Shown in pieces: positions 1-64,000 of a stretch of 64,000 nucleotides of DNA; position 1 is the stretch's first letter; every line of letters starts with the position of its first letter. The DNA is from Candidatus Eisenbergiella merdavium (GTDB lineage Bacteria > Bacillota > Clostridia > Lachnospirales > Lachnospiraceae). The stretch spans positions 1 through 64,000 of the forward strand of contig DWWS01000032.1 in the NCBI GenBank assembly GCA_019119595.1, read 5' to 3'. A program made the position numbers and the translations under genes. The notes beneath the pieces were generated by a model. The model did not search any database and was not told where the DNA came from. It saw only the letters and a program-made list of their open reading frames with translations.

Positions 1-923
1 GCAGGGTCGCCCTGCCAGTAGATCAGATTGCTGACGGCATCCATCCGCAGCCCGTCGATGTGGAACTCCCGCAGCCAATAGAGGGCCGCCGACTGCAAAA
101 AGCTGCGCACCTCCCCCCGGGAATGCATAAAGTTGCAGCTGCCCCACTCGCTGCGGCCCACGGCCGTATTGGGGTATTCGTAGAGAGCCGTCCCGTCGTA
201 GTTCCAGAGGGCGTAATCATCCACCGCAAAATGGACCGGCACAAAATCCATAATCACGCCGATCTGGTTTTGGTGGCACTGGTCGATAAAATAACGCAGT
301 TCGTCCGGCGAACCATACCGGGCGGTAGGGCTGAAAAACCCGGTGCTCTGGTAGCCCCAGGATTCATCGCAGGGGTGCTCCGCCAGAGGCATCAATTCCA
401 GATAGTTGTAACCGTTCTCCTTCAAATACGGGATCAGCTGTTCGGCCATTTCGGCGTAGCTGTACCAGTCGTCCGGCTCATCGGACCGCCGCACCCAGGA
501 ACCAAAATGAACCTCGTAGATGTTCATGGGCCGGCCCAGGGTATCACCCCGGCTGCGCATCCACTTGTCATCCCCGAAGCAGTAATTTTCCAGCGGGCAG
601 AGGACCGAGGCGGTAGCGGGGCGTTTTTCGCTGCCGAAGCCATAGGGGTCGCAATGGTCCAGGGTTTTGCCCCCTTTGCCGGTGATCCGGTATTTATACC
701 GCATCCCAGGCTGGGCGCCCTCCACCCGGCACTCCCAGAAGTTGCCGTCGTAGACCCGCTCCATCTCCTGTTCCTGCCAGTCGTTGAAATCACCGATCAG
801 AGCGATCCGCTCTGCTTCCGGCGCAAAGGTGCGGAACACCGTTTGGCCGTCCATCTCCGGGTGCGCGCCCAAATATTTATAGGCTTCAAACTCCTGGCCG
901 GTATAAAACCCGTAAAAATCCAT
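1..923 (-). CDS. glgB: 1,4-alpha-glucan branching enzyme, N-terminal part (cut by window edge)
   Basis: Partial gene running off the left edge; about 307 residues are visible. Branching enzyme (GH13) creates alpha-1,6 branches in cytosolic glycogen. The translated minus strand shows a CBM48-like N-domain (residues ~25-110, including FAPEAERIALIGDFNDW) and then the start of the TIM barrel: MNIYEVHFGSW near 133, MDFVPVHF near 220, and DGLRMDAVSNLIY near 290, which holds the expected nucleophile Asp. The ATG at 923 is preceded by AGAGGG. The gene is divergent from the TetR gene at 1070. No glgA, glgC or glgP is visible, as the neighbours lie outside the window. The family call is secure. A debranching or trehalohydrolase enzyme is less likely given the N-terminal sequence. 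Confidence 0.9.
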   Translation of the reverse strand, partial: MDFYGFYTGQEFEAYKYLGAHPEMDGQTVFRTFAPEAERIALIGDFNDWQEQEMERVYDGNFWECRVEGAQPGMRYKYRITGKGGKTLDHCDPYGFGSEKRPATASVLCPLENYCFGDDKWMRSRGDTLGRPMNIYEVHFGSWVRRSDEPDDWYSYAEMAEQLIPYLKENGYNYLELMPLAEHPCDESWGYQSTGFFSPTARYGSPDELRYFIDQCHQNQIGVIMDFVPVHFAVDDYALWNYDGTALYEYPNTAVGRSEWGSCNFMHSRGEVRSFLQSAALYWLREFHIDGLRMDAVSNLIYWQGDP

Positions 924-942
924 CTATATTTCCCTCTTTTTC

Positions 943-971
943 TGGACATCAGTTGGTTTTCAGACTATAAT
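943..971 (+). promoter_or_regulatory. Sigma-A type promoter of the TetR gene
   Basis: TGGACA (943-948) and TATAAT (966-971) are separated by 17 nt, giving a start site near 978 and a leader of about 90 nt before the TetR ATG at 1070. It lies in the divergent region shared with glgB. Called from sequence match only. Confidence 0.65.
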
Positions 972-1069
972 ACAAGTATAAAAACAGTTCTTTTATTTGT
1001 ACACCGGCACTTTTCGTCACTCGTCGGAAAAACAACTCTTTTCTAAAATTGTCGAAGGAGGGATTGGCC

Positions 1070-1639
1070 ATGGACCCGCGGATTAAAAAAACGCGGCGCA
1101 GCATCATCAATGCTTTTCTGGAGCTGCGTGCCCGAAAGCCATTGGAAAAAATCACCGTTAAGGAGCTGTGCGAAAAAGCGGAGATCAACAAATCCACCTT
1201 TTACACCCATTTCACCGATGTGTTTGATCTCTCCAACCAACTGGAAAGCGACGTGATCCGCCAGATTGTGGAGAATCTCCCCCATCCCAACTATGTGGTG
1301 GAGCAGCCCAAGGTATTCACCGAGGAGCTTTTCGCCGCCTTCCGCTCCCAGGCATCCATCACCGGCACGTTGTTTTCGGGCAGTCAGAGCGGCCATCTGA
1401 TTGTTCAGCTGAACGCCGCCCTGCGGGAGCTGATCTTTCAGGCCTACCCCCAATACCAGGACGATCCTTTCTTCAACATCTACCTGAGTTATGCCATCTT
1501 TGGGGGGTACTACGCCATGCGGGAGAGCCGCGCCTACGATGAGCGAACCATCATTTCTGCCATCAGCCGGATCACCGAAAGCAGTTCAAAGATTCTGTTT
1601 GAAGAAGCGGCAGGCGCCCGCCCTGCCGAACACCCATAA
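1070..1639 (+). CDS. TetR/AcrR family transcriptional regulator
   Basis: A 189-residue one-domain DNA-binding repressor of TetR type. The N-terminal helix-turn-helix spans about residues 8-52 (ITVKELCEKAEINKSTFYTHF is the recognition region). The rest is a helical ligand-binding domain with no specific family recognised. A TTG start 21 nt upstream (1049) is possible, but the ATG at 1070 has a full AAGGAGGG site 8 nt before it, so I start there. It is divergent from glgB and converges on the DUF454/ABC operon ending at 1720, so its target cannot be read from position alone. No copy of the palindrome at 6386 is visible in its own promoter. Confidence 0.85.
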   Translation: MDPRIKKTRRSIINAFLELRARKPLEKITVKELCEKAEINKSTFYTHFTDVFDLSNQLESDVIRQIVENLPHPNYVVEQPKVFTEELFAAFRSQASITGTLFSGSQSGHLIVQLNAALRELIFQAYPQYQDDPFFNIYLSYAIFGGYYAMRESRAYDERTIISAISRITESSSKILFEEAAGARPAEHP

Positions 1640-1650
1640 GACGAAAAACA

Positions 1651-1697
1651 GGCCGTTCTCCCCTGCGCTCTATGCAGAGGGAACGGCCCTTTTCTTT
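1651..1697. terminator. Bidirectional terminator between TetR gene and DUF454/ABC operon
   Basis: GGCCGTTC...GAACGGCC stem, extended by CCCCTGC/GCAGAGG, is followed by CTTTTCTTT on the plus strand and TGTTTTTCG on the minus strand. It lies between two convergent genes (1639 and 1720), fitting a shared terminator. Confidence 0.8.
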
Positions 1698-1719
1698 ATA
1701 AACGCCTGTGGCGGAAAGT

Positions 1720-2106
1720 TCACTCTTCCTGCCGAACCGGCAGTGTTTTGACGCCAAAAATGAAATAGAGAATGTGGAACGCCCAGACGCCGCCCAGGAC
1801 GATCTGGCCCACCGGCACCTGATGCATCAGGACAAAGCCAACGCTCATCAGGGCTGTGACGGTGACCATAATCCGGATCTTGGCTTTTTTGGTCATCCCC
1901 TTGCCCTGGACATAGCTTTCCAGGTTTTCTTTATAAAGCCGGGTGCCGGTAAACCAGCGGTGAAGCCGCTGGGAACTTTTGCCAAAGCAGCAGGCCGCCA
2001 GCAGCAAAAAGGGGAAGGCCGGCAGCAGGGGCAGAACCGCCCCCAGGGCCCCTAGGCCCAGGCTGAGGCAGCCCACCGCGATGTAAAAAAACTTTTTCAG
2101 CTTCAT
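1720..2106 (-). CDS. DUF454 (YbaN-family) inner membrane protein, copy 1
   Basis: A 128-residue membrane protein of the YbaN/DUF454 family, function unknown. It has a hydrophobic N-terminal hairpin (residues ~5-40, rich in Gly/Leu/Pro), the family signature FGKSSQRLHRWF, and two further membrane segments near 78-118. The start is ATG 2106, which overlaps the YgbA stop (ATGA arrangement); longer upstream reading in this frame lies inside YgbA and is ignored. It is the last gene of the operon. A second, clearly related protein sits at the other end of the same operon (5924-6340), so the ABC pair is bracketed by two DUF454 genes. Confidence 0.85.
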   Translation of the reverse strand: MKLKKFFYIAVGCLSLGLGALGAVLPLLPAFPFLLLAACCFGKSSQRLHRWFTGTRLYKENLESYVQGKGMTKKAKIRIMVTVTALMSVGFVLMHQVPVGQIVLGGVWAFHILYFIFGVKTLPVRQEE

Positions 2107-2438
2107 GGGTCCCTCTCCAGTCGTCTTTTTTCCCGTTTGGTTTCGATCATGTGGCGGAGCACCGCCCCCGGGTGGCGGAACAGCATCCGGGGGCCGGCAA
2201 ACCGCATCACTTCCCGAATCCTGGCCCGCATTTCGGGCTGATAGCAGTGGACTTTGCAGTTGGAGCAGAAGGTCTTGGTCTCCATAAAGGGGCACTTGTC
2301 GCTCCGCATCCGGGCATAGGCGTCCAGGGCGGCACACGCAGGGCAGAGACCTTTGCCCCCATGCTTCTTTTTGCAATAGAGGGCGATCATCTCGGAGACC
2401 ATCGCCTTTTCCCTCTCCCGCTTGGATTGCAGGTCCAT
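2103..2438 (-). CDS. YgbA_NO family protein (nitric-oxide-responsive cysteine-rich protein)
   Basis: A 111-residue cytosolic protein matching the nitrous oxide-stimulated promoter family (E. coli YgbA). The cysteines CPAC near 33, C near 49, then CSNCKVHC near 58-65 form a likely metal or Fe-S centre. In enteric bacteria the ygbA gene is controlled by NsrR and linked to nitrosative stress. That is family knowledge, not shown here. It overlaps the upstream ABC gene by one base and the downstream DUF454 by 4 nt, so translation is probably coupled. Its presence next to a CydDC-like exporter suggests a thiol/NO stress role (inference). Confidence 0.8.
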   Translation of the reverse strand: MDLQSKREREKAMVSEMIALYCKKKHGGKGLCPACAALDAYARMRSDKCPFMETKTFCSNCKVHCYQPEMRARIREVMRFAGPRMLFRHPGAVLRHMIETKREKRRLERDP

Positions 2439-4102
2439 CAGCTCACCCTCCCGTTTTCCACCGAGTAAATCCGGTCAGCTACCCGCATGGTAGACTCCCG
2501 GTGAGACACCAGCACCACCGTTTTGCCCCGGCCCTCTTCCCGCAGGGAGCGCAGGATCACCGCTTCATTCAGGCTGTCCAGGTTGCTGGTGGGCTCATCC
2601 AGCAGGATCAGGGGCGCGTCGTGCAAAAACGCCCGGGCCAGACCCAGCCGCTGCCTCTCGCCTCCCGAGAGGGTATCCCCCAGCTCGCCCACCGGGGTGT
2701 CATATCCCTGAGGCAAGCTGAGAATAAAGTCATGGATGGAAGCCTTTTTACAGGCCGCGGCAATTTCCTCATCGGTGGCGTCCCGCTTGGCAATCCGCAG
2801 GTTGTTGCGGATGCTGTCGTGGAACAGGTGGGTTTCCTGGGCCACAAAACCTTCCAGCGCCCGGAGGTTGGCGGTATTGATCTGGTCCACGTCCCGGCCC
2901 GACAGGGTAATCCGGCCGGACTGGGTCTGCCAGAACCGCATGAACAGTTTCAGCAGGGTGGATTTTCCGCTGCCGCTCCGGCCCACAATCCCCACGATCT
3001 CGTTTTGGGGCACGGTGAGGCTTACTCCCTGCAAAATCGGCTCGTCGCCGTAGGAAAAACCTACCTCCTCGGCCGCAGCCCCGGCAAACCCGGTCTCGCT
3101 CTGGCCGGTGACATCCTCCACCACCGGAGTTTCCTCCAGGATATCCAGCACCCGGTTCCCGGCGGCAAAGGTGTTCTGAAGGGTACTGCCCAGGTTGGCC
3201 AGAGCCACCACCGGGCCGAAAGAACTCATCAGGGCCAGGGTGGGGATTAGCACTCCGTCAAAGCCCACAGCCTGCCGCCCATAGAGGGCCGCCGACGCCA
3301 GCAGCATGGCCAGATCAAAGAGGAGCAGCAGCGCGCCGGTGGCCGCACTGTTCCGCCCGGCGGTCCGCTTCAAACGCGCTTCATCGGCGGCCAGCTCGTC
3401 GGTGCGGCGGTTCATTTCAGCCAGCCGGGCCAGGCCCTGGCCGTACTGCTGGGTTTCGTGCAAACCCCGCAGGCTGTCCAGTACAAAGCTGCTCAGGGCT
3501 CCGGTTTTTGTCCGCAGATGCAGCCCGTCCGCTCCGCTGAAACGGGAGGTCAGCACCGGCACCGCCACCCCCACTGTCAGATACGCCCCAAGAGCCAGCA
3601 GCCCCAGAAGCCCATGATACTGGCCGATGAACAGACACATTATCACCGAAAACAGTGCAGCGATCAGCGCAGGAGAGATGGTGTGAGCGTAAAAGACCTC
3701 CAAAAGCTCAATATCGGAGGTAATGACCGAGATCAAATCTCCTTTGCCCCGGCCTTCCAGCTTGGCGGGGCAGAGCCGCCGCAGGGCCCGGAACACCTTA
3801 TCCCGGATCAGAGCCAGAAGTTTAAAGGCGATAAAATGGTTGCAGGCCTGCTCCCCATAGCGCAAAACCCCACGCAGAACCGCAAAAATTGCCGCACAGG
3901 CAAACAGCGCCCATAAAGGCATCGGCAGTGCAAAGCCCAGAACCGACAACACCGCATAGCCGCCCAAAATCGTGATAAAGGCCGCGCACAGATGGCCCAG
4001 AAGACCCAGCAAAACCGCCAGGGTCATATACCCTCCCAAGGGACGGACAAGCCCAATGAGCCGGGCCATTACAATAAAACCGCTTCTCTGTTCTTTCTTC
4101 AT
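2438..4102 (-). CDS. ABC transporter ATP-binding/permease, CydC-like half
   Basis: A 554-residue half-transporter: exporter-type membrane domain with about six helices (residues ~15-310) and a C-terminal ATPase (~330-554). Walker A is GRSGSGKST, the signature is LSGGERQRLGLARAF, and Walker B is LILLDEPTSNLD, so the ATPase looks intact. It starts at ATG 4102, overlapping the stop of the partner ABC gene by 4 nt, so the two halves should form a heterodimer. The pair resembles CydDC, which exports cysteine/glutathione (heme binding also reported) in other bacteria. No cytochrome bd genes are visible here. Database labels for such pairs are often amino acid ABC transporter; the substrate is unproven. 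Confidence 0.85.
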   Translation of the reverse strand: MKKEQRSGFIVMARLIGLVRPLGGYMTLAVLLGLLGHLCAAFITILGGYAVLSVLGFALPMPLWALFACAAIFAVLRGVLRYGEQACNHFIAFKLLALIRDKVFRALRRLCPAKLEGRGKGDLISVITSDIELLEVFYAHTISPALIAALFSVIMCLFIGQYHGLLGLLALGAYLTVGVAVPVLTSRFSGADGLHLRTKTGALSSFVLDSLRGLHETQQYGQGLARLAEMNRRTDELAADEARLKRTAGRNSAATGALLLLFDLAMLLASAALYGRQAVGFDGVLIPTLALMSSFGPVVALANLGSTLQNTFAAGNRVLDILEETPVVEDVTGQSETGFAGAAAEEVGFSYGDEPILQGVSLTVPQNEIVGIVGRSGSGKSTLLKLFMRFWQTQSGRITLSGRDVDQINTANLRALEGFVAQETHLFHDSIRNNLRIAKRDATDEEIAAACKKASIHDFILSLPQGYDTPVGELGDTLSGGERQRLGLARAFLHDAPLILLDEPTSNLDSLNEAVILRSLREEGRGKTVVLVSHRESTMRVADRIYSVENGRVS

Positions 4103-5877
4103 ACAGCGGCCTCCTTCCGGTAATTTTCCAGGGCCTGCTGGGCGTTCCAGAGCCGGGCATAGGCGCCGCCCCGGGCCAGCAGTTCCGGATGGCTGCCGTG
4201 TTCGGCCACTCGGCCCCCCGCCAACACATAAATCTGGTCTGCATCCGCCACGTTGGCCAGCCGGTGGGAAATCAGCAGCACCGTTTTGGTCCGGGCCAGA
4301 GCCCGAATCTCGGCCATGATGACATTCTCGCTCTCCACATCGATGTTGGAGGTAGCCTCATCAAAGAGATACACCGGGCTGTCATGGAGCAGGGCCCGTG
4401 CCAGCGCCAGCCGCTGGCACTGACCACCCGAAAGGTTGGAGGCTTTTTCGGTCAGCAGGGTATCCAGCCCCTGTTCACTGCGGAGGAAATCCGCCAGCCG
4501 GACACGCTCCAAAACCGCCCAGAGGGCGCTGTCGTCAGCGTCGGGGCAGCCCATCCGCAGATTCTCCCGGACGGTGCCCTGGAACAGATAGCTCTGGTGG
4601 CTGACATAAGTGAAGTTTTGCAGCAGGCTGGCCTCCGCGATTTCATCAAGAGACAAACCGCCTACCGTAATCTGGCCGGTATAGCCCCGGCTCCGACCCA
4701 TGAGCAGGGAGGCCAGGGTGGATTTGCCACAGCCGCTCTCCCCTACCAGTGCCGTGAAGCTGCCCGCCGGGCAGAGCAGGTCCACCCCCCGAAGGATTTC
4801 CCGCCCCGGCTCATAGCCGAAGCGAAGCCCGCTGCACCGGATGGTGCAATCTGCGGGCACCGGTTTGCCTTCCCGATCCGGCTCAGGCAATTCCAGCAGC
4901 CGGAAAATCTTATCGGAGGCGGCCATACCATTCATGGCAATGTGGAAAAAACTGCCCAGCAGCCGCATGGGGAGAAAGAAATCCGCCGCCAGCAGCAAAA
5001 TTGCCAGGCAGCCTCCCAGCCCCACCCGCCCTGCGCGGAACTGGCTCACCGCCAGAATCATCCCGGCCGCAGCGCCGCCGTAGGCAATCAGGTCCATGAT
5101 GGTAATGGAATTGAGCTGCATGGTCAGCACCTTCATGGTGATCCGGCGGAAACGCTGGGATTCCTCATCCATCTCCCGCGCCTTGTTTTCATCCGAACGA
5201 TAGATCTTGAGCGTCGTCAGCCCCTGCAGGTTCTCTAAGAAGCTGTCCCCCAGCTGCGTATAGATTCCCCAGTACCGGTTCAGCAGCTTTTTGGCAAGCT
5301 TCTGCACCGCAACGATGGAAACCGGGATCAGCGGCACGCAGACAAGGAGAACAAGGCTCGCTTTCCAGTTCACGAAGGACAGAATGACAAACAGGGTCAG
5401 AGGCGCGAGCAGGCTGTAAAAGAGCTGGGAAAGGTATTTTCCGAAATAGGTCTCAAGCTGCTCCACGCCCTCCGCCGCCATCTGAACCACCCCGGAGGTG
5501 GCTGCATGCTCCCGGTAGGAGGCTCCCAGGCGGAGGAGCTTTTCATAAATCCGATCCCGTAGGATCCGCTTTACGTCCACGCTGGCGCGATAGGACGCAT
5601 GGGACGCCTGCCTGTCGCAGACAAACCGCAGAGCCAGAGCGAGGGCTGCAGGCAACGCATACCGGGCCGCGGTTTCCAACGCTGTGCTCTCCCGGGCCGC
5701 GCTTTTCAGGGCTGTGCTCCCCAGGAAGATATCTCCGAGAAGGGCCTGCTCCAGAAGCATGGACACGCAGTAGATCATCACGACCTGACAGAGCAGGGCG
5801 AGCCACTGCCAGATCACCTGAAATGCGATGTGTTTTTTTGCGCGGGGTAAAAGCCCCAATAGACGTGTCTTAATCAT
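4099..5877 (-). CDS. ABC transporter ATP-binding/permease, CydD-like half
   Basis: A half-transporter of about 592 residues: membrane domain to about residue 330, ATPase after that. Walker A GESGCGKST, signature NLSGGQCQRLALARAL and Walker B VYLFDEATSNID are present. I start at ATG 5877, since the upstream ATG at 5889 is part of the ribosome site itself (ATGGAGGAAACC precedes the start). It overlaps the CydC-like gene by 4 nt. The leader carries the dispersed GCGCTTCGGaATGGAGG motif described separately. Together with its partner it likely exports a small thiol or peptide across the cytoplasmic membrane (inference from CydDC similarity). Confidence 0.85.
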   Translation of the reverse strand: MIKTRLLGLLPRAKKHIAFQVIWQWLALLCQVVMIYCVSMLLEQALLGDIFLGSTALKSAARESTALETAARYALPAALALALRFVCDRQASHASYRASVDVKRILRDRIYEKLLRLGASYREHAATSGVVQMAAEGVEQLETYFGKYLSQLFYSLLAPLTLFVILSFVNWKASLVLLVCVPLIPVSIVAVQKLAKKLLNRYWGIYTQLGDSFLENLQGLTTLKIYRSDENKAREMDEESQRFRRITMKVLTMQLNSITIMDLIAYGGAAAGMILAVSQFRAGRVGLGGCLAILLLAADFFLPMRLLGSFFHIAMNGMAASDKIFRLLELPEPDREGKPVPADCTIRCSGLRFGYEPGREILRGVDLLCPAGSFTALVGESGCGKSTLASLLMGRSRGYTGQITVGGLSLDEIAEASLLQNFTYVSHQSYLFQGTVRENLRMGCPDADDSALWAVLERVRLADFLRSEQGLDTLLTEKASNLSGGQCQRLALARALLHDSPVYLFDEATSNIDVESENVIMAEIRALARTKTVLLISHRLANVADADQIYVLAGGRVAEHGSHPELLARGGAYARLWNAQQALENYRKEAAV

Positions 5878-5882
5878 GGTTT

Positions 5883-5897
5883 CCTCCATTCCGAAGC
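5883..5897 (-). repeat. Dispersed ribosome-site leader motif, copy 1
   Basis: The minus strand reads GCTTCGGAATGGAGG directly before the CydD-like start codon. It is one of seven copies of GCTYCGGCATGGAGG found before unrelated genes in the window, and the only one with A instead of C before ATGGAGG. Confidence 0.6.
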
Positions 5898-5923
5898 GCT
5901 TACGCGCTGCGACTTTGTCTGCC

Positions 5924-6340
5924 CTATTCCACGGCTTCCTCCGGCAGGATCGCCCGTTCCGGCCGGATGGTCTTTACCCGCAGGAAAAAGTACAGCAGGT
6001 GGCACACCCACACGACGGCGATGCAGAGCCTTCCGACGGGCACCCGGCTCATCATGAGAAAGCCGATCGCCATGACAATGGTCGCCGTTCCAACGATCCG
6101 AAGCTTTGTGCCCATGGTCATGGCGCGCTGTTTTACAAAGCTGTCCAGATATTTCTTGTACAGGCCGGTTCCGGTGAACCAGTCGTGCAGCCGCTTTGAA
6201 CTTTTCGCAAAGCAGAATGCCGTCGCCATGTAGAACGGTACGGTAGGAAGGATGGGCAGGACGACGCCCGCCGTGCCAAGTCCAAGACAGAGAAAACCGG
6301 TTATGATCCAGAGGAGCCTGATGGGATTTTTCTTGTTCAT
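5924..6340 (-). CDS. DUF454 (YbaN-family) inner membrane protein, copy 2
   Basis: A membrane protein of about 138 residues related to the copy at 1720: it shares an [18 protein letters not shown] stretch with FGKSSQRLHRWFTGTRLY of copy 1 and the same four-segment hydrophobic pattern, but differs widely elsewhere. An ATG at 6340 preceded by GGAAGG is chosen over a TTG 6 nt upstream. It is the first gene of the operon, 46 nt before the CydD-like start, and sits directly behind the promoter with the 20-bp palindrome. Function unknown; the family is a small membrane protein family often near transporters. Confidence 0.85.
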
Positions 6341-6385
6341 ACGCAACTACCTTCCGTTAGTTTTGCCTAATTCGTGTATCAAAAA

Positions 6386-6405
6386 TAAACCGCATATGCG
6401 GTTTA
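6386..6405. promoter_or_regulatory. Perfect 20-bp palindrome, likely operator
   Basis: TAAACCGCATATGCGGTTTA is a perfect palindrome beginning 8 nt downstream of the minus-strand -10 box, so it covers the expected transcription start of the DUF454/ABC/YgbA operon. Placement and symmetry fit a repressor site for a dimeric regulator (TetR-like or other). The regulator is not identified. Confidence 0.75.
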
Positions 6406-6413
6406 CCTTTGGT

Positions 6414-6443
6414 ATTATAAGCAAAGCTGTTCCTTTCTGTCAA
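6414..6443 (-). promoter_or_regulatory. Consensus sigma-A promoter of the DUF454/ABC/YgbA operon
   Basis: On the minus strand TTGACA (6443-6438) and TATAAT (6419-6414) are both exact consensus hexamers with an 18-nt spacer. The start codon of the first gene lies about 70 nt downstream. Such a strong promoter would need repression, and the adjacent palindrome offers the site. Confidence 0.85.
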
Positions 6444-6549
6444 GCCTGAAAATTCCATGACTTTTCAGCAGCCGCAGGTTTCCCGACCGTATCACGTAAG
6501 TTTCAGAAATTCTTGAAGAAAGGCATAAAAAAGCCTGAGCCGTATTGGT

Positions 6550-6765
6550 TCACGTATCTTTAATATCGGAAAATAACTGTGTCAGCAGATAGTCAATATC
6601 GGTAGCATAAGGCGGTTTCTGGCCGGAAGCATACTGATTCAGGCAGGATTGGCAGGCATCGACAATCTTTTTTGTATTCTTATCAATGATAGTTTGGAGC
6701 AGCTGGGCGAAGTCATTTCCCTCTGTTCGGTATCGAATCAGGTACTCCTTCGTTACAGGGAACAT
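6550..6765 (-). CDS. Small helical protein or gene remnant, unknown
   Basis: A 71-residue open frame beginning MFPVTKEYLIRYRTEG and ending TQLFSDIKDT, predicted to be mostly helical. The reading frame stays open for about 16 codons upstream of the ATG before a TAG, and no convincing ribosome site precedes the ATG. This makes the C-terminal end of a decayed gene plausible; it loosely resembles the tail of a TetR-type regulator, but I do not recognise it. It sits upstream of the DUF454/ABC promoter on the same strand. Confidence 0.35.
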   Translation of the reverse strand: MFPVTKEYLIRYRTEGNDFAQLLQTIIDKNTKKIVDACQSCLNQYASGQKPPYATDIDYLLTQLFSDIKDT

Positions 6766-6969
6766 TTTTATGTAAAAGAAGGGCCTGTCATGTCTCCATG
6801 CGTAAGCCCTTCTCTACAAGCAGGCGATATTCTACGCTTTAGGAAGCACCCCGTCGCCTACGGAAGTTAAACATACAAGTTCATGATATTCTTGCCGTCA
6901 TGACCGATGAGCATTTCTGCTCATCTATATCATACGCAATGGGAGGAAAAATAGCAACAAAATCGCCGG

Positions 6970-8058
6970 TTATTCCATCAGCTCCGTTTCCAGATCAGCG
7001 AGCATGATATCCAGGGCGCTGATGCCGCCCTCGGCTGTGTACCATACCGCCGGATGGGCCAGATAGATCAGGTTGCCGTTCTGGTAAGCCTCCGTGCTCA
7101 TAACCAGCTCGTTCTCCATGATATCCTGCGCCAGCTGAGCGCCGTCTGTGCCGATCGCCGCATCGCGGTCCATAACAAAGATATAATCGGGCGCTTTCTC
7201 CACAACGAATTCAAAGGAGGCCTCGTTGCCATGGGTGGAGGTATCGATTTTGGCATCCACTCCGATATTTTCAAAGCCGATCTCTACGCCGATGATGGAG
7301 CAGCGTCCGTCGTTGCCCAGCACATTAAAGCTGCCGCTGGTGCACATACCCACGATCGCGCTTTGTCCCTCAGAGATTTCCTGAAGCGCGGCGATGCGCT
7401 CCTCAAAGCCGTTCATCAGCTCCTCTGCTTTTTCCTCAAGGCCGAACATGGAAGCGATGACTGCGGCATTGCGGCGGACGCTTTCAACCACTCCGATTTC
7501 AGGATCAGTAGACAGATAGACGACCGGAGCGATCTCGCTGAGCGCGTCATAGCTGGAGGCAAGGCGGCCGCCGATAAAGATCACGTCCGGCTCGCAGGCC
7601 ATCACGGCCTCCAGGTCAGCCTCCTTAATGGTTCCCAGATTGGCGATATCATCATTGATATACTCCTGAAGATAATCCAGACTGGTGGACGCCGTTCCCA
7701 CAACCCGGCCGCCCACGCCAAGCGCGTCCAGGATATCCAGGGACGCCATATCCAGAATGGCGATGCGCTGCGGGTCGTAGGGCACCTCCAGCTCCGTAAG
7801 CTCTTTGCCGGCATTGTAGCTGGAAATGGTAATCGTTTCGGGCACAGCCTCCTCCGGCTGCCCGCCGGTCTCACTCTCCTGTTCCGCGGCCCCGCTTTCC
7901 GTCTCGCCGCTCACAGCATCCTGCCCTCCGGTCTCGCTCTGAACACCTGCTTCCCCGCCGTCCGTGATATTGCCGCTGCCGGTGCTTTCAGCGCCGCATG
8001 CCGCTAGGCTCAGTGTCATGACTGCTGCCAACAGGAAAGATAAAATTTTGTTTTTCAT
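6970..8058 (-). CDS. Siderophore ABC transporter substrate-binding lipoprotein (YclQ/CeuE type)
   Basis: A 362-residue surface lipoprotein: signal peptide with lipobox SLAACG (Cys ~21), a Gly/Glu-rich linker to about residue 70, then a periplasmic-binding fold typical of class III helical-backbone siderophore receptors (residues ~75-360, with LEVPYDPQRIAILDMASLDIL). Family members bind ferric catecholates or petrobactin. It is the last gene of a four-gene minus operon (permease, permease, ATPase, SBP), the same order as B. subtilis yclNOPQ. The start has AAAGGAGAC upstream. The exact siderophore cannot be read from sequence. Confidence 0.88.
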   Translation of the reverse strand: MKNKILSFLLAAVMTLSLAACGAESTGSGNITDGGEAGVQSETGGQDAVSGETESGAAEQESETGGQPEEAVPETITISSYNAGKELTELEVPYDPQRIAILDMASLDILDALGVGGRVVGTASTSLDYLQEYINDDIANLGTIKEADLEAVMACEPDVIFIGGRLASSYDALSEIAPVVYLSTDPEIGVVESVRRNAAVIASMFGLEEKAEELMNGFEERIAALQEISEGQSAIVGMCTSGSFNVLGNDGRCSIIGVEIGFENIGVDAKIDTSTHGNEASFEFVVEKAPDYIFVMDRDAAIGTDGAQLAQDIMENELVMSTEAYQNGNLIYLAHPAVWYTAEGGISALDIMLADLETELME

Positions 8059-8094
8059 TGCCCGTCTCCTTTTCTGAAAAGTACTGAAACATGA

Positions 8095-8847
8095 TTAATA
8101 GTAGATAGACAGCGGTTTTCCCGCTATAGGAAGGATCTCAAAATCCACCTGATAGATCTGCGACAGATTTTCCTTTGTCATCACCTCCTCTACAGTGCCG
8201 AATTTTGCGATCTTTCCGTCTTTAAATGCACAGATATAATCGGAGTAGAACGCCGCATAATTGATCTCATGCAATACCAGGATAACCGTCTTTCCCAACT
8301 CGTCACAGAGCCGACGGACGATCTTCATCATATTGGTGGCATGGTAAATATCCAGATTATTGGTAGGCTCGTCCAGCAGCACGTATTCCGTATCCTGGGC
8401 GATCACCATGGCGATCAGCGCCCGCTGCCGCTGCCCGCCGGAAAGCTCGTCGATAAACTGATCCTGAAAATCTTCCAGCTCCATGTATTCGATTGCACGA
8501 TCTATGACAGCCTGATCCTGCGGGGTGATGCGGCTGCCCGAATAGGGAAATCGTCCGAAGGCTACCAGCTCCCGCACGGTCAGCTTCATCTGGATGTTAT
8601 TGCTTTGCGTCAGAATGGCTAACCGTCTGGAAAGCTCTCTGCTCTTCCATCTGCCGATGTCCTTTCCTTCAAAGTCCACAAGCCCGCTGTCCTGGGCGAT
8701 CAGCCTTGAGATCATTCCCATCACGGTGGATTTTCCCGCTCCGTTGGGGCCGATCAGCGAGATCACCTTCCCCCTGGGAATCGAAAAGGTCACTCCGTCC
8801 ACAACGGTTTTTCCGTCATATCGTTTTGTCAGATCTTTTATCCGCAT
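8095..8847 (-). CDS. Siderophore ABC transporter ATPase (YclP/CeuD type)
   Basis: A 250-residue FepC/FhuC-like ATPase that powers siderophore import. Walker A GPNGAGKST (~residues 32-40), signature ELSGGQRQRALIAM (~135-148), Walker B YVLLDEPTNNLDIY (~155-168) and the switch His in LVLHEIN are present. It lies 4 nt after the upstream permease stop and 36 nt before the binding-protein start, in one operon. Length is usual for the family. Confidence 0.9.
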   Translation of the reverse strand: MRIKDLTKRYDGKTVVDGVTFSIPRGKVISLIGPNGAGKSTVMGMISRLIAQDSGLVDFEGKDIGRWKSRELSRRLAILTQSNNIQMKLTVRELVAFGRFPYSGSRITPQDQAVIDRAIEYMELEDFQDQFIDELSGGQRQRALIAMVIAQDTEYVLLDEPTNNLDIYHATNMMKIVRRLCDELGKTVILVLHEINYAAFYSDYICAFKDGKIAKFGTVEEVMTKENLSQIYQVDFEILPIAGKPLSIYY

Positions 8848-8851
8848 ATAG

Positions 8852-9829
8852 TCACACCTTCTTTCGTGTCAGGAGAAGATAGAGGAAATATAGTCCTCCG
8901 CCAACAGTAATGAACACGCTTACCGGTACGGAATAGGAATAAACATGTTCCACGAGGAGCTGGCCGCCCACCAGCACGATCATCCCGAACAGAGCCGAAC
9001 CCAGCACCAGATATGTATGGCGGAAGGTCTTTAACAGCTGACGGGACAGATTTGCGATGATAAGGCCCAGAAAAGAGATGGGGCCCACCATTGCGGTGGC
9101 GACCGCGATGCACAGCGTCACGCCCAGCAGCAGACGGCGGATACAGCGGTCATAATCTACGCCGAGATTGATGGCCTGTTCCTTGCCAAGCGTCAGCACA
9201 TCCAGGAGCGCCAGCTCCTTTCGCAGCACAACAATGATGCCCGCAAGGAGGATAACGGAAAATACGATGATCTCGGAATTGATGTTGCTGAAGCTTGCCA
9301 CCAGCGTGTTGAGCAGGCTGTCGTATTCATTGGGATCCATCACCCGCGTCAGTGTGGTCTGGATACTGCCAAAAAAAGAGGTCAGCACCGTTCCGACCAG
9401 AAGCACATACAGGACATTGTGCCTTGTTTTCCGGAAGATCCAGCTGTACAGGATCGTGGCTGTGATTCCCATGAGAACCACGTCCACCGCAAAGGACAGG
9501 TTGGCGTTTAAAGCGATCACACTGGTAGAGCCAAGGAAAAACACCACTGCTGTATGGATCAGTGTGTACAGCGAATTCATCCCAAGAAGACAGGGGGTGA
9601 CGATGGTATTGTTGATGATGGACTGAAAAACGATGGAGGCGCCTCCAATGGCAAAGGCAGTGATCAGCATCACGATGAGCTTCGGCGTCCGGAGCTTCAT
9701 GGCATAGGCCAGCAGCCTGGGATTGGAAAAATTCACATCCACAAGCATATATCCCGCCGCGCACAGCGCGGCGAGAATGGCAAGGAGCAGCAGCTTTTGC
9801 CGGTTTGCGCGAACCGCCTGTATCTTCAT
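8852..9829 (-). CDS. Siderophore ABC transporter permease (YclO/CeuC type)
   Basis: A 325-residue FecCD-family integral membrane subunit with about nine hydrophobic segments. The FecCD signature is visible in the C-terminal half (AMVGPISFLGLIIANLSRQL), the loop that contacts the ATPase. It overlaps the upstream permease stop by 4 nt. It should pair with the permease at 9826-10875 as a heterodimer. Confidence 0.9.
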   Translation of the reverse strand: MKIQAVRANRQKLLLLAILAALCAAGYMLVDVNFSNPRLLAYAMKLRTPKLIVMLITAFAIGGASIVFQSIINNTIVTPCLLGMNSLYTLIHTAVVFFLGSTSVIALNANLSFAVDVVLMGITATILYSWIFRKTRHNVLYVLLVGTVLTSFFGSIQTTLTRVMDPNEYDSLLNTLVASFSNINSEIIVFSVILLAGIIVVLRKELALLDVLTLGKEQAINLGVDYDRCIRRLLLGVTLCIAVATAMVGPISFLGLIIANLSRQLLKTFRHTYLVLGSALFGMIVLVGGQLLVEHVYSYSVPVSVFITVGGGLYFLYLLLTRKKV

Positions 9830-10875
9830 TGATCCGTCCCTCCCTTCAGCGTCGGCATTACGGAGCAGGCGCCTGCCGCGGCACTCCCCAGCCGTATGGC
9901 TCTGCGGCCGTATTTCAGCCTGTAGAAAAGCAGCGCGATAAAGATCAGACTTCCCAGGATCCCGACGATCAGCTCGATCGGAAGCTCATAGGGAAAGATC
10001 GCCACACGGCCGATCATATCGCATATCAGCACGAAAACAGCGCCAAAGAGCGCGGTGTCCGCAAGCGTGCCGCGGATCTTGTCCCCTTTGTACATGGCGA
10101 CGACATTCGGCACGATCAGGCCGATGTAAGAGATGGAGCCCACCACGACCACGACGCTTGCTGTGATCATGGCCGCGATGGTCAGCCCCATGAACAGCAC
10201 AAGATTATAGGGGATTCCCAGATTTTTTGAAAAATCCCTGCCCAGCCCCACGATGTTGAAATGGTTGGCGAACACAAACGCGAGGATCACCAGAGGAACT
10301 GTCAGCCATACGATCTCATAGCGTCCCCTCAGCACCAGGGAAAAATGTCCCACCAGCCAGGAGGACAGCGCCTGCGTCATCTCATATTTGTAGGCAAGGT
10401 AATTGGTAATGCCTCCGATGACGTTGCCGAACATGATCCCGACTAACGGCACCATCACCACATCCTTAAACTGAATGCGCTGGATAAACCATACGAAGAT
10501 CCAGGTCCCAAGGATGGCTGCAGCGAAGGAAAAAGCAGCCCTGCTCCACAGGGTAGACGCCGGCATGAACAGAAGAGCCAGCAGAATCCCAAGCTGAGCC
10601 GATGAAATGGTAGCGCCGGTGGTAGGCGAAACAAACTTGTTGCTGCACAGCTGCTGCATGATGAGTCCGGCCACGCTCATGCCGACGCCGGTACATAGAA
10701 TGGCTGCCAGCCGCGGCAGACGCGAGACAAGAAAGATTTCCAACAGGTACAGATCCCCTTCCAGCAGCTCCCGCGGCGTAATATCAATTACTCCGACAAA
10801 GAGCGAGCAGCAGGACAGAACAAGCAGCACGGCTACCAGGATGATCGTTGAACGATAAGATTTGATGCGATCCAC
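9826..10875 (-). CDS. Siderophore ABC transporter permease (YclN/CeuB type)
   Basis: A 349-residue FecCD-family permease, first gene of the importer operon, with many hydrophobic helices and the family loop VVGSISYIGLIVPNVVAMY. The only in-frame start near the beginning is GTG 10875, placed unusually close to AGAAAGGA, so the exact start is uncertain. The promoter (10976-11004) and two iron-box-like inverted repeats lie upstream. Confidence 0.88.
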   Translation of the reverse strand: MDRIKSYRSTIILVAVLLVLSCCSLFVGVIDITPRELLEGDLYLLEIFLVSRLPRLAAILCTGVGMSVAGLIMQQLCSNKFVSPTTGATISSAQLGILLALLFMPASTLWSRAAFSFAAAILGTWIFVWFIQRIQFKDVVMVPLVGIMFGNVIGGITNYLAYKYEMTQALSSWLVGHFSLVLRGRYEIVWLTVPLVILAFVFANHFNIVGLGRDFSKNLGIPYNLVLFMGLTIAAMITASVVVVVGSISYIGLIVPNVVAMYKGDKIRGTLADTALFGAVFVLICDMIGRVAIFPYELPIELIVGILGSLIFIALLFYRLKYGRRAIRLGSAAAGACSVMPTLKGGTDQ

Positions 10876-10894
10876 TCCTTTCTGAATACATTTG

Positions 10895-10910
10895 GTTAGA
10901 TATAACTAAC
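10895..10910. promoter_or_regulatory. Inverted repeat in the siderophore-importer leader, iron-box candidate
   Basis: GTTAGATATAACTAAC has symmetric arms in 14 of 16 positions and resembles DtxR/IdeR-type metal boxes (TTAG...CTAA). It lies about 20 nt before the first permease start, downstream of the promoter. The regulator is inferred, not seen. Confidence 0.5.
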
Positions 10911-10975
10911 TGTTGCCCTGAAAATACGCAGTGCTGATTGTACTTCTCATGCATCATGCACTGCGCATCGAACAC

Positions 10976-11006
10976 ATCATATCATAATGAGTTAGACATG
11001 TCAAAC
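10976..11006 (-). promoter_or_regulatory. Promoter of the siderophore importer with overlapping inverted repeat
   Basis: On the minus strand TTGACA (11004-10999), a 17-nt spacer and TATGAT (10981-10976) make a strong promoter. The -35 box lies inside GTTAGACATGTCAAAC (10991-11006), an inverted repeat with 14 of 16 symmetric positions and the same GTTAGA half as the downstream repeat. This fits repression by an iron-responsive DtxR-family or Fur-type protein (inference). Confidence 0.65.
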
Positions 11007-11007
11007 T

Positions 11008-11844
11008 TTATTTTTCTGCCGGTTTCAATGGCCCATAAAAATACGATGCGGTAGCCCCGCCGTCCACCAGGAAATCAGCGCCGGTAATAAACGCGCCTTT
11101 TTCACTCATCAAAAGCTCCGCCACGTTGGCCACCTCGTCCGCTGTTCCGGGGCGTCCGGCGGGACATTTTGCAAACATATTTTTGTAGAAATCCCCCCGC
11201 GGGCCGTTAAACTCGTCGATTGCCAACGGCGTGACAATGATACCCGGAGAAATGGAGTTGATGCGCGCTCCCTTTTCTCCCCACCTGACGGATTCCGCCA
11301 TCACGCGTTTCTCATTGCAGCGTTTGGCAAGCTGATAGGCATGAAGGGTGTCCCGGATATTCTCCGGCTGAAGCATTTCCAGCTTCAAAAGCTCCTCCGC
11401 CGGAGTACAGGCAAGCAGCTCATCCTCCTGCGGCGTCAGCTGTTTCATGCGGTGGCCGCTCTGACTGGATATGGTTACGCCCACACCGCCGGGAGCGATC
11501 ACCTTGCCGACCTCCTCCAGAAGAACCGCTGTCCCATATAAGTCCACCTTAAGAATCGCCTCAATGGGAGCCTGACTGGGTGAAACGCCGGCAGCATTGA
11601 TCAGCATGGAAATTTCACCGTATTTCTGACCTTCCGCGATCAGGCCTCGGATGGATTCACGGCTGGAAAGATCCATCTGAATCGGAACCACGTCGAATCC
11701 TGCCTCATTCATAATCTTTGCGATCGCCTGTGCGTTTTCCTTCTTTTTATCCCCTACGATAATTTTTTTCCCATATCCCATTCTTCGGGTGATCGCCATG
11801 CCGATCTGGCCTGCGCCTGCCCACAGTATAACATCCCTGCTCAT
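11008..11844 (-). CDS. SDR family NAD(P)-dependent oxidoreductase
   Basis: A Rossmann-fold short-chain dehydrogenase/reductase of about 278 residues. The nucleotide motif is the less common GAGQIG (near residue 9), followed by INAAGVSP, a YQLAK active-site segment (~residues 175-180) and a C-terminal GADFLVDGGAT typical of classical SDRs. A start 45 nt upstream is possible, but the ATG near 11844 follows AGGAGGATTTT and is preferred. It is 25 nt after the aldo/keto reductase gene, likely co-transcribed. Substrate unknown. Confidence 0.85.
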   Translation of the reverse strand: MSRDVILWAGAGQIGMAITRRMGYGKKIIVGDKKKENAQAIAKIMNEAGFDVVPIQMDLSSRESIRGLIAEGQKYGEISMLINAAGVSPSQAPIEAILKVDLYGTAVLLEEVGKVIAPGGVGVTISSQSGHRMKQLTPQEDELLACTPAEELLKLEMLQPENIRDTLHAYQLAKRCNEKRVMAESVRWGEKGARINSISPGIIVTPLAIDEFNGPRGDFYKNMFAKCPAGRPGTADEVANVAELLMSEKGAFITGADFLVDGGATASYFYGPLKPAEK

Positions 11845-11869
11845 AAAATCCTCCTGCCAATATCCGATC

Positions 11870-12988
11870 TTACTGTTTTTCAAATTCATCCGCTACCTTT
11901 ACAAGCAGCTCCCGGATGGGAAGGTGCTGCGGACAGGCTTTCTCACATTTCCCGCACTTGATACAGTCGGATGCCTTATGTCCGGCGGACGTATGTACCA
12001 CGTTATAATAATAATCTGCGTTCCAGTCATGGTATAACTGTTTGGTATTCATGACCGCAAACAGGTCAGGGATCCGGATCTGTTTCGGGCAGCCGTCCGT
12101 ACAATACCTGCAGGCAGTACAGGGGATCAGGTTCTTACTTCTGAAAATCTCCTGCACCTGATTGACAGCGGCCATTTCTTCTTCATTCAAAGGCTTGAAT
12201 TCCTGCATAAAGCTGATATTATCCCGCATCTGTTCCAGACTGCTCATGCCGGACAGAACCATCATCATGCCCTCAAAGCCCGCCGCAAAACGGATCGCAT
12301 AGCTGGCAGGGCTGCCGCCATGCAGCGCATCCAGCACAGCCTTCGCGTCCTCCGGCAGATTCACAAGATTCCCGCCTTTTACCGGCTCCATAACGATCAC
12401 CGGCTTATCATATTTCCGGCAGACCTCATAAACCTTCCGGCTTTCCACCGCAGGGTCGTCATAATCCACATAGTTAAACTGAATCTGTACCACTTCAATC
12501 TGCGGATACTCGGTCAGAATCTGTTCCAGAACCTCCGCTTTGTCATGGAAAGAAATTCCTACATGGCGGACTTTTCCCTCAGCCTTCAACTCAAACGCAG
12601 TTTCATAGGCGCGGCAGGATTTAAAAAATCTGAAATTATCCGCTCCCTGGGCGTGCATCAGATAAAAGTCAAAATACTCTACGCCGCAGGCGGCAAGCTG
12701 GCTCTCGAAGAAGGGGCGGATGTCCTCTTCTTTCTTGAAGAAAAAATTGGTCAGTTTATCAGTAAGGATATACCGGTCACGGGGATAGCGGCTGGTCAGA
12801 CATTCCTTCAGCGCCGTCTCGCTTTTTCCCTGGATGTACCCGTGGGCTGTGTCGAAATAGTTAAAACCGGCGTCCAAAAAGGCGTCAACCATCTGTTTCG
12901 TCTGCGGGATGTCCACCTCGTCGCCCAGCATTGGCAGGCGCATACAGCCAAAACCAAAATTCTTTTTTATCTGCTCAAAATATGCCAT
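11870..12988 (-). CDS. Aldo/keto reductase with C-terminal 4Fe-4S ferredoxin domain
   Basis: A 372-residue cytosolic redox protein: AKR barrel (residues ~5-290, with FDTAHGY and LTDKLTNFF) fused to a ferredoxin-like tail carrying CTACRYCTDGCP near 300 and CIKCGKCEKACP near 345, i.e. two Cys-rich clusters. Such AKR-ferredoxin fusions are common in anaerobes and may draw electrons from ferredoxin. RBS AGGAGG precedes ATG 12988. It sits between a LysR gene upstream and the SDR downstream on the same strand. Confidence 0.88.
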   Translation of the reverse strand: MAYFEQIKKNFGFGCMRLPMLGDEVDIPQTKQMVDAFLDAGFNYFDTAHGYIQGKSETALKECLTSRYPRDRYILTDKLTNFFFKKEEDIRPFFESQLAACGVEYFDFYLMHAQGADNFRFFKSCRAYETAFELKAEGKVRHVGISFHDKAEVLEQILTEYPQIEVVQIQFNYVDYDDPAVESRKVYEVCRKYDKPVIVMEPVKGGNLVNLPEDAKAVLDALHGGSPASYAIRFAAGFEGMMMVLSGMSSLEQMRDNISFMQEFKPLNEEEMAAVNQVQEIFRSKNLIPCTACRYCTDGCPKQIRIPDLFAVMNTKQLYHDWNADYYYNVVHTSAGHKASDCIKCGKCEKACPQHLPIRELLVKVADEFEKQ

Positions 12989-13096
12989 TGCTTTGTACCT
13001 CCTGCTTTTTTTCCGATTTCATAAGCCTTTTTTCTATTTTAATCCGTTCATTCCGGCAGAGCAATTTGATTTCCATACGTTTTGGATAAGAAAAAC

Positions 13097-13978
13097 TTAT
13101 GCGAACTTTGATTTTAGGATTTCAGCAAAAGCCTCCACATAGGATCCGGAATTATCCACTTTCCAGAATGCACAGTAATTTCTCCGGATCGGTTTTCCCC
13201 TGCGGGTAAGGCGTACTCTCCGCAGAGCCGCTGTAGATTCCGGCAGATTTCCGGCTCCCTCCACCGGCATAAAGCCCTGACCGCCGGCCACAAGGAGCCT
13301 TGCTTCTTCCAGGTTATCTGCAAAATAAAACTCACTTTCTATTCCCATGATCTGCTGATAATACGTTTTTTCGTTTTCCTGCTGACCCGGTGATGCAACC
13401 AGGATGCAGGGAATATTTCTGACAGACTCCGTTTCGACGGAGGGCTGAGCTGCAAGAGGGTTTCTTGCCGCAATTTCTATGAAACACTCCCTGGCAGCAA
13501 GAATATGGTTTACATATTCGTCAGAAAAAGCTCTCCGCTGGTCATTCAGTACCAGATCCGCTTTCCCATGCCTTAAAGCGTCGTAAAGCTCCTCGTGGTT
13601 TCCATTTATGATCTTTACAGAAACATTCGGATATTTTTCCGAAAATTCTGCCACGGCCAGCTGAAATTCATGACCGCCGTACCCCTTCAGGCAGCCGACA
13701 CAAAGAGCCGCTGTCTCTTTATCGGCAATGCGGGCCGTCTCTCTGCACATTTTTTCAAAGTCAGAAATAAGGGCCAGACTTTTCCGGTAAAAATACTCTC
13801 CTGCCGGTGTCAAAGAAAATCTGCGGTTTCCCCTGTGGATCAGCTGAACGCCCAGCTCATGCTCCAGCGCCTGAATCTGCTGGGAAATCGCGGACTGTGA
13901 AATGAAACATTCTTCAGCCGCTTCCGTAAAACTCCCGAAGCGTACTACCGCCTGAAAATATCGGATCTGCTTTATCAT
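13097..13978 (-). CDS. LysR family transcriptional regulator
   Basis: A 293-residue LysR regulator: winged HTH at residues 1-60 (FGSFTEAAEECFISQSAISQQ is the recognition region) and an effector-binding domain from about 90 to 290. GAGGAG precedes ATG 13978. It lies 108 nt upstream of the AKR gene on the same strand, so it may control AKR-SDR and itself. Effector unknown. Confidence 0.88.
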   Translation of the reverse strand: MIKQIRYFQAVVRFGSFTEAAEECFISQSAISQQIQALEHELGVQLIHRGNRRFSLTPAGEYFYRKSLALISDFEKMCRETARIADKETAALCVGCLKGYGGHEFQLAVAEFSEKYPNVSVKIINGNHEELYDALRHGKADLVLNDQRRAFSDEYVNHILAARECFIEIAARNPLAAQPSVETESVRNIPCILVASPGQQENEKTYYQQIMGIESEFYFADNLEEARLLVAGGQGFMPVEGAGNLPESTAALRRVRLTRRGKPIRRNYCAFWKVDNSGSYVEAFAEILKSKFA

Positions 13979-14111
13979 CAGGATTCTCCTCGTTCCCTGT
14001 TCGAAAAAATCTTTGATTTCCGTTATCTTGATACTTTATATTATAAGCACAGAATGGATAAAATCAATCTCGTAGAATGCGGCGTTTGGCAGTCTTTTTT
14101 TGTGTCCCAAT

Positions 14112-14153
14112 AAGAAACGTGCAGCTTCCGAAGTGGAAAGCTGCACGTTTCTT
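14112..14153. repeat. Long hairpin (16-bp arms) upstream of LysR
   Basis: AAGAAACGTGCAGCTT (14112-14127) pairs with AAGCTGCACGTTTCTT (14138-14153) around a short loop. It is flanked by T-runs on the plus-strand left side, so it could end minus-strand transcripts from the mobile-element remnant or be an element border. It sits at the edge between the LysR gene and the transposon-like remnant. Confidence 0.55.
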
Positions 14154-14252
14154 AGAAAAATGATGTATCGCTCAGTCCAGATATTTTCCTACCGGAGCTG
14201 AATTGTACTGCTTTTTGATCTCGATCATGATGGAACCGTTTCGGTCTGTTTG

Positions 14253-14459
14253 TCAAGGACATAGAGAAAAGTTTTCATTATTTTTTTTTGCGGATAGGTC
14301 ATTTTCCAGTAGCCGCATGACTTTATCACTCATGCGCTCTGTGCTTGTCTGGCTGAAATGTAGCGACAATTCATAGGTGGTCTTGCCGATTTTCCGCTTG
14401 ACGGTCTGCGGCTTCGGGGCAGCGGTGGTCTTAATGGCTGTTTGTGTGTTTTCCTGCAT
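14253..14459 (-). CDS. tnpW: Transposon-encoded protein TnpW
   Basis: A 68-residue basic protein resembling TnpW-type proteins of Tn4451-like mobilizable or integrative elements (KRKIGKTTYELSLHFS, then a helical MSDKVMRLLEND). The role of the family is not established. ATG 14459 with AGGAGA upstream is preferred over a start 51 nt earlier. No TnpX recombinase is visible, so the element is incomplete. Confidence 0.7.
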   Translation of the reverse strand: MQENTQTAIKTTAAPKPQTVKRKIGKTTYELSLHFSQTSTERMSDKVMRLLENDLSAKKNNENFSLCP

Positions 14460-14633
14460 AGGCTCTCCTTTCTGATTTTGGCAAAAGAAAAAGCAGGAAG
14501 TCCTTTTCAAGATTTCCTGCTCGGTAGTGCTACTGTGAGGGTAGCGGTTATTCAGTTTTCAATGGCTGTGTTACGCAATAGAAGACCATTTTTGAGGGCA
14601 AAGGTAAAACATCGTCTTTGCGATCTTGACGCT

Positions 14634-14697
14634 TAAAAAGCCTTGTAGAATAGGCGTTTCAAGACGCCTGCTGCGTAACAATACAAGGCATTTTCAA
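14634..14697. repeat. Nested inverted repeats between tnpW and GNAT genes
   Basis: GCCTTGTA...TACAAGGC form an outer stem and AGGCGT...ACGCCT an inner stem in the same segment. It could be a terminator for the GNAT transcript or a folded RNA of the element. No T-run follows on the minus strand. Confidence 0.4.
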
Positions 14698-14714
14698 AGT
14701 GACAAACTGGGATT

Positions 14715-15167
14715 TTATAATTTCTTTTTCATACAAATAGAATCGGGCATATCTTTATATTGACCATAATTCGGAATGACTTTATATCCTATTTTCCTAT
14801 AAAGTGCCATTGCTGCAATAAGTGGTTCACCAGATTCCAGAATTAGATAGTGGTATCCCTTTTCCCTTGCAGCCTTCTCTAACAGTTCCATTAATTTATT
14901 TGAAATTCCTCTGCCCCTATAATCTTGTTTTATAAAGACACGTTTTACTTCGGCACATTCATCATCGTATTTTTTGAAACTGGCAATTCCAACTGGAATA
15001 TCATCATCATACGCAACAATTACGTCATGAATGTCATCAAGCTGATTATACGGAATATATTCCGCTCTGTTTTCTTCGCCGCCAACAAGTTCGTTTAGAA
15101 AATTATCCAAACTATGACATAGTTCGATAAAATCAGGGTTGCCACCGTTAGTATATACAAATTTCAT
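14715..15167 (-). CDS. GNAT family N-acetyltransferase
   Basis: A 150-residue single-domain GCN5-type acetyltransferase. The acetyl-CoA pyrophosphate loop is visible as DYRGRGISNKLM (~residues 82-93), with LESGEPLIAAMALYRKIGY in the C-terminal part. RBS GGAGAG precedes ATG 15167. It lies between element-derived genes and has lower GC than the flanking chromosome, suggesting cargo of the mobile element. Substrate unknown. Confidence 0.85.
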   Translation of the reverse strand: MKFVYTNGGNPDFIELCHSLDNFLNELVGGEENRAEYIPYNQLDDIHDVIVAYDDDIPVGIASFKKYDDECAEVKRVFIKQDYRGRGISNKLMELLEKAAREKGYHYLILESGEPLIAAMALYRKIGYKVIPNYGQYKDMPDSICMKKKL

Positions 15168-15276
15168 TTCTATCTCTCTCCGTCAAATTCCAATTTGATG
15201 TTCTCATTGTACCACACCTCGCCTGTGTTTCCTATCCCTATTCAACAAGGGCAATCAGCTTATCTGTCCTGCCGTC

Positions 15277-15519
15277 TTATCTGTTTATCTTGAAATTCTC
15301 CACGACAGCATGAATTAAGCGGCGTTCCATGAAGTCTTTTTTATCGGTGTCTATCCCGTAATGCACAAGCCCCCTTTCGTCATAAACCGTCTTGATACAT
15401 TTGTTGCGGATATAGCTTTCATAGGTTTTCAGTACCGTCTGAATGGCGGCGGCTTCTCCCGGTGTGGCGGCTATGATTACCTCAACGGGCAGATAGCGGT
15501 CTTTGTATCTTTCATTCAT
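15277..15519 (-). CDS. Conjugative-element helix-turn-helix protein (Tn916 Orf8-like)
   Basis: An 80-residue protein of the small HTH-domain family found next to the sigma-like gene in Tn916-type and Lachnospiraceae conjugative elements (starts MNERYKDRYLPVEVIIAAT). Its ATG overlaps the shifted-frame stop of the upstream sigma-like gene, the usual coupling of this pair. Function in transfer-gene regulation is family knowledge by association only. Confidence 0.65.
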   Translation of the reverse strand: MNERYKDRYLPVEVIIAATPGEAAAIQTVLKTYESYIRNKCIKTVYDERGLVHYGIDTDKKDFMERRLIHAVVENFKINR

Positions 15520-15929
15520 GGCGGCGCACCTCCATTTCTTCCCGTATCTGCCGGACAGCCCTCATTTTGTGGTAGCTGATTTTCAGCGTTATAGCCGTAG
15601 AGAGCGGCAATCTCTTAGTTCTTAAAGCCTAAGAAATAGGACAGCAAGATAATTTCCCATCTGTACGGGGTAAGCCGTCCTATGGCGTTCCCCAACGGCT
15701 CACTCTGCACCTCAACAAGCCATTCCCTCACTTGGAAACGGTAAAGCATACAAGGGTAGCGGTCTGTGGTACTGACCTCGGCTAAATCCTTTTCCAGTAG
15801 GGAAGAAAAGGACACTTCATGCGCCTTGCGGCGGCAGTTGGCGTGGTAGTAAGTAATGGCGGCATACTTCAAGACTTTCGTACAGTATGCATCAAACTGG
15901 CGTTGCAAGATTTCTATGATTTCGTTCAT
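15512..15929 (-). pseudogene. Broken sigma-70-like factor of a conjugative element (Tn916 Orf7-like)
   Basis: ATG 15929 (AGAGG before it) opens a frame for a Tn916 Orf7-type sigma-like protein that reads into FLGFKN and then meets TAA at 15615-15617. The same frame continues EIAALYGYNAE and, after a one-base shift, ISYHKMRAVRQIREEMEV, the expected region 4 helix, ending at TGA 15512-15514 overlapping the next ATG. A stop plus a frameshift therefore inactivate region 4. A programmed event is not supported. Confidence 0.75.
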
Positions 15930-16262
15930 TCGGTTTTCCTCTGGTCTATTTGTGTGATAGTTACGCAAAGCAGACGGGAGAGGTGGGGAACGGCACCTGA
16001 CCGCTTTTTTTTATTGGTTTCATGCTCCTGTACCAGACTTTCGGTTATCGAAGTGTATAAAGCTGATTATACCAATACAAGTATAACAGACTTATCTATC
16101 AATCCTATCCTTTCCCAAACCCTTTCCCTCCCGCGCCTGCCAGTCATAGGGGGAAGTATCGTCCATGAAGTTCTTGACATAGATAATGTTCGGCTCCTGT
16201 CCAATGTTCCCGGAGCAGCAGGTGTGATCGATGCAGTCAATCAGATGGGCGGCGTTCCCATG
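15930..16262. other. Element-remnant spacer without a recognisable gene
   Basis: About 330 bases between the broken sigma gene and the DUF2798-like fragment. It holds the upstream region of the sigma gene and open frames on both strands with no recognised family. A minus-strand frame ending at 16092 contains FMDDTSPYDWQ and could be the tail of another decayed gene. Nothing firm can be called. Confidence 0.4.
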
Positions 16263-16442
16263 TTCGGGACGAATCTGCCAATCTGGGCTGTCGTCCTGAC
16301 GGAATTTATATGCGCATACGCCCTTGAGCTGCTGATGGGAAGTCCCGGCTCGTTCCGGCTTGCCCGCAGGGTATCTGATCCGAAAAAGACGCATCCTGTG
16401 CTGTTTGAAACGACAATCATCTGTTTTTTATCCAGCCTCTGA
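16263..16442 (+). pseudogene. DUF2798-like membrane protein fragment
   Basis: The plus frame reads FGTNLPIWAVVLTEF, LELLMGSPGSF and DPKKTHPVLFETTIIC, matching the central part of DUF2798-type membrane proteins as I recall them. It lacks a normal start and stops (TGA) soon after ETTIIC, where the family would continue with further membrane helices. So it is probably a decayed, truncated gene. Confidence 0.5.
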
Positions 16443-16513
16443 TCAGAACCGTGTTCCGGCTTCTTTTCACGACGAGGGAACGCAGCGCATCCGTCCGGGC
16501 CTGAAAACGAAAA

Positions 16514-16567
16514 GAGCATCCCACGCGGAGATTCACAGAACTCCTGCGCGGGATGCTCCCGTTTTTT
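16514..16567. terminator. Bidirectional terminator after the CMD-cupin gene
   Basis: GAGCATCCC (16514-16522) pairs with GGGATGCTC (16550-16558), extended by CGCGGAG/CTCCTGCG, followed by CCGTTTTTTC on the plus strand and by TTTTCGTTTTC on the minus strand. It lies 16 nt beyond the CMD-cupin stop. Confidence 0.85.
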
Positions 16568-16582
16568 CGGATATATCTTTTT

Positions 16583-17323
16583 TTACTGCAGCCGGCTGTA
16601 ATCCTCGTCGGAGACGGCCTCAAGCCATTCGTTTGCGGCGTTCTCTCCCGGAACCTCAACCGCCAGATGGGAGAACCAGCTGTCCTTTGCCGCGCCGTGC
16701 CAGTGCTTGACGCCTGCGGGAATCACCACGGCGTCGCCGGGATGAAGCTCCTGCGCCGGTTTTCCCCATTCCTGATACCAGCCCCTGCCCTCAGTGCAAA
16801 GCAGGATCTGTCCGCCGTTTTTATCGGCCTTATGGATATGCCAGTTGTTGCGGCAGCCCGGCTCAAAGGTCACGTTGGCGATGGGCACCCCGGAGGCGGT
16901 GAGCATCTTCAGATAGCTTTTTCCCACAAAATACTGCGCAAAAGCGTCGTTCGGCGTTCCGATCCCAAACAGTCCGCCGTGCTCATCCGCTTCGTCAGCC
17001 TCCTCCTTCCAGACCTCCTTCGCCATGCGGAAGGCAGCCCATGCCTTGGGCCATCCGGCATAAAAGGCCGCGTGGGTCAGGATCTCCGCGATCTGTGTCC
17101 TGGTGATCCCGTTCTTCTTCGCGGACTCCAGGTGATACTGGAAGGATGGATCCACAAGTCCCTGTGACATCAGAGCCACCACGGTCACAAGGGAGCGGTC
17201 CCGCAGGGAAAGCTTATCCTCCCTGCTCCATACCTCGCCAAATAATACATCGTCGTTTAGCTGCGCAAATTTGGGGGCGAATTCGCCCAGATCCCGGCGT
17301 CCTGCCGTCTGTTTTACTGCCAT
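16583..17323 (-). CDS. Carboxymuconolactone decarboxylase-like/cupin fusion protein
   Basis: A 246-residue two-domain protein. Residues ~20-110 match the CMD/AhpD-like helical fold (SLRDRSLVTVVALMSQG and ITRTQIAEILTHAAFYAG), without the CxxC of AhpD. Residues ~145-235 are a cupin with likely metal ligands in CRNNWHIHKADKNGGQ and GVKHWHGA. It lies 40 nt after a MerR gene on the same strand, a common pairing in which the MerR protein controls the enzyme. The reaction is not known. Similar fusions are annotated only as carboxymuconolactone decarboxylase family proteins. Confidence 0.85.
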   Translation of the reverse strand: MAVKQTAGRRDLGEFAPKFAQLNDDVLFGEVWSREDKLSLRDRSLVTVVALMSQGLVDPSFQYHLESAKKNGITRTQIAEILTHAAFYAGWPKAWAAFRMAKEVWKEEADEADEHGGLFGIGTPNDAFAQYFVGKSYLKMLTASGVPIANVTFEPGCRNNWHIHKADKNGGQILLCTEGRGWYQEWGKPAQELHPGDAVVIPAGVKHWHGAAKDSWFSHLAVEVPGENAANEWLEAVSDEDYSRLQ

Positions 17324-17363
17324 TTTTCTTGTCCTCCTTCTTTGTTATGACTGCCTCCGGCCT

Positions 17364-17720
17364 TCAGCTGCTTTTTCCGGCCTTCTGGATCTTGTACCTC
17401 AGATAATCGAGACGGTCAAGCTGCGCCTGTCTGAGGTGGATCTCATCCAGCGTGCTGTCGCGGTGCCTGCTGATGATCGCAAGCCGCTCTTCTTCCGTGC
17501 TCTCTCCCTCCAGAAGAAGCTTCATGTAGGTCTCCACCTCTTCATTGGAAAAGCCCGCGTCGTGAAGCGTCATAATGGTGCTCAGGCGGCGGATGTCCTC
17601 GTCGTCATACTGCCACGCTCCCATCACCTTTTTTACCGCTCCGCATAAGCCCCAGCTTTCGTATTCCCTTAAAATTTCCAGCGGGATCCTGTATCGTCTT
17701 GCCGCCTCCTGAATCGTCAT
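17364..17720 (-). CDS. MerR family transcriptional regulator
   Basis: A 118-residue MerR-type protein with an N-terminal winged HTH (MTIQEAARRYRIPLEILREYE), a MGAWQYDDEDIRRL segment and a C-terminal helical coiled coil. No Cys-rich metal site is visible. The ATG at 17720 follows GGAGGTAACG; the ATG at 17732 belongs to the ribosome-site motif ATGGAGG and is not taken as the start. It is upstream of the CMD-cupin gene in a two-gene unit. Confidence 0.85.
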   Translation of the reverse strand: MTIQEAARRYRIPLEILREYESWGLCGAVKKVMGAWQYDDEDIRRLSTIMTLHDAGFSNEEVETYMKLLLEGESTEEERLAIISRHRDSTLDEIHLRQAQLDRLDYLRYKIQKAGKSS

Positions 17721-17726
17721 CGTTAC

Positions 17727-17739
17727 CTCCATGCCGGAG
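17727..17739 (-). repeat. Dispersed ribosome-site leader motif, copy 2
   Basis: The minus strand reads CTCCGGCATGGAGG before the MerR start, matching the other copies in the window. Confidence 0.6.
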
Positions 17740-17796
17740 TTTCTTTTCGCCGGCTTCGTTATAGAAATCGTGCATACAGCTTCGCCGCTGCATAAA

Positions 17797-17828
17797 AATA
17801 AAGGCGCTCCGTCAGGAACACCTTTATT
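17797..17828. terminator. Hairpin upstream of the MerR gene, possible terminator
   Basis: AATAAAGG (17797-17804) pairs with CCTTTATT (17821-17828). It lies downstream of the glycosidase gene end at 17937 (minus strand) and may end that operon. The stem is short, so the call is tentative. Confidence 0.45.
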
Positions 17829-17936
17829 GTAATCCGCAGTTTTCCATAAGTAAAATACTTATCGTTTATTGCCGGAAATAACCTCTGCGCATTGCAGAAA
17901 AGCGCGGTATGCGAAGGCGCATGCAGGCCGTTTCAA

Positions 17937-20267
17937 TCAGCATTCCCCTTTCAGACTGAACATGAGGGTATCCCCCATGCGCATGGGAATCTCCAGCTTT
18001 GTCACGTTATGTCCGTAATACCGCTTCTCATAAACCTCGTAGGGGCTGCAGGGCTCTTTGAAATACAGGGTATGCACGCCCTTATGGGAGGCGTGAAGGG
18101 TGACAAAATTCCGGTTGGCATAGAGCACGTCGTCATCCTTATTGTACAGATGGCAGCCCGCGTATTCCGCAAGGGAGGCGATCAGCTCGGAACGCAGGAT
18201 CTGAGGGGCGCAGTATACGCTGGTCCAGCCGTCCATTTCCTTGATGGCGTAGGCGGGAAGGCCCAGCTCACAGTAGGTTCCAAGCACATGCGCGTCAGGA
18301 TCGTCGATATAGAAGCCGGGGTTCATATAGGCGGGAAGGATCACATTTTCCAGCCATACGTTGCTGTGAACATCTCTGTCAATGTAGCCGTAACGGCGGT
18401 CCTGTACCGCATAGCGCACCGCGGGATGGGAAAGATCCGTGATCTTAAACCGGGGGGAGCAGGTATGGTCGATCCGTCCTACACGGAAGCCGGTGAGATC
18501 CCGGATATTCTCGTTGCACTGAACCGAACGGGCTCCGTCTGCGGACGGTGCGTCCGGATTGATGAAGCCGGGCGCGTAAAGCCAGAGCACCACCGCGTGA
18601 TTCTTTTTCGCCTTTTGGATCAGGGCACGGCGTTCATCGTCGGACAGGCAGAACGTGTTCATCATCACGTAAAGCTTGTAATCCGGCATGTCCTCTCTGG
18701 AACAGTCGTTGTGGAAATAGTAATCCACCGGTGCTCCGATCCGGGCAAGATCCGAGGTGCGGTAATAGTCCAGCATCAGCGTATTGGTATATATGGAGGC
18801 CGTATGGCAGCTCTCCTGATCGTAGATCAGGGCGATCTCGTTTTCCTTGCGCCGGTCCAGGCTGTAGCCGTAGGCCGCGATCTCACACTGCCTGGAAAAA
18901 AGCGCGTAAATTTCCTCGTTCTGATAACGGCCGCCCAGCTCGTGCTGATCAAACCACCAGGCATAGATGTCCTCGCAGAACACCCGGGCGAAATCCCTTT
19001 TGAGCGTCACGATGCTGTCGCGTACGTCGTAGAGCCCCATGGCGTCCCGGTAAAAGGCATCCTCCAGGTGGGTTCTGCTGTCTTCCTCCGCCACGAACAT
19101 CTGTCCGCGCAGGCGGAAGGAGTCCTGCATTTCCCGCTGCGCCACACAGCCGCCCGGCTCCCTGTTGTTATAGACGCCGGGAGCGGCGAGAAAGTCCACA
19201 TAGCCGCAGTCCAGGATCGGAAGCGTCGATGTGGCGGTGCTGCTGTTGTAAAAATCGGTACAGCCGTAGGAGCCATAGAAAGCGCCGACCACTTTCCCGG
19301 TATATCTTTTTTTCAGGAGCCCGGCGAACCAGATGATGGCTTCCGCCGTTGCCTGGTGAAAGGCGTCGTAGAAATCCGCTACGTAGCGGTAATCCTCCAT
19401 GTTCAGAAATACGCCGAGATTTGCCGGCTTTGCCGAATCCATGCTGATGCTCTTTCCGATGATCCGCTCCGCGCTTTCGTAATATTTCATGGCGTCCATA
19501 ACGCCCTCTTCCATGTTGATATAATACTGCTCCTCTATGTTGGGGATGATCGGATCCTCAAAGGAAGCGTCCGGCCTCTTCCAGGCACGCCGGAGATTCT
19601 CCTGCGTTTGGTAGCGCTTTTTCAAAAATTCCCCGTAGGATCTGCGGAAGGCCGGTGAAAAATCGGCGTATTTGTTCTTCTCCCGGTCGCAGACGGCGTT
19701 GACCGGATACCACTCGGAGGTTCCTCCGGCGGCGAGAAAATAGCCGATGATCCGGTCCGCAAAGGGCAGCGTGTCTACCCTGTCGCAAAAATCCAGGAGC
19801 GCCTTTCCCGCATCCCTTCTCCATTTTTCAGAAGCAAAGGAATACATGCCCGGAATTTTATCCATATGAACCTCGGAGGACAGGATCGCGGGCTCGTGGC
19901 TGCCGTCCTGATAGGTGATCAGCTCGTCCGGGTTTTCCTCCATCCAGCAGACGGGAGGATGCAGGCCGATGCGGACGATGATATAGGCATCCGGCACCTC
20001 CTTTAAAAGCATCCGTGCGTTTTTCTCAAAGGCCTCGAGGCCGCTGTCCTCATGGTGCGCGTTTCCCGCCGCATCCGTATCATCCCGTCCGGGCCGGAGC
20101 CAGTCGGTGTTCGTCATCAAAAAAAATACCTTCAGGCCCGCTTCTCCCAGCTTCCGGATATATTCCGGCTTATGAAAACGGGTGGTCATCGCCATGGGCG
20201 GGAAAACCTTTCCGTCGATCACCAGGGCCGGGCTGTTGTTTATGTTCCTGATTTCCGCAAAGCTCAT
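17937..20267 (-). CDS. Cytosolic glycoside hydrolase, GH42/beta-galactosidase-like
   Basis: A 776-residue protein without signal peptide, built like GH42-type enzymes: TIM-barrel region with AAGGTSEWYPV near 190 (candidate acid/base Glu) and MFVAEEDSRTHL near 400 (candidate nucleophile Glu), then a trimerisation-like Rossmann domain (~480-620) and a beta-rich tail. The ATG at 20267 has GAGAGG before it. It follows the two permease genes by 88 nt and probably cleaves the sugar taken up by that ABC system. The exact family is uncertain; the linkage is unknown. Confidence 0.7.
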   Translation of the reverse strand: MSFAEIRNINNSPALVIDGKVFPPMAMTTRFHKPEYIRKLGEAGLKVFFLMTNTDWLRPGRDDTDAAGNAHHEDSGLEAFEKNARMLLKEVPDAYIIVRIGLHPPVCWMEENPDELITYQDGSHEPAILSSEVHMDKIPGMYSFASEKWRRDAGKALLDFCDRVDTLPFADRIIGYFLAAGGTSEWYPVNAVCDREKNKYADFSPAFRRSYGEFLKKRYQTQENLRRAWKRPDASFEDPIIPNIEEQYYINMEEGVMDAMKYYESAERIIGKSISMDSAKPANLGVFLNMEDYRYVADFYDAFHQATAEAIIWFAGLLKKRYTGKVVGAFYGSYGCTDFYNSSTATSTLPILDCGYVDFLAAPGVYNNREPGGCVAQREMQDSFRLRGQMFVAEEDSRTHLEDAFYRDAMGLYDVRDSIVTLKRDFARVFCEDIYAWWFDQHELGGRYQNEEIYALFSRQCEIAAYGYSLDRRKENEIALIYDQESCHTASIYTNTLMLDYYRTSDLARIGAPVDYYFHNDCSREDMPDYKLYVMMNTFCLSDDERRALIQKAKKNHAVVLWLYAPGFINPDAPSADGARSVQCNENIRDLTGFRVGRIDHTCSPRFKITDLSHPAVRYAVQDRRYGYIDRDVHSNVWLENVILPAYMNPGFYIDDPDAHVLGTYCELGLPAYAIKEMDGWTSVYCAPQILRSELIASLAEYAGCHLYNKDDDVLYANRNFVTLHASHKGVHTLYFKEPCSPYEVYEKRYYGHNVTKLEIPMRMGDTLMFSLKGEC

Positions 20268-20355
20268 ACCTCTCTCCTTTACCGGGCACATTTTCCGATT
20301 TTGGCGCCCTGTTTTCCTTAAATATTACAATATTTTTTCCGGTCTGTCTTCCCCT

Positions 20356-21246
20356 TTATTCTTTTACGGATCCCACTGTGATTCCTTTTACAAAGAATTT
20401 CTGAAGGAACGGATAGACCACCAGGATGGGAATGATGGAAATGAAAAGCTGGGCGCTTCTTACGGTTTTCTCGCTGAGCTGGGAAAGCAGAGCCAGCTGC
20501 TCGGGCGTCATGTTCGTCATGGTCTGGTTGTTGTTGATGATCTGGGTGGCCAGGTAGGTCGCCATCGGATAATGGTTCGGATCGTTCATGTAGAACATGC
20601 CGTCAAACCAGGCGTTCCAGTGTCCGATCATGGAAAACAGAAGGAGCGAAGCCAGAGAGGGCTTGGACATGGGCAGGATCACCTGAAAGAGGGTCTGCCA
20701 GTGATTCGCACCGTCTACAAAAGCCGCCTCTTCCACCGCCCTTGGAAGGCCCCTGATGAAATTCATCATGATGATGACGTTCCAGATATTCATGGCGCAG
20801 GGCAGAATCAGCACCCAGAAGCTGTCCAGCAGATGCAGGTTCTTGATCACCATATATGTGGGGATCAGACCACCGCCCAGGAACATGGTAATGGCAAAAT
20901 AGGTCATATACCAGGTACGGCCTCTGAAATGGGTCGTCGGTCTGGAAAGGGGGTAGGCGGTCAGCACGATCAGAAGCATGTTGAGGGCCGTTCCCACCAC
21001 AACCCGCAGTCCGGAAATGCCGACAGAATGGAAAAAGTCCTTCTTTTTCAGCAGATAATCATAGGCTGAAAGAGAGAAATCCACAGGGAGAAAGCCGACC
21101 CGTCCCGCCATGGCCGCGCTGCTGCTGCTTAACGACATCGCGAGCACATGCAGGATGGGGAAAATGCAGGTCAGCGCAACAAGGATCAAAACAACGGTGT
21201 TGAAAATCTGATAGATATGATAGGCTACGGAATGTTTTACTTTCAC
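20356..21246 (-). CDS. Carbohydrate ABC transporter permease (LplC/YtcP type)
   Basis: A 296-residue MalG-like membrane subunit with six hydrophobic segments and the EAA motif loop EEAAFVDGANHWQTLFQVILP (~190-210). It lies 13 nt after the partner permease. Family members import oligosaccharides such as alpha-mannans, xylan or rhamnogalacturonan fragments in Firmicutes. The substrate here is unknown. Confidence 0.9.
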   Translation of the reverse strand: MKVKHSVAYHIYQIFNTVVLILVALTCIFPILHVLAMSLSSSSAAMAGRVGFLPVDFSLSAYDYLLKKKDFFHSVGISGLRVVVGTALNMLLIVLTAYPLSRPTTHFRGRTWYMTYFAITMFLGGGLIPTYMVIKNLHLLDSFWVLILPCAMNIWNVIIMMNFIRGLPRAVEEAAFVDGANHWQTLFQVILPMSKPSLASLLLFSMIGHWNAWFDGMFYMNDPNHYPMATYLATQIINNNQTMTNMTPEQLALLSQLSEKTVRSAQLFISIIPILVVYPFLQKFFVKGITVGSVKE

Positions 21247-21259
21247 TTGCCCGCCTCCT

Positions 21260-22186
21260 TTAAAATACTCTGTAATCGCTCTTCTTGTACAGGATCAGAT
21301 AGCTGGCCCCGACGAAGATGAGGGAAATGATCGACTTGAACAGTCCCATTGCGGCTGCGGCGGAGTATTGATGGCTCGTCATACCCAGCCTGTAGACCAG
21401 GGTGTCCAGGATGTCTACGGTTTTTTCTACGGTAGGGTTATACATGATGAGGATCTGCTCGAAGCCGGCGTTGAGGATATTTCCGAGTCCAAGAACGGTC
21501 AGGACCGCCACCATGGGAAGGATGCTGGGCAGAGTCACATGAAGAACCTGCTTCCATCTTCCCGCTCCGTCCACCTGGGCCGCCTCATAGAGCGTTGTAT
21601 CCACATTTGTGATCGCAGCGAGCAGGAGCACCGTATTATAGCCCATTCCCTTCCATACATCGGATCCGATGATGATGGAACGGAAGTATTTGTTGCTCAC
21701 CAGAAATGCCACGGGTTCCGCGCCGAATATCTGGCTGATCACATTGTTGATGATGCCGTCGTAGGCGAATATCTCCAGGATCATCCCGGCAAGGATGGCC
21801 CAGGAAAAGAAATAAGGGATGAATACTATGGTCTGAACGGAGCGCTTGAACCAGCTTTTCGTCACCTCGTTGAGCATCAGGGACAGGATCAGAGGCACCA
21901 AGATGCTCAGGATGATCTTGAAAAAGGAAATGATCATGGTATTGACGAAGGCGTTGCGGAAGCTGGGCATGGTGAAAATATAACGGAACTGTTCCAGCCC
22001 CACAAAATCAGATCCGCCAAAGCCCAGAAGCGGCTTGAAGTCCTGAAAGGCCATTACCAGCCCGAAGATGGGCATGTAGGCAAACACCGTGATGAACAGG
22101 ACTGCCGGAAGCAGCATGATATGCAGCTCCCTTGTTCTGTACAGGCTTTTCTTTTTCTTCTTTTTTCCAGATATATTCTGTGTCAC
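21260..22186 (-). CDS. Carbohydrate ABC transporter permease (LplB/YteP type)
   Basis: A 308-residue MalF-like permease with a Lys-rich N-terminus, six membrane segments, and the EAA loop LYEAAQVDGAGRWKQVLHVTLP (~210-230). It starts with GTG 22186 after GGAG. It lies after the binding-protein gene in the operon. No ATPase gene is nearby, consistent with a shared MsmX-type ATPase encoded elsewhere. Confidence 0.9.
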   Translation of the reverse strand: MTQNISGKKKKKKSLYRTRELHIMLLPAVLFITVFAYMPIFGLVMAFQDFKPLLGFGGSDFVGLEQFRYIFTMPSFRNAFVNTMIISFFKIILSILVPLILSLMLNEVTKSWFKRSVQTIVFIPYFFSWAILAGMILEIFAYDGIINNVISQIFGAEPVAFLVSNKYFRSIIIGSDVWKGMGYNTVLLLAAITNVDTTLYEAAQVDGAGRWKQVLHVTLPSILPMVAVLTVLGLGNILNAGFEQILIMYNPTVEKTVDILDTLVYRLGMTSHQYSAAAAMGLFKSIISLIFVGASYLILYKKSDYRVF

Positions 22187-22312
22187 AGAAAAATCTCCTT
22201 TCCGTTTTTATATGGAAAATGCCATATTTTACACCGGCCGGCGCCTTTCGTACGCACCGAAAGCGCACATGTAAAATATGGCATGATCCTGATCAGGGCC
22301 GGGCTTTACCCA

Positions 22313-24085
22313 TTACTGATTGCTCTGATACCATTCATTGACTTCTGCCGCGATTTCGTCGCCGCCCTGAGCCTTCCACTGTTCCACAAAGGTACCGAAC
22401 TCGGAGATCGGAGTCTCTCCCATGATCATGCTGATGAAGGTATTGTCACGCAGCTTATCCAGCTCCGCCTTTCTGGATACCATGGCGGGAGTGGTGATAT
22501 ATACCTCATCATAGATGATGTCTGCGGTTTCCACCGTATTGATCATGTTGGCAACGCCTCCGTCCGGAGCCAGACGGCTGAACCAGGTGCCCCAGGCAAC
22601 GCCGTCGTCAGGATTCTCCATGTAATTGAGGTAGGAGGTCCAGGAACCCCAGAACTCGTTATTCTTCGCCGCATCCTCTTCGGTGATTTCGGTCTTGCCC
22701 TCTTCCGCCAGCTTGTTGATGGCCTCATAGTTTTCTCTCAGGCAGATGGGAGAATAAATGCGGTAAGGAAGCCAGGTGTATACGTAGCTGTGCCACTCGG
22801 TCTTCTCTTCCTCCGTCATCGCTGCCTGTCTCTCGGGCGTGCTGTTCTCAAGCGTGTAGACCAGAGACAGGTACATCATCTTGAATACGGCTTCCGGATG
22901 CTCGCAGTCGCGTCCCACGGCGACAAAATTGTTCACCGGATAACGGTCGATCATGATGGTCGGCTGCTCTCCATCTACGGAAAGGTTGGGGCCGATCACC
23001 CAGTCTGACTCGGGATGCTCCACCTTGTTGGTGTTCAGCGGCCAGTTGGGAACCCACCAGGAGCCGGGAACAATGGCGTACTTTCCGGCGACGATATCGT
23101 TCACCACCGGGGAATCCGCAGCCCAGATATCATAAGCCGCAAAATCCTTCTGGAAATAGCCTTTGTTGTACCACTCGTTCAATTTGGTCAGCGTCTGTGT
23201 GATCCCCTCGTCGATGCCGGCGTACTGCAGGGTTCCGTCCTTGTCGTACCAGCCGTCTGCCCATGTCTCATAAGCATGGAAGAAAGGTGTGAAATCACCG
23301 AGCTGCGCATCAAAATAGTTTTTGCAGGCAGGAAGCACCGGGCCTCCCACTTTGCCGTCCCCGTCGTAATCCACTTCCATCAGCTTGTCGCAGAGTGCTT
23401 CAAACTCTTCAATGGTTTTGGGAAGCTGATCCACGGAGGTGATGCCCACGCTCTCGAGCTGCGTCATATTGTAGAGCATCTGGGATGTCATCTGAGCGGG
23501 ATCCGTTCCCATCGGCAGACCGTAGATCCTGCCGTCCTTCTTCGCAACATTGATGAAGTTTCCGTCGTAATTGAAGATCTTGTCCAGATCATCACAGCGA
23601 TACTGCTCATAATAGTCCGTCAGATCCGCAAAGCCGCCCTGGCTTGCCAGATCCTCAAAATCGTTGGGCGTTACCATGATAACATCCGGAATATTGCCTG
23701 CGGCCAGCTCTGCGCCCAGCTTCTCATTATACTGATCCGCGTTCACGATCCAGTCATAAGTAAGATTGATGTTCAGCTTTTCCTTCATCAGCTTTACGGC
23801 CGTGGAGGTTTCAGGGGTGCAGTCCTCAGGTGTTTCGGGATCTTCCGACTCACGGTACTGCAGCACGATATGGATATCCACAGGCTCATCGTAGGGCTCA
23901 AGCAAAAGCTCCTCCGCAGTCTTCTGTGAGTCTCCTCCGGCACTGTCAGCTTCCTCCTGCGGTGCGGCTTCCCCCTGTGACGCCGCAGCGGCGGAATCAG
24001 ACGTCGCCTTACTGCTTCCGCAGCCTGCAAGAGTTCCGGCAATCATGGCCGTTGCCAGGAATGCCGCCAAAAGTTTTCTTTTCAT
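22313..24085 (-). CDS. Carbohydrate ABC transporter substrate-binding lipoprotein (LplA type)
   Basis: A 590-residue extracellular solute-binding lipoprotein. The lipobox is LAGCG (Cys near 21), followed by a Ser/Ala/Glu-rich linker and a type-B binding fold (residues ~55-590). Length matches the large LplA/YesO-type binding proteins. It is the first gene of the uptake operon. The promoter and a 15-bp inverted repeat lie upstream, and the YesMN-type regulators follow upstream on the same strand. Confidence 0.9.
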   Translation of the reverse strand: MKRKLLAAFLATAMIAGTLAGCGSSKATSDSAAAASQGEAAPQEEADSAGGDSQKTAEELLLEPYDEPVDIHIVLQYRESEDPETPEDCTPETSTAVKLMKEKLNINLTYDWIVNADQYNEKLGAELAAGNIPDVIMVTPNDFEDLASQGGFADLTDYYEQYRCDDLDKIFNYDGNFINVAKKDGRIYGLPMGTDPAQMTSQMLYNMTQLESVGITSVDQLPKTIEEFEALCDKLMEVDYDGDGKVGGPVLPACKNYFDAQLGDFTPFFHAYETWADGWYDKDGTLQYAGIDEGITQTLTKLNEWYNKGYFQKDFAAYDIWAADSPVVNDIVAGKYAIVPGSWWVPNWPLNTNKVEHPESDWVIGPNLSVDGEQPTIMIDRYPVNNFVAVGRDCEHPEAVFKMMYLSLVYTLENSTPERQAAMTEEEKTEWHSYVYTWLPYRIYSPICLRENYEAINKLAEEGKTEITEEDAAKNNEFWGSWTSYLNYMENPDDGVAWGTWFSRLAPDGGVANMINTVETADIIYDEVYITTPAMVSRKAELDKLRDNTFISMIMGETPISEFGTFVEQWKAQGGDEIAAEVNEWYQSNQ

Positions 24086-24123
24086 ACAGCTCCCTCCTTG
24101 TCGAAAATGTTATTTATATATAC

Positions 24124-24152
24124 ATAATATCTTTCAAAAACGGCATTTCCAA
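24124..24152 (-). promoter_or_regulatory. Promoter candidate of the carbohydrate uptake operon
   Basis: Minus-strand TTGGAA (24152-24147), 17-nt spacer and TATTAT (24129-24124), 40 nt upstream of the binding-protein start. Plausible sigma-A promoter with a weak -35, as expected for an activator-dependent promoter. Confidence 0.5.
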
Positions 24153-24172
24153 GGAATGTTTGTGCAAAATTC

Positions 24173-24218
24173 AGGGTATATTTGTACTCTCTTCTGAAAC
24201 TGCGTACAAATATACCCT
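24173..24218. promoter_or_regulatory. 15-bp inverted repeat between regulator and uptake operon
   Basis: AGGGTATATTTGTAC (24173-24187) and GTACAAATATACCCT (24204-24218) are perfectly complementary, with a 16-nt loop. It lies just downstream of the response regulator gene and 20 nt upstream of the -35 of the uptake promoter. It could end the yesMN transcript or serve as the activator binding site; both fit. Confidence 0.6.
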
Positions 24219-24272
24219 TTTCTAAATACTTTTGTGCACTTTTTGTGTATTTTTCGTCAAAATCCTTCTTTT

Positions 24273-25640
24273 TCAGCCATTTTCACGATATTTGCCGGGA
24301 GAATCTCCGGTTCTTTCCTTAAATACCCGACGGAAGTAGTGCTCATCCGTATACCCGACCTGTCTGGCGATCCAGGAAATGGACTGCTTTGTTTCCATAA
24401 GATACTTCTTCGCGGATTCGATCCTGAGATCGTTCAGGTAAGTTATAAAAGTTTTTCCCGTGACCTGTTTGAAATTTTTGGAAAAATGGCTCTTACTCAT
24501 ACCGGTAAGGCGCAGCAGCTCTTCCAGAGTGATATCTCGGTCCATGTGAGAGCGGATATGATTCAGCGCCCTGTGGACGGCATCCAGCGTATCCATTCGT
24601 TCCTCGATATGCCCAACCCGCTCCAGAACCAGCATACGGATCCTGTCGAACCATTCCCGCCACTGATACCACCAGCGGAACCCGTTTACTTCCTCAAAAA
24701 AGCCGGTAAAATCCTTTCCGGAAAACTCGCTCCAGCACAGATTGAACTGATAGAAAACGGCCATTCTCTCCTCCTGCGTAAGAACCGTATTCCGGATCAG
24801 CTCCATTCCCTTTTCATACCTCTCTTTATCCGCGAGAAATTCCATCTTTTCGCACAGACGGAGGATCTCTCTGCGCGATATCCCCGGCCTTTTTTCCAGA
24901 AGCTCGGAAAGGGTGTATGTATAGCTGAAGCAGCCGGGCCTTCTGTCCGCGAACAGGATTCCCTTCCCGGCAGTTTTCAGCGCATCCTCCAGCCGGGAAA
25001 AAGCAGCCCCTTTGACCTGCTTCAGCTCAAGCAGAGTGGAAGCTCCGCCGTCATAGTCCTCGATCAGGGATCTCAGTCTGAATTTCTTTCCTGATTCTTC
25101 TTCGGAAAAAAGAAAGTGATTTTCTCCCAGCGTTTCATAATGAAAACCGTTTCGCGCCAGAAATGCGGCAGGCTCCTCCCGTCCCTCCTGCTCCTCCGCG
25201 ATCCAGATACAGCATTCTTCATCCTGGACAGTCCGGCCCTCCAGCCTGGAATAATGGACGTTTTCCAGGTAACGCTTCCGGATCCCTTCCATGAATGCGT
25301 CCACATTTTCCTCTTCTATCTGTGCTTTTGTAAGATAGTCCAGGATCCCGAGCCGGAGCGCCTGCTGGATCAGATCGAATTCCTGGTGCATGGTGAGCAC
25401 CACGATCTGGAGACCGGGGCGGAGCCGTTTTACCTCCTGCAGAAAGGGAATGCCGGACAGACCGGGCATTTCCAGATCAGAAAAGAGCAGATCGACCTCC
25501 TGCCCGCGCAGATATTCCAGCGTTTCCGCGCTGCTTCCGGAATCTCCTACTACTTCCATATCGTATTTTTCCCAGTCGATCAGGCCGATAATGCCTGCGC
25601 GCACCAGTTTTTCATCATCCAGAACATATACTTTTATCAT
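24273..25640 (-). CDS. YesN-type response regulator with AraC output domain
   Basis: A 455-residue regulator with a receiver domain at residues ~1-120 (phosphorylation site Asp in LFSDLEMPG, conserved Lys in YLTKAQ), a variable middle, and an AraC-type double HTH in the last 100 residues (MSKSHFSKNFKQVTGKTF and VGYTDEHYFRRVF). ATG 25640 follows GGAGAG and is used rather than the GTG 9 nt upstream. It is translationally coupled to the upstream histidine kinase. It likely activates the uptake operon at 24085. Confidence 0.9.
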   Translation of the reverse strand: MIKVYVLDDEKLVRAGIIGLIDWEKYDMEVVGDSGSSAETLEYLRGQEVDLLFSDLEMPGLSGIPFLQEVKRLRPGLQIVVLTMHQEFDLIQQALRLGILDYLTKAQIEEENVDAFMEGIRKRYLENVHYSRLEGRTVQDEECCIWIAEEQEGREEPAAFLARNGFHYETLGENHFLFSEEESGKKFRLRSLIEDYDGGASTLLELKQVKGAAFSRLEDALKTAGKGILFADRRPGCFSYTYTLSELLEKRPGISRREILRLCEKMEFLADKERYEKGMELIRNTVLTQEERMAVFYQFNLCWSEFSGKDFTGFFEEVNGFRWWYQWREWFDRIRMLVLERVGHIEERMDTLDAVHRALNHIRSHMDRDITLEELLRLTGMSKSHFSKNFKQVTGKTFITYLNDLRIESAKKYLMETKQSISWIARQVGYTDEHYFRRVFKERTGDSPGKYRENG

Positions 25641-25645
25641 ACCTG

Positions 25646-27412
25646 TCACTCTCCTGACCGTTCATCCGCATCAGAGGTTCCTTCTGCCTCGAACGGAATC
25701 CGGATCTCCACCACGTTTATTCCTTCCTCCATGCGTTCCGCTTTTAACTCAAATTCCGTGCCGAACCTTCCTTCCAGCATCCTCGCCACATATTGCAGTC
25801 CGATGCCGTTGGAGGAAATATCGTTTTTCTGTTCCAGTACGTCCCGGATCTTATCGGGACTGATGGGAGCGCCTTCGTTTTTTACAAGAATAGCGATCTT
25901 TCCATTGGCAAGCAGCTCCACCTCGATCCATATACTGCGTCTTCCGTCTCCGCTGTGCAGAATGGCGTTCTCCACCAGCGGCTGCAGCACGAAGCGCGGC
26001 ATATCAGCCTGCAGGATCTCCGGATGCTTTCCGGTATGCATTTGGAAATCTATGTCATATTTAAGCTGCTGAAGAACGATATACGCATTTACGGCATCCA
26101 GCTCGCTCTGCAGGGTGGTCTGGGATGTTTTGGACATGTTATACAGGAGCAGCCGGTTCAAGGCCGTGATGAACCGCACCATCTGCCGGTCTTTTTTCCC
26201 GGCTGCATACCATTTCAGCGTGTCCAGGGTATTATAAAGAAAATGAGGATTGATTTTCCCTACTACCACTTTCAGCTCCAGCTCAGCCCGTTTTTTCTCT
26301 TCCGCCTGCACCCGGCTGAGCAGAAGCAGAATATTCTTTTTCATTTTCTCGAGCAGAGCCAGATGAGCGTCGAATTCCCGGATATTCATCTGCTCCACTC
26401 CCGTTTCCACATCGGAATCGGCTGCGACGGCCTGAAGCTTCTTTTCAAAATGAGTAAAAGGCAGATAAATGCTCCTCCATTGAAGTACGGATACGACAAT
26501 ACAGATGATGATCGCCAGACTGGTGATCAGAATGAAGTTCAGCGCCATTTGGTATATCCGCCTGTAATATTCCCTGGAAGGTATCCATAGATGGAGCTTC
26601 CAGCCTCCTTCCAGAACGGTTTCAAAGGTCAGATACCGCCGCTGCCCTTCACGGATTTTTTCAAAGGAGGATCCTTCAAATGTTTCAAGGGGCATTTCTT
26701 TTTCATCGGAGCTGTAGAGAATACTGCCGTTTTCGGACTGGATCAGGAAGAGCACCTGCATTCCAAAGATTTCCTCCGGAATCAGCCTTTCAAAGGAATG
26801 ATAGCCGGATTCTGCATATATATAGATATCTCCGTAATCCTGCCCCAGCTTATATGGGCGCAGGCTGGAAAGACACAGATAAGGGCCTACCTTTGACTGG
26901 GTCATATGGGGGCCGTAGAAGCTGAGATTCTGCCATCTGCACAGCAGCTTATCTTCATTTGGAAAAGCTCCCACGGCAAGAGAGGACTGATTGATCTTTA
27001 CGGCCGTTTTGCCCTCCCCCGGCAGATACAGGTAGGTCAGGTTGGCAACGGAGGAATTCGCCACCTCGTAGTTGGCGATCTGTTCCTGGATATAGATCAG
27101 AAGATCTCCCTTCTGTATCGTATCCTCTTCTTCAAAGTACAGATTCAGATCCTCTCCTACCGTCCCGTCCGCCTCCAGAAGCCAGGACATGGAGTTGATC
27201 TGCTCCATCAGCTCCTCCATATCCGCGGCAACGGCCCGAAAGCTGCTGCCGATCCCTTCCTCCAGTTCTCTGCGGTTGTTTCGGTATACCTGCCAGAGAA
27301 CCAGCGCTCCCACAAAAAGAAGAGGGAGTGCGATCCCCAGAATCCAGACTTTTATCATACGTCTGGAAAAAGATTTCGCATCCCTCTTTCTGATCTTTGC
27401 TTTCTGCAGCAT
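25646..27412 (-). CDS. YesM-type sensor histidine kinase
   Basis: A 588-residue membrane sensor: one membrane helix near residue 35, an extracellular sensor (~60-290), a second helix (~295-320), a HAMP-like linker, then a His_kinase domain (phosphorylatable His in KINPHFLYNTLDTLK, ~405) and a Bergerat ATPase (LVENAILHSGDG and NGIGLQYVARML). It is followed directly by its YesN partner. The extracellular part probably senses a sugar or its binding protein. Confidence 0.9.
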   Translation of the reverse strand: MLQKAKIRKRDAKSFSRRMIKVWILGIALPLLFVGALVLWQVYRNNRRELEEGIGSSFRAVAADMEELMEQINSMSWLLEADGTVGEDLNLYFEEEDTIQKGDLLIYIQEQIANYEVANSSVANLTYLYLPGEGKTAVKINQSSLAVGAFPNEDKLLCRWQNLSFYGPHMTQSKVGPYLCLSSLRPYKLGQDYGDIYIYAESGYHSFERLIPEEIFGMQVLFLIQSENGSILYSSDEKEMPLETFEGSSFEKIREGQRRYLTFETVLEGGWKLHLWIPSREYYRRIYQMALNFILITSLAIIICIVVSVLQWRSIYLPFTHFEKKLQAVAADSDVETGVEQMNIREFDAHLALLEKMKKNILLLLSRVQAEEKKRAELELKVVVGKINPHFLYNTLDTLKWYAAGKKDRQMVRFITALNRLLLYNMSKTSQTTLQSELDAVNAYIVLQQLKYDIDFQMHTGKHPEILQADMPRFVLQPLVENAILHSGDGRRSIWIEVELLANGKIAILVKNEGAPISPDKIRDVLEQKNDISSNGIGLQYVARMLEGRFGTEFELKAERMEEGINVVEIRIPFEAEGTSDADERSGE

Positions 27413-27505
27413 CCTTCCACCCCGCCCTCCGGATTTGATCTCTGCAAAAAGTATAGCATATTTTCCCTGATCCTGTCACGCTTCCCGTCAAATACTTTCT
27501 CTTCG

Positions 27506-27958
27506 TTATTCGGAAAAGAAAAAATTCTCAGTCAGATTCACGAAAAGCTCTTCTTCCTTCAGCGCATGAGCGTTTCCCTTCCACCAGACTGTCCTACGCC
27601 CTGCGGAGACAACGGCAGTGCTTCCGTCCGCAAGACAGAAGGTAATGGTGATCACCGGTTCTTCCTGCGGCGCCCGTTGAAAAAGAGAGTAATTGAGGAA
27701 ACGGGTCAGCTTGACTGATAATTCGATATCCTCCGGCTCCATAATCTCCGCCTGCTTTTCTGGTATCTCAGAGTGAGTGATAATGACTTGCTCCACATTT
27801 TCCGCATGAGGGATCCCAATCAGGAACATGCCGTAAAACAGAAAATAAACGCCAGAAAAGAGGAAAAGGGGAAGGAGAAAATGCAATGTAAAAGACAGCA
27901 GAGTACGGAGATATCTGTTTTTTATCCGCTCTTTTATCTGAGTTCCTATTCCGTTCAT
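27506..27958 (-). CDS. Membrane-anchored protein of unknown function
   Basis: A 150-residue protein with one long hydrophobic segment (residues ~19-50) followed by a soluble part. No family recognised. It lies 93 nt upstream of the histidine kinase on the same strand, so it might be co-transcribed with yesMN or stand alone. No obvious ribosome site distinguishes the start. Confidence 0.6.
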   Translation of the reverse strand: MNGIGTQIKERIKNRYLRTLLSFTLHFLLPLFLFSGVYFLFYGMFLIGIPHAENVEQVIITHSEIPEKQAEIMEPEDIELSVKLTRFLNYSLFQRAPQEEPVITITFCLADGSTAVVSAGRRTVWWKGNAHALKEEELFVNLTENFFFSE

Positions 27959-27986
27959 TCTTTTGTCTCTCTTTCCGGAAGCAGAT

Positions 27987-28469
27987 TCATGCTTCTTCCG
28001 ATCCTTTCCTGGTATATGTCACATAGGTATATGGAATTTCTCCTTCAACATGCTTTATAATCTCTTTTTTAAAATCAGCTTCCTCAAAATCAGGAAAATA
28101 AGTATCTCCATCAAATGTCTGCTCAATTTGTGTAATATATAACTTTTCTGCAAAAGGAAGCGCTTCCTCGTATAATCTTGCTCCACCGGAAATATAAATA
28201 TTCCTGTCCCCGGCCATGGCGAGCGCCTCATGCAGAGAATGGACTGTATAGACATTTTCTGCGGAAAAGGTTTTGGTGGAGGAAATGACAATGGTGACGC
28301 GCCCAGGGAGTGGTCTGCCGATTTCCTCATAAGAACGTCTTCCCATGATGACGATATTGCCAGTGGTCAGATCTTTGAAGCGTTTCTGTTCCCCTCTGAT
28401 TTTCCAGGGAATATGGCCTTCTTTTCCTATTACCCGGTTTTGATCAAAAGCAGCAATTAAAGCGATCAT
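27987..28469 (-). CDS. folA: Dihydrofolate reductase
   Basis: A 160-residue enzyme reducing dihydrofolate to tetrahydrofolate with NADPH. MIALIAAFDQNRVIGKEGHIPWKI shows the N-terminal motif with the VIGxxxxxPW pattern, MGRRSYEEIGRPLPGR the cofactor loop, and ISGGARLYEEALP the family GG segment. ATG 28469 follows GGAG. The reading upstream adds only seven residues. Thymidylate synthase is not adjacent. Confidence 0.92.
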   Translation of the reverse strand: MIALIAAFDQNRVIGKEGHIPWKIRGEQKRFKDLTTGNIVIMGRRSYEEIGRPLPGRVTIVISSTKTFSAENVYTVHSLHEALAMAGDRNIYISGGARLYEEALPFAEKLYITQIEQTFDGDTYFPDFEEADFKKEIIKHVEGEIPYTYVTYTRKGSEEA

Positions 28470-28623
28470 TTGTACTCCATGCCCTTTCATTTTTCAATCT
28501 TCATGGAAAACTGTGTGATGACAGCAGTATAGCATCAATTCCCCCAAAAGGCGAGTAATAAAATGTGAGTATCAAAGAATGATTTCTGCCTGATATCCAA
28601 CCGGCAAAATGATATTGACTGAT

Positions 28624-29022
28624 TCAGTCGGAAACCTGTCTTTGCGAAGAGAATTGACCGATAAAGTCGATCAGCCATCCCCCCTGTTCTTCCACAGTCT
28701 CCTCCACCTGCGCCGCATCCATCCCGAGGATGCTCACGCTCTGGGTTTTGCCATAGAAATACAGCCCGAACAGGATAGCGGCGAGCAGAAGGCGGATGCC
28801 GAAGGAGGACATGGATGCACTCTCCTGCCCTCCGCTGTATTCCGCCGCTGTAAGAGGATAATCGTAACCGTGGTCATTCATATAAGGATACTCATTCTGA
28901 TAGCTGTCGCTTTTCCCATACAGGATTTCCTCTCTTGCGCGGATGCGCTGCTGGTTGCTGTGGTTCTCCTCGCGGATCAGCCGCATCAGCTCCAGCCTGC
29001 GTCTGGTTCTGGCGTCCTGCAT
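28624..29022 (-). CDS. Small single-pass membrane protein, unknown
   Basis: A 132-residue protein with an Arg/Glu-rich N-terminal part, a Tyr/Asp-rich middle, one hydrophobic helix near residues 75-92 and an acidic C-terminal part. ATG 29022 follows GGGAGGAGAGC. No family recognised; it may be a division or secretion accessory protein but nothing shows this. Confidence 0.6.
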   Translation of the reverse strand: MQDARTRRRLELMRLIREENHSNQQRIRAREEILYGKSDSYQNEYPYMNDHGYDYPLTAAEYSGGQESASMSSFGIRLLLAAILFGLYFYGKTQSVSILGMDAAQVEETVEEQGGWLIDFIGQFSSQRQVSD

Positions 29023-29117
29023 GCTCTCCTCCCAGGCGTTTTCGCAAGGTCTCTTGGTAAAAAATATGAGGCGAAAAGGAAGGGTATGCCAAAAGGATGC
29101 TCCGCTCTCAGGCTATG

Positions 29118-30485
29118 CTACTCCTTTTTCGCGGAAAGCTTTTTGTACTGCCTCAAAAACAGCAGACTGGTCACGGTAACGGCGATGGTATCCGCAACTG
29201 GCTCGGCGAGGAAAACGCCGAAGGGTTTGTCGCTCATGAACAAAGGCAGGATGAAGATCAGCGGGATCAGCAGGATGACCTTCCGAAGGAGGGCAAGGAA
29301 TACGGAGGTGACCGCGTTTCCGAGGGCGATGAAGGTCTGCTGGCAGGCGATCTGGATGCCGAACAGCAGGGAGGCTGCCATATAGATCCGGATGGCCCGG
29401 ACGGTATACTGGGTCAGCGCCGCGTCACTTGTGAAAATGGCGATAAATACCTGAGGAAGGAACATGGCGAGGGCCCACATCAGCGTGCTGTAGCACAGGC
29501 AGGATACAAGCAGCAGGCGGAAGGCTTTTTTCACCCGATCCAGTTTTCCCGCCCCATAGTTAAAGCTGACAATGGGCTGTGCGCCCTGGGTCAGGCCCTG
29601 CAGAGGAAGCATGCAAAACTGCATGACGCTGGTGAGGATGGCCATTGCTCCCACCGCGATATCTCCTCCGTACTTTTGCAGCGAGGTATTGAAGCAGACG
29701 GAGATCACGCTTTCCGTAAACTGCATGATGAACGGTGAAATCCCCAGAGCGAGGCTGGGAAGAAGGATCGGGGCGGAAAGCCTCATGTTTTCAGGCCGGA
29801 TCCGCAGGGTGCTCTTTTTCGAGGTGAGGAACACCAGAACCCAGACGAAGGAAACGGCCTGGGACAGGATGGTCGCCAGCGCCGCACCGCGCACGCCCAT
29901 GTGAAAGCCGAAGATGAAAATGGGATCCAGAATGATGTTGCAGACGGCGCCGATGGCGACGGTGCACATGCCGGTCATGGCAAAGCCCTGTGCGTTGATG
30001 AAGGCGTTCAGCCCCAGCGAGATCTGGACGAAGATCGTGCCTATGGCATAGATCTTCATATAATCCCAGGCATAGCCGATGGTGTTTTCACTGGCCCCGA
30101 ACATCAGAAGCAGCGGCCGGCCGAAAAGCAGGATGAGTGCGGTCAGGGCCAGCGCCATGAGAACCAGCATGGTGGTGCAGTTTCCCAGGATTTTTTCCGC
30201 GTTCTCCTTCTCGCCCTTTCCCATCATGATGGACGCCCTCGGCGCGCCGCCCATGCTTACCAGCGCGGCAAAGGCGGAGATCGCCATGATGAGCGGCATG
30301 GTCACTCCAACGCCGGTGAGGGCGTCGGGCCCCACATCCTTAATGTGGCCGATATACATACGGTCTACCATGTTGTACATGACGTTGATGATCTGTGCTG
30401 CGATAGCCGGAAGGGCCAGCTTGAAAAGAAGGCTCCCGATGGGGCCGTTTCCCAGATCGGCTTCCTTTGTGTGAGTTGTTTTCAT
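29118..30485 (-). CDS. MATE family efflux transporter
   Basis: A 455-residue twelve-helix multidrug/oligosaccharidyl-lipid/polysaccharide superfamily exporter. The first helices contain FKLALPAIAAQIINVMYNMVDRMYIGHI, a MATE signature with N and D residues. ATG 30485 follows the ATGGAGGTAAAT motif; the earlier ATG is part of the ribosome site. It lies downstream of the his operon terminator and stands alone. Substrate unknown. Confidence 0.9.
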   Translation of the reverse strand: MKTTHTKEADLGNGPIGSLLFKLALPAIAAQIINVMYNMVDRMYIGHIKDVGPDALTGVGVTMPLIMAISAFAALVSMGGAPRASIMMGKGEKENAEKILGNCTTMLVLMALALTALILLFGRPLLLMFGASENTIGYAWDYMKIYAIGTIFVQISLGLNAFINAQGFAMTGMCTVAIGAVCNIILDPIFIFGFHMGVRGAALATILSQAVSFVWVLVFLTSKKSTLRIRPENMRLSAPILLPSLALGISPFIMQFTESVISVCFNTSLQKYGGDIAVGAMAILTSVMQFCMLPLQGLTQGAQPIVSFNYGAGKLDRVKKAFRLLLVSCLCYSTLMWALAMFLPQVFIAIFTSDAALTQYTVRAIRIYMAASLLFGIQIACQQTFIALGNAVTSVFLALLRKVILLIPLIFILPLFMSDKPFGVFLAEPVADTIAVTVTSLLFLRQYKKLSAKKE

Positions 30486-30490
30486 ATTTA

Positions 30491-30505
30491 CCTCCATGCC
30501 GAAGC
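30491..30505 (-). repeat. Dispersed ribosome-site leader motif, copy 3
   Basis: The minus strand reads GCTTCGGCATGGAGG before the MATE start, a perfect match to the consensus. Confidence 0.6.
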
Positions 30506-30568
30506 CGTGCAGGGATACTTCCTGTCCTCAGGCCTCCGCTTTTTATTTTCCAATCATACGAAGGAAAA

Positions 30569-30600
30569 GGCGAGATGTCAACTGACACATCGCCCTTTCT
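30569..30600 (-). terminator. Terminator of the his operon
   Basis: On the minus strand GGCGATGTGTCA pairs with TGACATCTCGCC across a short loop (30594-30569), then TTTTCC. It lies 24 nt after the hisIE stop. Confidence 0.65.
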
Positions 30601-30617
30601 GTAAGACTTCCGCGTTT

Positions 30618-31958
30618 TCAGCGCTTGGCAAGCTCCTCCATGATCTCCTCCCAGGTGATGCCCTTTTCTGCCATGAGCACCATCATGTGATAGAGAAAAT
30701 CGCAGATCTCATATTTGATCTCATTGGGATTGGGGTTCTTCGCTGCGATGACGATCTCCGTCGCTTCCTCTCCCAGCTTTTTCAGGATCTTATCGATTCC
30801 CTTATCGAACAGATAATTGGTATAGGAGCCCTCCTTCGGGTGTTCCTTCCGGTCCAGGATCACGCCGTAGACCTCCTCAAAAACCCTTGCCGGATCGTGA
30901 GGGAGCTGCCTCTGCCCCTTTTCGGAGGAATTTTCGTCCCGGGAAGCCTTTTCGTTCTGAGCGTCCTGTGACGGGATGATGTCATTGAAAAAGCAGCTGT
31001 AGGAGCCGGTGTGACAGGCGGGGCCGATTTGCTCCACTCTTGCAAGAATGGTATCCAGATCACAGTCCGCGCGGAGGGATTTCACGTACTGAAAATGGCC
31101 GCTGGTCTCTCCCTTCACCCAGAGCTGCTTCCTGCTTCGGCTGAAGTAGGTCATTTTTCCAGTCCGAAGGGTGGCCAGGTAGGCTTCCTCGTCCATATAG
31201 GCCTGCATCAGCACGGTGTCCGTCTGCCAGTCCTGAACGATGACGGGAACCATCCCGTCCGAGTTTTTCTTCAGCTCCTGCCAGGAAAAGGCAGGCTCTG
31301 CCCCGCTCGTCGAAACGCCGGCCTCCGCGGAAAGCTTTCGGATGGCCTCCAGCTCGCGGACGTTGTCGTTGACCAGCCTTCCGGCGATGCCATACAGGTT
31401 TTCCAGCTTCATCAGCTCGATCAGCTTATCCAGAGAAATGTCCGGCGGAACCGCAAGGACGGGAACGGGACTGACGGACACGTCTGTTTTCAGCGTAAAA
31501 ATATCCGTCAGCAGAACGCCGCTCACGTTTTCCGAAAGCAGGGCCGCAGTCTCCTTCAGGATCCGGCTGTTTGTGATCCGGGCGAGCAGCCTGTCGGGGC
31601 CGAATTTCAGGGAAACCTCCCTGGTGAGCTCCACATTGTCCTCTCTGTCATAGTCCAGAACAGCCTGACGGCAGCCCGCGTAAAGCAGCTTTTTGACGTC
31701 CTCCATCCTGCGGATATGGCCTGCGCCAAGAACAGGGATGGAGACGGCGGAGCAGATCTCCCGGATCATATCGATGGCCTCGTCATGCGACCTGTCGTCT
31801 GCGGAAAGGTCGCAGACCAGAAGCTCGTCGCACTGACCGGCCTCGTAGCTTCTGGCAAGGGAAACCGGATCCGGACTGATTTCGGTCATGTCCTGCGCGT
31901 CTGCCACAGCGGTGTTCTGGTACAGCCAGATGCAGGGCACCATTTTTTTTGTCAGCAT
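30618..31958 (-). CDS. hisIE: Phosphoribosyl-AMP cyclohydrolase/phosphoribosyl-ATP pyrophosphatase with N-terminal HisF-like domain
   Basis: A 446-residue protein for steps 2 and 3 of histidine synthesis. Residues ~1-215 resemble the HisF barrel but carry MVPCIWLYQN where HisF has the catalytic Asp (CLDV) and LARITNSR where the second catalytic Asp lies, so that domain should be inactive as cyclase. Residues ~235-330 are HisI (MQAYMDEEAY, CDLDTILARVEQIGPACHTG). HisE follows at ~350-446 (KKLGEEATEIVIAAKN). ATG 31958 follows AAGGAAGATACC. It ends the hisZGDB-IE operon. No intact hisF is visible here. Confidence 0.85.
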   Translation of the reverse strand: MLTKKMVPCIWLYQNTAVADAQDMTEISPDPVSLARSYEAGQCDELLVCDLSADDRSHDEAIDMIREICSAVSIPVLGAGHIRRMEDVKKLLYAGCRQAVLDYDREDNVELTREVSLKFGPDRLLARITNSRILKETAALLSENVSGVLLTDIFTLKTDVSVSPVPVLAVPPDISLDKLIELMKLENLYGIAGRLVNDNVRELEAIRKLSAEAGVSTSGAEPAFSWQELKKNSDGMVPVIVQDWQTDTVLMQAYMDEEAYLATLRTGKMTYFSRSRKQLWVKGETSGHFQYVKSLRADCDLDTILARVEQIGPACHTGSYSCFFNDIIPSQDAQNEKASRDENSSEKGQRQLPHDPARVFEEVYGVILDRKEHPKEGSYTNYLFDKGIDKILKKLGEEATEIVIAAKNPNPNEIKYEICDFLYHMMVLMAEKGITWEEIMEELAKR

Positions 31959-32066
31959 TGGTATCTTCCTTTCGGGTAATCTTATCAGTAAAAAGGTATG
32001 CGCCAATGTATTCTTTCAGGCGAAATCGCCGCGGAAACAGGCGTATGGAACGGAGCGGGACGGCGC

Positions 32067-32660
32067 CTACAGGCTTCCCTTGGTGCTGAGCACGCCTTCG
32101 ATCCGTTCATCCCTTCTGCACGCCATGTCAAGGGCCTTGGCAAAAGCCTTGAACATGGCCTCGGCCATGTGGTGGCCGTTGGTTCCGGACAGCATGCGGA
32201 TGTGCAGGTTCATGCCCGCGCTGTAGGAAACCGCGTAGAAAAATTCCCGGATCAGCTCCGTGTCCAGCTCTCCGATCATGGGAGCGCTGAAGCTGCAATC
32301 ATATTCCAGCCAGGGCCTGCCGCACAGATCCACCGCGCACAGCGCAAGCGCGTCGTCCATGGGAAGGATGAAAAAGCCGTAGCGGCTGATCCCGGCCTTA
32401 TCTCCCACTGCCTCCCGGATGGCGTTTCCCAGGACGATACCCGTATCCTCCACCGTATGATGGCCGTCCACCTGCAGGTCTCCGTCCACCTTTACCGTAA
32501 GATCAAACAGGCCGTGCCTGGCAAAGCCGTCCAGCATATGGTCAAAAAATCCGATTCCCGTATGTATATCGCTTCGGCCGCTTCCGTCCAGGGCAAGCTG
32601 AAGCGATATATCCGTTTCCTTAGTCTTCCGTTTTATGAGGGCGCTTCGTTTTGTATCCAT
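32067..32660 (-). CDS. hisB: Imidazoleglycerol-phosphate dehydratase
   Basis: A 197-residue Mn-dependent enzyme converting imidazole glycerol phosphate to imidazole acetol phosphate. The two metal-binding His clusters are visible as FDHMLDGFARHG (~residues 41-52) and GHHTVEDTGIVLG (~65-77), repeated as GHHMAEAMFKAFA near 168. The length matches the monofunctional HisB. It is 28 nt after hisD and 108 nt before hisIE. Confidence 0.95.
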   Translation of the reverse strand: MDTKRSALIKRKTKETDISLQLALDGSGRSDIHTGIGFFDHMLDGFARHGLFDLTVKVDGDLQVDGHHTVEDTGIVLGNAIREAVGDKAGISRYGFFILPMDDALALCAVDLCGRPWLEYDCSFSAPMIGELDTELIREFFYAVSYSAGMNLHIRMLSGTNGHHMAEAMFKAFAKALDMACRRDERIEGVLSTKGSL

Positions 32661-32688
32661 CCCTTACCTCCGCGTTTTCTGAGCCCGC

Positions 32689-33987
32689 TCAGGACTCCTG
32701 TTCAAATCTCACCCGGATGGAATTGGCGTGGGCCGTAAGCCCTTCCCTTCCGGCGAACAGCTCGATGTCCGCATGAGCCTTTTCAAGTGCCTGTCTGGAG
32801 TAGGAGATCAGGCTCGTTTTTTTCATAAAATCGTCCACATTCAGCGGGGAGAAAAACCGTGCGGTACCGTTGGTGGGCAGCACATGGTTGGGGCCGGCAA
32901 AATAATCGCCAAGCGGCTCGCTGGAATACGCTCCCAGGAAAATGGCGCCCGCGTTTCTGATCTTCGTCATCATGGCAAAGGGATCCGCCGTCAGGATCTC
33001 CAGATGCTCGGAGGCGATCTCGTTGGCGGCCTCCGCCGCCGCGTCCAGATCGGGAGCGATGAGGATATAGCCGTAATTGTCCAGGGACTGCTTTATGATA
33101 TCCCGGCGTTCCAGGACGGCAAGGAAGCCGTCGATCTGCTCCGACACCTGTTCGGCAAGTCCGCGGCTGGTGGTGATCAGGATGGCGCTTGCCAGCGTGT
33201 CATGCTCCGCCTGGGAAAGCAGATCCGCGGCCACATAACGGGGATTTGCCGTTTCGTCCGCGATCACCAGGATCTCGCTTGGTCCGGCGATGGAATCGAT
33301 GCCAACATAGCCGAAGCAGGCTTTTTTGGCAAGGGCGACGAAGATGTTGCCGGGGCCGGTGATCTTGTCCACCTTGGGAACGCTCTGCGTGCCGAAGGCC
33401 AGGGCTGCGATGGCCTGCGCGCCGCCCATCTTATAGATCTCGTCCACGCCCGCCACGCTGGCCGCGGCCAGGGTTCCGGCGTTTACCTTTCCGTCCGCTC
33501 CGGGCGGGGTAGCCATCACAATGCGCTCCACGCCCGCCACCTTTGCAGGGATCACGTTCATCAGCACGCTGGAGGGGTAGGCCGCCGTCCCGCCCGGCGC
33601 ATAGACGCCTGCGGAAGCCACGGGTAAAAGCCGCATGCCCAGAATGGAGCCGTCCGGCTTCGTCTCAAACCAGCCGGGTCTGAGCTGCTTTTCGTGAAAG
33701 GCGCGGATGTTCGCCGCGGATTTTTCCATCACGGCAAGGAACTCCTCTCCCACCTGGGCGCGGGCCGCTTCGATCTCCTCCGCCGTAACGCGTAAGCTCT
33801 GCGCGTTCAGCTCGCAGTGATCCAGCTCCTTTGTATAGGAGAAAAGAGCCTCGTCTCCCTTTTCCCTCACGTTCCGGATGATGTCCGCCACCACCGCCTC
33901 ATACTGCCCGTAGTTGTTCGGGCTTCTCTTTAAAAGATTGTCCAGAAGATCTTTTCTGTTCTCCTGTGTAAGCTCCAGTATTTTCAT
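32689..33987 (-). CDS. hisD: Histidinol dehydrogenase
   Basis: A zinc enzyme of about 432 residues oxidising histidinol to histidine. Family motifs include TGPGNIFVALAKKACFGYVGIDS and GPNHVLPTNGTARFFS with the expected metal/catalytic His. ATG 33987 follows AAGGATTAAA. The earlier frame adds only seven residues that lie in a dispersed leader motif copy. It is 70 nt after hisG. Confidence 0.95.
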   Translation of the reverse strand: MKILELTQENRKDLLDNLLKRSPNNYGQYEAVVADIIRNVREKGDEALFSYTKELDHCELNAQSLRVTAEEIEAARAQVGEEFLAVMEKSAANIRAFHEKQLRPGWFETKPDGSILGMRLLPVASAGVYAPGGTAAYPSSVLMNVIPAKVAGVERIVMATPPGADGKVNAGTLAAASVAGVDEIYKMGGAQAIAALAFGTQSVPKVDKITGPGNIFVALAKKACFGYVGIDSIAGPSEILVIADETANPRYVAADLLSQAEHDTLASAILITTSRGLAEQVSEQIDGFLAVLERRDIIKQSLDNYGYILIAPDLDAAAEAANEIASEHLEILTADPFAMMTKIRNAGAIFLGAYSSEPLGDYFAGPNHVLPTNGTARFFSPLNVDDFMKKTSLISYSRQALEKAHADIELFAGREGLTAHANSIRVRFEQES

Positions 33988-34001
33988 TTTAATCCTTATT
34001 C

Positions 34002-34017
34002 CTTTCATGCCGGAGCG
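34002..34017 (-). repeat. Dispersed leader motif, variant copy 4
   Basis: The minus strand reads GCGCTCCGGCATGAAAGG before hisD; the core GCTCCGGCATG is kept but the ribosome site is AAAGGA instead of GGAGG. Confidence 0.5.
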
Positions 34018-34057
34018 CCCTTCGCTCCGACTGTTCCGACCGTTGCGGCGCTCTGGC

Positions 34058-34705
34058 TCAGCTCTGTGTTTCCCGCAGTCTTGCGATCAGCGACCGGATC
34101 CGTTCCGGCTGCATCTGCATGCTGACCGGATTGACGATCATCCTGGCCGAGATGGGGCAGACCTCCTCCAGCACCTCCAGCCCGTTTTCCCGAAGGGTGC
34201 CGCCAGTCTCCACGATATCCACGATCACGTCGGACAGGCCGACGATGGGGCCGAGCTCCACGGAGCCGTTCAGCTTGATGATGTCAACCGTCTGATTTTT
34301 CTTATTATAAAAATATTCCTTCGCGATGTTGGGGTACTTGCTCGCCACCCGGATCATCTTATGATGCTTCAGAAGCTCCTGCGCTCTTGCGGGGCCGCAG
34401 ACGCACATCCGGCATTTTCCGAAGCCAAGATCCAGCACCTCGTAGACCCGCCTGCCTTCCTCCAGCAGGGTGTCCTTTCCCACCACACCGATGTCGGCCG
34501 CACCGTATTCCACGTAGGTGGGAACGTCCGGCCCCTTGGCCAGGAAAAAGCGCAGCTTCTGTTCCTCATTCACAAAAACCAGCTTCCGGGAGCTTTTATC
34601 CTTCATTTCCTCACAGGTGAAACCGATGCTTTCCAGAAGGGAAAGGGTTTTGTCGGCAAGCCGTCCCTTGGTGAGAGCAAAGGTCAGATATCTCTTTTCT
34701 TCCAT
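34058..34705 (-). CDS. hisG: ATP phosphoribosyltransferase, short form
   Basis: A 215-residue catalytic subunit for the first step of histidine synthesis, joining ATP and PRPP. Motifs: TFALTKGRLAD near the N-terminus and the PRPP-binding loop DIVETGGTLRENGL (~165-178). The short form lacks the regulatory domain and needs HisZ, encoded just upstream. ATG 34705 follows GGAGGAAAGA; the ATG at 34717 is in the leader motif. Confidence 0.93.
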   Translation of the reverse strand: MEEKRYLTFALTKGRLADKTLSLLESIGFTCEEMKDKSSRKLVFVNEEQKLRFFLAKGPDVPTYVEYGAADIGVVGKDTLLEEGRRVYEVLDLGFGKCRMCVCGPARAQELLKHHKMIRVASKYPNIAKEYFYNKKNQTVDIIKLNGSVELGPIVGLSDVIVDIVETGGTLRENGLEVLEEVCPISARMIVNPVSMQMQPERIRSLIARLRETQS

Positions 34706-34711
34706 TCTTTC

Positions 34712-34726
34712 CTCCATGCCGAAGCA
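34712..34726 (-). repeat. Dispersed ribosome-site leader motif, copy 5
   Basis: The minus strand reads GCTTCGGCATGGAGG before hisG, a perfect match. Confidence 0.6.
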
Positions 34727-34742
34727 TCATCCGCTCCGGCGC

Positions 34743-36050
34743 TTACCTTCCTGCGGTCTCCTGCGATACATCGATCCGCTGCATGCCGCCCTGTGCATCC
34801 AGATAAAGAAGCTGCTTCTGCTGATGCTCCGCCGCGGCCTCCAGATATGGTTGAAGGGCGGCAGGAGCCTGATTCGCTTCCGTTCCTGTGGCCGCTTTTG
34901 CCTGCGGTTCCGCTTTCGTTCCGGCGTCCGCCGCCTCTGTCTCCGCGGGCATCAGCTCGGCGGGAACGCCTGCCGCCCTCTGCTCTCTTGCCAGCTTCAG
35001 CGCGTCCGCGAAGTGGTTTTTCTCATAGACGATGAGAACGCCCTGCGGCTTTCCATCCGGAAGGCGGTTCTGCCTGGAAAGCGCTTCCAGCAGATCGTCT
35101 GCAACCACCACGAAGCCGACGGCCGCCGCATCCTTTCCGAAATGGCCCAGCAGCCGGTCATAGCGGCCTCCCTTTGCCACCGCATCGCCAACGCCGTAGG
35201 TGTATGCCTTGAACACGATGCCTGTATAATAATTATATTTGCTCAGAAGGCCCAGGTCGAAGGAAACGTATTTTTCCACGCCGTACTGGCAGAGCACCTG
35301 ATACAGCTCCTGCAGGCGTTCCACCGCCTGCAGGGAACGCTCGTTGTCCACCAGGCCGGCCGCCTGCTCCAGGACGGAGACCGGGCCGGACAGATCGTAG
35401 ACCTTCAAAAGAACCTGGGCGTAATCTCTGCGCACCTGGCTGTTTTCCAGAAGCTCCTGCGCGCCGAAGAAATTTTTCCCGGAGATCAGCTCTCTCAGTT
35501 CCAGCTCCGTTTCCTCATCCAGCCCCGCAAGGCTGCAGAGGCCCTTGAAATATTCCACATGGCCCACGCTCACCTGAAAGTCCTCAAGCCCCGCCGCCCG
35601 CAGCGCCTCAACCAGCATGGCGATCATTTCCCCGTCCGCCTGCACGGAGGGCTCCTGCACCAGCTCCGCGCCGATCTGCGTGACCTCCTTCAGACGGCCC
35701 CGCAGGTTCGAGGTATTGGTGAAGGTGTTTCCCTGATAGGAAAAACGGATGGGCAGCTTCTCTCCCATGAAATATTTGGCCGCGCATCGGGCCATGGACG
35801 GGGTAAAATCCGGCCGGAGCACCAGGGTGTTCCCTTCCTTGTCAAAAAATTTGTACAGCTCCCTGGAGGGAGTGGTTCCGATGCTGCTTCCGAACACGTC
35901 AAAAAATTCAAAGGTGGGCGTCTGGATATCCTGATAGCCGAAGGAGGAAAGCACATGGTGCAGGCGATCCTCCACGGTCAGCTTTGTCCGGTATTCCGTT
36001 CCGTAAATATCCCGCACGCCCTCCGGCGTATGGATCAGCGGCCTGCTCAT
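34743..36050 (-). CDS. hisZ: ATP phosphoribosyltransferase regulatory subunit
   Basis: A 435-residue class II aminoacyl-tRNA synthetase paralog that forms a complex with short HisG and carries the allosteric function. The core (LVLRPDFTPSMARCAAKYF, FDLGLLSKYNYYTG) resembles HisRS motifs. It has an Ala/Glu/Gln-rich low-complexity segment near residues 365-405, making it longer than usual. It is the first gene of the his operon. RBS GGAGG precedes ATG 36050. Confidence 0.9.
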   Translation of the reverse strand: MSRPLIHTPEGVRDIYGTEYRTKLTVEDRLHHVLSSFGYQDIQTPTFEFFDVFGSSIGTTPSRELYKFFDKEGNTLVLRPDFTPSMARCAAKYFMGEKLPIRFSYQGNTFTNTSNLRGRLKEVTQIGAELVQEPSVQADGEMIAMLVEALRAAGLEDFQVSVGHVEYFKGLCSLAGLDEETELELRELISGKNFFGAQELLENSQVRRDYAQVLLKVYDLSGPVSVLEQAAGLVDNERSLQAVERLQELYQVLCQYGVEKYVSFDLGLLSKYNYYTGIVFKAYTYGVGDAVAKGGRYDRLLGHFGKDAAAVGFVVVADDLLEALSRQNRLPDGKPQGVLIVYEKNHFADALKLAREQRAAGVPAELMPAETEAADAGTKAEPQAKAATGTEANQAPAALQPYLEAAAEHQQKQLLYLDAQGGMQRIDVSQETAGR

Positions 36051-36137
36051 GCCTGTTTCCTCCTTTTGCTTTAATGAGTTAAAACATTACTCTGATAATT
36101 CGATAGCATACTACACCAGAAAACTATCAACACTATA

Positions 36138-36668
36138 CTAAATCCGCCGGACGCTGTCAAGTATCGCGGCCCACTTTTCCTCGTCCGGAAGGTCTGAGCC
36201 CATGTCCTTTCCGTTGAGCTGCCAGAGCACAAGACGATCCCCCTCATAGCATAGCTTTAAGGAAAAGAAGGGCACGTTCTCCTCAAGAAGGCGGAAAAAG
36301 ATCAGATCCCCCTTCCACAGATTCAGCCCGGGAATGTCCTTTTTCGGCACCCATTCCAGGAAGCCCTCGTCGCAGTCCGAAAGCGTCCCTTCAAATCCGT
36401 CCGCCGTATACAGGCACATGTACTCCGTGCCCCATTTGTCAGAAACAAAGGTGACCAGCCCGCGGAAGCGGTAGGAAGTGAGGATGAGGGAGGTCTCCTC
36501 CTTTACCTCCCGAAGCAGGCAGTCTTCGGGACTCTCTCCCGCCTCGGCATGCCCGCCGATGCCGATCCATTTGTGCTCGTTCAGATCGTTTTTCTTTTTC
36601 ACGCGGTGCAGCATCAGGTAGGAATCGTCCTTTTCCAGATAGCAGAGCGTGGTGACCGGTTTGTCCAT
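36138..36668 (-). CDS. NUDIX hydrolase (8-oxo-dGTP diphosphatase-like)
   Basis: A 176-residue nucleotide pyrophosphatase-type protein. The Nudix box is GHAEAGESPEDCLLREVKEE (residues ~40-59), which keeps the catalytic REVKEE core; the following Gly is replaced by Thr. ATG 36668 follows AGAGGAATTT and is used instead of an upstream start in the same frame. It may clean oxidised nucleotides (MutT/YjhB type). Substrate unproven. Confidence 0.85.
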   Translation of the reverse strand: MDKPVTTLCYLEKDDSYLMLHRVKKKNDLNEHKWIGIGGHAEAGESPEDCLLREVKEETSLILTSYRFRGLVTFVSDKWGTEYMCLYTADGFEGTLSDCDEGFLEWVPKKDIPGLNLWKGDLIFFRLLEENVPFFSLKLCYEGDRLVLWQLNGKDMGSDLPDEEKWAAILDSVRRI

Positions 36669-36748
36669 AAATTCCTCTTTCCGGAGCGTGTAATCGGGGT
36701 ATGCCCTTTCCGGCTGCTTGCGACGCTCCAACGCAAACAATCGTGTTT

Positions 36749-37285
36749 TCAGTCCGGCCTGTCGTCCAGATCCTTCTGCAGCATGTCCAGATAGGGAACC
36801 AGCACGCTGCTCCTTTTGGGAAGGAAATACTCCGGATTCAGCTCTTCGTGGCGGAAGCTTTTTCGCCCTCCGTTTTTGGCCCTGTCCCAGAAAAAATCCA
36901 GATGGGCGAGGGGCAGGTAGTAAAACTCATCCCTGTGGGAATAGTAGATCAGAAAAAAAGCGATGCCGCCCTGGGCTTCAAATTCCTTCATGAAAGCGAC
37001 CTGATGCTCATGGATGTTCGCCAGAGCGAAGGTGTCCTGCGCGCATTCCTTGGCGTCGAAGCAGACCGGAAGGCCCTGCACCGCGCCGATATAGTCCACC
37101 GTACTCTTCTGGTCAAAATAGGCCAGCGTGATGTGCCGCTCCTCCTTGGCGATGCGGATGGGCGTGATGGGCGTTGGGATCTTCTGGATGAGCGCAAGAC
37201 CGCATTCCCTGTATTTTTCATTTGTCCGGTTGATCAGTTCCTCCAGGGTGGATCCCCGGAGGCCTCTTGAATTCCATGTAGCCAT
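36749..37285 (-). CDS. recU: Holliday junction resolvase RecU
   Basis: A 178-residue RecU-family endonuclease that resolves recombination junctions. The family N-terminal pattern NSRGLRGSTLEELI and the active-site strand DYIGAVQGLPVCFDAKEC (Asp and Glu-Lys) are present, and the C-terminal part matches the family length. GGAATAAGGATC precedes ATG 37285. It lies 8 nt after the pseudouridine synthase gene in the same operon. Confidence 0.9.
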   Translation of the reverse strand: MATWNSRGLRGSTLEELINRTNEKYRECGLALIQKIPTPITPIRIAKEERHITLAYFDQKSTVDYIGAVQGLPVCFDAKECAQDTFALANIHEHQVAFMKEFEAQGGIAFFLIYYSHRDEFYYLPLAHLDFFWDRAKNGGRKSFRHEELNPEYFLPKRSSVLVPYLDMLQKDLDDRPD

Positions 37286-37293
37286 ATCGATCC

Positions 37294-38364
37294 TTATTCC
37301 TGTCCGTTTTCGCAGAACCTGCGCACACGCGCGAAGGTTTCCGGCTCCGGCGCGACGACGCTTCTTTCACTCAGCCCCAAAAAGGGGCCGTCCAGAGGCG
37401 GAAATTCCAGCCGGAAGGCGTGAAGAAGCTGGGAATGGACGCCGGCCCTGCGAAACTTCCGGTTGACGGCTTCGTTTCCGTAGCGCGCATCCCCGATCAG
37501 GGGAAAGCCCAGCGCCGCCATCTGGGCGCGGATCTGGTGCGTCTTTCCGGTGAACAGCTCCACCTCCAGAAACGAACAGTCCCCGAAGCTTTCCAGCAGC
37601 CGCCAGCCCGTGCGCACGGGGACAGCCCGGGAATCCTGCGGCTTCTTTTCATAGATCCTCACCTGATTGCTGTTTTCCTCCCGGAGGAGCCAGCTTTCCG
37701 CAATCCCCTCCTTCGGCGGCCTTCCGGCCACGAACAGCCGGTAATATTTCCGCAGACTCCGGTTCCGGATCAGCTCGCTCATCTTCTGGCTTCCCGCCAG
37801 CGTCTTTCCGCAGACCACCAGGCCGCTGGTGTTTCTGTCCAGCCGGTTGCAGACGGAGGGACGGAAGGTGGCAAGCTCCTCAGCCGTCAGCTTTCCTTCC
37901 GTAAGCAGGTAGTCCGTCAGCCATTCGTTCAGGGAATAATCCCCGGCCTGTGCCTTCTGCGTCAGCAGCCCGGCGGGCTTGTCCGCAAGGAGCACCTGTG
38001 CGTCCTCATAGAGCACGGGGATGGAAAGGGAGGAAAAAAGAGAGTTTTCCTTCCGCCCGGAGGGAGCGGTCCCCGGACCGGCATTTTCCGAAAGGACTGC
38101 GCTTTTCGGGGATGCGGAACTTTCCGGGAAAGTAAAGCTTCCCGCCCCCCGGAACCGGTCTATGGTGTCCTCCGCCAGAAAAAAGCAGACCCGGTCTCCC
38201 GCCTGAATCTTCTCGCTCCCGTCCGCCTTTCTGCCGTTGAGGGTGATATTCTTTTTTCGGAGCATTTTATAAAGGAAACCGTTTCCGGCTTCCTTCATAT
38301 ATTTTTTCAGATATTTATCAAACCGCTGTCCGCCCTCGTTGGGGCCGATGATCACTTCTCTCAT
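37294..38364 (-). CDS. RluA family pseudouridine synthase
   Basis: A 356-residue RNA pseudouridine synthase with an S4-type N-terminal domain (~residues 13-60) and an RluA catalytic domain; the catalytic Asp is in NRLDRNTSGLVV (~170). THQIRAQMAALGFPLIGD is the family C-terminal motif. The middle (~85-110) has a Ser/Pro-rich insertion. Target site (23S or tRNA) cannot be read. Last residues lie 8 nt from recU. Confidence 0.9.
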   Translation of the reverse strand: MREVIIGPNEGGQRFDKYLKKYMKEAGNGFLYKMLRKKNITLNGRKADGSEKIQAGDRVCFFLAEDTIDRFRGAGSFTFPESSASPKSAVLSENAGPGTAPSGRKENSLFSSLSIPVLYEDAQVLLADKPAGLLTQKAQAGDYSLNEWLTDYLLTEGKLTAEELATFRPSVCNRLDRNTSGLVVCGKTLAGSQKMSELIRNRSLRKYYRLFVAGRPPKEGIAESWLLREENSNQVRIYEKKPQDSRAVPVRTGWRLLESFGDCSFLEVELFTGKTHQIRAQMAALGFPLIGDARYGNEAVNRKFRRAGVHSQLLHAFRLEFPPLDGPFLGLSERSVVAPEPETFARVRRFCENGQE

Positions 38365-38412
38365 GCGTCTTTCTCTCCCATGCTTTCGGCCGCAGACAGG
38401 CGCGTCGCTTTC

Positions 38413-38994
38413 TCAGATGGAAATGGCGCGCACCAGGGAAAATACCGCGCCGGTCTGCGTATCCTCTCCGGACAGCTCCCTTAGCTGGTCCAGCCGGTTC
38501 AAATATTTGGGTGTGTCCTGAAAAATTTTCACATGCACATCCCGGATGGCGTCCTTTGCCAGCATTTCCTTCAGGTGCTTTTCACAGGCGTCGGTTCTGC
38601 ATTTGGGATCCACGGTAAGTCCGATCAGGCTGTTTCCGCAAAACACCATATGCACCAGCTCAAAGGTGGCGTCATAGCTGGTGAGCACCACGTCGTAAAG
38701 CTGGGGAAGCCCTTTTGCATGAGGAAGAATGCGCCTGTGCATTTCCTCGCTGCAGCCCTTCGCCCGCAGAAACATAATCATGCCCACCGCGCTGCGGCTT
38801 GCGGGCAGACAGCCCAGCACGGCCACAATGGTGAGCAGATTTTTATTGGTGCCCGTTGTGATATAGCCTGACAGATATACGGCGAGCGACAGGCAAAACA
38901 GCACGGCGGTTTTGGCGATCTCCAGCTTTCGCTGATGCGCCAGATAGCCGTATTCTCCCTTTTTCACCTTCTGCTTCTTTTTCTGATCCTTCAT
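38413..38994 (-). CDS. Two-pass membrane protein, unknown
   Basis: A 193-residue protein with a basic N-terminus, two hydrophobic helices near residues 25-60 and a soluble C-terminal domain. ATG 38994 follows GGAGGAAGTC. No family recognised. It is in the gene cluster with RluA and recU, 48 nt before the pseudouridine synthase start. Confidence 0.65.
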   Translation of the reverse strand: MKDQKKKQKVKKGEYGYLAHQRKLEIAKTAVLFCLSLAVYLSGYITTGTNKNLLTIVAVLGCLPASRSAVGMIMFLRAKGCSEEMHRRILPHAKGLPQLYDVVLTSYDATFELVHMVFCGNSLIGLTVDPKCRTDACEKHLKEMLAKDAIRDVHVKIFQDTPKYLNRLDQLRELSGEDTQTGAVFSLVRAISI

Positions 38995-38999
38995 GACTT

Positions 39000-39014
39000 C
39001 CTCCATGCCGGAGC
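39000..39014 (-). repeat. Dispersed ribosome-site leader motif, copy 6
   Basis: The minus strand reads GCTCCGGCATGGAGG before the membrane protein start at 38994. Confidence 0.6.
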
Positions 39015-39106
39015 GTTTTGAACTGAGGCGACGCCCATACCCGTCCGGCCTTTGTAAGTGTATCACATTCTGCGTTTGGGGTCAAAAGCTGTTTTGCGAT
39101 CCAAAA

Positions 39107-39138
39107 CGAAAAAAGAGGGGAGCCTTTGACTCCCCCTC
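39107..39138 (-). terminator. Terminator of the NHLM export operon
   Basis: On the minus strand GAGGGGGAG (39138-39130) pairs with CTCCCCTC (39122-39115) and is followed by TTTTTTCGTTTT. The stem begins inside the sigma-factor stop codon. A strong Rho-independent terminator that closes the seven-gene operon. Confidence 0.85.
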
Positions 39139-39637
39139 ATACGCAGTCCTGATAATGGGCCAGGGCCCTTTTCAGGCGGCCCAGCGCCGAGCTGTGCGCA
39201 ACCTTTGCCGTGGTATAGGAAATGTCCATTCGCTCGGCGATCTCCTTCAGCTTATATCCGGTATAATAATGAAGGATGATCAGATCCCTTTCCCGCTCCG
39301 GAAGAGCCTTCAGCGCCCTCGTCAGAGCCTCCAGCAGCTCGCCGCGAAACACGGAATGCTCCACATCCTCCGCGGCCGGGATCGCCTCCGACAGCTCGGA
39401 GGCGGTTTTTGCCGTCCGGAACCAGTCGACCACCGTGCGCTGTGTGATGACATAGATCCAGGTTGACAGGGAAGCCTTCGTTTCGTCAAACTCATCCAGC
39501 TTCTGATATACCTTCACAAATACACAGGAAACCAGATCCTCCGCGTCATGGGGATTCTGAACCTTGCCGCTGATATAGCGCCGGACCTTCTCCTGGTACT
39601 CCTCATAGATACGTTTCTTTTTTTCCTCTTCAGTCAT
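39137..39637 (-). CDS. ECF-like RNA polymerase sigma factor
   Basis: A 166-residue sigma-70 family protein. Region 2 is DAEDLVSCVFVKVYQKLDEF through VVDWFR (~25-70) and region 4 is LPERERDLIILHYYTGYKLKEIAERMDIS (~110-140). ATG 39637 follows GGAGG 9 nt upstream; the ATG at 39646 touches the ribosome site. It overlaps the upstream small-protein gene by 8 nt, so it is part of the export operon. It likely transcribes this locus or linked peptides, with the STAS protein as a possible regulator. Confidence 0.88.
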   Translation of the reverse strand: MTEEEKKKRIYEEYQEKVRRYISGKVQNPHDAEDLVSCVFVKVYQKLDEFDETKASLSTWIYVITQRTVVDWFRTAKTASELSEAIPAAEDVEHSVFRGELLEALTRALKALPERERDLIILHYYTGYKLKEIAERMDISYTTAKVAHSSALGRLKRALAHYQDCV

Positions 39638-39875
39638 GTCTGCCATCCTCCAGAGCGTGGAACCGTTTCCGGTAAAAGTCCGCCTCTCCGGCAGCGCTGA
39701 CCTGCTCCAGGCTCTCGTCGCTCAGCGCCGCCTGCTCATAGCGGCTTTCCGTTTCGGCAATGATGGCTGAAAGCCCCGGATTGTTTTGAAATTTCTGGAA
39801 ATCAAACAGTTTTATCAGCATATTTTCCGCTTTTCCCATAATAATCGTTCTGCCACCCGCCTTCCTGTCCTTCAT
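39630..39875 (-). CDS. Small protein with leader-like LSD..LEQVSAAG motif
   Basis: An 81-residue protein with an N-terminal helical region (LIKLFDFQKFQNN) and ALSDESLEQVSAAGE near residue 55, which resembles the double-glycine leader motif of the precursor next door (ELSDDELDNVAGG). The A-G-E end is not a clean GG cleavage site. The start is uncertain: 39875 overlaps the precursor stop by 4 nt, and 39839 is an alternative. It could be a second exported peptide, an immunity or an anti-sigma factor; none is proven. Confidence 0.6.
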   Translation of the reverse strand: MKDRKAGGRTIIMGKAENMLIKLFDFQKFQNNPGLSAIIAETESRYEQAALSDESLEQVSAAGEADFYRKRFHALEDGRHD

Positions 39876-40117
39876 TTATTGCTGTTCCAGGGTTTGTTGC
39901 ACCTCAGGCAGATATAATGAACGGATCCCCACGAAAGCTCGGTTCTGATGCAATCAACCATCTGGCCGCAGTAGGGACATTTCGCTTTTCCATTCGCGGG
40001 GGGATGGATAGCTTTGAAGCCGCCGGCCACGTTGTCAAGCTCGTCGTCGGACAACTCTTCCATATTCAGCTTTTTATCCTCCGGTTTTTCCTGATGCATT
40101 GCTTCCTGTTTTTTCAT
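39872..40117 (-). CDS. NHLM/double-glycine peptide precursor with zinc-ribbon-like core
   Basis: An 81-residue peptide. Residues 1-33 form a charged leader ending MEELSDDELDNVAGG, the typical double-glycine site for C39 peptidases. The 48-residue core begins FKAIHPPANGKAKC and contains CPYCGQMVDC and YICLRC, i.e. two CxxC pairs and one extra Cys (core positions 14, 17, 23, 37, 40). GGAAAGGAG precedes ATG 40117. It is 38 nt downstream of the two NHLM transporters and is the likely cargo. No modification enzyme is adjacent. Confidence 0.8.
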   Translation of the reverse strand: MKKQEAMHQEKPEDKKLNMEELSDDELDNVAGGFKAIHPPANGKAKCPYCGQMVDCIRTELSWGSVHYICLRCNKPWNSNK

Positions 40118-40155
40118 GGCAATTACTCCTTTCCTGATGAATTTGTTCTGTCTGT

Positions 40156-42375
40156 TTATACGATGCCGCCGGAAAAAGGGACGGTTTTTTTCGGCTCGTC
40201 CAGCTGCTGTCTGGCGACCAGCCCGGCAAACCTGCCGTTTTTGGCAATGAGCTCATCATAGGTGCCGTCCTCCGCCACCTTACCGTTTTCCAGATACAGG
40301 ATGCGGTCGCACTGGCGGATGGTGGACAGGCGGTGGGCGATGACGATGCGGGTGCATTTCAGTCCGTTTAAGGAATCCGACACCTTTTTCTGGGTCAGGT
40401 TGTCAAGCGCCGAGGTGGCCTCGTCGAACATCAGGATTTTGGGACGAGGCGCAATGGCTCTTGCGATCATCAGGCACTGCCGCTGCCCACCTGATATGCC
40501 GCCGGAGCCTTCGGAGATCAGGGTGTGCATCCCCATAGACATGCGCCGGATATCCTCAGCGATCCCTGCCAGCTCCGCCGCGGCCCAGGCGTCGTCCAGC
40601 GTAAGCCACGGCGCCGAGATGACGATGTTGGAATAAATATCTCCCTGAAACAGCTTTCCGTTCTGCATCACCACGCCGATCCTTCTGCGCAGGGATTTTG
40701 GATCAATGGAAGCAAGATCTCTGCCGTCATAATAAACGGCGCCCTTCTGCGGGGTCTCAAAGCCCAGCATCAGCCGCAGCAGGGTGGATTTCCCGCAGCC
40801 GGTGGCGCCAACGATGGCCACGTACTGTCCGGGCCGGATCTTCAAAGACAGGTCGTCTATCACCGGGGGCATATGCTCGCTGTAGCGGAAGGATACGTTA
40901 TTCAGCTCGATCCCGCCGGAAAGGCGGGTGATCACCTGCTTGCCCTCGGAGATTTCCGGAACTGCCTCCATGATCGGCCTTGCCATGTCCAGGATCGGCC
41001 TGATCTGCGCGATCAGCATCGCTACGGAGGAAAGGGATACAAATGCGCCGGACACCATGCCGTAAGCCGTGTTGAACGCGTAATAGTCAGCCACTGAAGC
41101 GCCGGTTCGGACCGCAAAATAGTATATAACGATCGTACCGGCCAGGGATATCGCGGTGGTGACAACTGAGCTGATCTTCAAAAGCAGAGGCGGATTATAG
41201 CTTAAGGCCGCTGCCTTTGCGTACTGATTTCCCCACCTGGCAAAGGCTCGTTTTTCCGCGCCGGCCAGCCTGATCTTCTGCACTCCGGCGATCAGAGCGT
41301 AGCTCAGCCCGTTTTCCGCTACCCCGGCCTCCATATTCCTTTTCATGACGCGCATCTGCATGAAGACGACAACAAGGGAGAATACCAGCAGGGACAGGAT
41401 AACGAGCAGGGCAGGAACCGCAAGCGCAGGCGCATAGGAAAAAATCTGCGATATATAGACCAGCGAAAATGCGGAGGTCAGCCCGGCGGAAAGCATGACG
41501 GATATCAGCTGATTACAGAGCATATTGATATACTGAGAACGGCTGGCCAGGTCGCCTGAGCTGTATTGTTTGAAAAAATCCGCCGGAAGGGACAGGATCC
41601 GCATCATCGTCGCGGCCTCTACCGACACGTCCAGCTTGGTCTCGATCCGGGCAAGCAGCATTTCCTTTACTGATGTAAGGAGCGTTGTGCTGAAGGATAC
41701 GCATACCAGGAAAGCGGTCATTGCCAGCAGGACGCGCAGATTTCCGTTGGTGATGATATCAGAAAAAATGATATTGTTTAGCCTTGGAGTCAGCATGCCC
41801 ACCAGCGTCACAGCAAGGGCAGCCAGCCCAAACAGGATATAATCCGCCGGGGAGAGTGTCTGCAGGATATGGAGGAGCAGCTCCCCGATCCCCAGCTTTT
41901 TCAGCGGGAAGGGCTTATAGAAGGCGATGGCGTCCTCCTCAAACAGCTCCTCGTTTTTCCGGTTCAGTCTCCTGCGTTTCCCGGATGCCTTATCAAAGAA
42001 GCTGTACCCTGAAATACCGGACGGGATAAAGGCCGCCACGCTGCCGTCGTCCTTTCTGACTCCCAGCATCGCGCCGGCCGCCTCCCTGTACCAGCCCTTT
42101 TCCAGCCGGACGGTACGGCGCATGATGCCGCAGGGACGCATCAGGAATTCCAGCTGCTCGTTCAGATCCTTTATCTCATCCGGAATCTCCTGGCTCTTGA
42201 CATGAAAATACCGCAGAATCTCATCGATCGCATCCTTCGTAAGCTTCCTCTGATCCCTGAAGGCGGACGAACCCCTGGCGCCCATGACCGCATCAGCGAT
42301 ATTGACAAAGGATTCCGCGAAAATATCGTCGTCATTCTGCTTTCTCTGCCGTATCTGCTCGTCAAACCAGCCCAT
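40156..42375 (-). CDS. NHLM bacteriocin export ABC transporter, permease/ATPase subunit
   Basis: A protein of about 739 residues: long soluble N-terminal region (~1-150), exporter-type membrane domain (~155-460) and ATPase. Walker A GATGCGKST, signature GGISGGQRQCLMIARAI and Walker B ILMFDEATSALD are present. It lacks the C39 peptidase domain and pairs with the upstream gene. Architecture fits the second NHLM ABC family (TIGR03797 as I recall). ATG 42375 with GGAGG 10 nt upstream is chosen over GTG 42384. Confidence 0.9.
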   Translation of the reverse strand: MGWFDEQIRQRKQNDDDIFAESFVNIADAVMGARGSSAFRDQRKLTKDAIDEILRYFHVKSQEIPDEIKDLNEQLEFLMRPCGIMRRTVRLEKGWYREAAGAMLGVRKDDGSVAAFIPSGISGYSFFDKASGKRRRLNRKNEELFEEDAIAFYKPFPLKKLGIGELLLHILQTLSPADYILFGLAALAVTLVGMLTPRLNNIIFSDIITNGNLRVLLAMTAFLVCVSFSTTLLTSVKEMLLARIETKLDVSVEAATMMRILSLPADFFKQYSSGDLASRSQYINMLCNQLISVMLSAGLTSAFSLVYISQIFSYAPALAVPALLVILSLLVFSLVVVFMQMRVMKRNMEAGVAENGLSYALIAGVQKIRLAGAEKRAFARWGNQYAKAAALSYNPPLLLKISSVVTTAISLAGTIVIYYFAVRTGASVADYYAFNTAYGMVSGAFVSLSSVAMLIAQIRPILDMARPIMEAVPEISEGKQVITRLSGGIELNNVSFRYSEHMPPVIDDLSLKIRPGQYVAIVGATGCGKSTLLRLMLGFETPQKGAVYYDGRDLASIDPKSLRRRIGVVMQNGKLFQGDIYSNIVISAPWLTLDDAWAAAELAGIAEDIRRMSMGMHTLISEGSGGISGGQRQCLMIARAIAPRPKILMFDEATSALDNLTQKKVSDSLNGLKCTRIVIAHRLSTIRQCDRILYLENGKVAEDGTYDELIAKNGRFAGLVARQQLDEPKKTVPFSGGIV

Positions 42376-42390
42376 GCTCCTCACACCTCC

Positions 42391-44568
42391 TTATTCGTTG
42401 GAAACCAGCAGCGTGTAGATGCCGCCTCTGGCGTACAGCTCATCATGGGTGCCGCGCTCCACCACCCTGCCGTCGTCCAGAACGATGATCTCGTCGCAGT
42501 CCCGGATAGTGGACAGCCGATGGGCCACCACAATACAGGTGATTCCCCGGTCCTTAATGGAGCTGACCACCTCATATTCCGTTTTGGCGTCCAGCGCCGA
42601 GGTGGCTTCATCCAGGATGATGATGGTGGGATCCTGCGCCAGCACCCGGGCGATCTCCATACGCTGCCGCTGTCCGCCGGAAAAATCCTTTCCGCCCTCG
42701 GTGATCCTGTACTGATAGCCGCCGTCTCGCTTCATGATATCCTCATGAAGCCTGGCGTCCCGGGCCGCCAGGATCATTTCAAAGTCCTCGATGGAGGTAT
42801 CCCACATTTTGATATTGTTGGCGATGGTATCCTCAAACAGGATGATATCCTGATCCACCACCGCCAGGGAACCGGTAAAAACGCTGCGGTCAGTCTGATC
42901 TATGGGTTTTCCGTCAAATAAGATCTCTCCGCTCCATGGCTGATACAGGCCGGAGATCAGTTTGGCCAGGGTGGATTTTCCGCAGCCGGAGGCGCCGACA
43001 AACGCCACCCGGCTACCCGGCTTTAAGCTGAGATCAAAATGCTCGATCAACGGCTTGTCCAGACGGGAATAGCCGAAGGTCACGTCCTTCATTTCCACGC
43101 TTCCGGACAGCTTATCGTAGGATGTCCCCTCATCCGGTACGCTTTCTTCCCCGCTCACCGCTTCCGGATATTCCATCACGTCCTCCACCCGTTCCATCTG
43201 GGTGCGCATCTCCTGAATGGTCTGACCGGCAGTGATCAGAGTGGATGCCGGAGCGGTAAAGGAGGACAGAAAGCCCTGAAAAGCAAGGACCATACCGGGA
43301 GTGAACCGTCCCTGGATGGTCAGCCACACGCCAAGCATCAGCACTGCGGTATTCGTCAGAGAGGTGACAAAGCCCGGCACCATTCCGAGATAATGCTCCA
43401 GTCTCGCGAATTTTTCCTGCTGCGTATTCACACTGGCCTGGTATCCCGCCCATCTTTCAAAATATCCGTTTTCCGCCCCGCTTGCCTTGATGGTCTCGAT
43501 CATTTCAATCCCTGCCACCGTGGCTCCCTCCAGCTTCCCGGCGTCACGCATCTGGACGCGGGTGATGTTCACCCGCTTCTGGGATATGATACGGGACAGG
43601 ATGAGATTGATAAAAATGGCGACGATTCCCACCAGCGTAAGCTGCCAGCTATATCGGATCATCACCGCCAGGTAAAAGACCATCATCAGAGCGTCAAGAG
43701 CCAGCGGTGCGAAGGTGTTGACGAGAGAATTGGCGATGGTGGAATTGGTGCCCTTTCTTGCCTGGATATCTCCCGCCATGCGCTGGGAAAAAAATTCCAT
43801 GGGCAGCCTGAGGACCTTCCACATATAGGTTGTGCTGCCTACGACAGCCAGCTTCCCGTTGATCTTTGCGGAGTAGACGGCCTGCACCCAAGCCACGACG
43901 ATCTGGACCACGCTCAGTCCGGACAGCGCCGCGATGAACGGCAGGAACCAGTCCGGATTTTCTCCGGTCAGAAGCCGGTCAAGGAAAATGCGGGAAAAAA
44001 CAGGATTGATAATACCGATCAGAGAGGTGATCGTCGTGGTCAGCACCACGAACGCCACCGCCGAAGCCGCCCCTGTCAGCCGTTTTCCGACAAAGGAAAG
44101 TACGGATCTCGGCTTGCCTCCCGGTTCAAAGTTCTCGCCGGGCTCGAACATCAGGCAGATTCCCGTAAAAGCCCTGTCAAAGGCCTCCATGGAAACCGTA
44201 TAGCTTCCCCTGGCAGGATCGTTTATGTACGCCTTGCCGCCGCCGAAACCGTTAAGCACCACAAAATGATTAAAATTCCAGTGGATGATGCAGGGAAACT
44301 TCGCGTTTTTCATCAGGCCCTCAGGCTCATACCGGTATCCTTTGGCCGTAAGGCCGTAGCTGCGGGCCGCCCGGAGTATATTTTTGGCGTTGGAGCCGTT
44401 GCGGGAAACGCCGCAGTCTGTCCGAACCTGCTCCAGCGGAATCCACTTCCCATAGTAGGCCAGGATCATCGTCAGGGACGCCGCTCCGCATTCCAGCGCC
44501 TCCATCTGCATGATCACCGGCACTTTCACATGTCCGGCTGTGACCGGCCTCTTCACTGCTTTTCCCAT
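42391..44568 (-). CDS. NHLM bacteriocin export ABC transporter with C39 peptidase domain
   Basis: A 725-residue peptidase/permease/ATPase. The C39 domain (residues ~10-150) has the catalytic Cys in QMEALECGAASLTMIL, His in HWNFNHFVVLNGF and Asp in INDPARG, so leader cleavage should be active. A membrane domain and an ATPase follow (Walker A GASGCGKST, signature DFSGGQRQRMEIARVL). It cuts after the double glycine of the precursor and exports the core. GAGG precedes ATG 44568; 15 nt separates it from the second ABC gene. Confidence 0.92.
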   Translation of the reverse strand: MGKAVKRPVTAGHVKVPVIMQMEALECGAASLTMILAYYGKWIPLEQVRTDCGVSRNGSNAKNILRAARSYGLTAKGYRYEPEGLMKNAKFPCIIHWNFNHFVVLNGFGGGKAYINDPARGSYTVSMEAFDRAFTGICLMFEPGENFEPGGKPRSVLSFVGKRLTGAASAVAFVVLTTTITSLIGIINPVFSRIFLDRLLTGENPDWFLPFIAALSGLSVVQIVVAWVQAVYSAKINGKLAVVGSTTYMWKVLRLPMEFFSQRMAGDIQARKGTNSTIANSLVNTFAPLALDALMMVFYLAVMIRYSWQLTLVGIVAIFINLILSRIISQKRVNITRVQMRDAGKLEGATVAGIEMIETIKASGAENGYFERWAGYQASVNTQQEKFARLEHYLGMVPGFVTSLTNTAVLMLGVWLTIQGRFTPGMVLAFQGFLSSFTAPASTLITAGQTIQEMRTQMERVEDVMEYPEAVSGEESVPDEGTSYDKLSGSVEMKDVTFGYSRLDKPLIEHFDLSLKPGSRVAFVGASGCGKSTLAKLISGLYQPWSGEILFDGKPIDQTDRSVFTGSLAVVDQDIILFEDTIANNIKMWDTSIEDFEMILAARDARLHEDIMKRDGGYQYRITEGGKDFSGGQRQRMEIARVLAQDPTIIILDEATSALDAKTEYEVVSSIKDRGITCIVVAHRLSTIRDCDEIIVLDDGRVVERGTHDELYARGGIYTLLVSNE

Positions 44569-44578
44569 GACACGTACC

Positions 44579-45052
44579 TCAATTCAACAGAAAGGAAATG
44601 GGTGAAATGCTTTCCACCACGATCCTGGCCGTATAGGTGCCGTCCGGCAGGGAGCCGGACAGGCTTACAGGATAGACCCACTCTCCCTCCTGCAGACCTC
44701 CCACATACAGGGCGTAAGCGTCAAGGGAACCGGCTGCGGATGCCGGGCCGGGGGCGATTTCCTGAACCGTACATTCCGTATCGCCGATGTGTACCTGCAT
44801 GCCGCTGTACAGGGAAGCGGCGTCCGCCTCCTTTACATAACAGATAACAGCGCCGTCCTCCGCCACTGCCGCCGCAGTCAGGGTCGTATCCATATGCCCG
44901 AAAATGCCCCACACGCACACGCCGGCCAGCAGCGCGATCACCGCTGCAAGCAGCATCCATATGCCCGGATTGGATACCTTGATATAATCGTTCAGCTGTT
45001 CCGGAGAGCTAATCCGCTCAAGGCTCTTTTGACGAAATACAGGATTATCCAT
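44579..45052 (-). CDS. NHLM secretion system HlyD-like periplasmic-adaptor protein
   Basis: A 157-residue membrane-anchored protein: short cytosolic start with SPEQLNDYIKVSNPGIWM, one helix (~33-52), then a beta-rich outer part. It matches the HlyD-like third component of NHLM export loci (TIGR03794 type), shorter than true HlyD. It lies 10 nt before the C39 transporter start. Gram-positive cells lack an outer membrane, so it likely acts as a membrane-surface adaptor. Confidence 0.85.
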   Translation of the reverse strand: MDNPVFRQKSLERISSPEQLNDYIKVSNPGIWMLLAAVIALLAGVCVWGIFGHMDTTLTAAAVAEDGAVICYVKEADAASLYSGMQVHIGDTECTVQEIAPGPASAAGSLDAYALYVGGLQEGEWVYPVSLSGSLPDGTYTARIVVESISPISFLLN

Positions 45053-45079
45053 AAACCAGCCCCCTTTTCACAATCTTTA

Positions 45080-45376
45080 CTATTCGATGGTGAGGATATC
45101 AACAAAGCCGGTAATTTCGAATACCTCCTGGATGACGTCGTTGACGTGCCGGATCACCATCTTTCCCTGTCTGTTCATGACCTTCTGAGCTGCAAGCAGC
45201 ACCCGGAGTCCGGCGGAAGATATGTATTCCAGCTTTTCAAAATCAAAAACAAGTTCCGTCACTCCATCTATGGAGTGCTTTAATTCCGCCTCCAGCGACG
45301 GTGAGGTCGTTGTGTCCAGCCTCCCCTCCAGCGCAAGCGTTAATCTGGTATCCTCTGTCTGTTTGCTTATCGTCAT
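45080..45376 (-). CDS. STAS-domain anti-anti-sigma factor
   Basis: A 98-residue SpoIIAA/RsbV-like protein. The expected phosphorylatable Ser is in LEYISSAGLRVLL (near residue 56). Such proteins bind an anti-sigma kinase when unphosphorylated. It is the first gene of the NHLM operon, with a promoter at 45440-45468, and sigma is the last gene. No anti-sigma kinase is seen between. GGAAGGAG precedes ATG 45376. Confidence 0.88.
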   Translation of the reverse strand: MTISKQTEDTRLTLALEGRLDTTTSPSLEAELKHSIDGVTELVFDFEKLEYISSAGLRVLLAAQKVMNRQGKMVIRHVNDVIQEVFEITGFVDILTIE

Positions 45377-45439
45377 TTGATTCTCCTTCCGGCCTGACGG
45401 CCTGCCTGATTGATTCTTTTTACGACTGAAAACAGTTTT

Positions 45440-45468
45440 ATTGTAGCATATTTATTCATTGGTAGCAA
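45440..45468 (-). promoter_or_regulatory. Promoter of the STAS/NHLM export operon
   Basis: Minus-strand TTGCTA (45468-45463), 17-nt spacer and TACAAT (45445-45440), about 65 nt upstream of the STAS start. Looks like a sigma-A promoter rather than a distinct ECF motif. Confidence 0.7.
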
Positions 45469-45560
45469 ATAAAAGAGACCTGGTTTCGCTGAATGGTAAC
45501 AGTCTGGCAACGGCTGAACGGTTTCGCTGAATGTCTCTGCATCCGGACGCCAGGCCGCGT

Positions 45561-47021
45561 TTACAGCCCAAGAAAGCAGATCAGAAGGAGCCATGCCAGC
45601 CCATAGTAGGAGATCGCGGCCACCAGATCGTTTACGGTGGTGATCAGGGGGCCGGATGCCACCGCAGGATCGATCTTCATTTTCTTAAAAAGGATCGGGA
45701 TGGTGGTTCCCGCCACGCTGGAAAGGGTCATGGAGACCAGCATCGCGATGCCGATGCAGGCAGATACCGCGAAGGCAAATGCGGGCGCCTTTCCCTTGAA
45801 CAGGCAGATGTATACGCCGATGAGCAGGAAGGAGGCCGCGGCAAGGATGAGGCCGTTGAAGGAGCCGACCCTTGTTTCCTTTCCGATCAGGGCCAGCTTC
45901 TGCCTGCCGGTGATCTGTTCATCCATCAGAACGCGGATGGTGACCGCAAGGGACTGGGTTCCCACGTTGCCGGACATATCAAGGACCAGGGACTGGAAGC
46001 TCATCAGGATCGTCACCTGGGCCACGATGCCCTCGAACAGGCCCACCACGCCGGACACCACCATGCCCAGCCCGAGCAGGACGATGAGCCAGGGAAGCCG
46101 CTTGCGGACGCTTTTTGCCAGAGGCTCCTCCATGTCCTCTTCCGCAGACAGACCGGCCAGCTTCGCGTAGTCCTCTCCCATCGCCTCATCCACCAGCTCC
46201 ACGATATCCTGTGAGGTGATGACGCCGATCAGACGGTTTTCATTGTCCAGTACGGGAATGGAATCCTCCGAATAATCCCGAAGCCGTTCGATGCATTCCT
46301 CCGTCTGCTCTCTGGCATACACATATGGATACGAGGTCGCGATGATTTCCTCCAGACCGGTGGTGTCCCTTGCGATGATCAGATCCTTCAGGTCGATGGC
46401 TCCGTAAAAGGTCTGATCCGCATCGGTCACATAAATGGTGGAAACGTTATCGTTTTCCGCCGCCTGATCCACCAGCTCCCGCATGGCCTGACGGACGCTG
46501 ATCCCCGTCTGGATGTGAATGTAGTTGGTGCTCATGCGGCTGCCGATCTCGTCCTCATCAAAGGAGCCGATCAGCGCGATCTCCCTCCTGGTCTCGTCGT
46601 CCATCAGCTCGATCAGCGTGGCGCGCTCCGCCTTTCCCAGCTGCTTCAGATATTCCACCGCCATATCGGTTTCCAGATGAGCCAGGATCTCCGACTGCTT
46701 GCGTACGCCGAGCTCACTGAAATAAACGGCAAAATCGTCCGTATACTCCAGCACATCCGAAAGCGTCTGCGCATCCAGCAGACAATAAAGCCGCGCCCGC
46801 TCGTCCCGGCCAAGAAGTCCGAGCACATCGGCAATGTCATTTTCGTGATAATTGCGGAGCTCCTCCTTCAAAAGCCTGGGGGACATGCCGCTCCGTAAAA
46901 GGGTGAGAAGCTCTCTTTGGTAGTCCGGGTGCTGTCCGCCGGGCGTGATTCCCGCCGTGCTTTCCGGGCTGCCGCTCTGCATGGAGAGCTCTGTCTGAAT
47001 TGCGTTTTTATTCTTTTCCAT
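45561..47021 (-). CDS. mgtE: MgtE-type magnesium transporter
   Basis: A 486-residue transporter: MgtE_N superhelical domain (~45-145), paired CBS domains (~150-270), and a five-helix membrane domain (~300-486) with the selectivity segment near DMSGNVGTQSLAV. Mg2+ gating by the CBS domains is family knowledge. The ATG is chosen at 47021. A structured leader (47106-47182) lies 85 nt upstream, so expression may be regulated by RNA folding. Cobalt or other divalent ions are also possible substrates. Confidence 0.9.
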   Translation of the reverse strand: MEKNKNAIQTELSMQSGSPESTAGITPGGQHPDYQRELLTLLRSGMSPRLLKEELRNYHENDIADVLGLLGRDERARLYCLLDAQTLSDVLEYTDDFAVYFSELGVRKQSEILAHLETDMAVEYLKQLGKAERATLIELMDDETRREIALIGSFDEDEIGSRMSTNYIHIQTGISVRQAMRELVDQAAENDNVSTIYVTDADQTFYGAIDLKDLIIARDTTGLEEIIATSYPYVYAREQTEECIERLRDYSEDSIPVLDNENRLIGVITSQDIVELVDEAMGEDYAKLAGLSAEEDMEEPLAKSVRKRLPWLIVLLGLGMVVSGVVGLFEGIVAQVTILMSFQSLVLDMSGNVGTQSLAVTIRVLMDEQITGRQKLALIGKETRVGSFNGLILAAASFLLIGVYICLFKGKAPAFAFAVSACIGIAMLVSMTLSSVAGTTIPILFKKMKIDPAVASGPLITTVNDLVAAISYYGLAWLLLICFLGL

Positions 47022-47105
47022 ACCGCTTTGCTCCTTTCGCTTTTTACCAACTTAAGTCAAAGCGTGCGGATGAAAGGAAGGAACCGGGGCAAAAGAAAAG
47101 GGCAT

Positions 47106-47182
47106 AAAAATACCATTGCCGCCTGAAACGGCTCCGCTTCCTCTCATGAGCACAAGCTGTCCGCTAAAGGGCAATGGTATCC
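47106..47182 (-). promoter_or_regulatory. Structured leader RNA upstream of mgtE, riboswitch candidate
   Basis: On the minus strand a GATACCATTGCC/GGCAATGGTAT stem of 11 bp (47180-47170 with 47120-47110) closes an inner segment with CTCATGAG and GCC-GTTTCA-GGC hairpins, followed by TTTTTATG. The closed stem with a U-run acts as a terminator, so folding could switch mgtE. Inner GCGGACAGC, AAGCGGAGCC and CAGGCGG are suggestive of a metal-sensing aptamer but do not match the M-box and fit NiCo poorly by eye. Confidence 0.5.
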
Positions 47183-47217
47183 AATATCGTCAAAACGCAT
47201 GATGATCCGTCAGATTC

Positions 47218-47313
47218 TTCTGCGGTCTGACGCAGAGGATCCGGCGGAAGACCGCAAAAAAACTGCGGAAGACCGCAAAAACTGCGGAAGACCGCAGATG
47301 AATCTGCGGTCTG
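47218..47313. repeat. Array of tandem TGCGGAAGACCGCA hairpins
   Basis: (T)GCGGAAGACCGC(A) occurs at 47244, 47264 and 47283 with 19-21 nt period, each copy a self-complementary hairpin with AAGA loop. GATTCTTCTGCGGTCT (from about 47212) and AATCTGCGGTCT (47301-47312) flank the array in the opposite sense. The array lies upstream of the mgtE leader. Confidence 0.7.
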
Positions 47314-47490
47314 GAAATATGGACGAACCGGGCGCTTCCGGTCGGATTCCTGTATCCCCACATGCGCTGTATTGTCTGCCATGCCCCAACTTCGACCATT
47401 ACTACTGCCGCAGCCGTCCATACTCTCACCTCACTTTTCTAAGATAAAGATTTTTTTAAACAAAAAACAACCGGATCAATATGCTTTTGG

Positions 47491-47535
47491 GGCAGGAGGT
47501 TTTGGCTCCTGCCATTTGTAACCTACCACAAATGG
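47491..47535. terminator. Two back-to-back hairpins downstream of the toxin-antitoxin genes
   Basis: GGCAGGAG-GTTTTGG-CTCCTGCC (47491-47513) and CCATTTGT-AACCTACC-ACAAATGG (47512-47535) are adjacent perfect stems. They lie beyond the HigA stop (47613). The U-rich tails are weak, so termination is only one reading. Confidence 0.5.
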
Positions 47536-47612
47536 CGTCGGGTTGTCAACCGGAAAACGAGGACGCAAAAATTTGGTACGAAAGGTACAACGAAATGGTG
47601 CAATGGCTGTCT

Positions 47613-47918
47613 TCACCCTCTTTTTGCCCTGTCCCCGGCAGTCTGCTTAGGTGTAAATGTCACATTGAGAACCATATCCATACCATCTGCCAGTCGCTGA
47701 AGCAGTTTGATGCTTGGATTCCTCGTTCCGTTTTCCAGCCTGCTGATTTCAGTCTGGGCAATGCCGGTACGCTCGGAGAGCTCCTTCTGTGTCAAATTCT
47801 GGGAAGTTCTCGCATCTATCATTGCACGGATAACATTCATTTCTGGCTGCATTTCATCATAAGCCTGTGCAAAAGCCGGATCCTGCATTCTCTTTTCTTT
47901 ATATTCTTTTAAAGTCAT
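47613..47918 (-). CDS. HigA-type antitoxin, XRE family HTH
   Basis: A 101-residue antitoxin. The XRE helix-turn-helix is at residues ~35-85 (LTQKELSERTGIAQTEISRLE). The ATG at 47918 follows AAGGAG and is used instead of the start 33 nt upstream. It follows the toxin gene by 17 nt, the toxin-first order of HigBA. It should bind the palindrome in the promoter upstream. Confidence 0.88.
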   Translation of the reverse strand: MTLKEYKEKRMQDPAFAQAYDEMQPEMNVIRAMIDARTSQNLTQKELSERTGIAQTEISRLENGTRNPSIKLLQRLADGMDMVLNVTFTPKQTAGDRAKRG

Positions 47919-47935
47919 AATCTGCACTCCTTTAC

Positions 47936-48286
47936 TTATCTGATTTTCCATATCGTCTGATCCAGTAAGCGCCGATCTTTAGCCAGTTTGATTTCTCCCG
48001 GCGGAGTCTTTTGCCTTTTCTTTACGAAACCGTTTGTCACGATAACCCGCTCGCCTGAATAAAAGAAGTACAATGCACGCGTAATATTGCTTCCCAGCTT
48101 GCATCGGAGTTCAAAAATCCCATCATCCAAATGTTCTGAATACGGCATCCGCAGTTCCGTTCCTTTCTCTTCCAGGATTTCCATCAACCCGATTAATTTC
48201 GCTGCCATCTTGCCATCAAGGCTGTCAAGAAAATCCGACACCGGTTCCTTCCCTTCCTCGGTTCTGTAGAATTCCAAATGAAACAT
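47936..48286 (-). CDS. RelE/HigB-type toxin (phage Gp49-like)
   Basis: A 116-residue RelE/ParE-superfamily toxin of the HigB/Gp49 group, with FELRCKLGSNITRALYFFY and a basic C-terminal part (FVKKRQKTP), as expected for a ribosome-dependent mRNA endonuclease. AAAGGA precedes ATG 48286. The partner antitoxin follows. The target is not known. Confidence 0.85.
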   Translation of the reverse strand: MFHLEFYRTEEGKEPVSDFLDSLDGKMAAKLIGLMEILEEKGTELRMPYSEHLDDGIFELRCKLGSNITRALYFFYSGERVIVTNGFVKKRQKTPPGEIKLAKDRRLLDQTIWKIR

Positions 48287-48316
48287 TCTTTATCCTTTCC
48301 ACAACTTTCTGATGTT

Positions 48317-48345
48317 ATTATATGAGATATATCTCAACTCGTCAA
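48317..48345 (-). promoter_or_regulatory. Toxin-antitoxin promoter with operator inside the spacer
   Basis: On the minus strand TTGACG (48345-48340), a 17-nt spacer and TATAAT (48322-48317). The spacer contains the perfect palindrome TGAGATATATCTCA (48336-48323), next to the -10 box, so binding of HigA would block RNA polymerase. Confidence 0.85.
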
Positions 48346-48463
48346 GGATTGTTTTCTGGGCCGCAAAACAGATGAGCTGTATAGGCACATTTATGCGCCG
48401 CTCATCCTGAACGTTGACTGAATCGCCTGGCTTTGCTGCTTTTTCATCATACAAACCCCCGCA

Positions 48464-49076
48464 CTATTGAAGGCCCGCAGCGAAAACGACCAATGCCATA
48501 ACAGGAAGAACGGTCCAACTATATCTGCCCGCAGTTTCCCAGTCAGAGGGTTCTGCATGGTCTGCATTGCGGATTTGAAATTTTATTTTCATCTATCACA
48601 GCCCCATCGCTCATTGCCACAGCTATATTGATGTTAGCGTCACTTCCGTCCTCATTATAGAGAAAGATGATGTCATCAAGCTCTAATACTCCTCCACGGA
48701 AGATGATTTTTTCTTCTTTACGAAGCTCCACGCCAACCATGTACTCTTTCATTTCGTTATCCTGGGGGATGGCAGTTGAGCCCTCTTCGGCAGTATAGGG
48801 ACCGTATGTCTTATCATCGTATTGGAAAATGACCGTCTTGTTCTCATATACGGTGAAACTTGCTTCCTTCCCGCGAATTTTACCAGAATATACAGTGCTG
48901 CCATCTTTATGATCCGGAACAAGGATACTGTTCTCGTAAACATAGCCTGCCTGTGAAACAGTTATGGGATAAAGTGCAGTAAATGCCAGAACCATAATGA
49001 TCATAAGAAGTAAGACAACCTTTTGATAGCACCCCAGACACTTGACCCTTTCCAAATCTTTCCCTCCATTCAGCAT
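48464..49076 (-). pseudogene. Frameshifted membrane-anchored protein
   Basis: The ATG at 49076 opens 177 codons: one N-terminal membrane helix (VVLLLMIIMVLAFTALYPIT) and an extracellular beta-rich domain. Near 48578 the frame runs into a stop (48543), but the next frame over, from AAAATAAAATTTC, continues KIKFQIRNADHAEPSDWE and a second membrane helix, ending at TAG 48464. A one-base slip at the A-run explains this. It is a decayed gene, or else a sequence error. Family not recognised by name. Confidence 0.65.
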
Positions 49077-49136
49077 ATCTTCCTTTTGCTTTCTTCTCGC
49101 TGTGGGTTCGGATTTTTCGGCAGGACAATTATGCTT

Positions 49137-49418
49137 TTATTTATGTCTTACTCTACTGATAATTCCCTCAACAATAACACTGAGAACCATACAAATGCCA
49201 AACACAACTCCCATATAAATTCCTATGGTTTTACCAATATACTCTGTTCCCGACTTTGTAAGTTCATAAACAGGTATTCCAACGACCTTAACTGTCAATG
49301 TGTCTACATTTGTACTATATGCATTAACACAGCCGAAATAAATCACAACGCTCATTAATTTCATAGCCGCTGCAAATCCAATTACCAATGCAGCCACAAT
49401 TTTTATTTTTTTCTTCAT
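49137..49418 (-). CDS. Small two-pass membrane protein, unknown
   Basis: A 93-residue protein with two hydrophobic helices (~5-30 and ~70-90) and a short outer loop. ATG 49418 follows GAGGAG and is preferred over a start 42 nt earlier. It lies 60 nt upstream of the frameshifted membrane protein on the same strand, so the two may form a unit. No family recognised. Confidence 0.65.
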   Translation of the reverse strand: MKKKIKIVAALVIGFAAAMKLMSVVIYFGCVNAYSTNVDTLTVKVVGIPVYELTKSGTEYIGKTIGIYMGVVFGICMVLSVIVEGIISRVRHK

Positions 49419-49569
49419 CTGCTTCTCCTCAATCCCGGTTTGCCGTTCTGCTGCTTCCATTTTACCATATCTCTGAGGGCGTAAGAATAAGGAGTTTTCC
49501 GGGCCGATTCTTTTACGGGATTTTTCCCCGGCTTATTTTCTGACATATCATGCTGTCATACAGCATACC

Positions 49570-49610
49570 GCAGGCCCCATCAGGCATGAAGATTGTCTGA
49601 TGGGGCCTGC
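49570..49610. terminator. Perfect 14-bp hairpin after the GH2 gene
   Basis: GCAGGCCCCATCAG (49570-49583) and CTGATGGGGCCTGC (49597-49610) are fully complementary. It lies 67 nt beyond the GH2 stop. There is no clear U-run on the minus strand, so it may be a terminator or only a stable inverted repeat. Confidence 0.55.
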
Positions 49611-49676
49611 AGAAACAGGGGGCCTGATTTTTCTTACCGTACATCAAAAGCAAAGGCAACATTTAATTGTGCCGGT

Positions 49677-52600
49677 TTAATTGCTTCGTTTGACCGTTCC
49701 TTCCTTTTCATTGAATGATTTCAGCTCTTCCGTCATCCCAAGCCTCAGCCGGACATACCCCGTACTGCCGCCGCCTGTTGGGAATGACGGTCTGCCAGTA
49801 TCATTTCCCCATCCCAGATTGGGATACCTCCAGAAACGGTTTACGATCAGTTTTGCTTTTCCTTTTTCCAAAGCGACCCGGGCGGCAGCGTCTCCATCCG
49901 CCTCCACCTGAACCACGGACGGGCCGGAGGAGAACGCGACCGTATAGCGGAAGATGTTTTCCCGCATGGCACGGAAATCCCGGCTTGCCGCTTCATTCCT
50001 GTTCTCCGCTTCCCCCGGTGTGTTCAGGAATACGTCATACAGATCCTCCTTCCAGTCCCAATCCGGATATCCGCCATATCCGGCCTGCAGGATTCTGTCG
50101 GAGAACCGCCTGGCAGTTCCCTGATCCCGTCCGAGCTCTTCCGGCGGATACCAGGAATACAGCCCTTTCCTCTTCCAGCAGACGCGGTCCGCATCCGGAG
50201 CGAGCGGAATGGAAAGTCCCAGCTCATAGAGATTTTCCGGAAGACGCCCTTCACGGATCTGATACTCGATATGAATCTGCCCATCTCCTCCTATCCGGAA
50301 AAGGAAGAGCATACGTACAAGCTCTCCATAATGTCCCTGCAGACCGATCACCGCTCTCCCGTTTTCCATTGCGGCGTAAACCTGACGGCTGGTTCTCCAT
50401 TCCGGATGCCGTATTCCTCCTGCATGCAGATCGACCCCGTCCGTAATGAGTAACTGCCCTCTGCAGGAAGCATTGATCAACCTGGCCCTTGCTTTATCAA
50501 AGCGCAGGATAAGGCCGGAGGAAGGGCATTCCACCAGGATCTCCTTTCCCTTATCATGGATGACGGGAGGCTCGGCTGCCCTGTTATTTGCCGTTCCTTC
50601 GCCAGGATCCGACGACCGTTCCATATAGCATGTTCGCTCCACACGCCCGGCCGCATTCCCGGCGTGAAGCGGCAGCCGAAAAGCGTCGATCCTTCTGCCT
50701 TCCCGGCTGAAAATAAACTCTGCTTCCCGTGCCTTTTCCCAGTCGTCCTCCAAAAGGAGCATGCCGTCCTCATGAGGCCCGATGGGAGGAAGCGGCGCCG
50801 TCTTTTCCTCTCCGCCGTCCAGGCGGTAGCAAAAGGTGATCTCATCCAGACGGGTGTGGTCAAACCAGTTGCTCACAGGGACGGAAAGAAGATTTCCCAG
50901 AATACAGGCCGCATCCTCCCGGAGCCGGATCGGAGAATAGGCTTTCCCCGTCAGCCAGGCCTCCGGTTTCTTCCTTCGATATACATCAAACACGCAGCCC
51001 CATTCTCCATAGCCGCACGCGGTCCCGCCGGAATGGGTCTGCCAGCGCTCCTGCACGCCATCCGGGAGCAGAAAAACATCGTCGATCCCGCCCCACAGAT
51101 CTGCGCCAAGCGCTCCGTCTGTCAGAAAAATATTTTCCCAGGCCTTTTTCAGACTGGTTCCCCAGAAATTGCGCACATTGGGATCCCGCTTCTGTTCTTC
51201 GATATTGTAGCAGGAGATATGGGCAAATTCATCATGCAGCACCGGCATATCCGGCCCGCCCAGGCTCCCGTCCCAGGCCTCATAATGTCTGCTGTATATG
51301 TCATAGGGCAGAGGAAAGGTTTCTACGGTCTGCGGATAGCTGAAGATCACCGGCCTGCTTCTGTCCACGCTTTTGATGTAGTCGTATTCGATCCGGTAGG
51401 CCGGCGTGCGCTCAAAGTTGGATTCATTTCCCAGAGACCAGATGATAACGCAGGGATGGCAGCGGTCCCGCTCTACCATTTCCGTAAAGGGCGTCACGAA
51501 ATCTTCTGCGTCAGCATGAATATCATAGCCGTTCGCCCCCTGGAAGCAGGCTCCATTTTCCTCCTCCACATACATGCCCAGCTCGTCACAGGCCTCCAGC
51601 AGATGTCTGGACGGCGGATAATGAGAGGTTCGGATATGGTTGATGTTTGCTTCCCGGTAGGCCTGAATTTCCGCCCAGTCCTCTTCCCTCGTGGTAGAAC
51701 GTCCGCCCCGCGGCGATACGTCATGACGGCAGGTCCCCCGAAGCTTCACTTCTTTTCCGTTTACATAAAGCTTATTGGAGGCCGTGCCGTCCCTGCCTCC
51801 AAAATGAAGCTCCCGAAAGCCCACCTTCCGATCCAGGCTTTCCAGGATCACTCCGTCCTTTTCCAGAGAAAGTGTCAGCGTATACAGATACGGATGCTCC
51901 GCATCCCAGTGCTTTGGTTCCCTGACCGGAATTCTGGCTTCCGCCGCCTGCCCGCAGCGAAGCTGCGTATTATATTCCGAGGAAGCGTTCCCCTCCCGGC
52001 CGGCCAGGCTCATCCGAAGCCGCACGGTATCCGCGCTTCCGCATACATACGCTTTCACCGACAGAACCGCGTCCTTAAAATCCCGGTCAAAGCATGTATC
52101 AATATGCAGCCGTTCCAGTCCCGTTTCCGGCAGAGCGAACAACGACACATCCCGCAGGATCCCGCCGATATTGTGATGTGCGTAATAGCTCGCCCAGGAG
52201 GGGTCTCCTTTTATCCGGCCGTCCATATTGTAATTTCCGGCCGCGCTTCCCTCCAGATCCGCTACGCCCACCAGGAGTAAGGATTCCTCTCCTGCCCGGA
52301 CAAAGGATGTGATCTCACAGTCCCAGGAAGTAAAGCCCCCTGTATGGCTGCGTACAAAATGGCCGTCGATCCAGCACCGGGCATTGCTGTAAACGCCGTC
52401 AAAGCGCAGAAAGATCCTCTTTCCCGCGAAATCGGCCGGAACCGCCAGCCTTCTTTGATAATAATATTCCGTGTTGTTTTCAATATCAAAGCCCTGCATG
52501 GCAAGCTCACAGGGAACGGCCACGTTTTTCCAGCCCTCCGCGGGAAGACAGGCTGTGTCAAAATCCTGATCCGCTGCCCCCGGCGCCGGGATCCGGGGCA

Positions 52601-52760
52601 CTGAAGCGAACAAAAATTTCCACGTTCCGTCTCCTGCCCTGTCGTTCAGGTCGATGACCGCCTGCTCTGTCCCGTGCACAAAATCCGGAAGAGGACGGAT
52701 CGTCGGGGTGTTCCATACGTTACTTTCCATGTTTACTGCTTCCGCCTGTATGCTTTTCAT
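49677..52760 (-). CDS. GH2 family beta-galactosidase
   Basis: A 1027-residue cytosolic glycosidase (no signal peptide) built like LacZ: sugar-binding N-domain (~55-215), Ig-like domain, TIM barrel, and C-terminal beta domains. The catalytic acid/base is Glu446 in WSLGNESNFER and the nucleophile is Glu511 in VLHDEFAH. AAGGAGG precedes ATG 52760. It ends the catabolic operon. Its neighbours (dehydrogenase/lactonase, dehydratase, aldolase) suggest it releases the sugar they oxidise. Another exo-beta-glycosidase activity of GH2 is possible. Confidence 0.9.
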   Translation of the reverse strand: MKSIQAEAVNMESNVWNTPTIRPLPDFVHGTEQAVIDLNDRAGDGTWKFLFASVPRIPAPGAADQDFDTACLPAEGWKNVAVPCELAMQGFDIENNTEYYYQRRLAVPADFAGKRIFLRFDGVYSNARCWIDGHFVRSHTGGFTSWDCEITSFVRAGEESLLLVGVADLEGSAAGNYNMDGRIKGDPSWASYYAHHNIGGILRDVSLFALPETGLERLHIDTCFDRDFKDAVLSVKAYVCGSADTVRLRMSLAGREGNASSEYNTQLRCGQAAEARIPVREPKHWDAEHPYLYTLTLSLEKDGVILESLDRKVGFRELHFGGRDGTASNKLYVNGKEVKLRGTCRHDVSPRGGRSTTREEDWAEIQAYREANINHIRTSHYPPSRHLLEACDELGMYVEEENGACFQGANGYDIHADAEDFVTPFTEMVERDRCHPCVIIWSLGNESNFERTPAYRIEYDYIKSVDRSRPVIFSYPQTVETFPLPYDIYSRHYEAWDGSLGGPDMPVLHDEFAHISCYNIEEQKRDPNVRNFWGTSLKKAWENIFLTDGALGADLWGGIDDVFLLPDGVQERWQTHSGGTACGYGEWGCVFDVYRRKKPEAWLTGKAYSPIRLREDAACILGNLLSVPVSNWFDHTRLDEITFCYRLDGGEEKTAPLPPIGPHEDGMLLLEDDWEKAREAEFIFSREGRRIDAFRLPLHAGNAAGRVERTCYMERSSDPGEGTANNRAAEPPVIHDKGKEILVECPSSGLILRFDKARARLINASCRGQLLITDGVDLHAGGIRHPEWRTSRQVYAAMENGRAVIGLQGHYGELVRMLFLFRIGGDGQIHIEYQIREGRLPENLYELGLSIPLAPDADRVCWKRKGLYSWYPPEELGRDQGTARRFSDRILQAGYGGYPDWDWKEDLYDVFLNTPGEAENRNEAASRDFRAMRENIFRYTVAFSSGPSVVQVEADGDAAARVALEKGKAKLIVNRFWRYPNLGWGNDTGRPSFPTGGGSTGYVRLRLGMTEELKSFNEKEGTVKRSN

Positions 52761-52781
52761 CTGCTTTAAGCCTCCTTTTTT

Positions 52782-53465
52782 TCACATGATCCCGTATCTC
52801 TTAAATGCTTCAACGGCGGACATACCGTTTTGAATCGCTTTGGATACGCCCTTTTCGCCTGTGGCCTTCTCGCAGGCCCGCTCAATAACCTCCGCTTCGA
52901 TTTCCTTTGGGACGATCACTACGCCGTCCATATCTCCCATCACAATATCTCCCGGATTCACCCGGACACCTTCTATTTCCACAGGTACGCGGAAATCCAT
53001 GACCTTTCCCCGGGGCGCCTGATCCTGAGCGTATGCACCCATGGAAAAGCATGGGAAATCCAGCGCAAGGATACCCTTCGTATCCCGATGAAATCCGTTT
53101 ACCACCGCTCCTGCGGCTTGCAGAGATTTCATACGGGTACACATGATCTCTCCGACCAGCGCATATGCAGGGGAAGCTCCGGTGCAGAGATATACCTCGT
53201 TTTTCTTCAGATCATCCAGTGCTTCCAGCATCAGGCCGAAATTTTTATCCAGCAGCCGATTTTGATTTCCCGATAAGCTCTGCACATCGGCTTCAAGTAC
53301 AGGCATGGCCCTTCCTGCCAGCACAAAATCTCTGCGCAGGGGAACGATCCTCTGAGGAAGGAATTGATGCAGATACCCCATTTTATCCAGAATATCCCCG
53401 ACCACTGCCGAATACAGCGTTGTTCTCATGATTGCAAACAGTTCGTCATCATTTTTCCAGTTCAT
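52782..53465 (-). CDS. RraA family protein, candidate sugar-acid aldolase
   Basis: A 227-residue RraA/HMG-aldolase-type protein. The conserved HRD in AVVNGFHRDTKGILAL and GDMDGVVIVP (metal/pyruvate site) are present. The usual Asp before G..RD (VIDG) is Asn here (VVNG). Family members cleave 4-hydroxy-2-oxo acids to pyruvate. It sits between the dehydratase and GH2 genes, 33 and 21 nt apart, which fits a 2-keto-3-deoxy sugar acid aldolase. A mere RNase E regulator role is unlikely in this setting. Confidence 0.8.
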   Translation of the reverse strand: MNWKNDDELFAIMRTTLYSAVVGDILDKMGYLHQFLPQRIVPLRRDFVLAGRAMPVLEADVQSLSGNQNRLLDKNFGLMLEALDDLKKNEVYLCTGASPAYALVGEIMCTRMKSLQAAGAVVNGFHRDTKGILALDFPCFSMGAYAQDQAPRGKVMDFRVPVEIEGVRVNPGDIVMGDMDGVVIVPKEIEAEVIERACEKATGEKGVSKAIQNGMSAVEAFKRYGIM

Positions 53466-53498
53466 CCTATTTTCTCCTTTTCAAAATGAATCAATGGT

Positions 53499-55169
53499 TT
53501 ACCGGTCGATCACTGCGCCTCTGGACGCCGATCTGCTGCTTTTCTGATAAGTACGTAGATATCCGGAAGCAACCTTTTTTTCCGGACGTATCCACTCCTC
53601 TTTTCTGCGCGCAAGATCCCCGTCCGATACGAGCAGGGTCAGAGTTCCGTTCGGAATATCTATTCTGATCCGGTCGCCGTCTCTTACTAGCGCAACAGGG
53701 CCGCCCTCGTAGGCTTCCGGTGAAATATGTCCCACGAAGCAGCCCCGGTTGGAGCCGGAAAATCTGCCGTCCGTGATAATGGCGCAGGAGTCGGAAAGCC
53801 CCATTCCCTCCAGACATTTCATCGGCCGATACATTTCCGGCATCCCCGGTCCGCCCTTCGGACCTTCATAGCCGAGAACGATAACGGTCTGCGGCTGTAT
53901 GTTTCCTTCTAAAATAGCCTGTACTGCTTCTGCCTCTCCATGAAATACTTTTGCTCTTCCTTCAAAGCATCTCAAATGCTCCGGTACGCCCGCCGGCTTG
54001 ACCACCGCTCCCTCCGGCGCCAGATTTCCCGTCAATACGGACACACCGCTTTCTGCCGCAAAGGGATCTGACAGAGGACGGATCACCTCCCTGCGCGCCG
54101 CAGCCGGAATTTCCCTGAGATTTTCTTCTACCGTCTTTCCCGTGACGGTCAGAGCGTCCTTATGCAGAAGGGGCATCAGCTCCTTCATCACCGCTGCGAA
54201 GCCTCCCGCTTCATGAAAATCTACCATATCATAACAGGAGGCCGGATATACGGCCGCAATCTGCGGTATGCGTCTGCTCAATTCCGAGAATTCCGTAAGC
54301 GGCAGCTCTCCCAGCCCCGCCTCCTCACAGATGGCCTGAAGATGCAGGATCCCGTTCGTCGATCCTCCGGTTCCCAGAAGTATGGTCATGGCATTTTCTA
54401 TTGCATGCCTGGTGATGATCTGACGGGCCGTGATTCCCTGAAATACCAGATGCACCGCTGCCTCTCCCGCCTGATATGCGGCCTGCAGCCGCTGTCCATG
54501 CACTGCCGGAATGGATGCGCTTCCCGGCAGCGCAAGTCCGATGGCCTCCGCCAGGCCGCACATGGTATTCGCTGTTCCAAGCATGGCACAGGAACCCGGG
54601 CATGGCTCCGCAAGATTTTCAATCTGCTGAAATTCTTTCTCCGTAATTTCTCCCTTTTGCTTCCAGCCGCGGGCTTCTGTCACGATATTCCCGTCGTAAT
54701 GCTTTCCTTTCCAGCTTGCCGGATACATGGGCCCTCCATTTACAAACACCGCCGGGATATCCAGACGGGCCGCCGCCATCAGCATGCCGGGAACGATCTT
54801 ATCACAGGATCCCAGGAGCACCATGCCGTCAAAACGATGAGCGCGTACCATACATTCGATAGAAGATGCGATCAGCTCTCTTGCCGGAAGGCAGTAGCGC
54901 ATCCCCTCATGTCCTTCGGCAATGCCGTCACAGGGCGCGATCACTCCGAAAGTCATCGCAGTTCCCCCGGCCGCTTCAACTCCCTTTGCCGCCTCTTCCG
55001 TCAGCTGCGACAGGTTAAAATGTCCGGGCGTTGCATTCGTATAAGAATTCACCAGCGCGATCAGCGGTTTTCTCAGCGCGTCATCCGTAAACCCCATTGA
55101 CTTATACAACGCTCTTTTCAGCGCCCCTTCTTCTCCTTTCAGAAGGTCATTAAAATATTCCTGTTCCAT
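53499..55169 (-). CDS. IlvD/Edd family dehydratase, probable sugar acid dehydratase
   Basis: A 556-residue Fe-S dehydratase. Cys ligands are seen in APCDGIAEGHEGM, GSCDKIVPGML and CPGSCAMLGTANTM, typical of [2Fe-2S] sugar acid dehydratases and dihydroxyacid dehydratases. Context (lactonase/dehydrogenase before it, aldolase after it) favours dehydration of an aldonate to a 2-keto-3-deoxy acid over the branched-chain amino acid role. Gap to the upstream gene is 15 nt. Confidence 0.82.
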   Translation of the reverse strand: MEQEYFNDLLKGEEGALKRALYKSMGFTDDALRKPLIALVNSYTNATPGHFNLSQLTEEAAKGVEAAGGTAMTFGVIAPCDGIAEGHEGMRYCLPARELIASSIECMVRAHRFDGMVLLGSCDKIVPGMLMAAARLDIPAVFVNGGPMYPASWKGKHYDGNIVTEARGWKQKGEITEKEFQQIENLAEPCPGSCAMLGTANTMCGLAEAIGLALPGSASIPAVHGQRLQAAYQAGEAAVHLVFQGITARQIITRHAIENAMTILLGTGGSTNGILHLQAICEEAGLGELPLTEFSELSRRIPQIAAVYPASCYDMVDFHEAGGFAAVMKELMPLLHKDALTVTGKTVEENLREIPAAARREVIRPLSDPFAAESGVSVLTGNLAPEGAVVKPAGVPEHLRCFEGRAKVFHGEAEAVQAILEGNIQPQTVIVLGYEGPKGGPGMPEMYRPMKCLEGMGLSDSCAIITDGRFSGSNRGCFVGHISPEAYEGGPVALVRDGDRIRIDIPNGTLTLLVSDGDLARRKEEWIRPEKKVASGYLRTYQKSSRSASRGAVIDR

Positions 55170-55184
55170 AAAGCTCTCCTGTTT

Positions 55185-56828
55185 TTATCTGTTATCCGTC
55201 TCAAAATCAAAATCCGCAGTTACCGGAAGCGTGGCGCCGCCGTCAATGGTCAGCGTGCTTCCCGTCACATAAGCCGCGGCAGGAGACGCCAGCCAGAAGA
55301 TTCCTTCTGCAATTTCCCGCGTGGTGGCAAAACGCTTCAGCGGAAGTCTTTTGGCCGCCTCATACCTGTGATCCCCCGGCTCCCAGCCCACATCCGTATA
55401 CCCGGGAGCAACAGCCGCTACCCGGATCCCATAATGGGCGAGCTCCATGGAAACATTTTCCGTAAATTTTCTGACAGCGGCCTTGGATGGCGCATAGATC
55501 GTCGCTCTTGGCCAGCAGCCCGCCGTCTGGTTCGAGGTCAGATTGATGATCACGCCGTGAATCCCCTGTTCGATCATTCTCTTTGCCGCCAGCTGTGTAC
55601 TGAAATAAACACCCTTCCAATCCGTGGCGGTCATTGCGTCAAACATTTCTTCCGTGGCGTTTAAGAACATCACCTCACTGCTGTTCCCCGCATTGTTTAC
55701 CAGGACGTCAATACGTCCATATTTCTCATCAATCTCATGGTACAGCCGTTTTAGATCCATAAGATTTCCAACATCAGCCCGGAAGCTCTCTGCACGGACG
55801 CCAAAAGCGCGGGCCAGCCGGCAGACTTCCTGAGCTTCTTTCTCTCCCGTATTGTAATGTACGGCTACGTCATATCCCCTCTCCGCAAACAGGAGCGCAG
55901 TCTGCCTTCCGATGCCGCGGGATGCCCCGGTTATCACAGCAACCGGGTGTTCCTCCCCATATCCCTTTCCATAACGGAAAGCAGGTACCCCCTTTACATC
56001 CGTTTCCGCAATAAAGACCTCTCCGCCGTTCCCGTTTTCATCCATAGCCGTCGTGATGATCAGCTCATTCAGCTCAGGCCCGCCAAATGTGCAGCAGGAA
56101 ACACAGCTGGCAGGCACGGAAACCTCCGCCATCCATTCTCCCGTTGCGGGATCCACCCGGATGACCCTGCCGCCGCCCCACAGGGCAATCCAGAGCATTC
56201 CTTCCGCATCCATACACATACCGTCCGGGGAGCCTTCCTCTGCATCGATCCGGATCACGGTACGTCTCTCTCCCAGCTTTCCGGTTTCCAGGTCAAAAGC
56301 ATAGCCCCTGACACAGCCCTCTGCCGTATCCACATGGTAAAAACAGGAATTGTCTTCTGTCCATGCCATGCCGTTGGGGATCGTGATCCCCTCTGCCATG
56401 GGAAGCGGTTCCTTTCCCTCCTCCATACAATATAGCGTTCCGGCCTTTGGCGCCTGAGGGATATTTTGATCCGCCGCCATGGTTCCCACCCAAAGACGGC
56501 CTTTTCCGTCGCATTTTCCGTCATTAAAACGAAGATATCCCGGCTGTTCCAGGCTTCCTGCCTCTTCTGCGAAATTCAGATCATCGTCCATCCTGATCAG
56601 CCGATCCTCCTGAGCCGTGATCCAGCCGCCTTTACAGGACGGCACCAGACAGCCCGGCATTTTCGCGGTTTTCGCCATTTTCAATTCTCCCGTTTGAAAA
56701 TCATAGCGGCGCACCTGCTTTCCTTCAATGTCTACATAAAAAAGTCTCTTTCCGCAGCCATCCCATACAGGCCCCTCTCCCAGCACCGCTTTTTCAGGAA
56801 TCAGAATCTCAGCTTCGTACACCTTCAT
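55185..56828 (-). CDS. Fused SMP-30/gluconolactonase and SDR dehydrogenase
   Basis: A 547-residue two-domain enzyme. Residues ~1-290 are an SMP-30/gluconolactonase beta-propeller with metal ligands in LGEGPVWD, FNDGKCDGKGRLWVGTM and SPDGMCMDAEGMLWIALW. Residues ~295-547 are a classical SDR (TGASRGIGRQ, NNAGN, YAPSKAA). One chain could oxidise a sugar to its lactone and hydrolyse the lactone. It is the first gene of the operon. No stop or ribosome site separates the parts, so this is a true fusion in the read. Confidence 0.85.
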   Translation of the reverse strand: MKVYEAEILIPEKAVLGEGPVWDGCGKRLFYVDIEGKQVRRYDFQTGELKMAKTAKMPGCLVPSCKGGWITAQEDRLIRMDDDLNFAEEAGSLEQPGYLRFNDGKCDGKGRLWVGTMAADQNIPQAPKAGTLYCMEEGKEPLPMAEGITIPNGMAWTEDNSCFYHVDTAEGCVRGYAFDLETGKLGERRTVIRIDAEEGSPDGMCMDAEGMLWIALWGGGRVIRVDPATGEWMAEVSVPASCVSCCTFGGPELNELIITTAMDENGNGGEVFIAETDVKGVPAFRYGKGYGEEHPVAVITGASRGIGRQTALLFAERGYDVAVHYNTGEKEAQEVCRLARAFGVRAESFRADVGNLMDLKRLYHEIDEKYGRIDVLVNNAGNSSEVMFLNATEEMFDAMTATDWKGVYFSTQLAAKRMIEQGIHGVIINLTSNQTAGCWPRATIYAPSKAAVRKFTENVSMELAHYGIRVAAVAPGYTDVGWEPGDHRYEAAKRLPLKRFATTREIAEGIFWLASPAAAYVTGSTLTIDGGATLPVTADFDFETDNR

Positions 56829-56993
56829 ATTTTTTCCTCCATTTCTTTAAAGCAAAAGTTAAATTTTCTGTTATAATGAAACTGTCGGGGCATGTTTTGC
56901 CATTCCCTGATTTTAAGGTAATTATATGGTTTTGCCGTTTCCTGGGGAATGTGTATATCGGAACAGGATATGTCATTTTCAGAAAGAGGTTTT

Positions 56994-57845
56994 ATGGAAG
57001 AATTGGATTTTTGCATCAGCCGGGAGCATATCGGCTTTTCCCCTGCCGCCGTGGACTCCATTTATCATGTGTTCGCAGACGGCGATTATCATATCCGGCA
57101 TCTCGCGATTCCGGACAGCCTTGTTTTTGTCGCGACTTTGGGCGGAGAAGGGCGGCTGCTCCTTGCGGAAAAAAGCTTTTTGCTGCATTCGGGGGAAATC
57201 ATGATATTCGATGCCTCACAAAGGCCTTTTGAATATTTGTGTACCGGTACGAACTGGAATTTCTGGTGGTTTGAATTCCGGGCGACGGAACCGGATTTTC
57301 CTTCCCTTCCCAGGGAAATCGTGATTTCTCTTCCTTTAGAAGAATTTCACCTGCGTATGTGCAGCGAAGCCCTGTCCAGCCTGAAGCTGAAAAATTCCGT
57401 CGCCGCTTCCTCTCTGCTCATTTCTTTGCTCAGTCTTTTGGGACAAAAGGATCACGGTCTTTCAAATGTACGCGGCGGAGTGGGACTTTTTCAGGAAGCG
57501 GACCGCTATATACGCCGTAACCTGGCTTCCGTTACCGTCCAGTCTACGGCCATGCATCTTGGGATTTCCGAGCATACTCTGCTCAATATTTTCCAGTCCC
57601 TTCTGGGCATACGCACAGTGGAATATATTCATAACATGAAAACGGATATGGCAAGACATCTGCTGATATCCAGCGAAAAGCCCATCCGCGAAATCGCCTG
57701 GGAATTGGGATACGCAGACCAGTTTGTTTTCAGCAAAAGCTTCCGGAAGCGCTTCGGAATATCCCCCTCCGACTACCGTGCCGCAGCCAGATCCGTTTCC
57801 GGAGGCCCCGGCCATATTTTCCATGCCCCTGATATTAAGGACTGA
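56994..57845 (+). CDS. AraC family transcriptional regulator
   Basis: A 283-residue regulator with an N-terminal cupin-like effector domain (~15-150) and a C-terminal double HTH (LGISEHTLLNIFQSLLG and LGYADQFVFSKSFRKRFG). The ATG at 56994 follows AGAGG; the upstream ATG at 56949 is less likely. It is divergent from the fused lactonase/dehydrogenase gene and is the natural regulator of that operon. The 164-nt divergent region holds GGCATGTTTTGCC (56890-56902), a small inverted repeat. Confidence 0.87.
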   Translation: MEELDFCISREHIGFSPAAVDSIYHVFADGDYHIRHLAIPDSLVFVATLGGEGRLLLAEKSFLLHSGEIMIFDASQRPFEYLCTGTNWNFWWFEFRATEPDFPSLPREIVISLPLEEFHLRMCSEALSSLKLKNSVAASSLLISLLSLLGQKDHGLSNVRGGVGLFQEADRYIRRNLASVTVQSTAMHLGISEHTLLNIFQSLLGIRTVEYIHNMKTDMARHLLISSEKPIREIAWELGYADQFVFSKSFRKRFGISPSDYRAAARSVSGGPGHIFHAPDIKD

Positions 57846-57892
57846 TCCGGTGAAAAAAAGAGCCGGAAAAGGCTCTGGACGCTTTGGACGAC

Positions 57893-57929
57893 AAAAGGTG
57901 CGACAAGCCCTAAATGCTGCGCACCTTTT
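57893..57929. terminator. Bidirectional terminator between AraC and winged-helix genes
   Basis: AAAAGGTGCG (57893-57902) pairs with CGCACCTTTT (57920-57929), with T-rich ends in both directions, between convergent genes ending at 57845 and 57942. Confidence 0.85.
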
Positions 57930-57941
57930 ACAATCGCTATT

Positions 57942-59273
57942 TTATTTCCCGCTCCCCCACTCAAACTCCCGGACAGAAAGCCCCCGGAATGCCGCCCATG
58001 CCTCCGCCATTTCACAGAGCGTCCTTTTGGCGGAAGCCTCGTCGGGAAAGCCTGTCCCGGTCCCGTCCTGCCAGAGCGTGATCGCAACGGACAGCCCGTC
58101 CTTTTTCTTCCGGGAGCTCCAGATTCCCACTGCCCTTCCCTGAAAGAGCACTACGCCGGGATTGGCGACGGTTCTCCAGATTTTACGCTGAAGCTCCTTT
58201 TCCGGACAGATCGCCTGACGGTCCCGCTGATCCAGATAGGGGTCATAGCCTGCCGGCAGAACAAACGGCCTGGGGAAATCGGCCGGGGAAAACAGGCTTT
58301 TTTGATCGGCGGAAAGGATCCAGGCCTTTTTCCCGCAGACCTGCACCTCCTCCATCTCCTCCGAGACCGCGGCCCAAAGCCGCCTCGCCTGCTTCCCGGA
58401 GCATCCGAGCCAGTCCGCGAGCATGGCCGGAGTCGCCGGGCCATAGCAATGCAGATATTTTCTCACCAGCCGTTTCTGTGCCTGTTTCTGAGCCTGCGCA
58501 TCGGGCGGCAGGGAATGTCCCATCCAGCCCCGGAGGGAGGTGAAGGACGGCTCCTGCGGGCCGCGCTTCCCGAACACCACCAGTCCCTCCAGGGCACAGG
58601 GACGCAGAAGAAAGGAAACCACCGCTCCGCCTACCGTCTGCCGGTCGGGCTCTCCGTACATGGAGGGACGGTTCCAGAGCTGCCGTTTTTCCTCGGGCAA
58701 AAAAGGCTCCATCCAGCCGGCAAGCGTCTGATCCAGAGAATTTTTTTCCACGATCACGGCATCATCCAGCCGGACGATGACCTGCTTCAAAAGCTCAAAA
58801 AGCGGCTCCATTTCCATGCCGAGAAAATCCAGCGCCAGAGTGATCCCTCGGGTGTAGATCCACGGCTCATCCTCCTGGGGAATCAGGGCGGACAGAAAGA
58901 CCGGGCTTTCCGAAGCAGGAAAGACAAAGGGCGCGCCCCGCAGGCTCCAGGCCTGAAGGAGCGTCCTGTCCGGCTGGAGCGTCCTGTCGGGCCTGGAAAC
59001 CGCATCCTCAGTCAGCATTCCCGCCGGATGCGCTTTCTCAGCCGGAAACGGTTTCTCAGCCGCATGTCGTTTCCCAGAAAGAAGCTCTTCCATACGGGAA
59101 AGATTACAGGAGGGAACACGCTGATACAGCGCGTTTTCCCAGGCACCCGGCGGCGTGTTCTGCATTCCGCAGGCGCCCACAACATCGAGAACGGTCTCGA
59201 CGGGATATATCCGGTCAAGATGATGGCCCCGCAGCCGGAAGGCCCTGATCTGTTCCATGCTTGGTTCGTTCAT
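57942..59273 (-). CDS. Winged-helix DNA-binding protein (AlkZ/YcaQ-like)
   Basis: A 443-residue protein of the HTH_42/YcaQ superfamily, which includes DNA glycosylases that remove alkylated or crosslinked bases. The segment RLRGHHLD near the N-terminus and NTPPGAWENALYQRV are family features. The catalytic pattern is not obvious (QN.. in CGMQN). It has Ala/Pro/Lys-rich linkers near 65-105. DNA repair is likely but not certain. It is the first of a three-gene cluster with an SDR and a flavoprotein. Confidence 0.75.
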   Translation of the reverse strand: MNEPSMEQIRAFRLRGHHLDRIYPVETVLDVVGACGMQNTPPGAWENALYQRVPSCNLSRMEELLSGKRHAAEKPFPAEKAHPAGMLTEDAVSRPDRTLQPDRTLLQAWSLRGAPFVFPASESPVFLSALIPQEDEPWIYTRGITLALDFLGMEMEPLFELLKQVIVRLDDAVIVEKNSLDQTLAGWMEPFLPEEKRQLWNRPSMYGEPDRQTVGGAVVSFLLRPCALEGLVVFGKRGPQEPSFTSLRGWMGHSLPPDAQAQKQAQKRLVRKYLHCYGPATPAMLADWLGCSGKQARRLWAAVSEEMEEVQVCGKKAWILSADQKSLFSPADFPRPFVLPAGYDPYLDQRDRQAICPEKELQRKIWRTVANPGVVLFQGRAVGIWSSRKKKDGLSVAITLWQDGTGTGFPDEASAKRTLCEMAEAWAAFRGLSVREFEWGSGK

Positions 59274-59286
59274 GCAAGTCTCCTTT

Positions 59287-60054
59287 TCACCGCCGCTTCA
59301 TAAGCCGCACCGCCGCCAGCAGCCAGGAATGGGGGCAGACCTTCGCAAGCAGACGGAATGCCCTGATGGGCAGGCTGTACACCGCCACAGAGCGTCCCTT
59401 TGCGGAGGCGGCGAGGGCGTGATCCGCCACAGCTCCCGCGTCAGCCATCACGTACTTTTTGATGGCGAGGGTGGAGGCTTTTTTCTCGGCCCGCTCAAAA
59501 AACTCCGTGCGCACCGGGCCGGGGCAGACGGAGGTGACCAGAATGCCCCGGCCCTTCAGCTCCTCTCCCAGCGCGCGGGAAAGGCTGAGCACATAGGCCT
59601 TTCCCGCCGCATAGACCGCGAAGCCGGGCTGGGGCAGGAAGGCCGCGCTGCTGGCGAGCTGAATGATGCGGCTGTGTTTTTTCATATAGGGAAGGCACAG
59701 AAGGGTCATCTGTGTCAGCGCCCGGCAGTTCAAGTCGATCATGCCAAGTTGCTCTTCCGCTTCCAGCTCCTGCATGTCTCCCATTATCCCGTAGCCGGAG
59801 CTGTTGATGAGCATGCGGATCACGGGGCGCTCCCGCTTCAGCGTTCTGTCGAAAGCGTCCATCTGTCCGGAATCGGTCAGATCCATGTCAAAAATGCGTA
59901 CTTTATGCTTCATGCGGCGGGAAAGCTCCTCAAGCCTTTCCCGCCTCCTTGCGATCAACCAGAATTCGTCTATGGTGCGAAGGCCTGCATCCAGCCGGAG
60001 GGCGAATTCCCGCCCCATTCCGGAGGAAGTGCCCGTGATGATGATGATATTCAT
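59287..60054 (-). CDS. SDR family NAD(P)-dependent oxidoreductase
   Basis: A 255-residue short-chain dehydrogenase. Motifs: TGTSSGMGRE at the N-terminus, SSGYG, YAAGKAY as active site (~150) and SVCPGPVRT. ATG 60054 follows AAAGGA; 39 nt of upstream frame are excluded. Length and the C-terminal membrane-type tail resemble the DltE/YdfG-like group. Substrate unknown. Confidence 0.85.
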   Translation of the reverse strand: MNIIIITGTSSGMGREFALRLDAGLRTIDEFWLIARRRERLEELSRRMKHKVRIFDMDLTDSGQMDAFDRTLKRERPVIRMLINSSGYGIMGDMQELEAEEQLGMIDLNCRALTQMTLLCLPYMKKHSRIIQLASSAAFLPQPGFAVYAAGKAYVLSLSRALGEELKGRGILVTSVCPGPVRTEFFERAEKKASTLAIKKYVMADAGAVADHALAASAKGRSVAVYSLPIRAFRLLAKVCPHSWLLAAVRLMKRR

Positions 60055-60106
60055 GAAAAATCCTTTCCTCAGCCGTTTTTGGGAAATATGCAACGAGTAA
60101 AAATAC

Positions 60107-60724
60107 TCAGCGGATAAAATTCGTCATTTCTCCGGTTTCCCTTTCCGGCAGGCCGTATTTCTCCTTACCGAGCTGAATGCTCCGCATCAGGAAGGTCATG
60201 TTGCGGGCCAGCGTGCGCATAACGCGCAGGCCTTCCGCATCCTGAGCCGCTTCTCCCGGCAGCCTTCCGTGGATGCTGTTCCAGTAGCAGCTTGAGGCCA
60301 CAGGCATTCCGGAAATGGTAAAAAATTTGTTCAGCTCATCGAAGGTTGCGGAAAGGCCGCCCCGTCTCGCCGCCACAACCGCGGCTCCCACCTTCATGCT
60401 TTTGTCAAAATGGGTGCTGTAGAAAAGCCGGGTGAGAAAGGCCACCAGCGTTGCGTTCGCGGACGCATAATATACCGGGCTTGCCGCCACCAGCCCGTCA
60501 CATGCCTCAAATTTGGCAGCGGCCTCGTTCACTGCATCGTCAAATACGCATCTGCCCGTCTGCGCACAGCGTCCGCAGGCGATGCAGCCTCTGATATCCT
60601 GATTGCCGATAAAAAGAGTTTCCGTTTCGATTCCTTCCTGCACGAATACTTTTTCCATTTCCCTCAGGGCGATGGATGTATTTCCCTCCGCTCTGGGGCT
60701 TCCGTTGATCAACAATACCTTCAT
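60107..60724 (-). CDS. Flavodoxin-fold NAD(P)H-dependent FMN reductase-like protein
   Basis: A 205-residue flavoprotein. The FMN-binding loop is NGSPRAEGNT (~6-15), with DIRGCIACGRCAQTGRC (Cys-rich insert) and PVYYASANATLVAF near the flavin ring site. Fits the multimeric flavodoxin WrbA/iron-sulfur flavoprotein group. ATG 60724 is preferred; 18 nt of upstream frame include a ribosome site GGAGG. It precedes the SDR gene on the same strand. Confidence 0.85.
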   Translation of the reverse strand: MKVLLINGSPRAEGNTSIALREMEKVFVQEGIETETLFIGNQDIRGCIACGRCAQTGRCVFDDAVNEAAAKFEACDGLVAASPVYYASANATLVAFLTRLFYSTHFDKSMKVGAAVVAARRGGLSATFDELNKFFTISGMPVASSCYWNSIHGRLPGEAAQDAEGLRVMRTLARNMTFLMRSIQLGKEKYGLPERETGEMTNFIR

Positions 60725-60753
60725 GCTGCCTGATACCTCCATATACAGCTTCA

Positions 60754-60795
60754 GCCGGAAAGACAGCGGAAGGATATCCGCCCTCTTTCCGGCTC
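60754..60795. terminator. Hairpin between leuD and the flavoprotein gene
   Basis: GCCGGAAAGA...TCTTTCCGGC with an inner AGCGGA/TCCGCC form a long stem. It follows leuD (60894) by 100 nt on the minus strand; no U-run on that strand, so a terminator or attenuator is only likely. Confidence 0.55.
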
Positions 60796-60893
60796 ATGTT
60801 TACTTTATCTTTGCACTCCGGGCGGTTCTGACTGCCGCCTGCTGTTTTCGCGTCTGCAAGAACGGATCCGCTTTCTGCGGCACGGGTAAATTT

Positions 60894-61385
60894 CTACTGC
60901 TTCGCGTTAATGTAGTTCACCAGACCCTCCGCGTCGATGATCTTCTGCATGAATTCCGGGAATGCCTGTCCCTGATAGGAGGTTCCCTTCGTCAGATCGG
61001 TGATCACGCCGGTGTCAAAATTCACTTCCACCTGATCTCCCGCCTCTATTTCCGCCGCCGCTTTGGGGCATTCGATGATGGGGAGGCCGATGTTGATGGC
61101 GTTGCGGTAAAAGATCCGGGCGAAGGTCTCCGCGATCACGCAGCTCACGCCCGCCGCCTTGATGGCGATGGGAGCATGCTCTCTGGAGGAGCCGCAGCCG
61201 AAATTCTTCTCGGCCACGATGATGTCTCCCTTCTGCACGTTTTTGATGAATTCCGTATCGATGTCCTCCATGCAGTGCGAGGCCAGCTCCGCCGGATCGG
61301 AGGAATTCAGATAACGCGCGGGAATGATCACGTCCGTATCGATATTATCGCCGTATTTGAATACGCGTCCATTTGCATTCTTCAT
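60894..61385 (-). CDS. leuD: 3-isopropylmalate dehydratase small subunit
   Basis: A 163-residue swivel-domain subunit that, with LeuC, isomerises isopropylmalate in leucine synthesis. [18 protein letters not shown] (~55-72) and [14 protein letters not shown] are family motifs. The short form matches the two-subunit clostridial/archaeal type. It is 33 nt after leuC. Homoaconitase or dimethylmalate dehydratase are related alternatives. Confidence 0.92.
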
Positions 61386-61418
61386 TGCTTTTCTCCATTT
61401 CTTGATTCTGCTTGAAAT

Positions 61419-62687
61419 TTATGCCTCCAGCGCGCCGGGCCAGGAAATGGTTCCCGTCACCGCGCTGGCCGCGGCCACGGCGGGGCTTGCCAGGTAGATT
61501 TCCGAATTCACATGACCCATGCGGCCGACAAAATTCCGGTTGGTGGTGGAAACGCAGCGCTCGCCCTCCGCGAGAACGCCCATGTATCCGCCCAGGCAGG
61601 GGCCGCAGGTGGGAGTGCTGACCACGGCTCCGGCTTCGATGAAGATTTTCAGGAGTCCCTCCTCCATAGCCTGCAGGTAGATGGCCTGTGTCGCGGGGAT
61701 GATGATGCAACGCACGCCCTTCGCCACATGACGGCCCTTCAGGATCCGTGCGGCGCAACGGATATCCTCTATCCTTCCGTTGGTGCAGGAGCCGATGACC
61801 ACCTGGTCGATCTTAAGAGAAGGATCGATCTCGTCGATGGTCTTCGTGTTTTCCGGAAGATGCGGGAAGGCGACGGTGGGCCGCAGCGCAGACAGGTCTA
61901 TGGTGATCTCCTCGTCATACACGGCGTCCGCATCCGCCTCATAGACCACAGGCGTTTTGGAGGAATGCTCCTTTATGTAGGTAAACGCCTGCTCATCCAC
62001 CGGGAAGATGCCGTTCTTCGCGCCCGCCTCGATGGCCATGTTGGCGATGGTGAAGCGGTCGTCCATGCACAGGCTCGCCACGCCGTCCCCGGCAAACTCC
62101 AGGGATTTGTACAGAGCGCCGTCCACGCCGATCCTTCCGATCAGATGCAGGATCACGTCCTTGCCGGAAACCCATTCAGGCAGGCTTCCCGTGAGGGTCA
62201 CGCGGATCGCGGAAGGAACCTTGAACCAGGCTTTTCCCGTGGCCATTCCCGCCGCCATGTCCGTGCTGCCAACGCCGGTGGAAAAGGCGCCCAGCGCCCC
62301 GTAGGTGCAGGTGTGGGAATCCGCTCCGATCACCACGTCTCCCGCCACCACCAGACCTTTTTCCGGAAGGAGGGCATGCTCGATTCCCATCTCGCCCACC
62401 TCGAAATAATTGGTGATCTGATTCCGATATGCAAATTCTCTCACACATTTGCAGTGCTCCGCCGATTTGATATCCTTATTCGGGACAAAATGATCCGGCA
62501 CCAGCGCGATCTTATCCTTGTCAAAAACGCCGTCCACCTTCATTTTTTCCATTTCCCTGATCGCGACCGGGCTGGTAATGTCATTGCCGAGCACCAGATC
62601 CAGATCCGCCTCGATGAGCTGTCCCGCTTCCACGGACTCAAGCCCCGCGTGAGCGGCCAGGATCTTTTGTGTCATAGTCATTCCCAT
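61419..62687 (-). CDS. leuC: 3-isopropylmalate dehydratase large subunit
   Basis: A 422-residue aconitase-family subunit with a [4Fe-4S] cluster. Cys ligands are in [13 protein letters not shown] (~295) and [11 protein letters not shown] (~355). [20 protein letters not shown] is the N-terminal family segment. ATG 62687 follows GGAGG; upstream in-frame codons are ignored. The divergent LysR gene at 62909 and a shared AT-rich promoter region suggest regulation by that protein. leuA and leuB are not in the window. Confidence 0.93.
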
Positions 62688-62763
62688 CTCATATAACCTC
62701 CGTCTTATTGATAAAATCAGTGTATCATATACGAAGATTCCGGGAAAATACCTTTCTTTCATG

Positions 62764-62792
62764 TTTACTATAATAGCATGTTATATTATAAT
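62764..62792 (+). promoter_or_regulatory. Promoter candidate in the leuC-LysR divergent region
   Basis: TTTACT (62764-62769), 17-nt spacer and TATAAT (62787-62792). The spacer contains ATAATAGCATGTTAT, a TAA-N7-TTA dyad that resembles the T-N11-A site of LysR regulators. The same AT-rich segment may serve the minus-strand leuC promoter. Confidence 0.5.
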
Positions 62793-62886
62793 TTATTATA
62801 ATGAATGCAAGTTATGAAAAAAGTCCGATATGTGAGGATATCGTATCGCCTGACGGCGGTAAAAAGGAGAAGATTGCAGCGCTGAA

Positions 62887-62903
62887 GCGCTTCGGCATGG
62901 AGG
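62887..62903 (+). repeat. Dispersed ribosome-site leader motif, copy 7
   Basis: The plus strand reads GCGCTTCGGCATGGAGG before the LysR start at 62909, the same motif as on the minus strand elsewhere. Confidence 0.6.
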
Positions 62904-62908
62904 AAAGC

Positions 62909-63817
62909 ATGGAACAGAATCTGAATCTCTATCATATTTTTGTCACGGTGGCCAGGTGCAAAAACATCTCGGGAGCGGCAAGGGCGCTCTATATCAGCCA
63001 GCCCGCCATCAGCAAGGCCATCTCCCGGCTGGAGCAGAGCCTGAACACCACCCTTTTCCTGCGCTCCAGCCGGGGCGTGAAGCTCACGGAGGCCGGGGAG
63101 ATCCTTTACCGGCAGGTGGAAAACGCCTTTCTCGCCATCAATCAGGGGGAACAGCAGCTAAAGAAGATGCAGGAGCTTGGCATGGGCCGCCTCTCCATCG
63201 GCGTGAGCAGCACCCTCTGCAAATATGTGCTGATTCCCTATCTGCGCACGTTTGCCCGGGAAAATCCCCATATCCAGATCTCCATTTCCTGCCAGTCCAC
63301 CTACCAGACGGTGCAGGAAATGGAAAACGGCACCGTGGACATCGGCCTGATCGGGGAAAACGACCGGATGGACAAGCTGGCCTTTTATCCGGTGCAGGAG
63401 ATCGAGGATATTTTTGTCTGCACCGGAAGCTATCTGGAAAACCTGAAGGAGCGCTCCGGCCTTTCCGCCGCACCAAACGCCCGTGAGATCATCGGCGCGT
63501 CCACGATGATGCTTCTGGACAAGGGAAACATCACAAGACAGTACATCGACAAATATCTCGCGCTGGAGGGCATAACGGCGGCGCAGACCCTGGAGATCAC
63601 CTCCATGGATCTGCTCATCGAATTCGCCAGGATCGGTCTGGGGATCGCCTGTGTGATCCGCTCCTTTGTGCAGGACGAGCTGGAAGCGGGAAAGCTCATC
63701 TGTCTGCCCCTTCCCGCCTCCATTCCCACCCGGAGGATCGGATTCGCCGTGCCCAAAAACGCCCCCTTCTCTCCGGCCCTTCGGAAGTTTACGGACAGCG
63801 TGCTTGCCTCCGTATAA
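62909..63817 (+). CDS. LysR family transcriptional regulator, probable leuCD regulator
   Basis: A 302-residue LysR protein with an N-terminal winged HTH (ISGAARALYISQPAISKAISR) and a periplasmic-binding-like effector domain (~90-300). ATG 62909 follows GGAGGAAAGC; the longer upstream frame is ignored. It is divergent from leuC, so it probably activates or represses leuCD in response to a leucine-pathway intermediate (inference). Confidence 0.88.
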   Translation: MEQNLNLYHIFVTVARCKNISGAARALYISQPAISKAISRLEQSLNTTLFLRSSRGVKLTEAGEILYRQVENAFLAINQGEQQLKKMQELGMGRLSIGVSSTLCKYVLIPYLRTFARENPHIQISISCQSTYQTVQEMENGTVDIGLIGENDRMDKLAFYPVQEIEDIFVCTGSYLENLKERSGLSAAPNAREIIGASTMMLLDKGNITRQYIDKYLALEGITAAQTLEITSMDLLIEFARIGLGIACVIRSFVQDELEAGKLICLPLPASIPTRRIGFAVPKNAPFSPALRKFTDSVLASV

Positions 63818-63823
63818 TACCCC

Positions 63824-64000
63824 TCACTCCCTCTGGCAATTGGGGCAGAACGTACTGCCTCTGCCGCCGATGACTCTGCGGCGGAGGCTTTCGCCGCAGA
63901 CCGGGCATGGCTGCCCCTCTTTTCCATAGACCTGCAGGAAAGGCCCGTTGCGGTAATCCTGCCCTTTGGTTTCCAGATACTCCTCAGGCGTCATTTCGTT
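63824..64000 (-). CDS. mutM: Formamidopyrimidine-DNA glycosylase, C-terminal end (cut by window edge)
   Basis: The last 58 residues of an Fpg/Nei-type DNA glycosylase. The C-terminal zinc finger is visible as CPVCGESL...CPNCQ with VYGKEGQ before it and the DNA-binding loop RRVIGGRGSTFCP. The stop is at 63824-63826. The gene starts outside the window. MutM removes 8-oxoguanine; the family call is secure from the zinc finger, and MutM is favoured over Nei by the KEGQPC and GGRGSTFCP pattern. Confidence 0.88.
   Translation of the reverse strand, partial: NEMTPEEYLETKGQDYRNGPFLQVYGKEGQPCPVCGESLRRRVIGGRGSTFCPNCQRE

What the first reader, a model, noticed from the sequence alone, without database searches (positions are those of the whole stretch)
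39107..45468. Seven-gene NHLM export operon with regulatory sigma/STAS ends and no RiPP modification enzyme
A promoter at 45440 and a terminator at 39107 enclose STAS protein, HlyD-like subunit, C39 peptidase/ABC, second ABC, double-glycine precursor, a second leader-like small protein and an ECF-like sigma factor, with overlaps or short gaps throughout. NHLM loci usually carry maturation enzymes (LanM-like, YcaO, radical SAM) or nitrile-hydratase-type precursors. Here none is adjacent, and the ends are a sigma-pathway pair instead. This suggests exported unmodified or metal-binding peptides under dedicated regulation.
Basis: partly seen in the sequence, partly recalled or inferred. Interest (0 to 1): 0.85.

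Follow-up and report, generated by a model that had tools for sequence, protein, structure and literature searches.

The report
Exporter operon for zinc-ribbon peptides
A gut-type Clostridia genome carries a peptide-export operon whose cargo looks like a tiny zinc-binding protein with no enzyme of its own to modify it, together with parts of a sigma-factor control circuit whose missing pieces sit elsewhere in the same genome.

Summary
The seven genes are there, in the stated order and tightly spaced. The exporter pair is an NHLM/PCAT system: its C39 domain is 105/145 identical to the solved LahT protease of Lachnospiraceae. The precursor has a C39-type leader (L-12, L-7, V-4, Gly-Gly) and a 48-residue core with a CPYC-x19-CLRC zinc-ribbon pattern. 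"No modification enzyme" holds locally but is not unusual: 61 of 80 related loci lack the linked radical-SAM enzyme. It does not hold for the genome: a radical-SAM/precursor pair sits on contig C69, and the window's exporter is the only C39-ABC found. In relatives, zinc-ribbon cores with an extra Cys just after Gly-Gly go with one radical-SAM subfamily (14/14 sources with it, 6/26 without). The window's core lacks that Cys, and no close copy of that enzyme was found in the genome, so an unmodified metal-binding product is the best reading. The STAS/sigma ends resemble a partner-switching module; SpoIIE- and RsbW-like genes are on contig C33. The "second leader-like protein" belongs to a sigma-coupled family with Ala-Ala-Gly where the cleavage motif should be, probably regulatory rather than cargo. 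New variant of a known kind. No experiment was possible.

The parts
45440..45468 (-). candidate sigma-70-type promoter (TTGCTA-17-TACAAT, extended TG)
   Evidence: not above chance for the region
45482..45529 (-). two copies of CAGCGAAACC, starts 38 bp apart, just upstream of the candidate promoter; possible regulator site, unproven
   Evidence: 2 matches in the window, 0.14 expected, 1 of 100 shuffles reached 2; noticed after the fact
45080..45376 (-). STAS-domain anti-sigma-factor antagonist (98 aa; SSAG phospho-site-like motif, recalled)
   Evidence: TIGR00377 69.2 bits (cut-off 53.45), PF01740
44579..45052 (-). short HlyD/TIGR03794-like accessory protein (157 aa; one TM segment by reading)
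   Evidence: matches in 23 of 200 family genomes, own included
42391..44568 (-). C39 peptidase/permease/ATPase (PCAT), TIGR03796
   Evidence: 105/145 identical to LahT protease domain 6MPZ; Cys27, His101 and Asp117 of the triad align
40156..42384 (-). second ABC permease/ATPase without peptidase, TIGR03797 (start GTG 42384 or ATG 42375)
39872..40117 (-). precursor: 33-aa Gly-Gly leader (L-12, L-7, V-4, A-3, G-2, G-1) and 48-aa core with CPYC-x19-CLRC zinc-ribbon pattern and one further, non-conserved Cys between
39630..39875 (-). sigma-coupled leader-mimic protein ('LEAD2'); homology starts at ATG 39839; ends SAAG plus an 18-residue charged tail
39137..39646 (-). ECF-type sigma factor (regions 2 and 4), overlaps LEAD2
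   Evidence: TIGR02937 104.1 bits (cut-off 42.9), PF04542, PF08281
39107..39136 (-). intrinsic terminator (GGGGGAGTCAAAGGCTCCCCT then CTTTTTTCG)

Best explanation
This is a stripped-down member of a widespread Clostridia NHLM/PCAT export cassette. Shown from sequence: a complete ABC1/ABC2 exporter with a LahT-like C39 protease, a short HlyD-like accessory protein, a Gly-Gly precursor whose core has two CxxC pairs, an ECF sigma with its coupled leader-mimic protein, and a STAS protein. Inferred: the C39 domain cuts the precursor after Gly-Gly and the exporter releases a 48-residue zinc-ribbon miniprotein that needs no enzymatic modification. The same exporter also handles a radical-SAM-modified peptide encoded on contig C69. 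The STAS protein works with the SpoIIE-like phosphatase and RsbW-like kinase encoded on contig C33 in a partner switch that frees the ECF sigma, which adjusts expression of the system. The leader-mimic protein (LEAD2) reports on the exporter to the sigma factor and is not a secreted effector. What the zinc-ribbon product does outside the cell is the least certain step; my guess is antagonism or metal capture among gut neighbours.
For: Exporter: (105/145 identity to LahT 6MPZ). Leader: (20 of 23 zinc-ribbon precursors, the window's included, fit L-12/L-7/V-4/GG; rule read in PMC6363468). Core: the Cys pairs are nearly invariant among otherwise unlike cores; beta ribbon, residues 41-80 pLDDT about 80-85. 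Unmodified: (N-terminal Cys goes with radical SAM A; the window's core has none, and one search finds no close homologue in its genome). Shared exporter: only two C39 domains, the other a stand-alone 144-aa frame; C69 enzyme 65% identical to one inside an NHLM locus, with a Gly-Gly precursor beside it. Control: STAS, SpoIIE and RsbW all in 26 of 80 loci; RsbW 71% identical to that of L188, beside SpoIIE-like and second STAS genes on C33; in G252, RsbW overlaps the sigma gene by 4 bp by my gene calls; within the 80 loci: 31 with sigma and LEAD2, 3 with LEAD2 alone, 0 with sigma alone. C33 and C69 match the window's composition.
Against: No family matches the window's precursor at E <= 0.01 in Pfam, no single zinc-ribbon family matches more than 2 of the 23 precursors there, and Foldseek gives nothing significant (best E 0.36). 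Outside the cell the Cys could form disulfides instead; the core also has a fifth Cys. Zinc-ribbon loci are not free of radical SAM in general (12 of 29 have one). Zinc-ribbon Gly-Gly peptides also occur in two genomes (G135, G108) where one search found only ordinary ABC-type scores, so such cargo is not confined to NHLM exporters. The operon itself lacks SpoIIE and RsbW, the C33 module has its own STAS, and nothing shows that RsbW binds this ECF sigma. In a locus outside the 80 (L240, G307) a sigma of this family (134 bits) has no LEAD2 found beside it. Several relatives seem to drive the STAS gene from a housekeeping-type promoter (my reading). The genome is 97.75% complete with 5.41% contamination, in 75 contigs. 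The Nif11 search of the genome missed even the C69 precursor, so precursor counts are lower bounds.
Confidence: 0.55

Rival explanations
1. The Cys-rich core is a radical-SAM or disulfide substrate, not a zinc ribbon, and its enzyme acts in trans, for example the C69 radical SAM.
For: Radical SAM subfamily A sits beside such cores in many relatives; a radical SAM with a precursor exists on C69; zinc-ribbon loci have a radical SAM more often (12 of 29) than the other loci (7 of 51).
Against: The C69 enzyme is subfamily B, linked to C-x-C-GGGG cores, and has its own precursor next door. Window-type cores lack the N-terminal Cys that tracks with subfamily A. CPxCG/CxxC spacing is that of zinc knuckles (recalled).
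Confidence: 0.2
2. LEAD2 is a peptide-pheromone precursor (ComC-like): its short tail is exported and sensed by the extracytoplasmic part of the SpoIIE-type protein, which closes a quorum loop onto the sigma factor.
For: The tail is short (13-19 residues in 27 of 28), charged and far more variable than the rest (17% against 49% mean identity); of four SpoIIE proteins of relatives scanned, one has a Cache sensor domain over cut-off and three show HAMP, one of them over cut-off; LEAD2 occurs only where the exporter's HlyD-like gene does (7 of 7 genomes).
Against: All 28 aligned homologues have AAG where C39 substrates have Gly at -2; 15 of 28 fit the LahT docking rule in neither register.
Confidence: 0.25
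3. A plain class II bacteriocin operon: the core kills relatives and the sigma/STAS genes merely time its production.
For: Exporter and leader types are those of bacteriocins; lineage-specific expansion with variable cores in a related genus.
Against: No recognisable immunity gene among the seven; the core's Cys pattern is unlike pediocin-type or two-peptide bacteriocins (recalled).
Confidence: 0.3
4. A decayed remnant of a fuller cassette that no longer makes a product.
For: SpoIIE, RsbW and radical SAM A, present at the equivalent places in a part of the relatives, are missing here.
Against: All seven frames are open, the C39 triad is intact, and RsbW/SpoIIE-like genes are kept on C33.
Confidence: 0.08

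Closest known systems
lah cluster / LahT PCAT of Lachnospiraceae bacterium C6A11 (PMC6363468; abstract, sections 6, 8, 9 and passages read)
   Same: C39 domain 105/145 identical; Gly-Gly leaders; one exporter serving many precursors
   Different: the abstract calls it a lanthipeptide operon; the window has no LanM beside it, a zinc-ribbon core, and STAS/sigma/LEAD2 genes. The lah locus itself was not fetched
NHLM/NHLP export system of Haft, Basu and Mitchell 2010 (PMC2887384; passages read)
   Same: TIGR03796 and TIGR03797 over cut-off, HlyD-like partner, Gly-Gly precursor next door
   Different: HlyD-like protein far shorter and under cut-off; precursor is not over the Nif11 cut-off and did not match the NHLP model; no maturase adjacent
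Nif11-leader peptide expansions (prochlorosins; recalled, and named in the listing)
   Same: in a related genus, a conserved leader with hypervariable cores in paralogues (matches in G252's genus: 33, 20, 13, 15, 23 in five genomes)
   Different: the cores read in G252 keep a zinc-ribbon Cys pattern plus N-terminal Cys, and its exporter locus has a radical SAM; the window's genome gave a single match
RsbV/RsbW/SpoIIE partner switching (sigma B / sigma F; recalled; RbaVWY in PMC3999984, passages read)
   Same: STAS, HATPase and PP2C-phosphatase set linked to a sigma factor in relatives
   Different: the sigma is ECF-type; in the window's genome the set is split between two contigs; the passages read for RbaW describe two-hybrid tests with four sigma factors and no settled sigma partner

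Membership tests
NHLM/NHLP export system | TIGR03796 peptidase/permease/ATPase | tested here: met
   945.5 bits, cut-off 853.3
NHLM/NHLP export system | TIGR03797 permease/ATPase | tested here: met
   718.7 bits, cut-off 709.4
NHLM/NHLP export system | TIGR03794 HlyD-like subunit | tested here: not met
   37.5 bits, cut-off 156.2, only positions 1-78 of 421; positional homologue conserved in relatives
NHLM/NHLP export system | NHLP (TIGR03793) or Nif11 (TIGR03798) precursor | tested here: not met
   TIGR03798 13.7 bits, cut-off 32.3, only the last 15 positions (Gly-Gly end) match; TIGR03793 not among the hits. One relative's precursor passes the Nif11 cut-off (L082 40.2 bits), the other two zinc-ribbon ones scanned there do not (27.3 and 19.7)
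PCAT (C39-ABC) substrate | L-12, L-7, V-4 and G-2/G-1 in the precursor's leader | tested here: met
   rule from PMC6363468
PCAT (C39-ABC) substrate | the same, for LEAD2 | tested here: not met
   in the window's copy the hydrophobic positions fit only with Ala-Ala at -2/-1; no Gly at -2
RiPP biosynthetic cluster | modification enzyme in the cluster | tested here: not met
   none among the seven genes and three neighbours, no radical SAM on the contig; one radical-SAM/precursor pair elsewhere
Zinc ribbon | two CxxC knuckles | tested here: met
Zinc ribbon | significant match to a zinc-ribbon family or fold | tested here: inconclusive
   weak or no hits; predicted beta ribbon
Zinc ribbon | binds Zn(II) | not testable with these tools
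   needs the purified core
ECF sigma factor | sigma-70 regions 2 and 4 only | tested here: met
Partner-switching module | STAS, RsbW-type kinase and SpoIIE phosphatase in the genome | tested here: met
   STAS in the operon; RsbW- and SpoIIE-like genes on C33 by similarity to those of L188, whose Pfam families are; the C33 copies themselves are under the curated NCBIfam cut-offs
Partner-switching module | RsbW binds the sigma factor | not testable with these tools
   only gene overlap in G252

The most novel reading that the evidence does not exclude
Clostridia NHLM exporters secrete a large, undescribed class of zinc-ribbon miniproteins in two flavours, bare (as here) and N-terminal-Cys with a dedicated radical SAM. 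Their supply is governed by a new kind of export checkpoint: LEAD2, a leader mimic with Ala-Ala-Gly instead of Gly-Gly, docks on the C39 domain without being cut, and its free pool controls the ECF sigma factor translated with it, much as FlgM ties sigma 28 to flagellar export.
Probability: 0.15. Interest if true: 0.85.

Novelty: new variant of a known kind. Interest (0 to 1): 0.58.

Why it matters
Zinc-ribbon cargo would extend Gly-Gly export beyond bacteriocins, pheromones and RiPPs to small metal proteins, in a family found in many gut metagenome bins. The N-terminal-Cys rule gives a direct way to predict which cores are enzyme substrates. A sigma-coupled leader mimic would be a simple sensor of exporter load, a control logic that I did not see described in the listings of ten searches (open-licence papers only).

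Tried and rejected
Rejected: 'loss of the enzyme makes this locus unusual' (61 of 80 relatives lack it). Rejected: 'LEAD2 is an ordinary second precursor' (coupling to sigma and AAG motif). Judged unlikely: recent foreign island (GC 52-57% across the operon; flanks 45-61%) and phage or plasmid origin (no short-HlyD relative in viral contigs; the radical-SAM A query had no plasmid match at E <= 1e-40, and one distant viral-contig match). Judged unlikely: contamination as source of the C33 and C69 contigs (tetranucleotide correlation to C57 0.969 and 0.982; eight relatives 0.63-0.94).

Led nowhere: a shared ECF promoter (read by eye only); fold search of the core (nothing at E <= 0.001); structure of LEAD2 (helices, pTM 0.30, not searched further); genome-wide Nif11 search (missed the C69 precursor); independent test of the N-terminal-Cys rule in viral and plasmid collections (no usable loci); tRNA scan of the window (none). 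In one search, 41 sigma hits at 30 bits or more gave 35 with some small ORF passing a loose motif near by; several of those are other genes, so I do not use that count.

Limits: the N-terminal-Cys rule was noticed and tested on the same loci, with no correction for shared ancestry, and apart from G012, G252 and G261 a source counts as negative only because the enzyme is not in the stretch held. Before any drop it stood at 57 of 59 peptides against 15 of 45, and 15 of 15 sources against 9 of 30 (p 9e-13 and 4e-6). From those 104 peptides, 12 were dropped: 10 cores of the C-x-C-GGGG kind and 2 spurious frames. This removed 1 counterexample on the positive side and 6 on the negative side. Of the 6 negative sources with N-terminal Cys that remain, 4 lie within about 1 kb of an end of the stretch held. 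Gene calls in the scripts are a simple ORF picker, and precursor counts are by motif. L052 and L145, L053 and L184, L054 and L194 appear to be the same loci fetched twice.
Full report
What is there. Seven minus-strand genes run with spacings of 38 bp or less from a STAS gene (45376) to an ECF sigma gene (ends 39137), followed by a good intrinsic terminator. The exporter genes pass the curated NHLM cut-offs (TIGR03796 945.5 bits, TIGR03797 718.7). The C39 domain is 105 of 145 residues identical to the crystallised LahT domain 6MPZ, with the catalytic triad aligned. The HlyD-like gene is a 157-residue short form that matches only the start of TIGR03794. It is a conserved family: matches in 23 of 200 genomes of the same family, own included, and 328 related stretches in the species-level genome collection, of which the best 80 were kept.

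The cargo. The precursor's leader fits the experimentally defined LahT rule: hydrophobic residues at -12, -7 and -4, then Gly-Gly (rule read in PMC6363468). Of 23 zinc-ribbon precursors given to, 20 fit. The 48-residue core begins FKAIHPPANGKAKCPYCG and ends YICLRCNKPWNSNK, with one further Cys between the pairs. Across ten and 23 otherwise unlike cores the Cys pairs are nearly all that is kept. AlphaFold gives a beta ribbon over residues 41-80 with pLDDT 80-85 (whole model 66.2). Foldseek finds nothing at E <= 0.001; its best hit, E 0.36, is chain I of RNA polymerase II, the Rpb9 zinc-ribbon subunit (recalled). Family hits are weak. I therefore call it a probable zinc ribbon, not a proven one.

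How common such cargo is. A profile of these precursors gives matches at E <= 0.001 in 97 of 397 family genomes, but many of those are zinc ribbons of large unrelated proteins; I did not count the true ones. Clear cases include four tandem copies in G012 and a large expansion in the genus of G252: 33, 20, 13, 15 and 23 matches to one such peptide in five of eight genomes, one match in a sixth and none in two. I read the cores only in G252: in 26 copies leaders are 78% and cores 30% identical on average, 25 of 26 keep the Cys pairs and 26 of 26 have a Cys in the first five core residues. G252 has an exporter pair whose ABC2 is under the family cut-off (584.6 bits), and G135 and G108, which also have such peptides, show only ordinary ABC scores, so not all such cargo can depend on an NHLM exporter.

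Is there a modification enzyme? Not in the operon. In 80 related loci a radical-SAM enzyme of the linked kind (100 bits or more to that of L161) is present in 19 and absent in 61; among the 46 with long flanks it is absent in 33. At least two related loci carry a LanM (L137, L143). So a locus without a linked radical SAM is the common case. The linked enzymes fall into two subfamilies. Subfamily A was assigned in 17 stretches, and 14 of these sources have zinc-ribbon-type cores; in L161 (Sporofaciens musculi), L164 and L172 it lies between precursor and LEAD2, so that from HlyD to sigma these loci have the window's order plus one gene, though no STAS gene was found there. Subfamily B sits beside C-x-C-GGGG cores (5 of 5 such loci have a linked enzyme). 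The window's genome has a subfamily B enzyme on contig C69, 65% identical to that of L156, with a Gly-Gly precursor next to it, and no close subfamily A homologue (best 29%).

A rule that separates the cores. Cores in loci or genomes with subfamily A carry an extra Cys within five residues of Gly-Gly in 53 of 54 peptides (14 of 14 sources); without it, in 9 of 38 peptides (6 of 26 sources); Fisher p 6e-15 and 3e-6 (12 of 104 peptides dropped first; before the drop 57 of 59 against 15 of 45). Four of the six exceptions lie within about 1 kb of an end of the stretch held. One G252 copy keeps the N-terminal Cys and lacks the ribbon, as expected if that Cys is the enzyme's target. The window's core has no such Cys. 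This is the best argument that its product is unmodified. It was found and tested on the same data.

One exporter for two products. Only two C39 domains were found in the genome: the window's exporter and a stand-alone 144-residue frame on C45. The C69 precursor therefore most likely leaves through the window's exporter (inference). C69 and C33 agree with the window's contig in tetranucleotide usage (0.982 and 0.969; eight relatives 0.63-0.94), which matters because the assembly is rated 5.41% contaminated.

The regulatory ends. STAS occurs in 46 of 80 relatives, SpoIIE in 39, RsbW in 35, all three in 26, often as STAS-SpoIIE-RsbW ahead of the HlyD-like gene. The window keeps only STAS; an RsbW-like gene (71% identical to that of L188) and a SpoIIE-like gene sit together on C33, in a stretch with a second STAS gene. 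In G252 the RsbW gene overlaps the sigma gene by 4 bp by my gene calls, the best hint that RsbW restrains this ECF sigma.

LEAD2. The 'second leader-like protein' belongs to a family of about 60-75 residues. Of 41 LEAD2-like frames listed (two of them one locus fetched twice), 28 overlap the start of the ECF sigma gene by 1-8 bp. In the 80 loci the sigma was not found without it (31 both, 3 LEAD2 alone, 0 sigma alone); outside them, L240 (G307) has a sigma of 134 bits with no LEAD2 found. In the 200-genome draw LEAD2 occurs in 7 genomes, all among the 23 with the exporter's HlyD-like gene (chance about 1e-7 by hand, if the two draws are the same genomes, as the listed handles suggest). Its end looks like a C39 leader, but all 28 aligned copies, chosen by me, have AAG: 13 of 28, the window's included, fit the docking rule with Ala-Ala in the Gly-Gly place, and 15 of 28 fit neither register. 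One divergent relative, L081, has Gly-Gly and a Cys-rich core instead. The introduction passage of PMC6363468 gives the motif as GG, GA or GS. A leader mimic that binds without being cut would let the sigma factor sense the exporter; a pheromone is the main rival.

Place among known systems. It works like, and by its exporter is, an NHLM/PCAT system close to lah. Two of four defining features (full-length HlyD subunit, NHLP or Nif11 precursor) are not met by the curated models, so I file it as a variant. Ten literature searches listed no paper that I could recognise as being about zinc-ribbon cargo or a sigma-coupled leader mimic. One paper (PMC9200625, on Treponema pallidum peptides) holds the words double-glycine, zinc ribbon and bacteriocin together; I saw only its listing. 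The library holds open-licence papers only.

Noticed in passing
L117-L125 and L237 (G252) and the genus of G252: Lineage-specific expansion: 13 to 33 matches per genome to one Nif11-leader zinc-ribbon peptide in five of eight genomes (cores read only in G252), with one exporter locus in G252 that has radical SAM, SpoIIE-like, STAS, sigma and RsbW genes in one block (L237).
   Followed up: partly
L236:9754-11515: Radical-SAM enzyme with a Gly-Gly precursor rich in Gly and Phe on contig C69 of the window's genome, no exporter of this kind in the 20 kb held.
   Followed up: partly
45482-45529: Two copies of CAGCGAAACC 38 bp apart in the gap between MgtE and the STAS gene, found nowhere else in the window.
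   Followed up: no
L081:9332-9691: A hybrid in G079: LEAD2-type N-terminus, then Gly-Gly and a Cys-rich core, with no sigma gene of this family found in the stretch.
   Followed up: no
L060:11542-12374, L069:3970-4891, L237:18199-18417: Other short leader-like proteins with charged tails near more distant ECF sigma genes or NHLM loci, suggesting that LEAD2 belongs to a wider class.
   Followed up: partly
L170:16567-16896: In L170 (Candidatus Eisenbergiella stercoravium) LEAD2 reads straight into a truncated sigma gene, so the pair looks damaged there.
   Followed up: no
L251:9305-9676: A stand-alone C39-like protein on contig C45 in a stretch of lower GC (43%) with lysozyme- and conjugation-like neighbours (my reading).
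   Followed up: no
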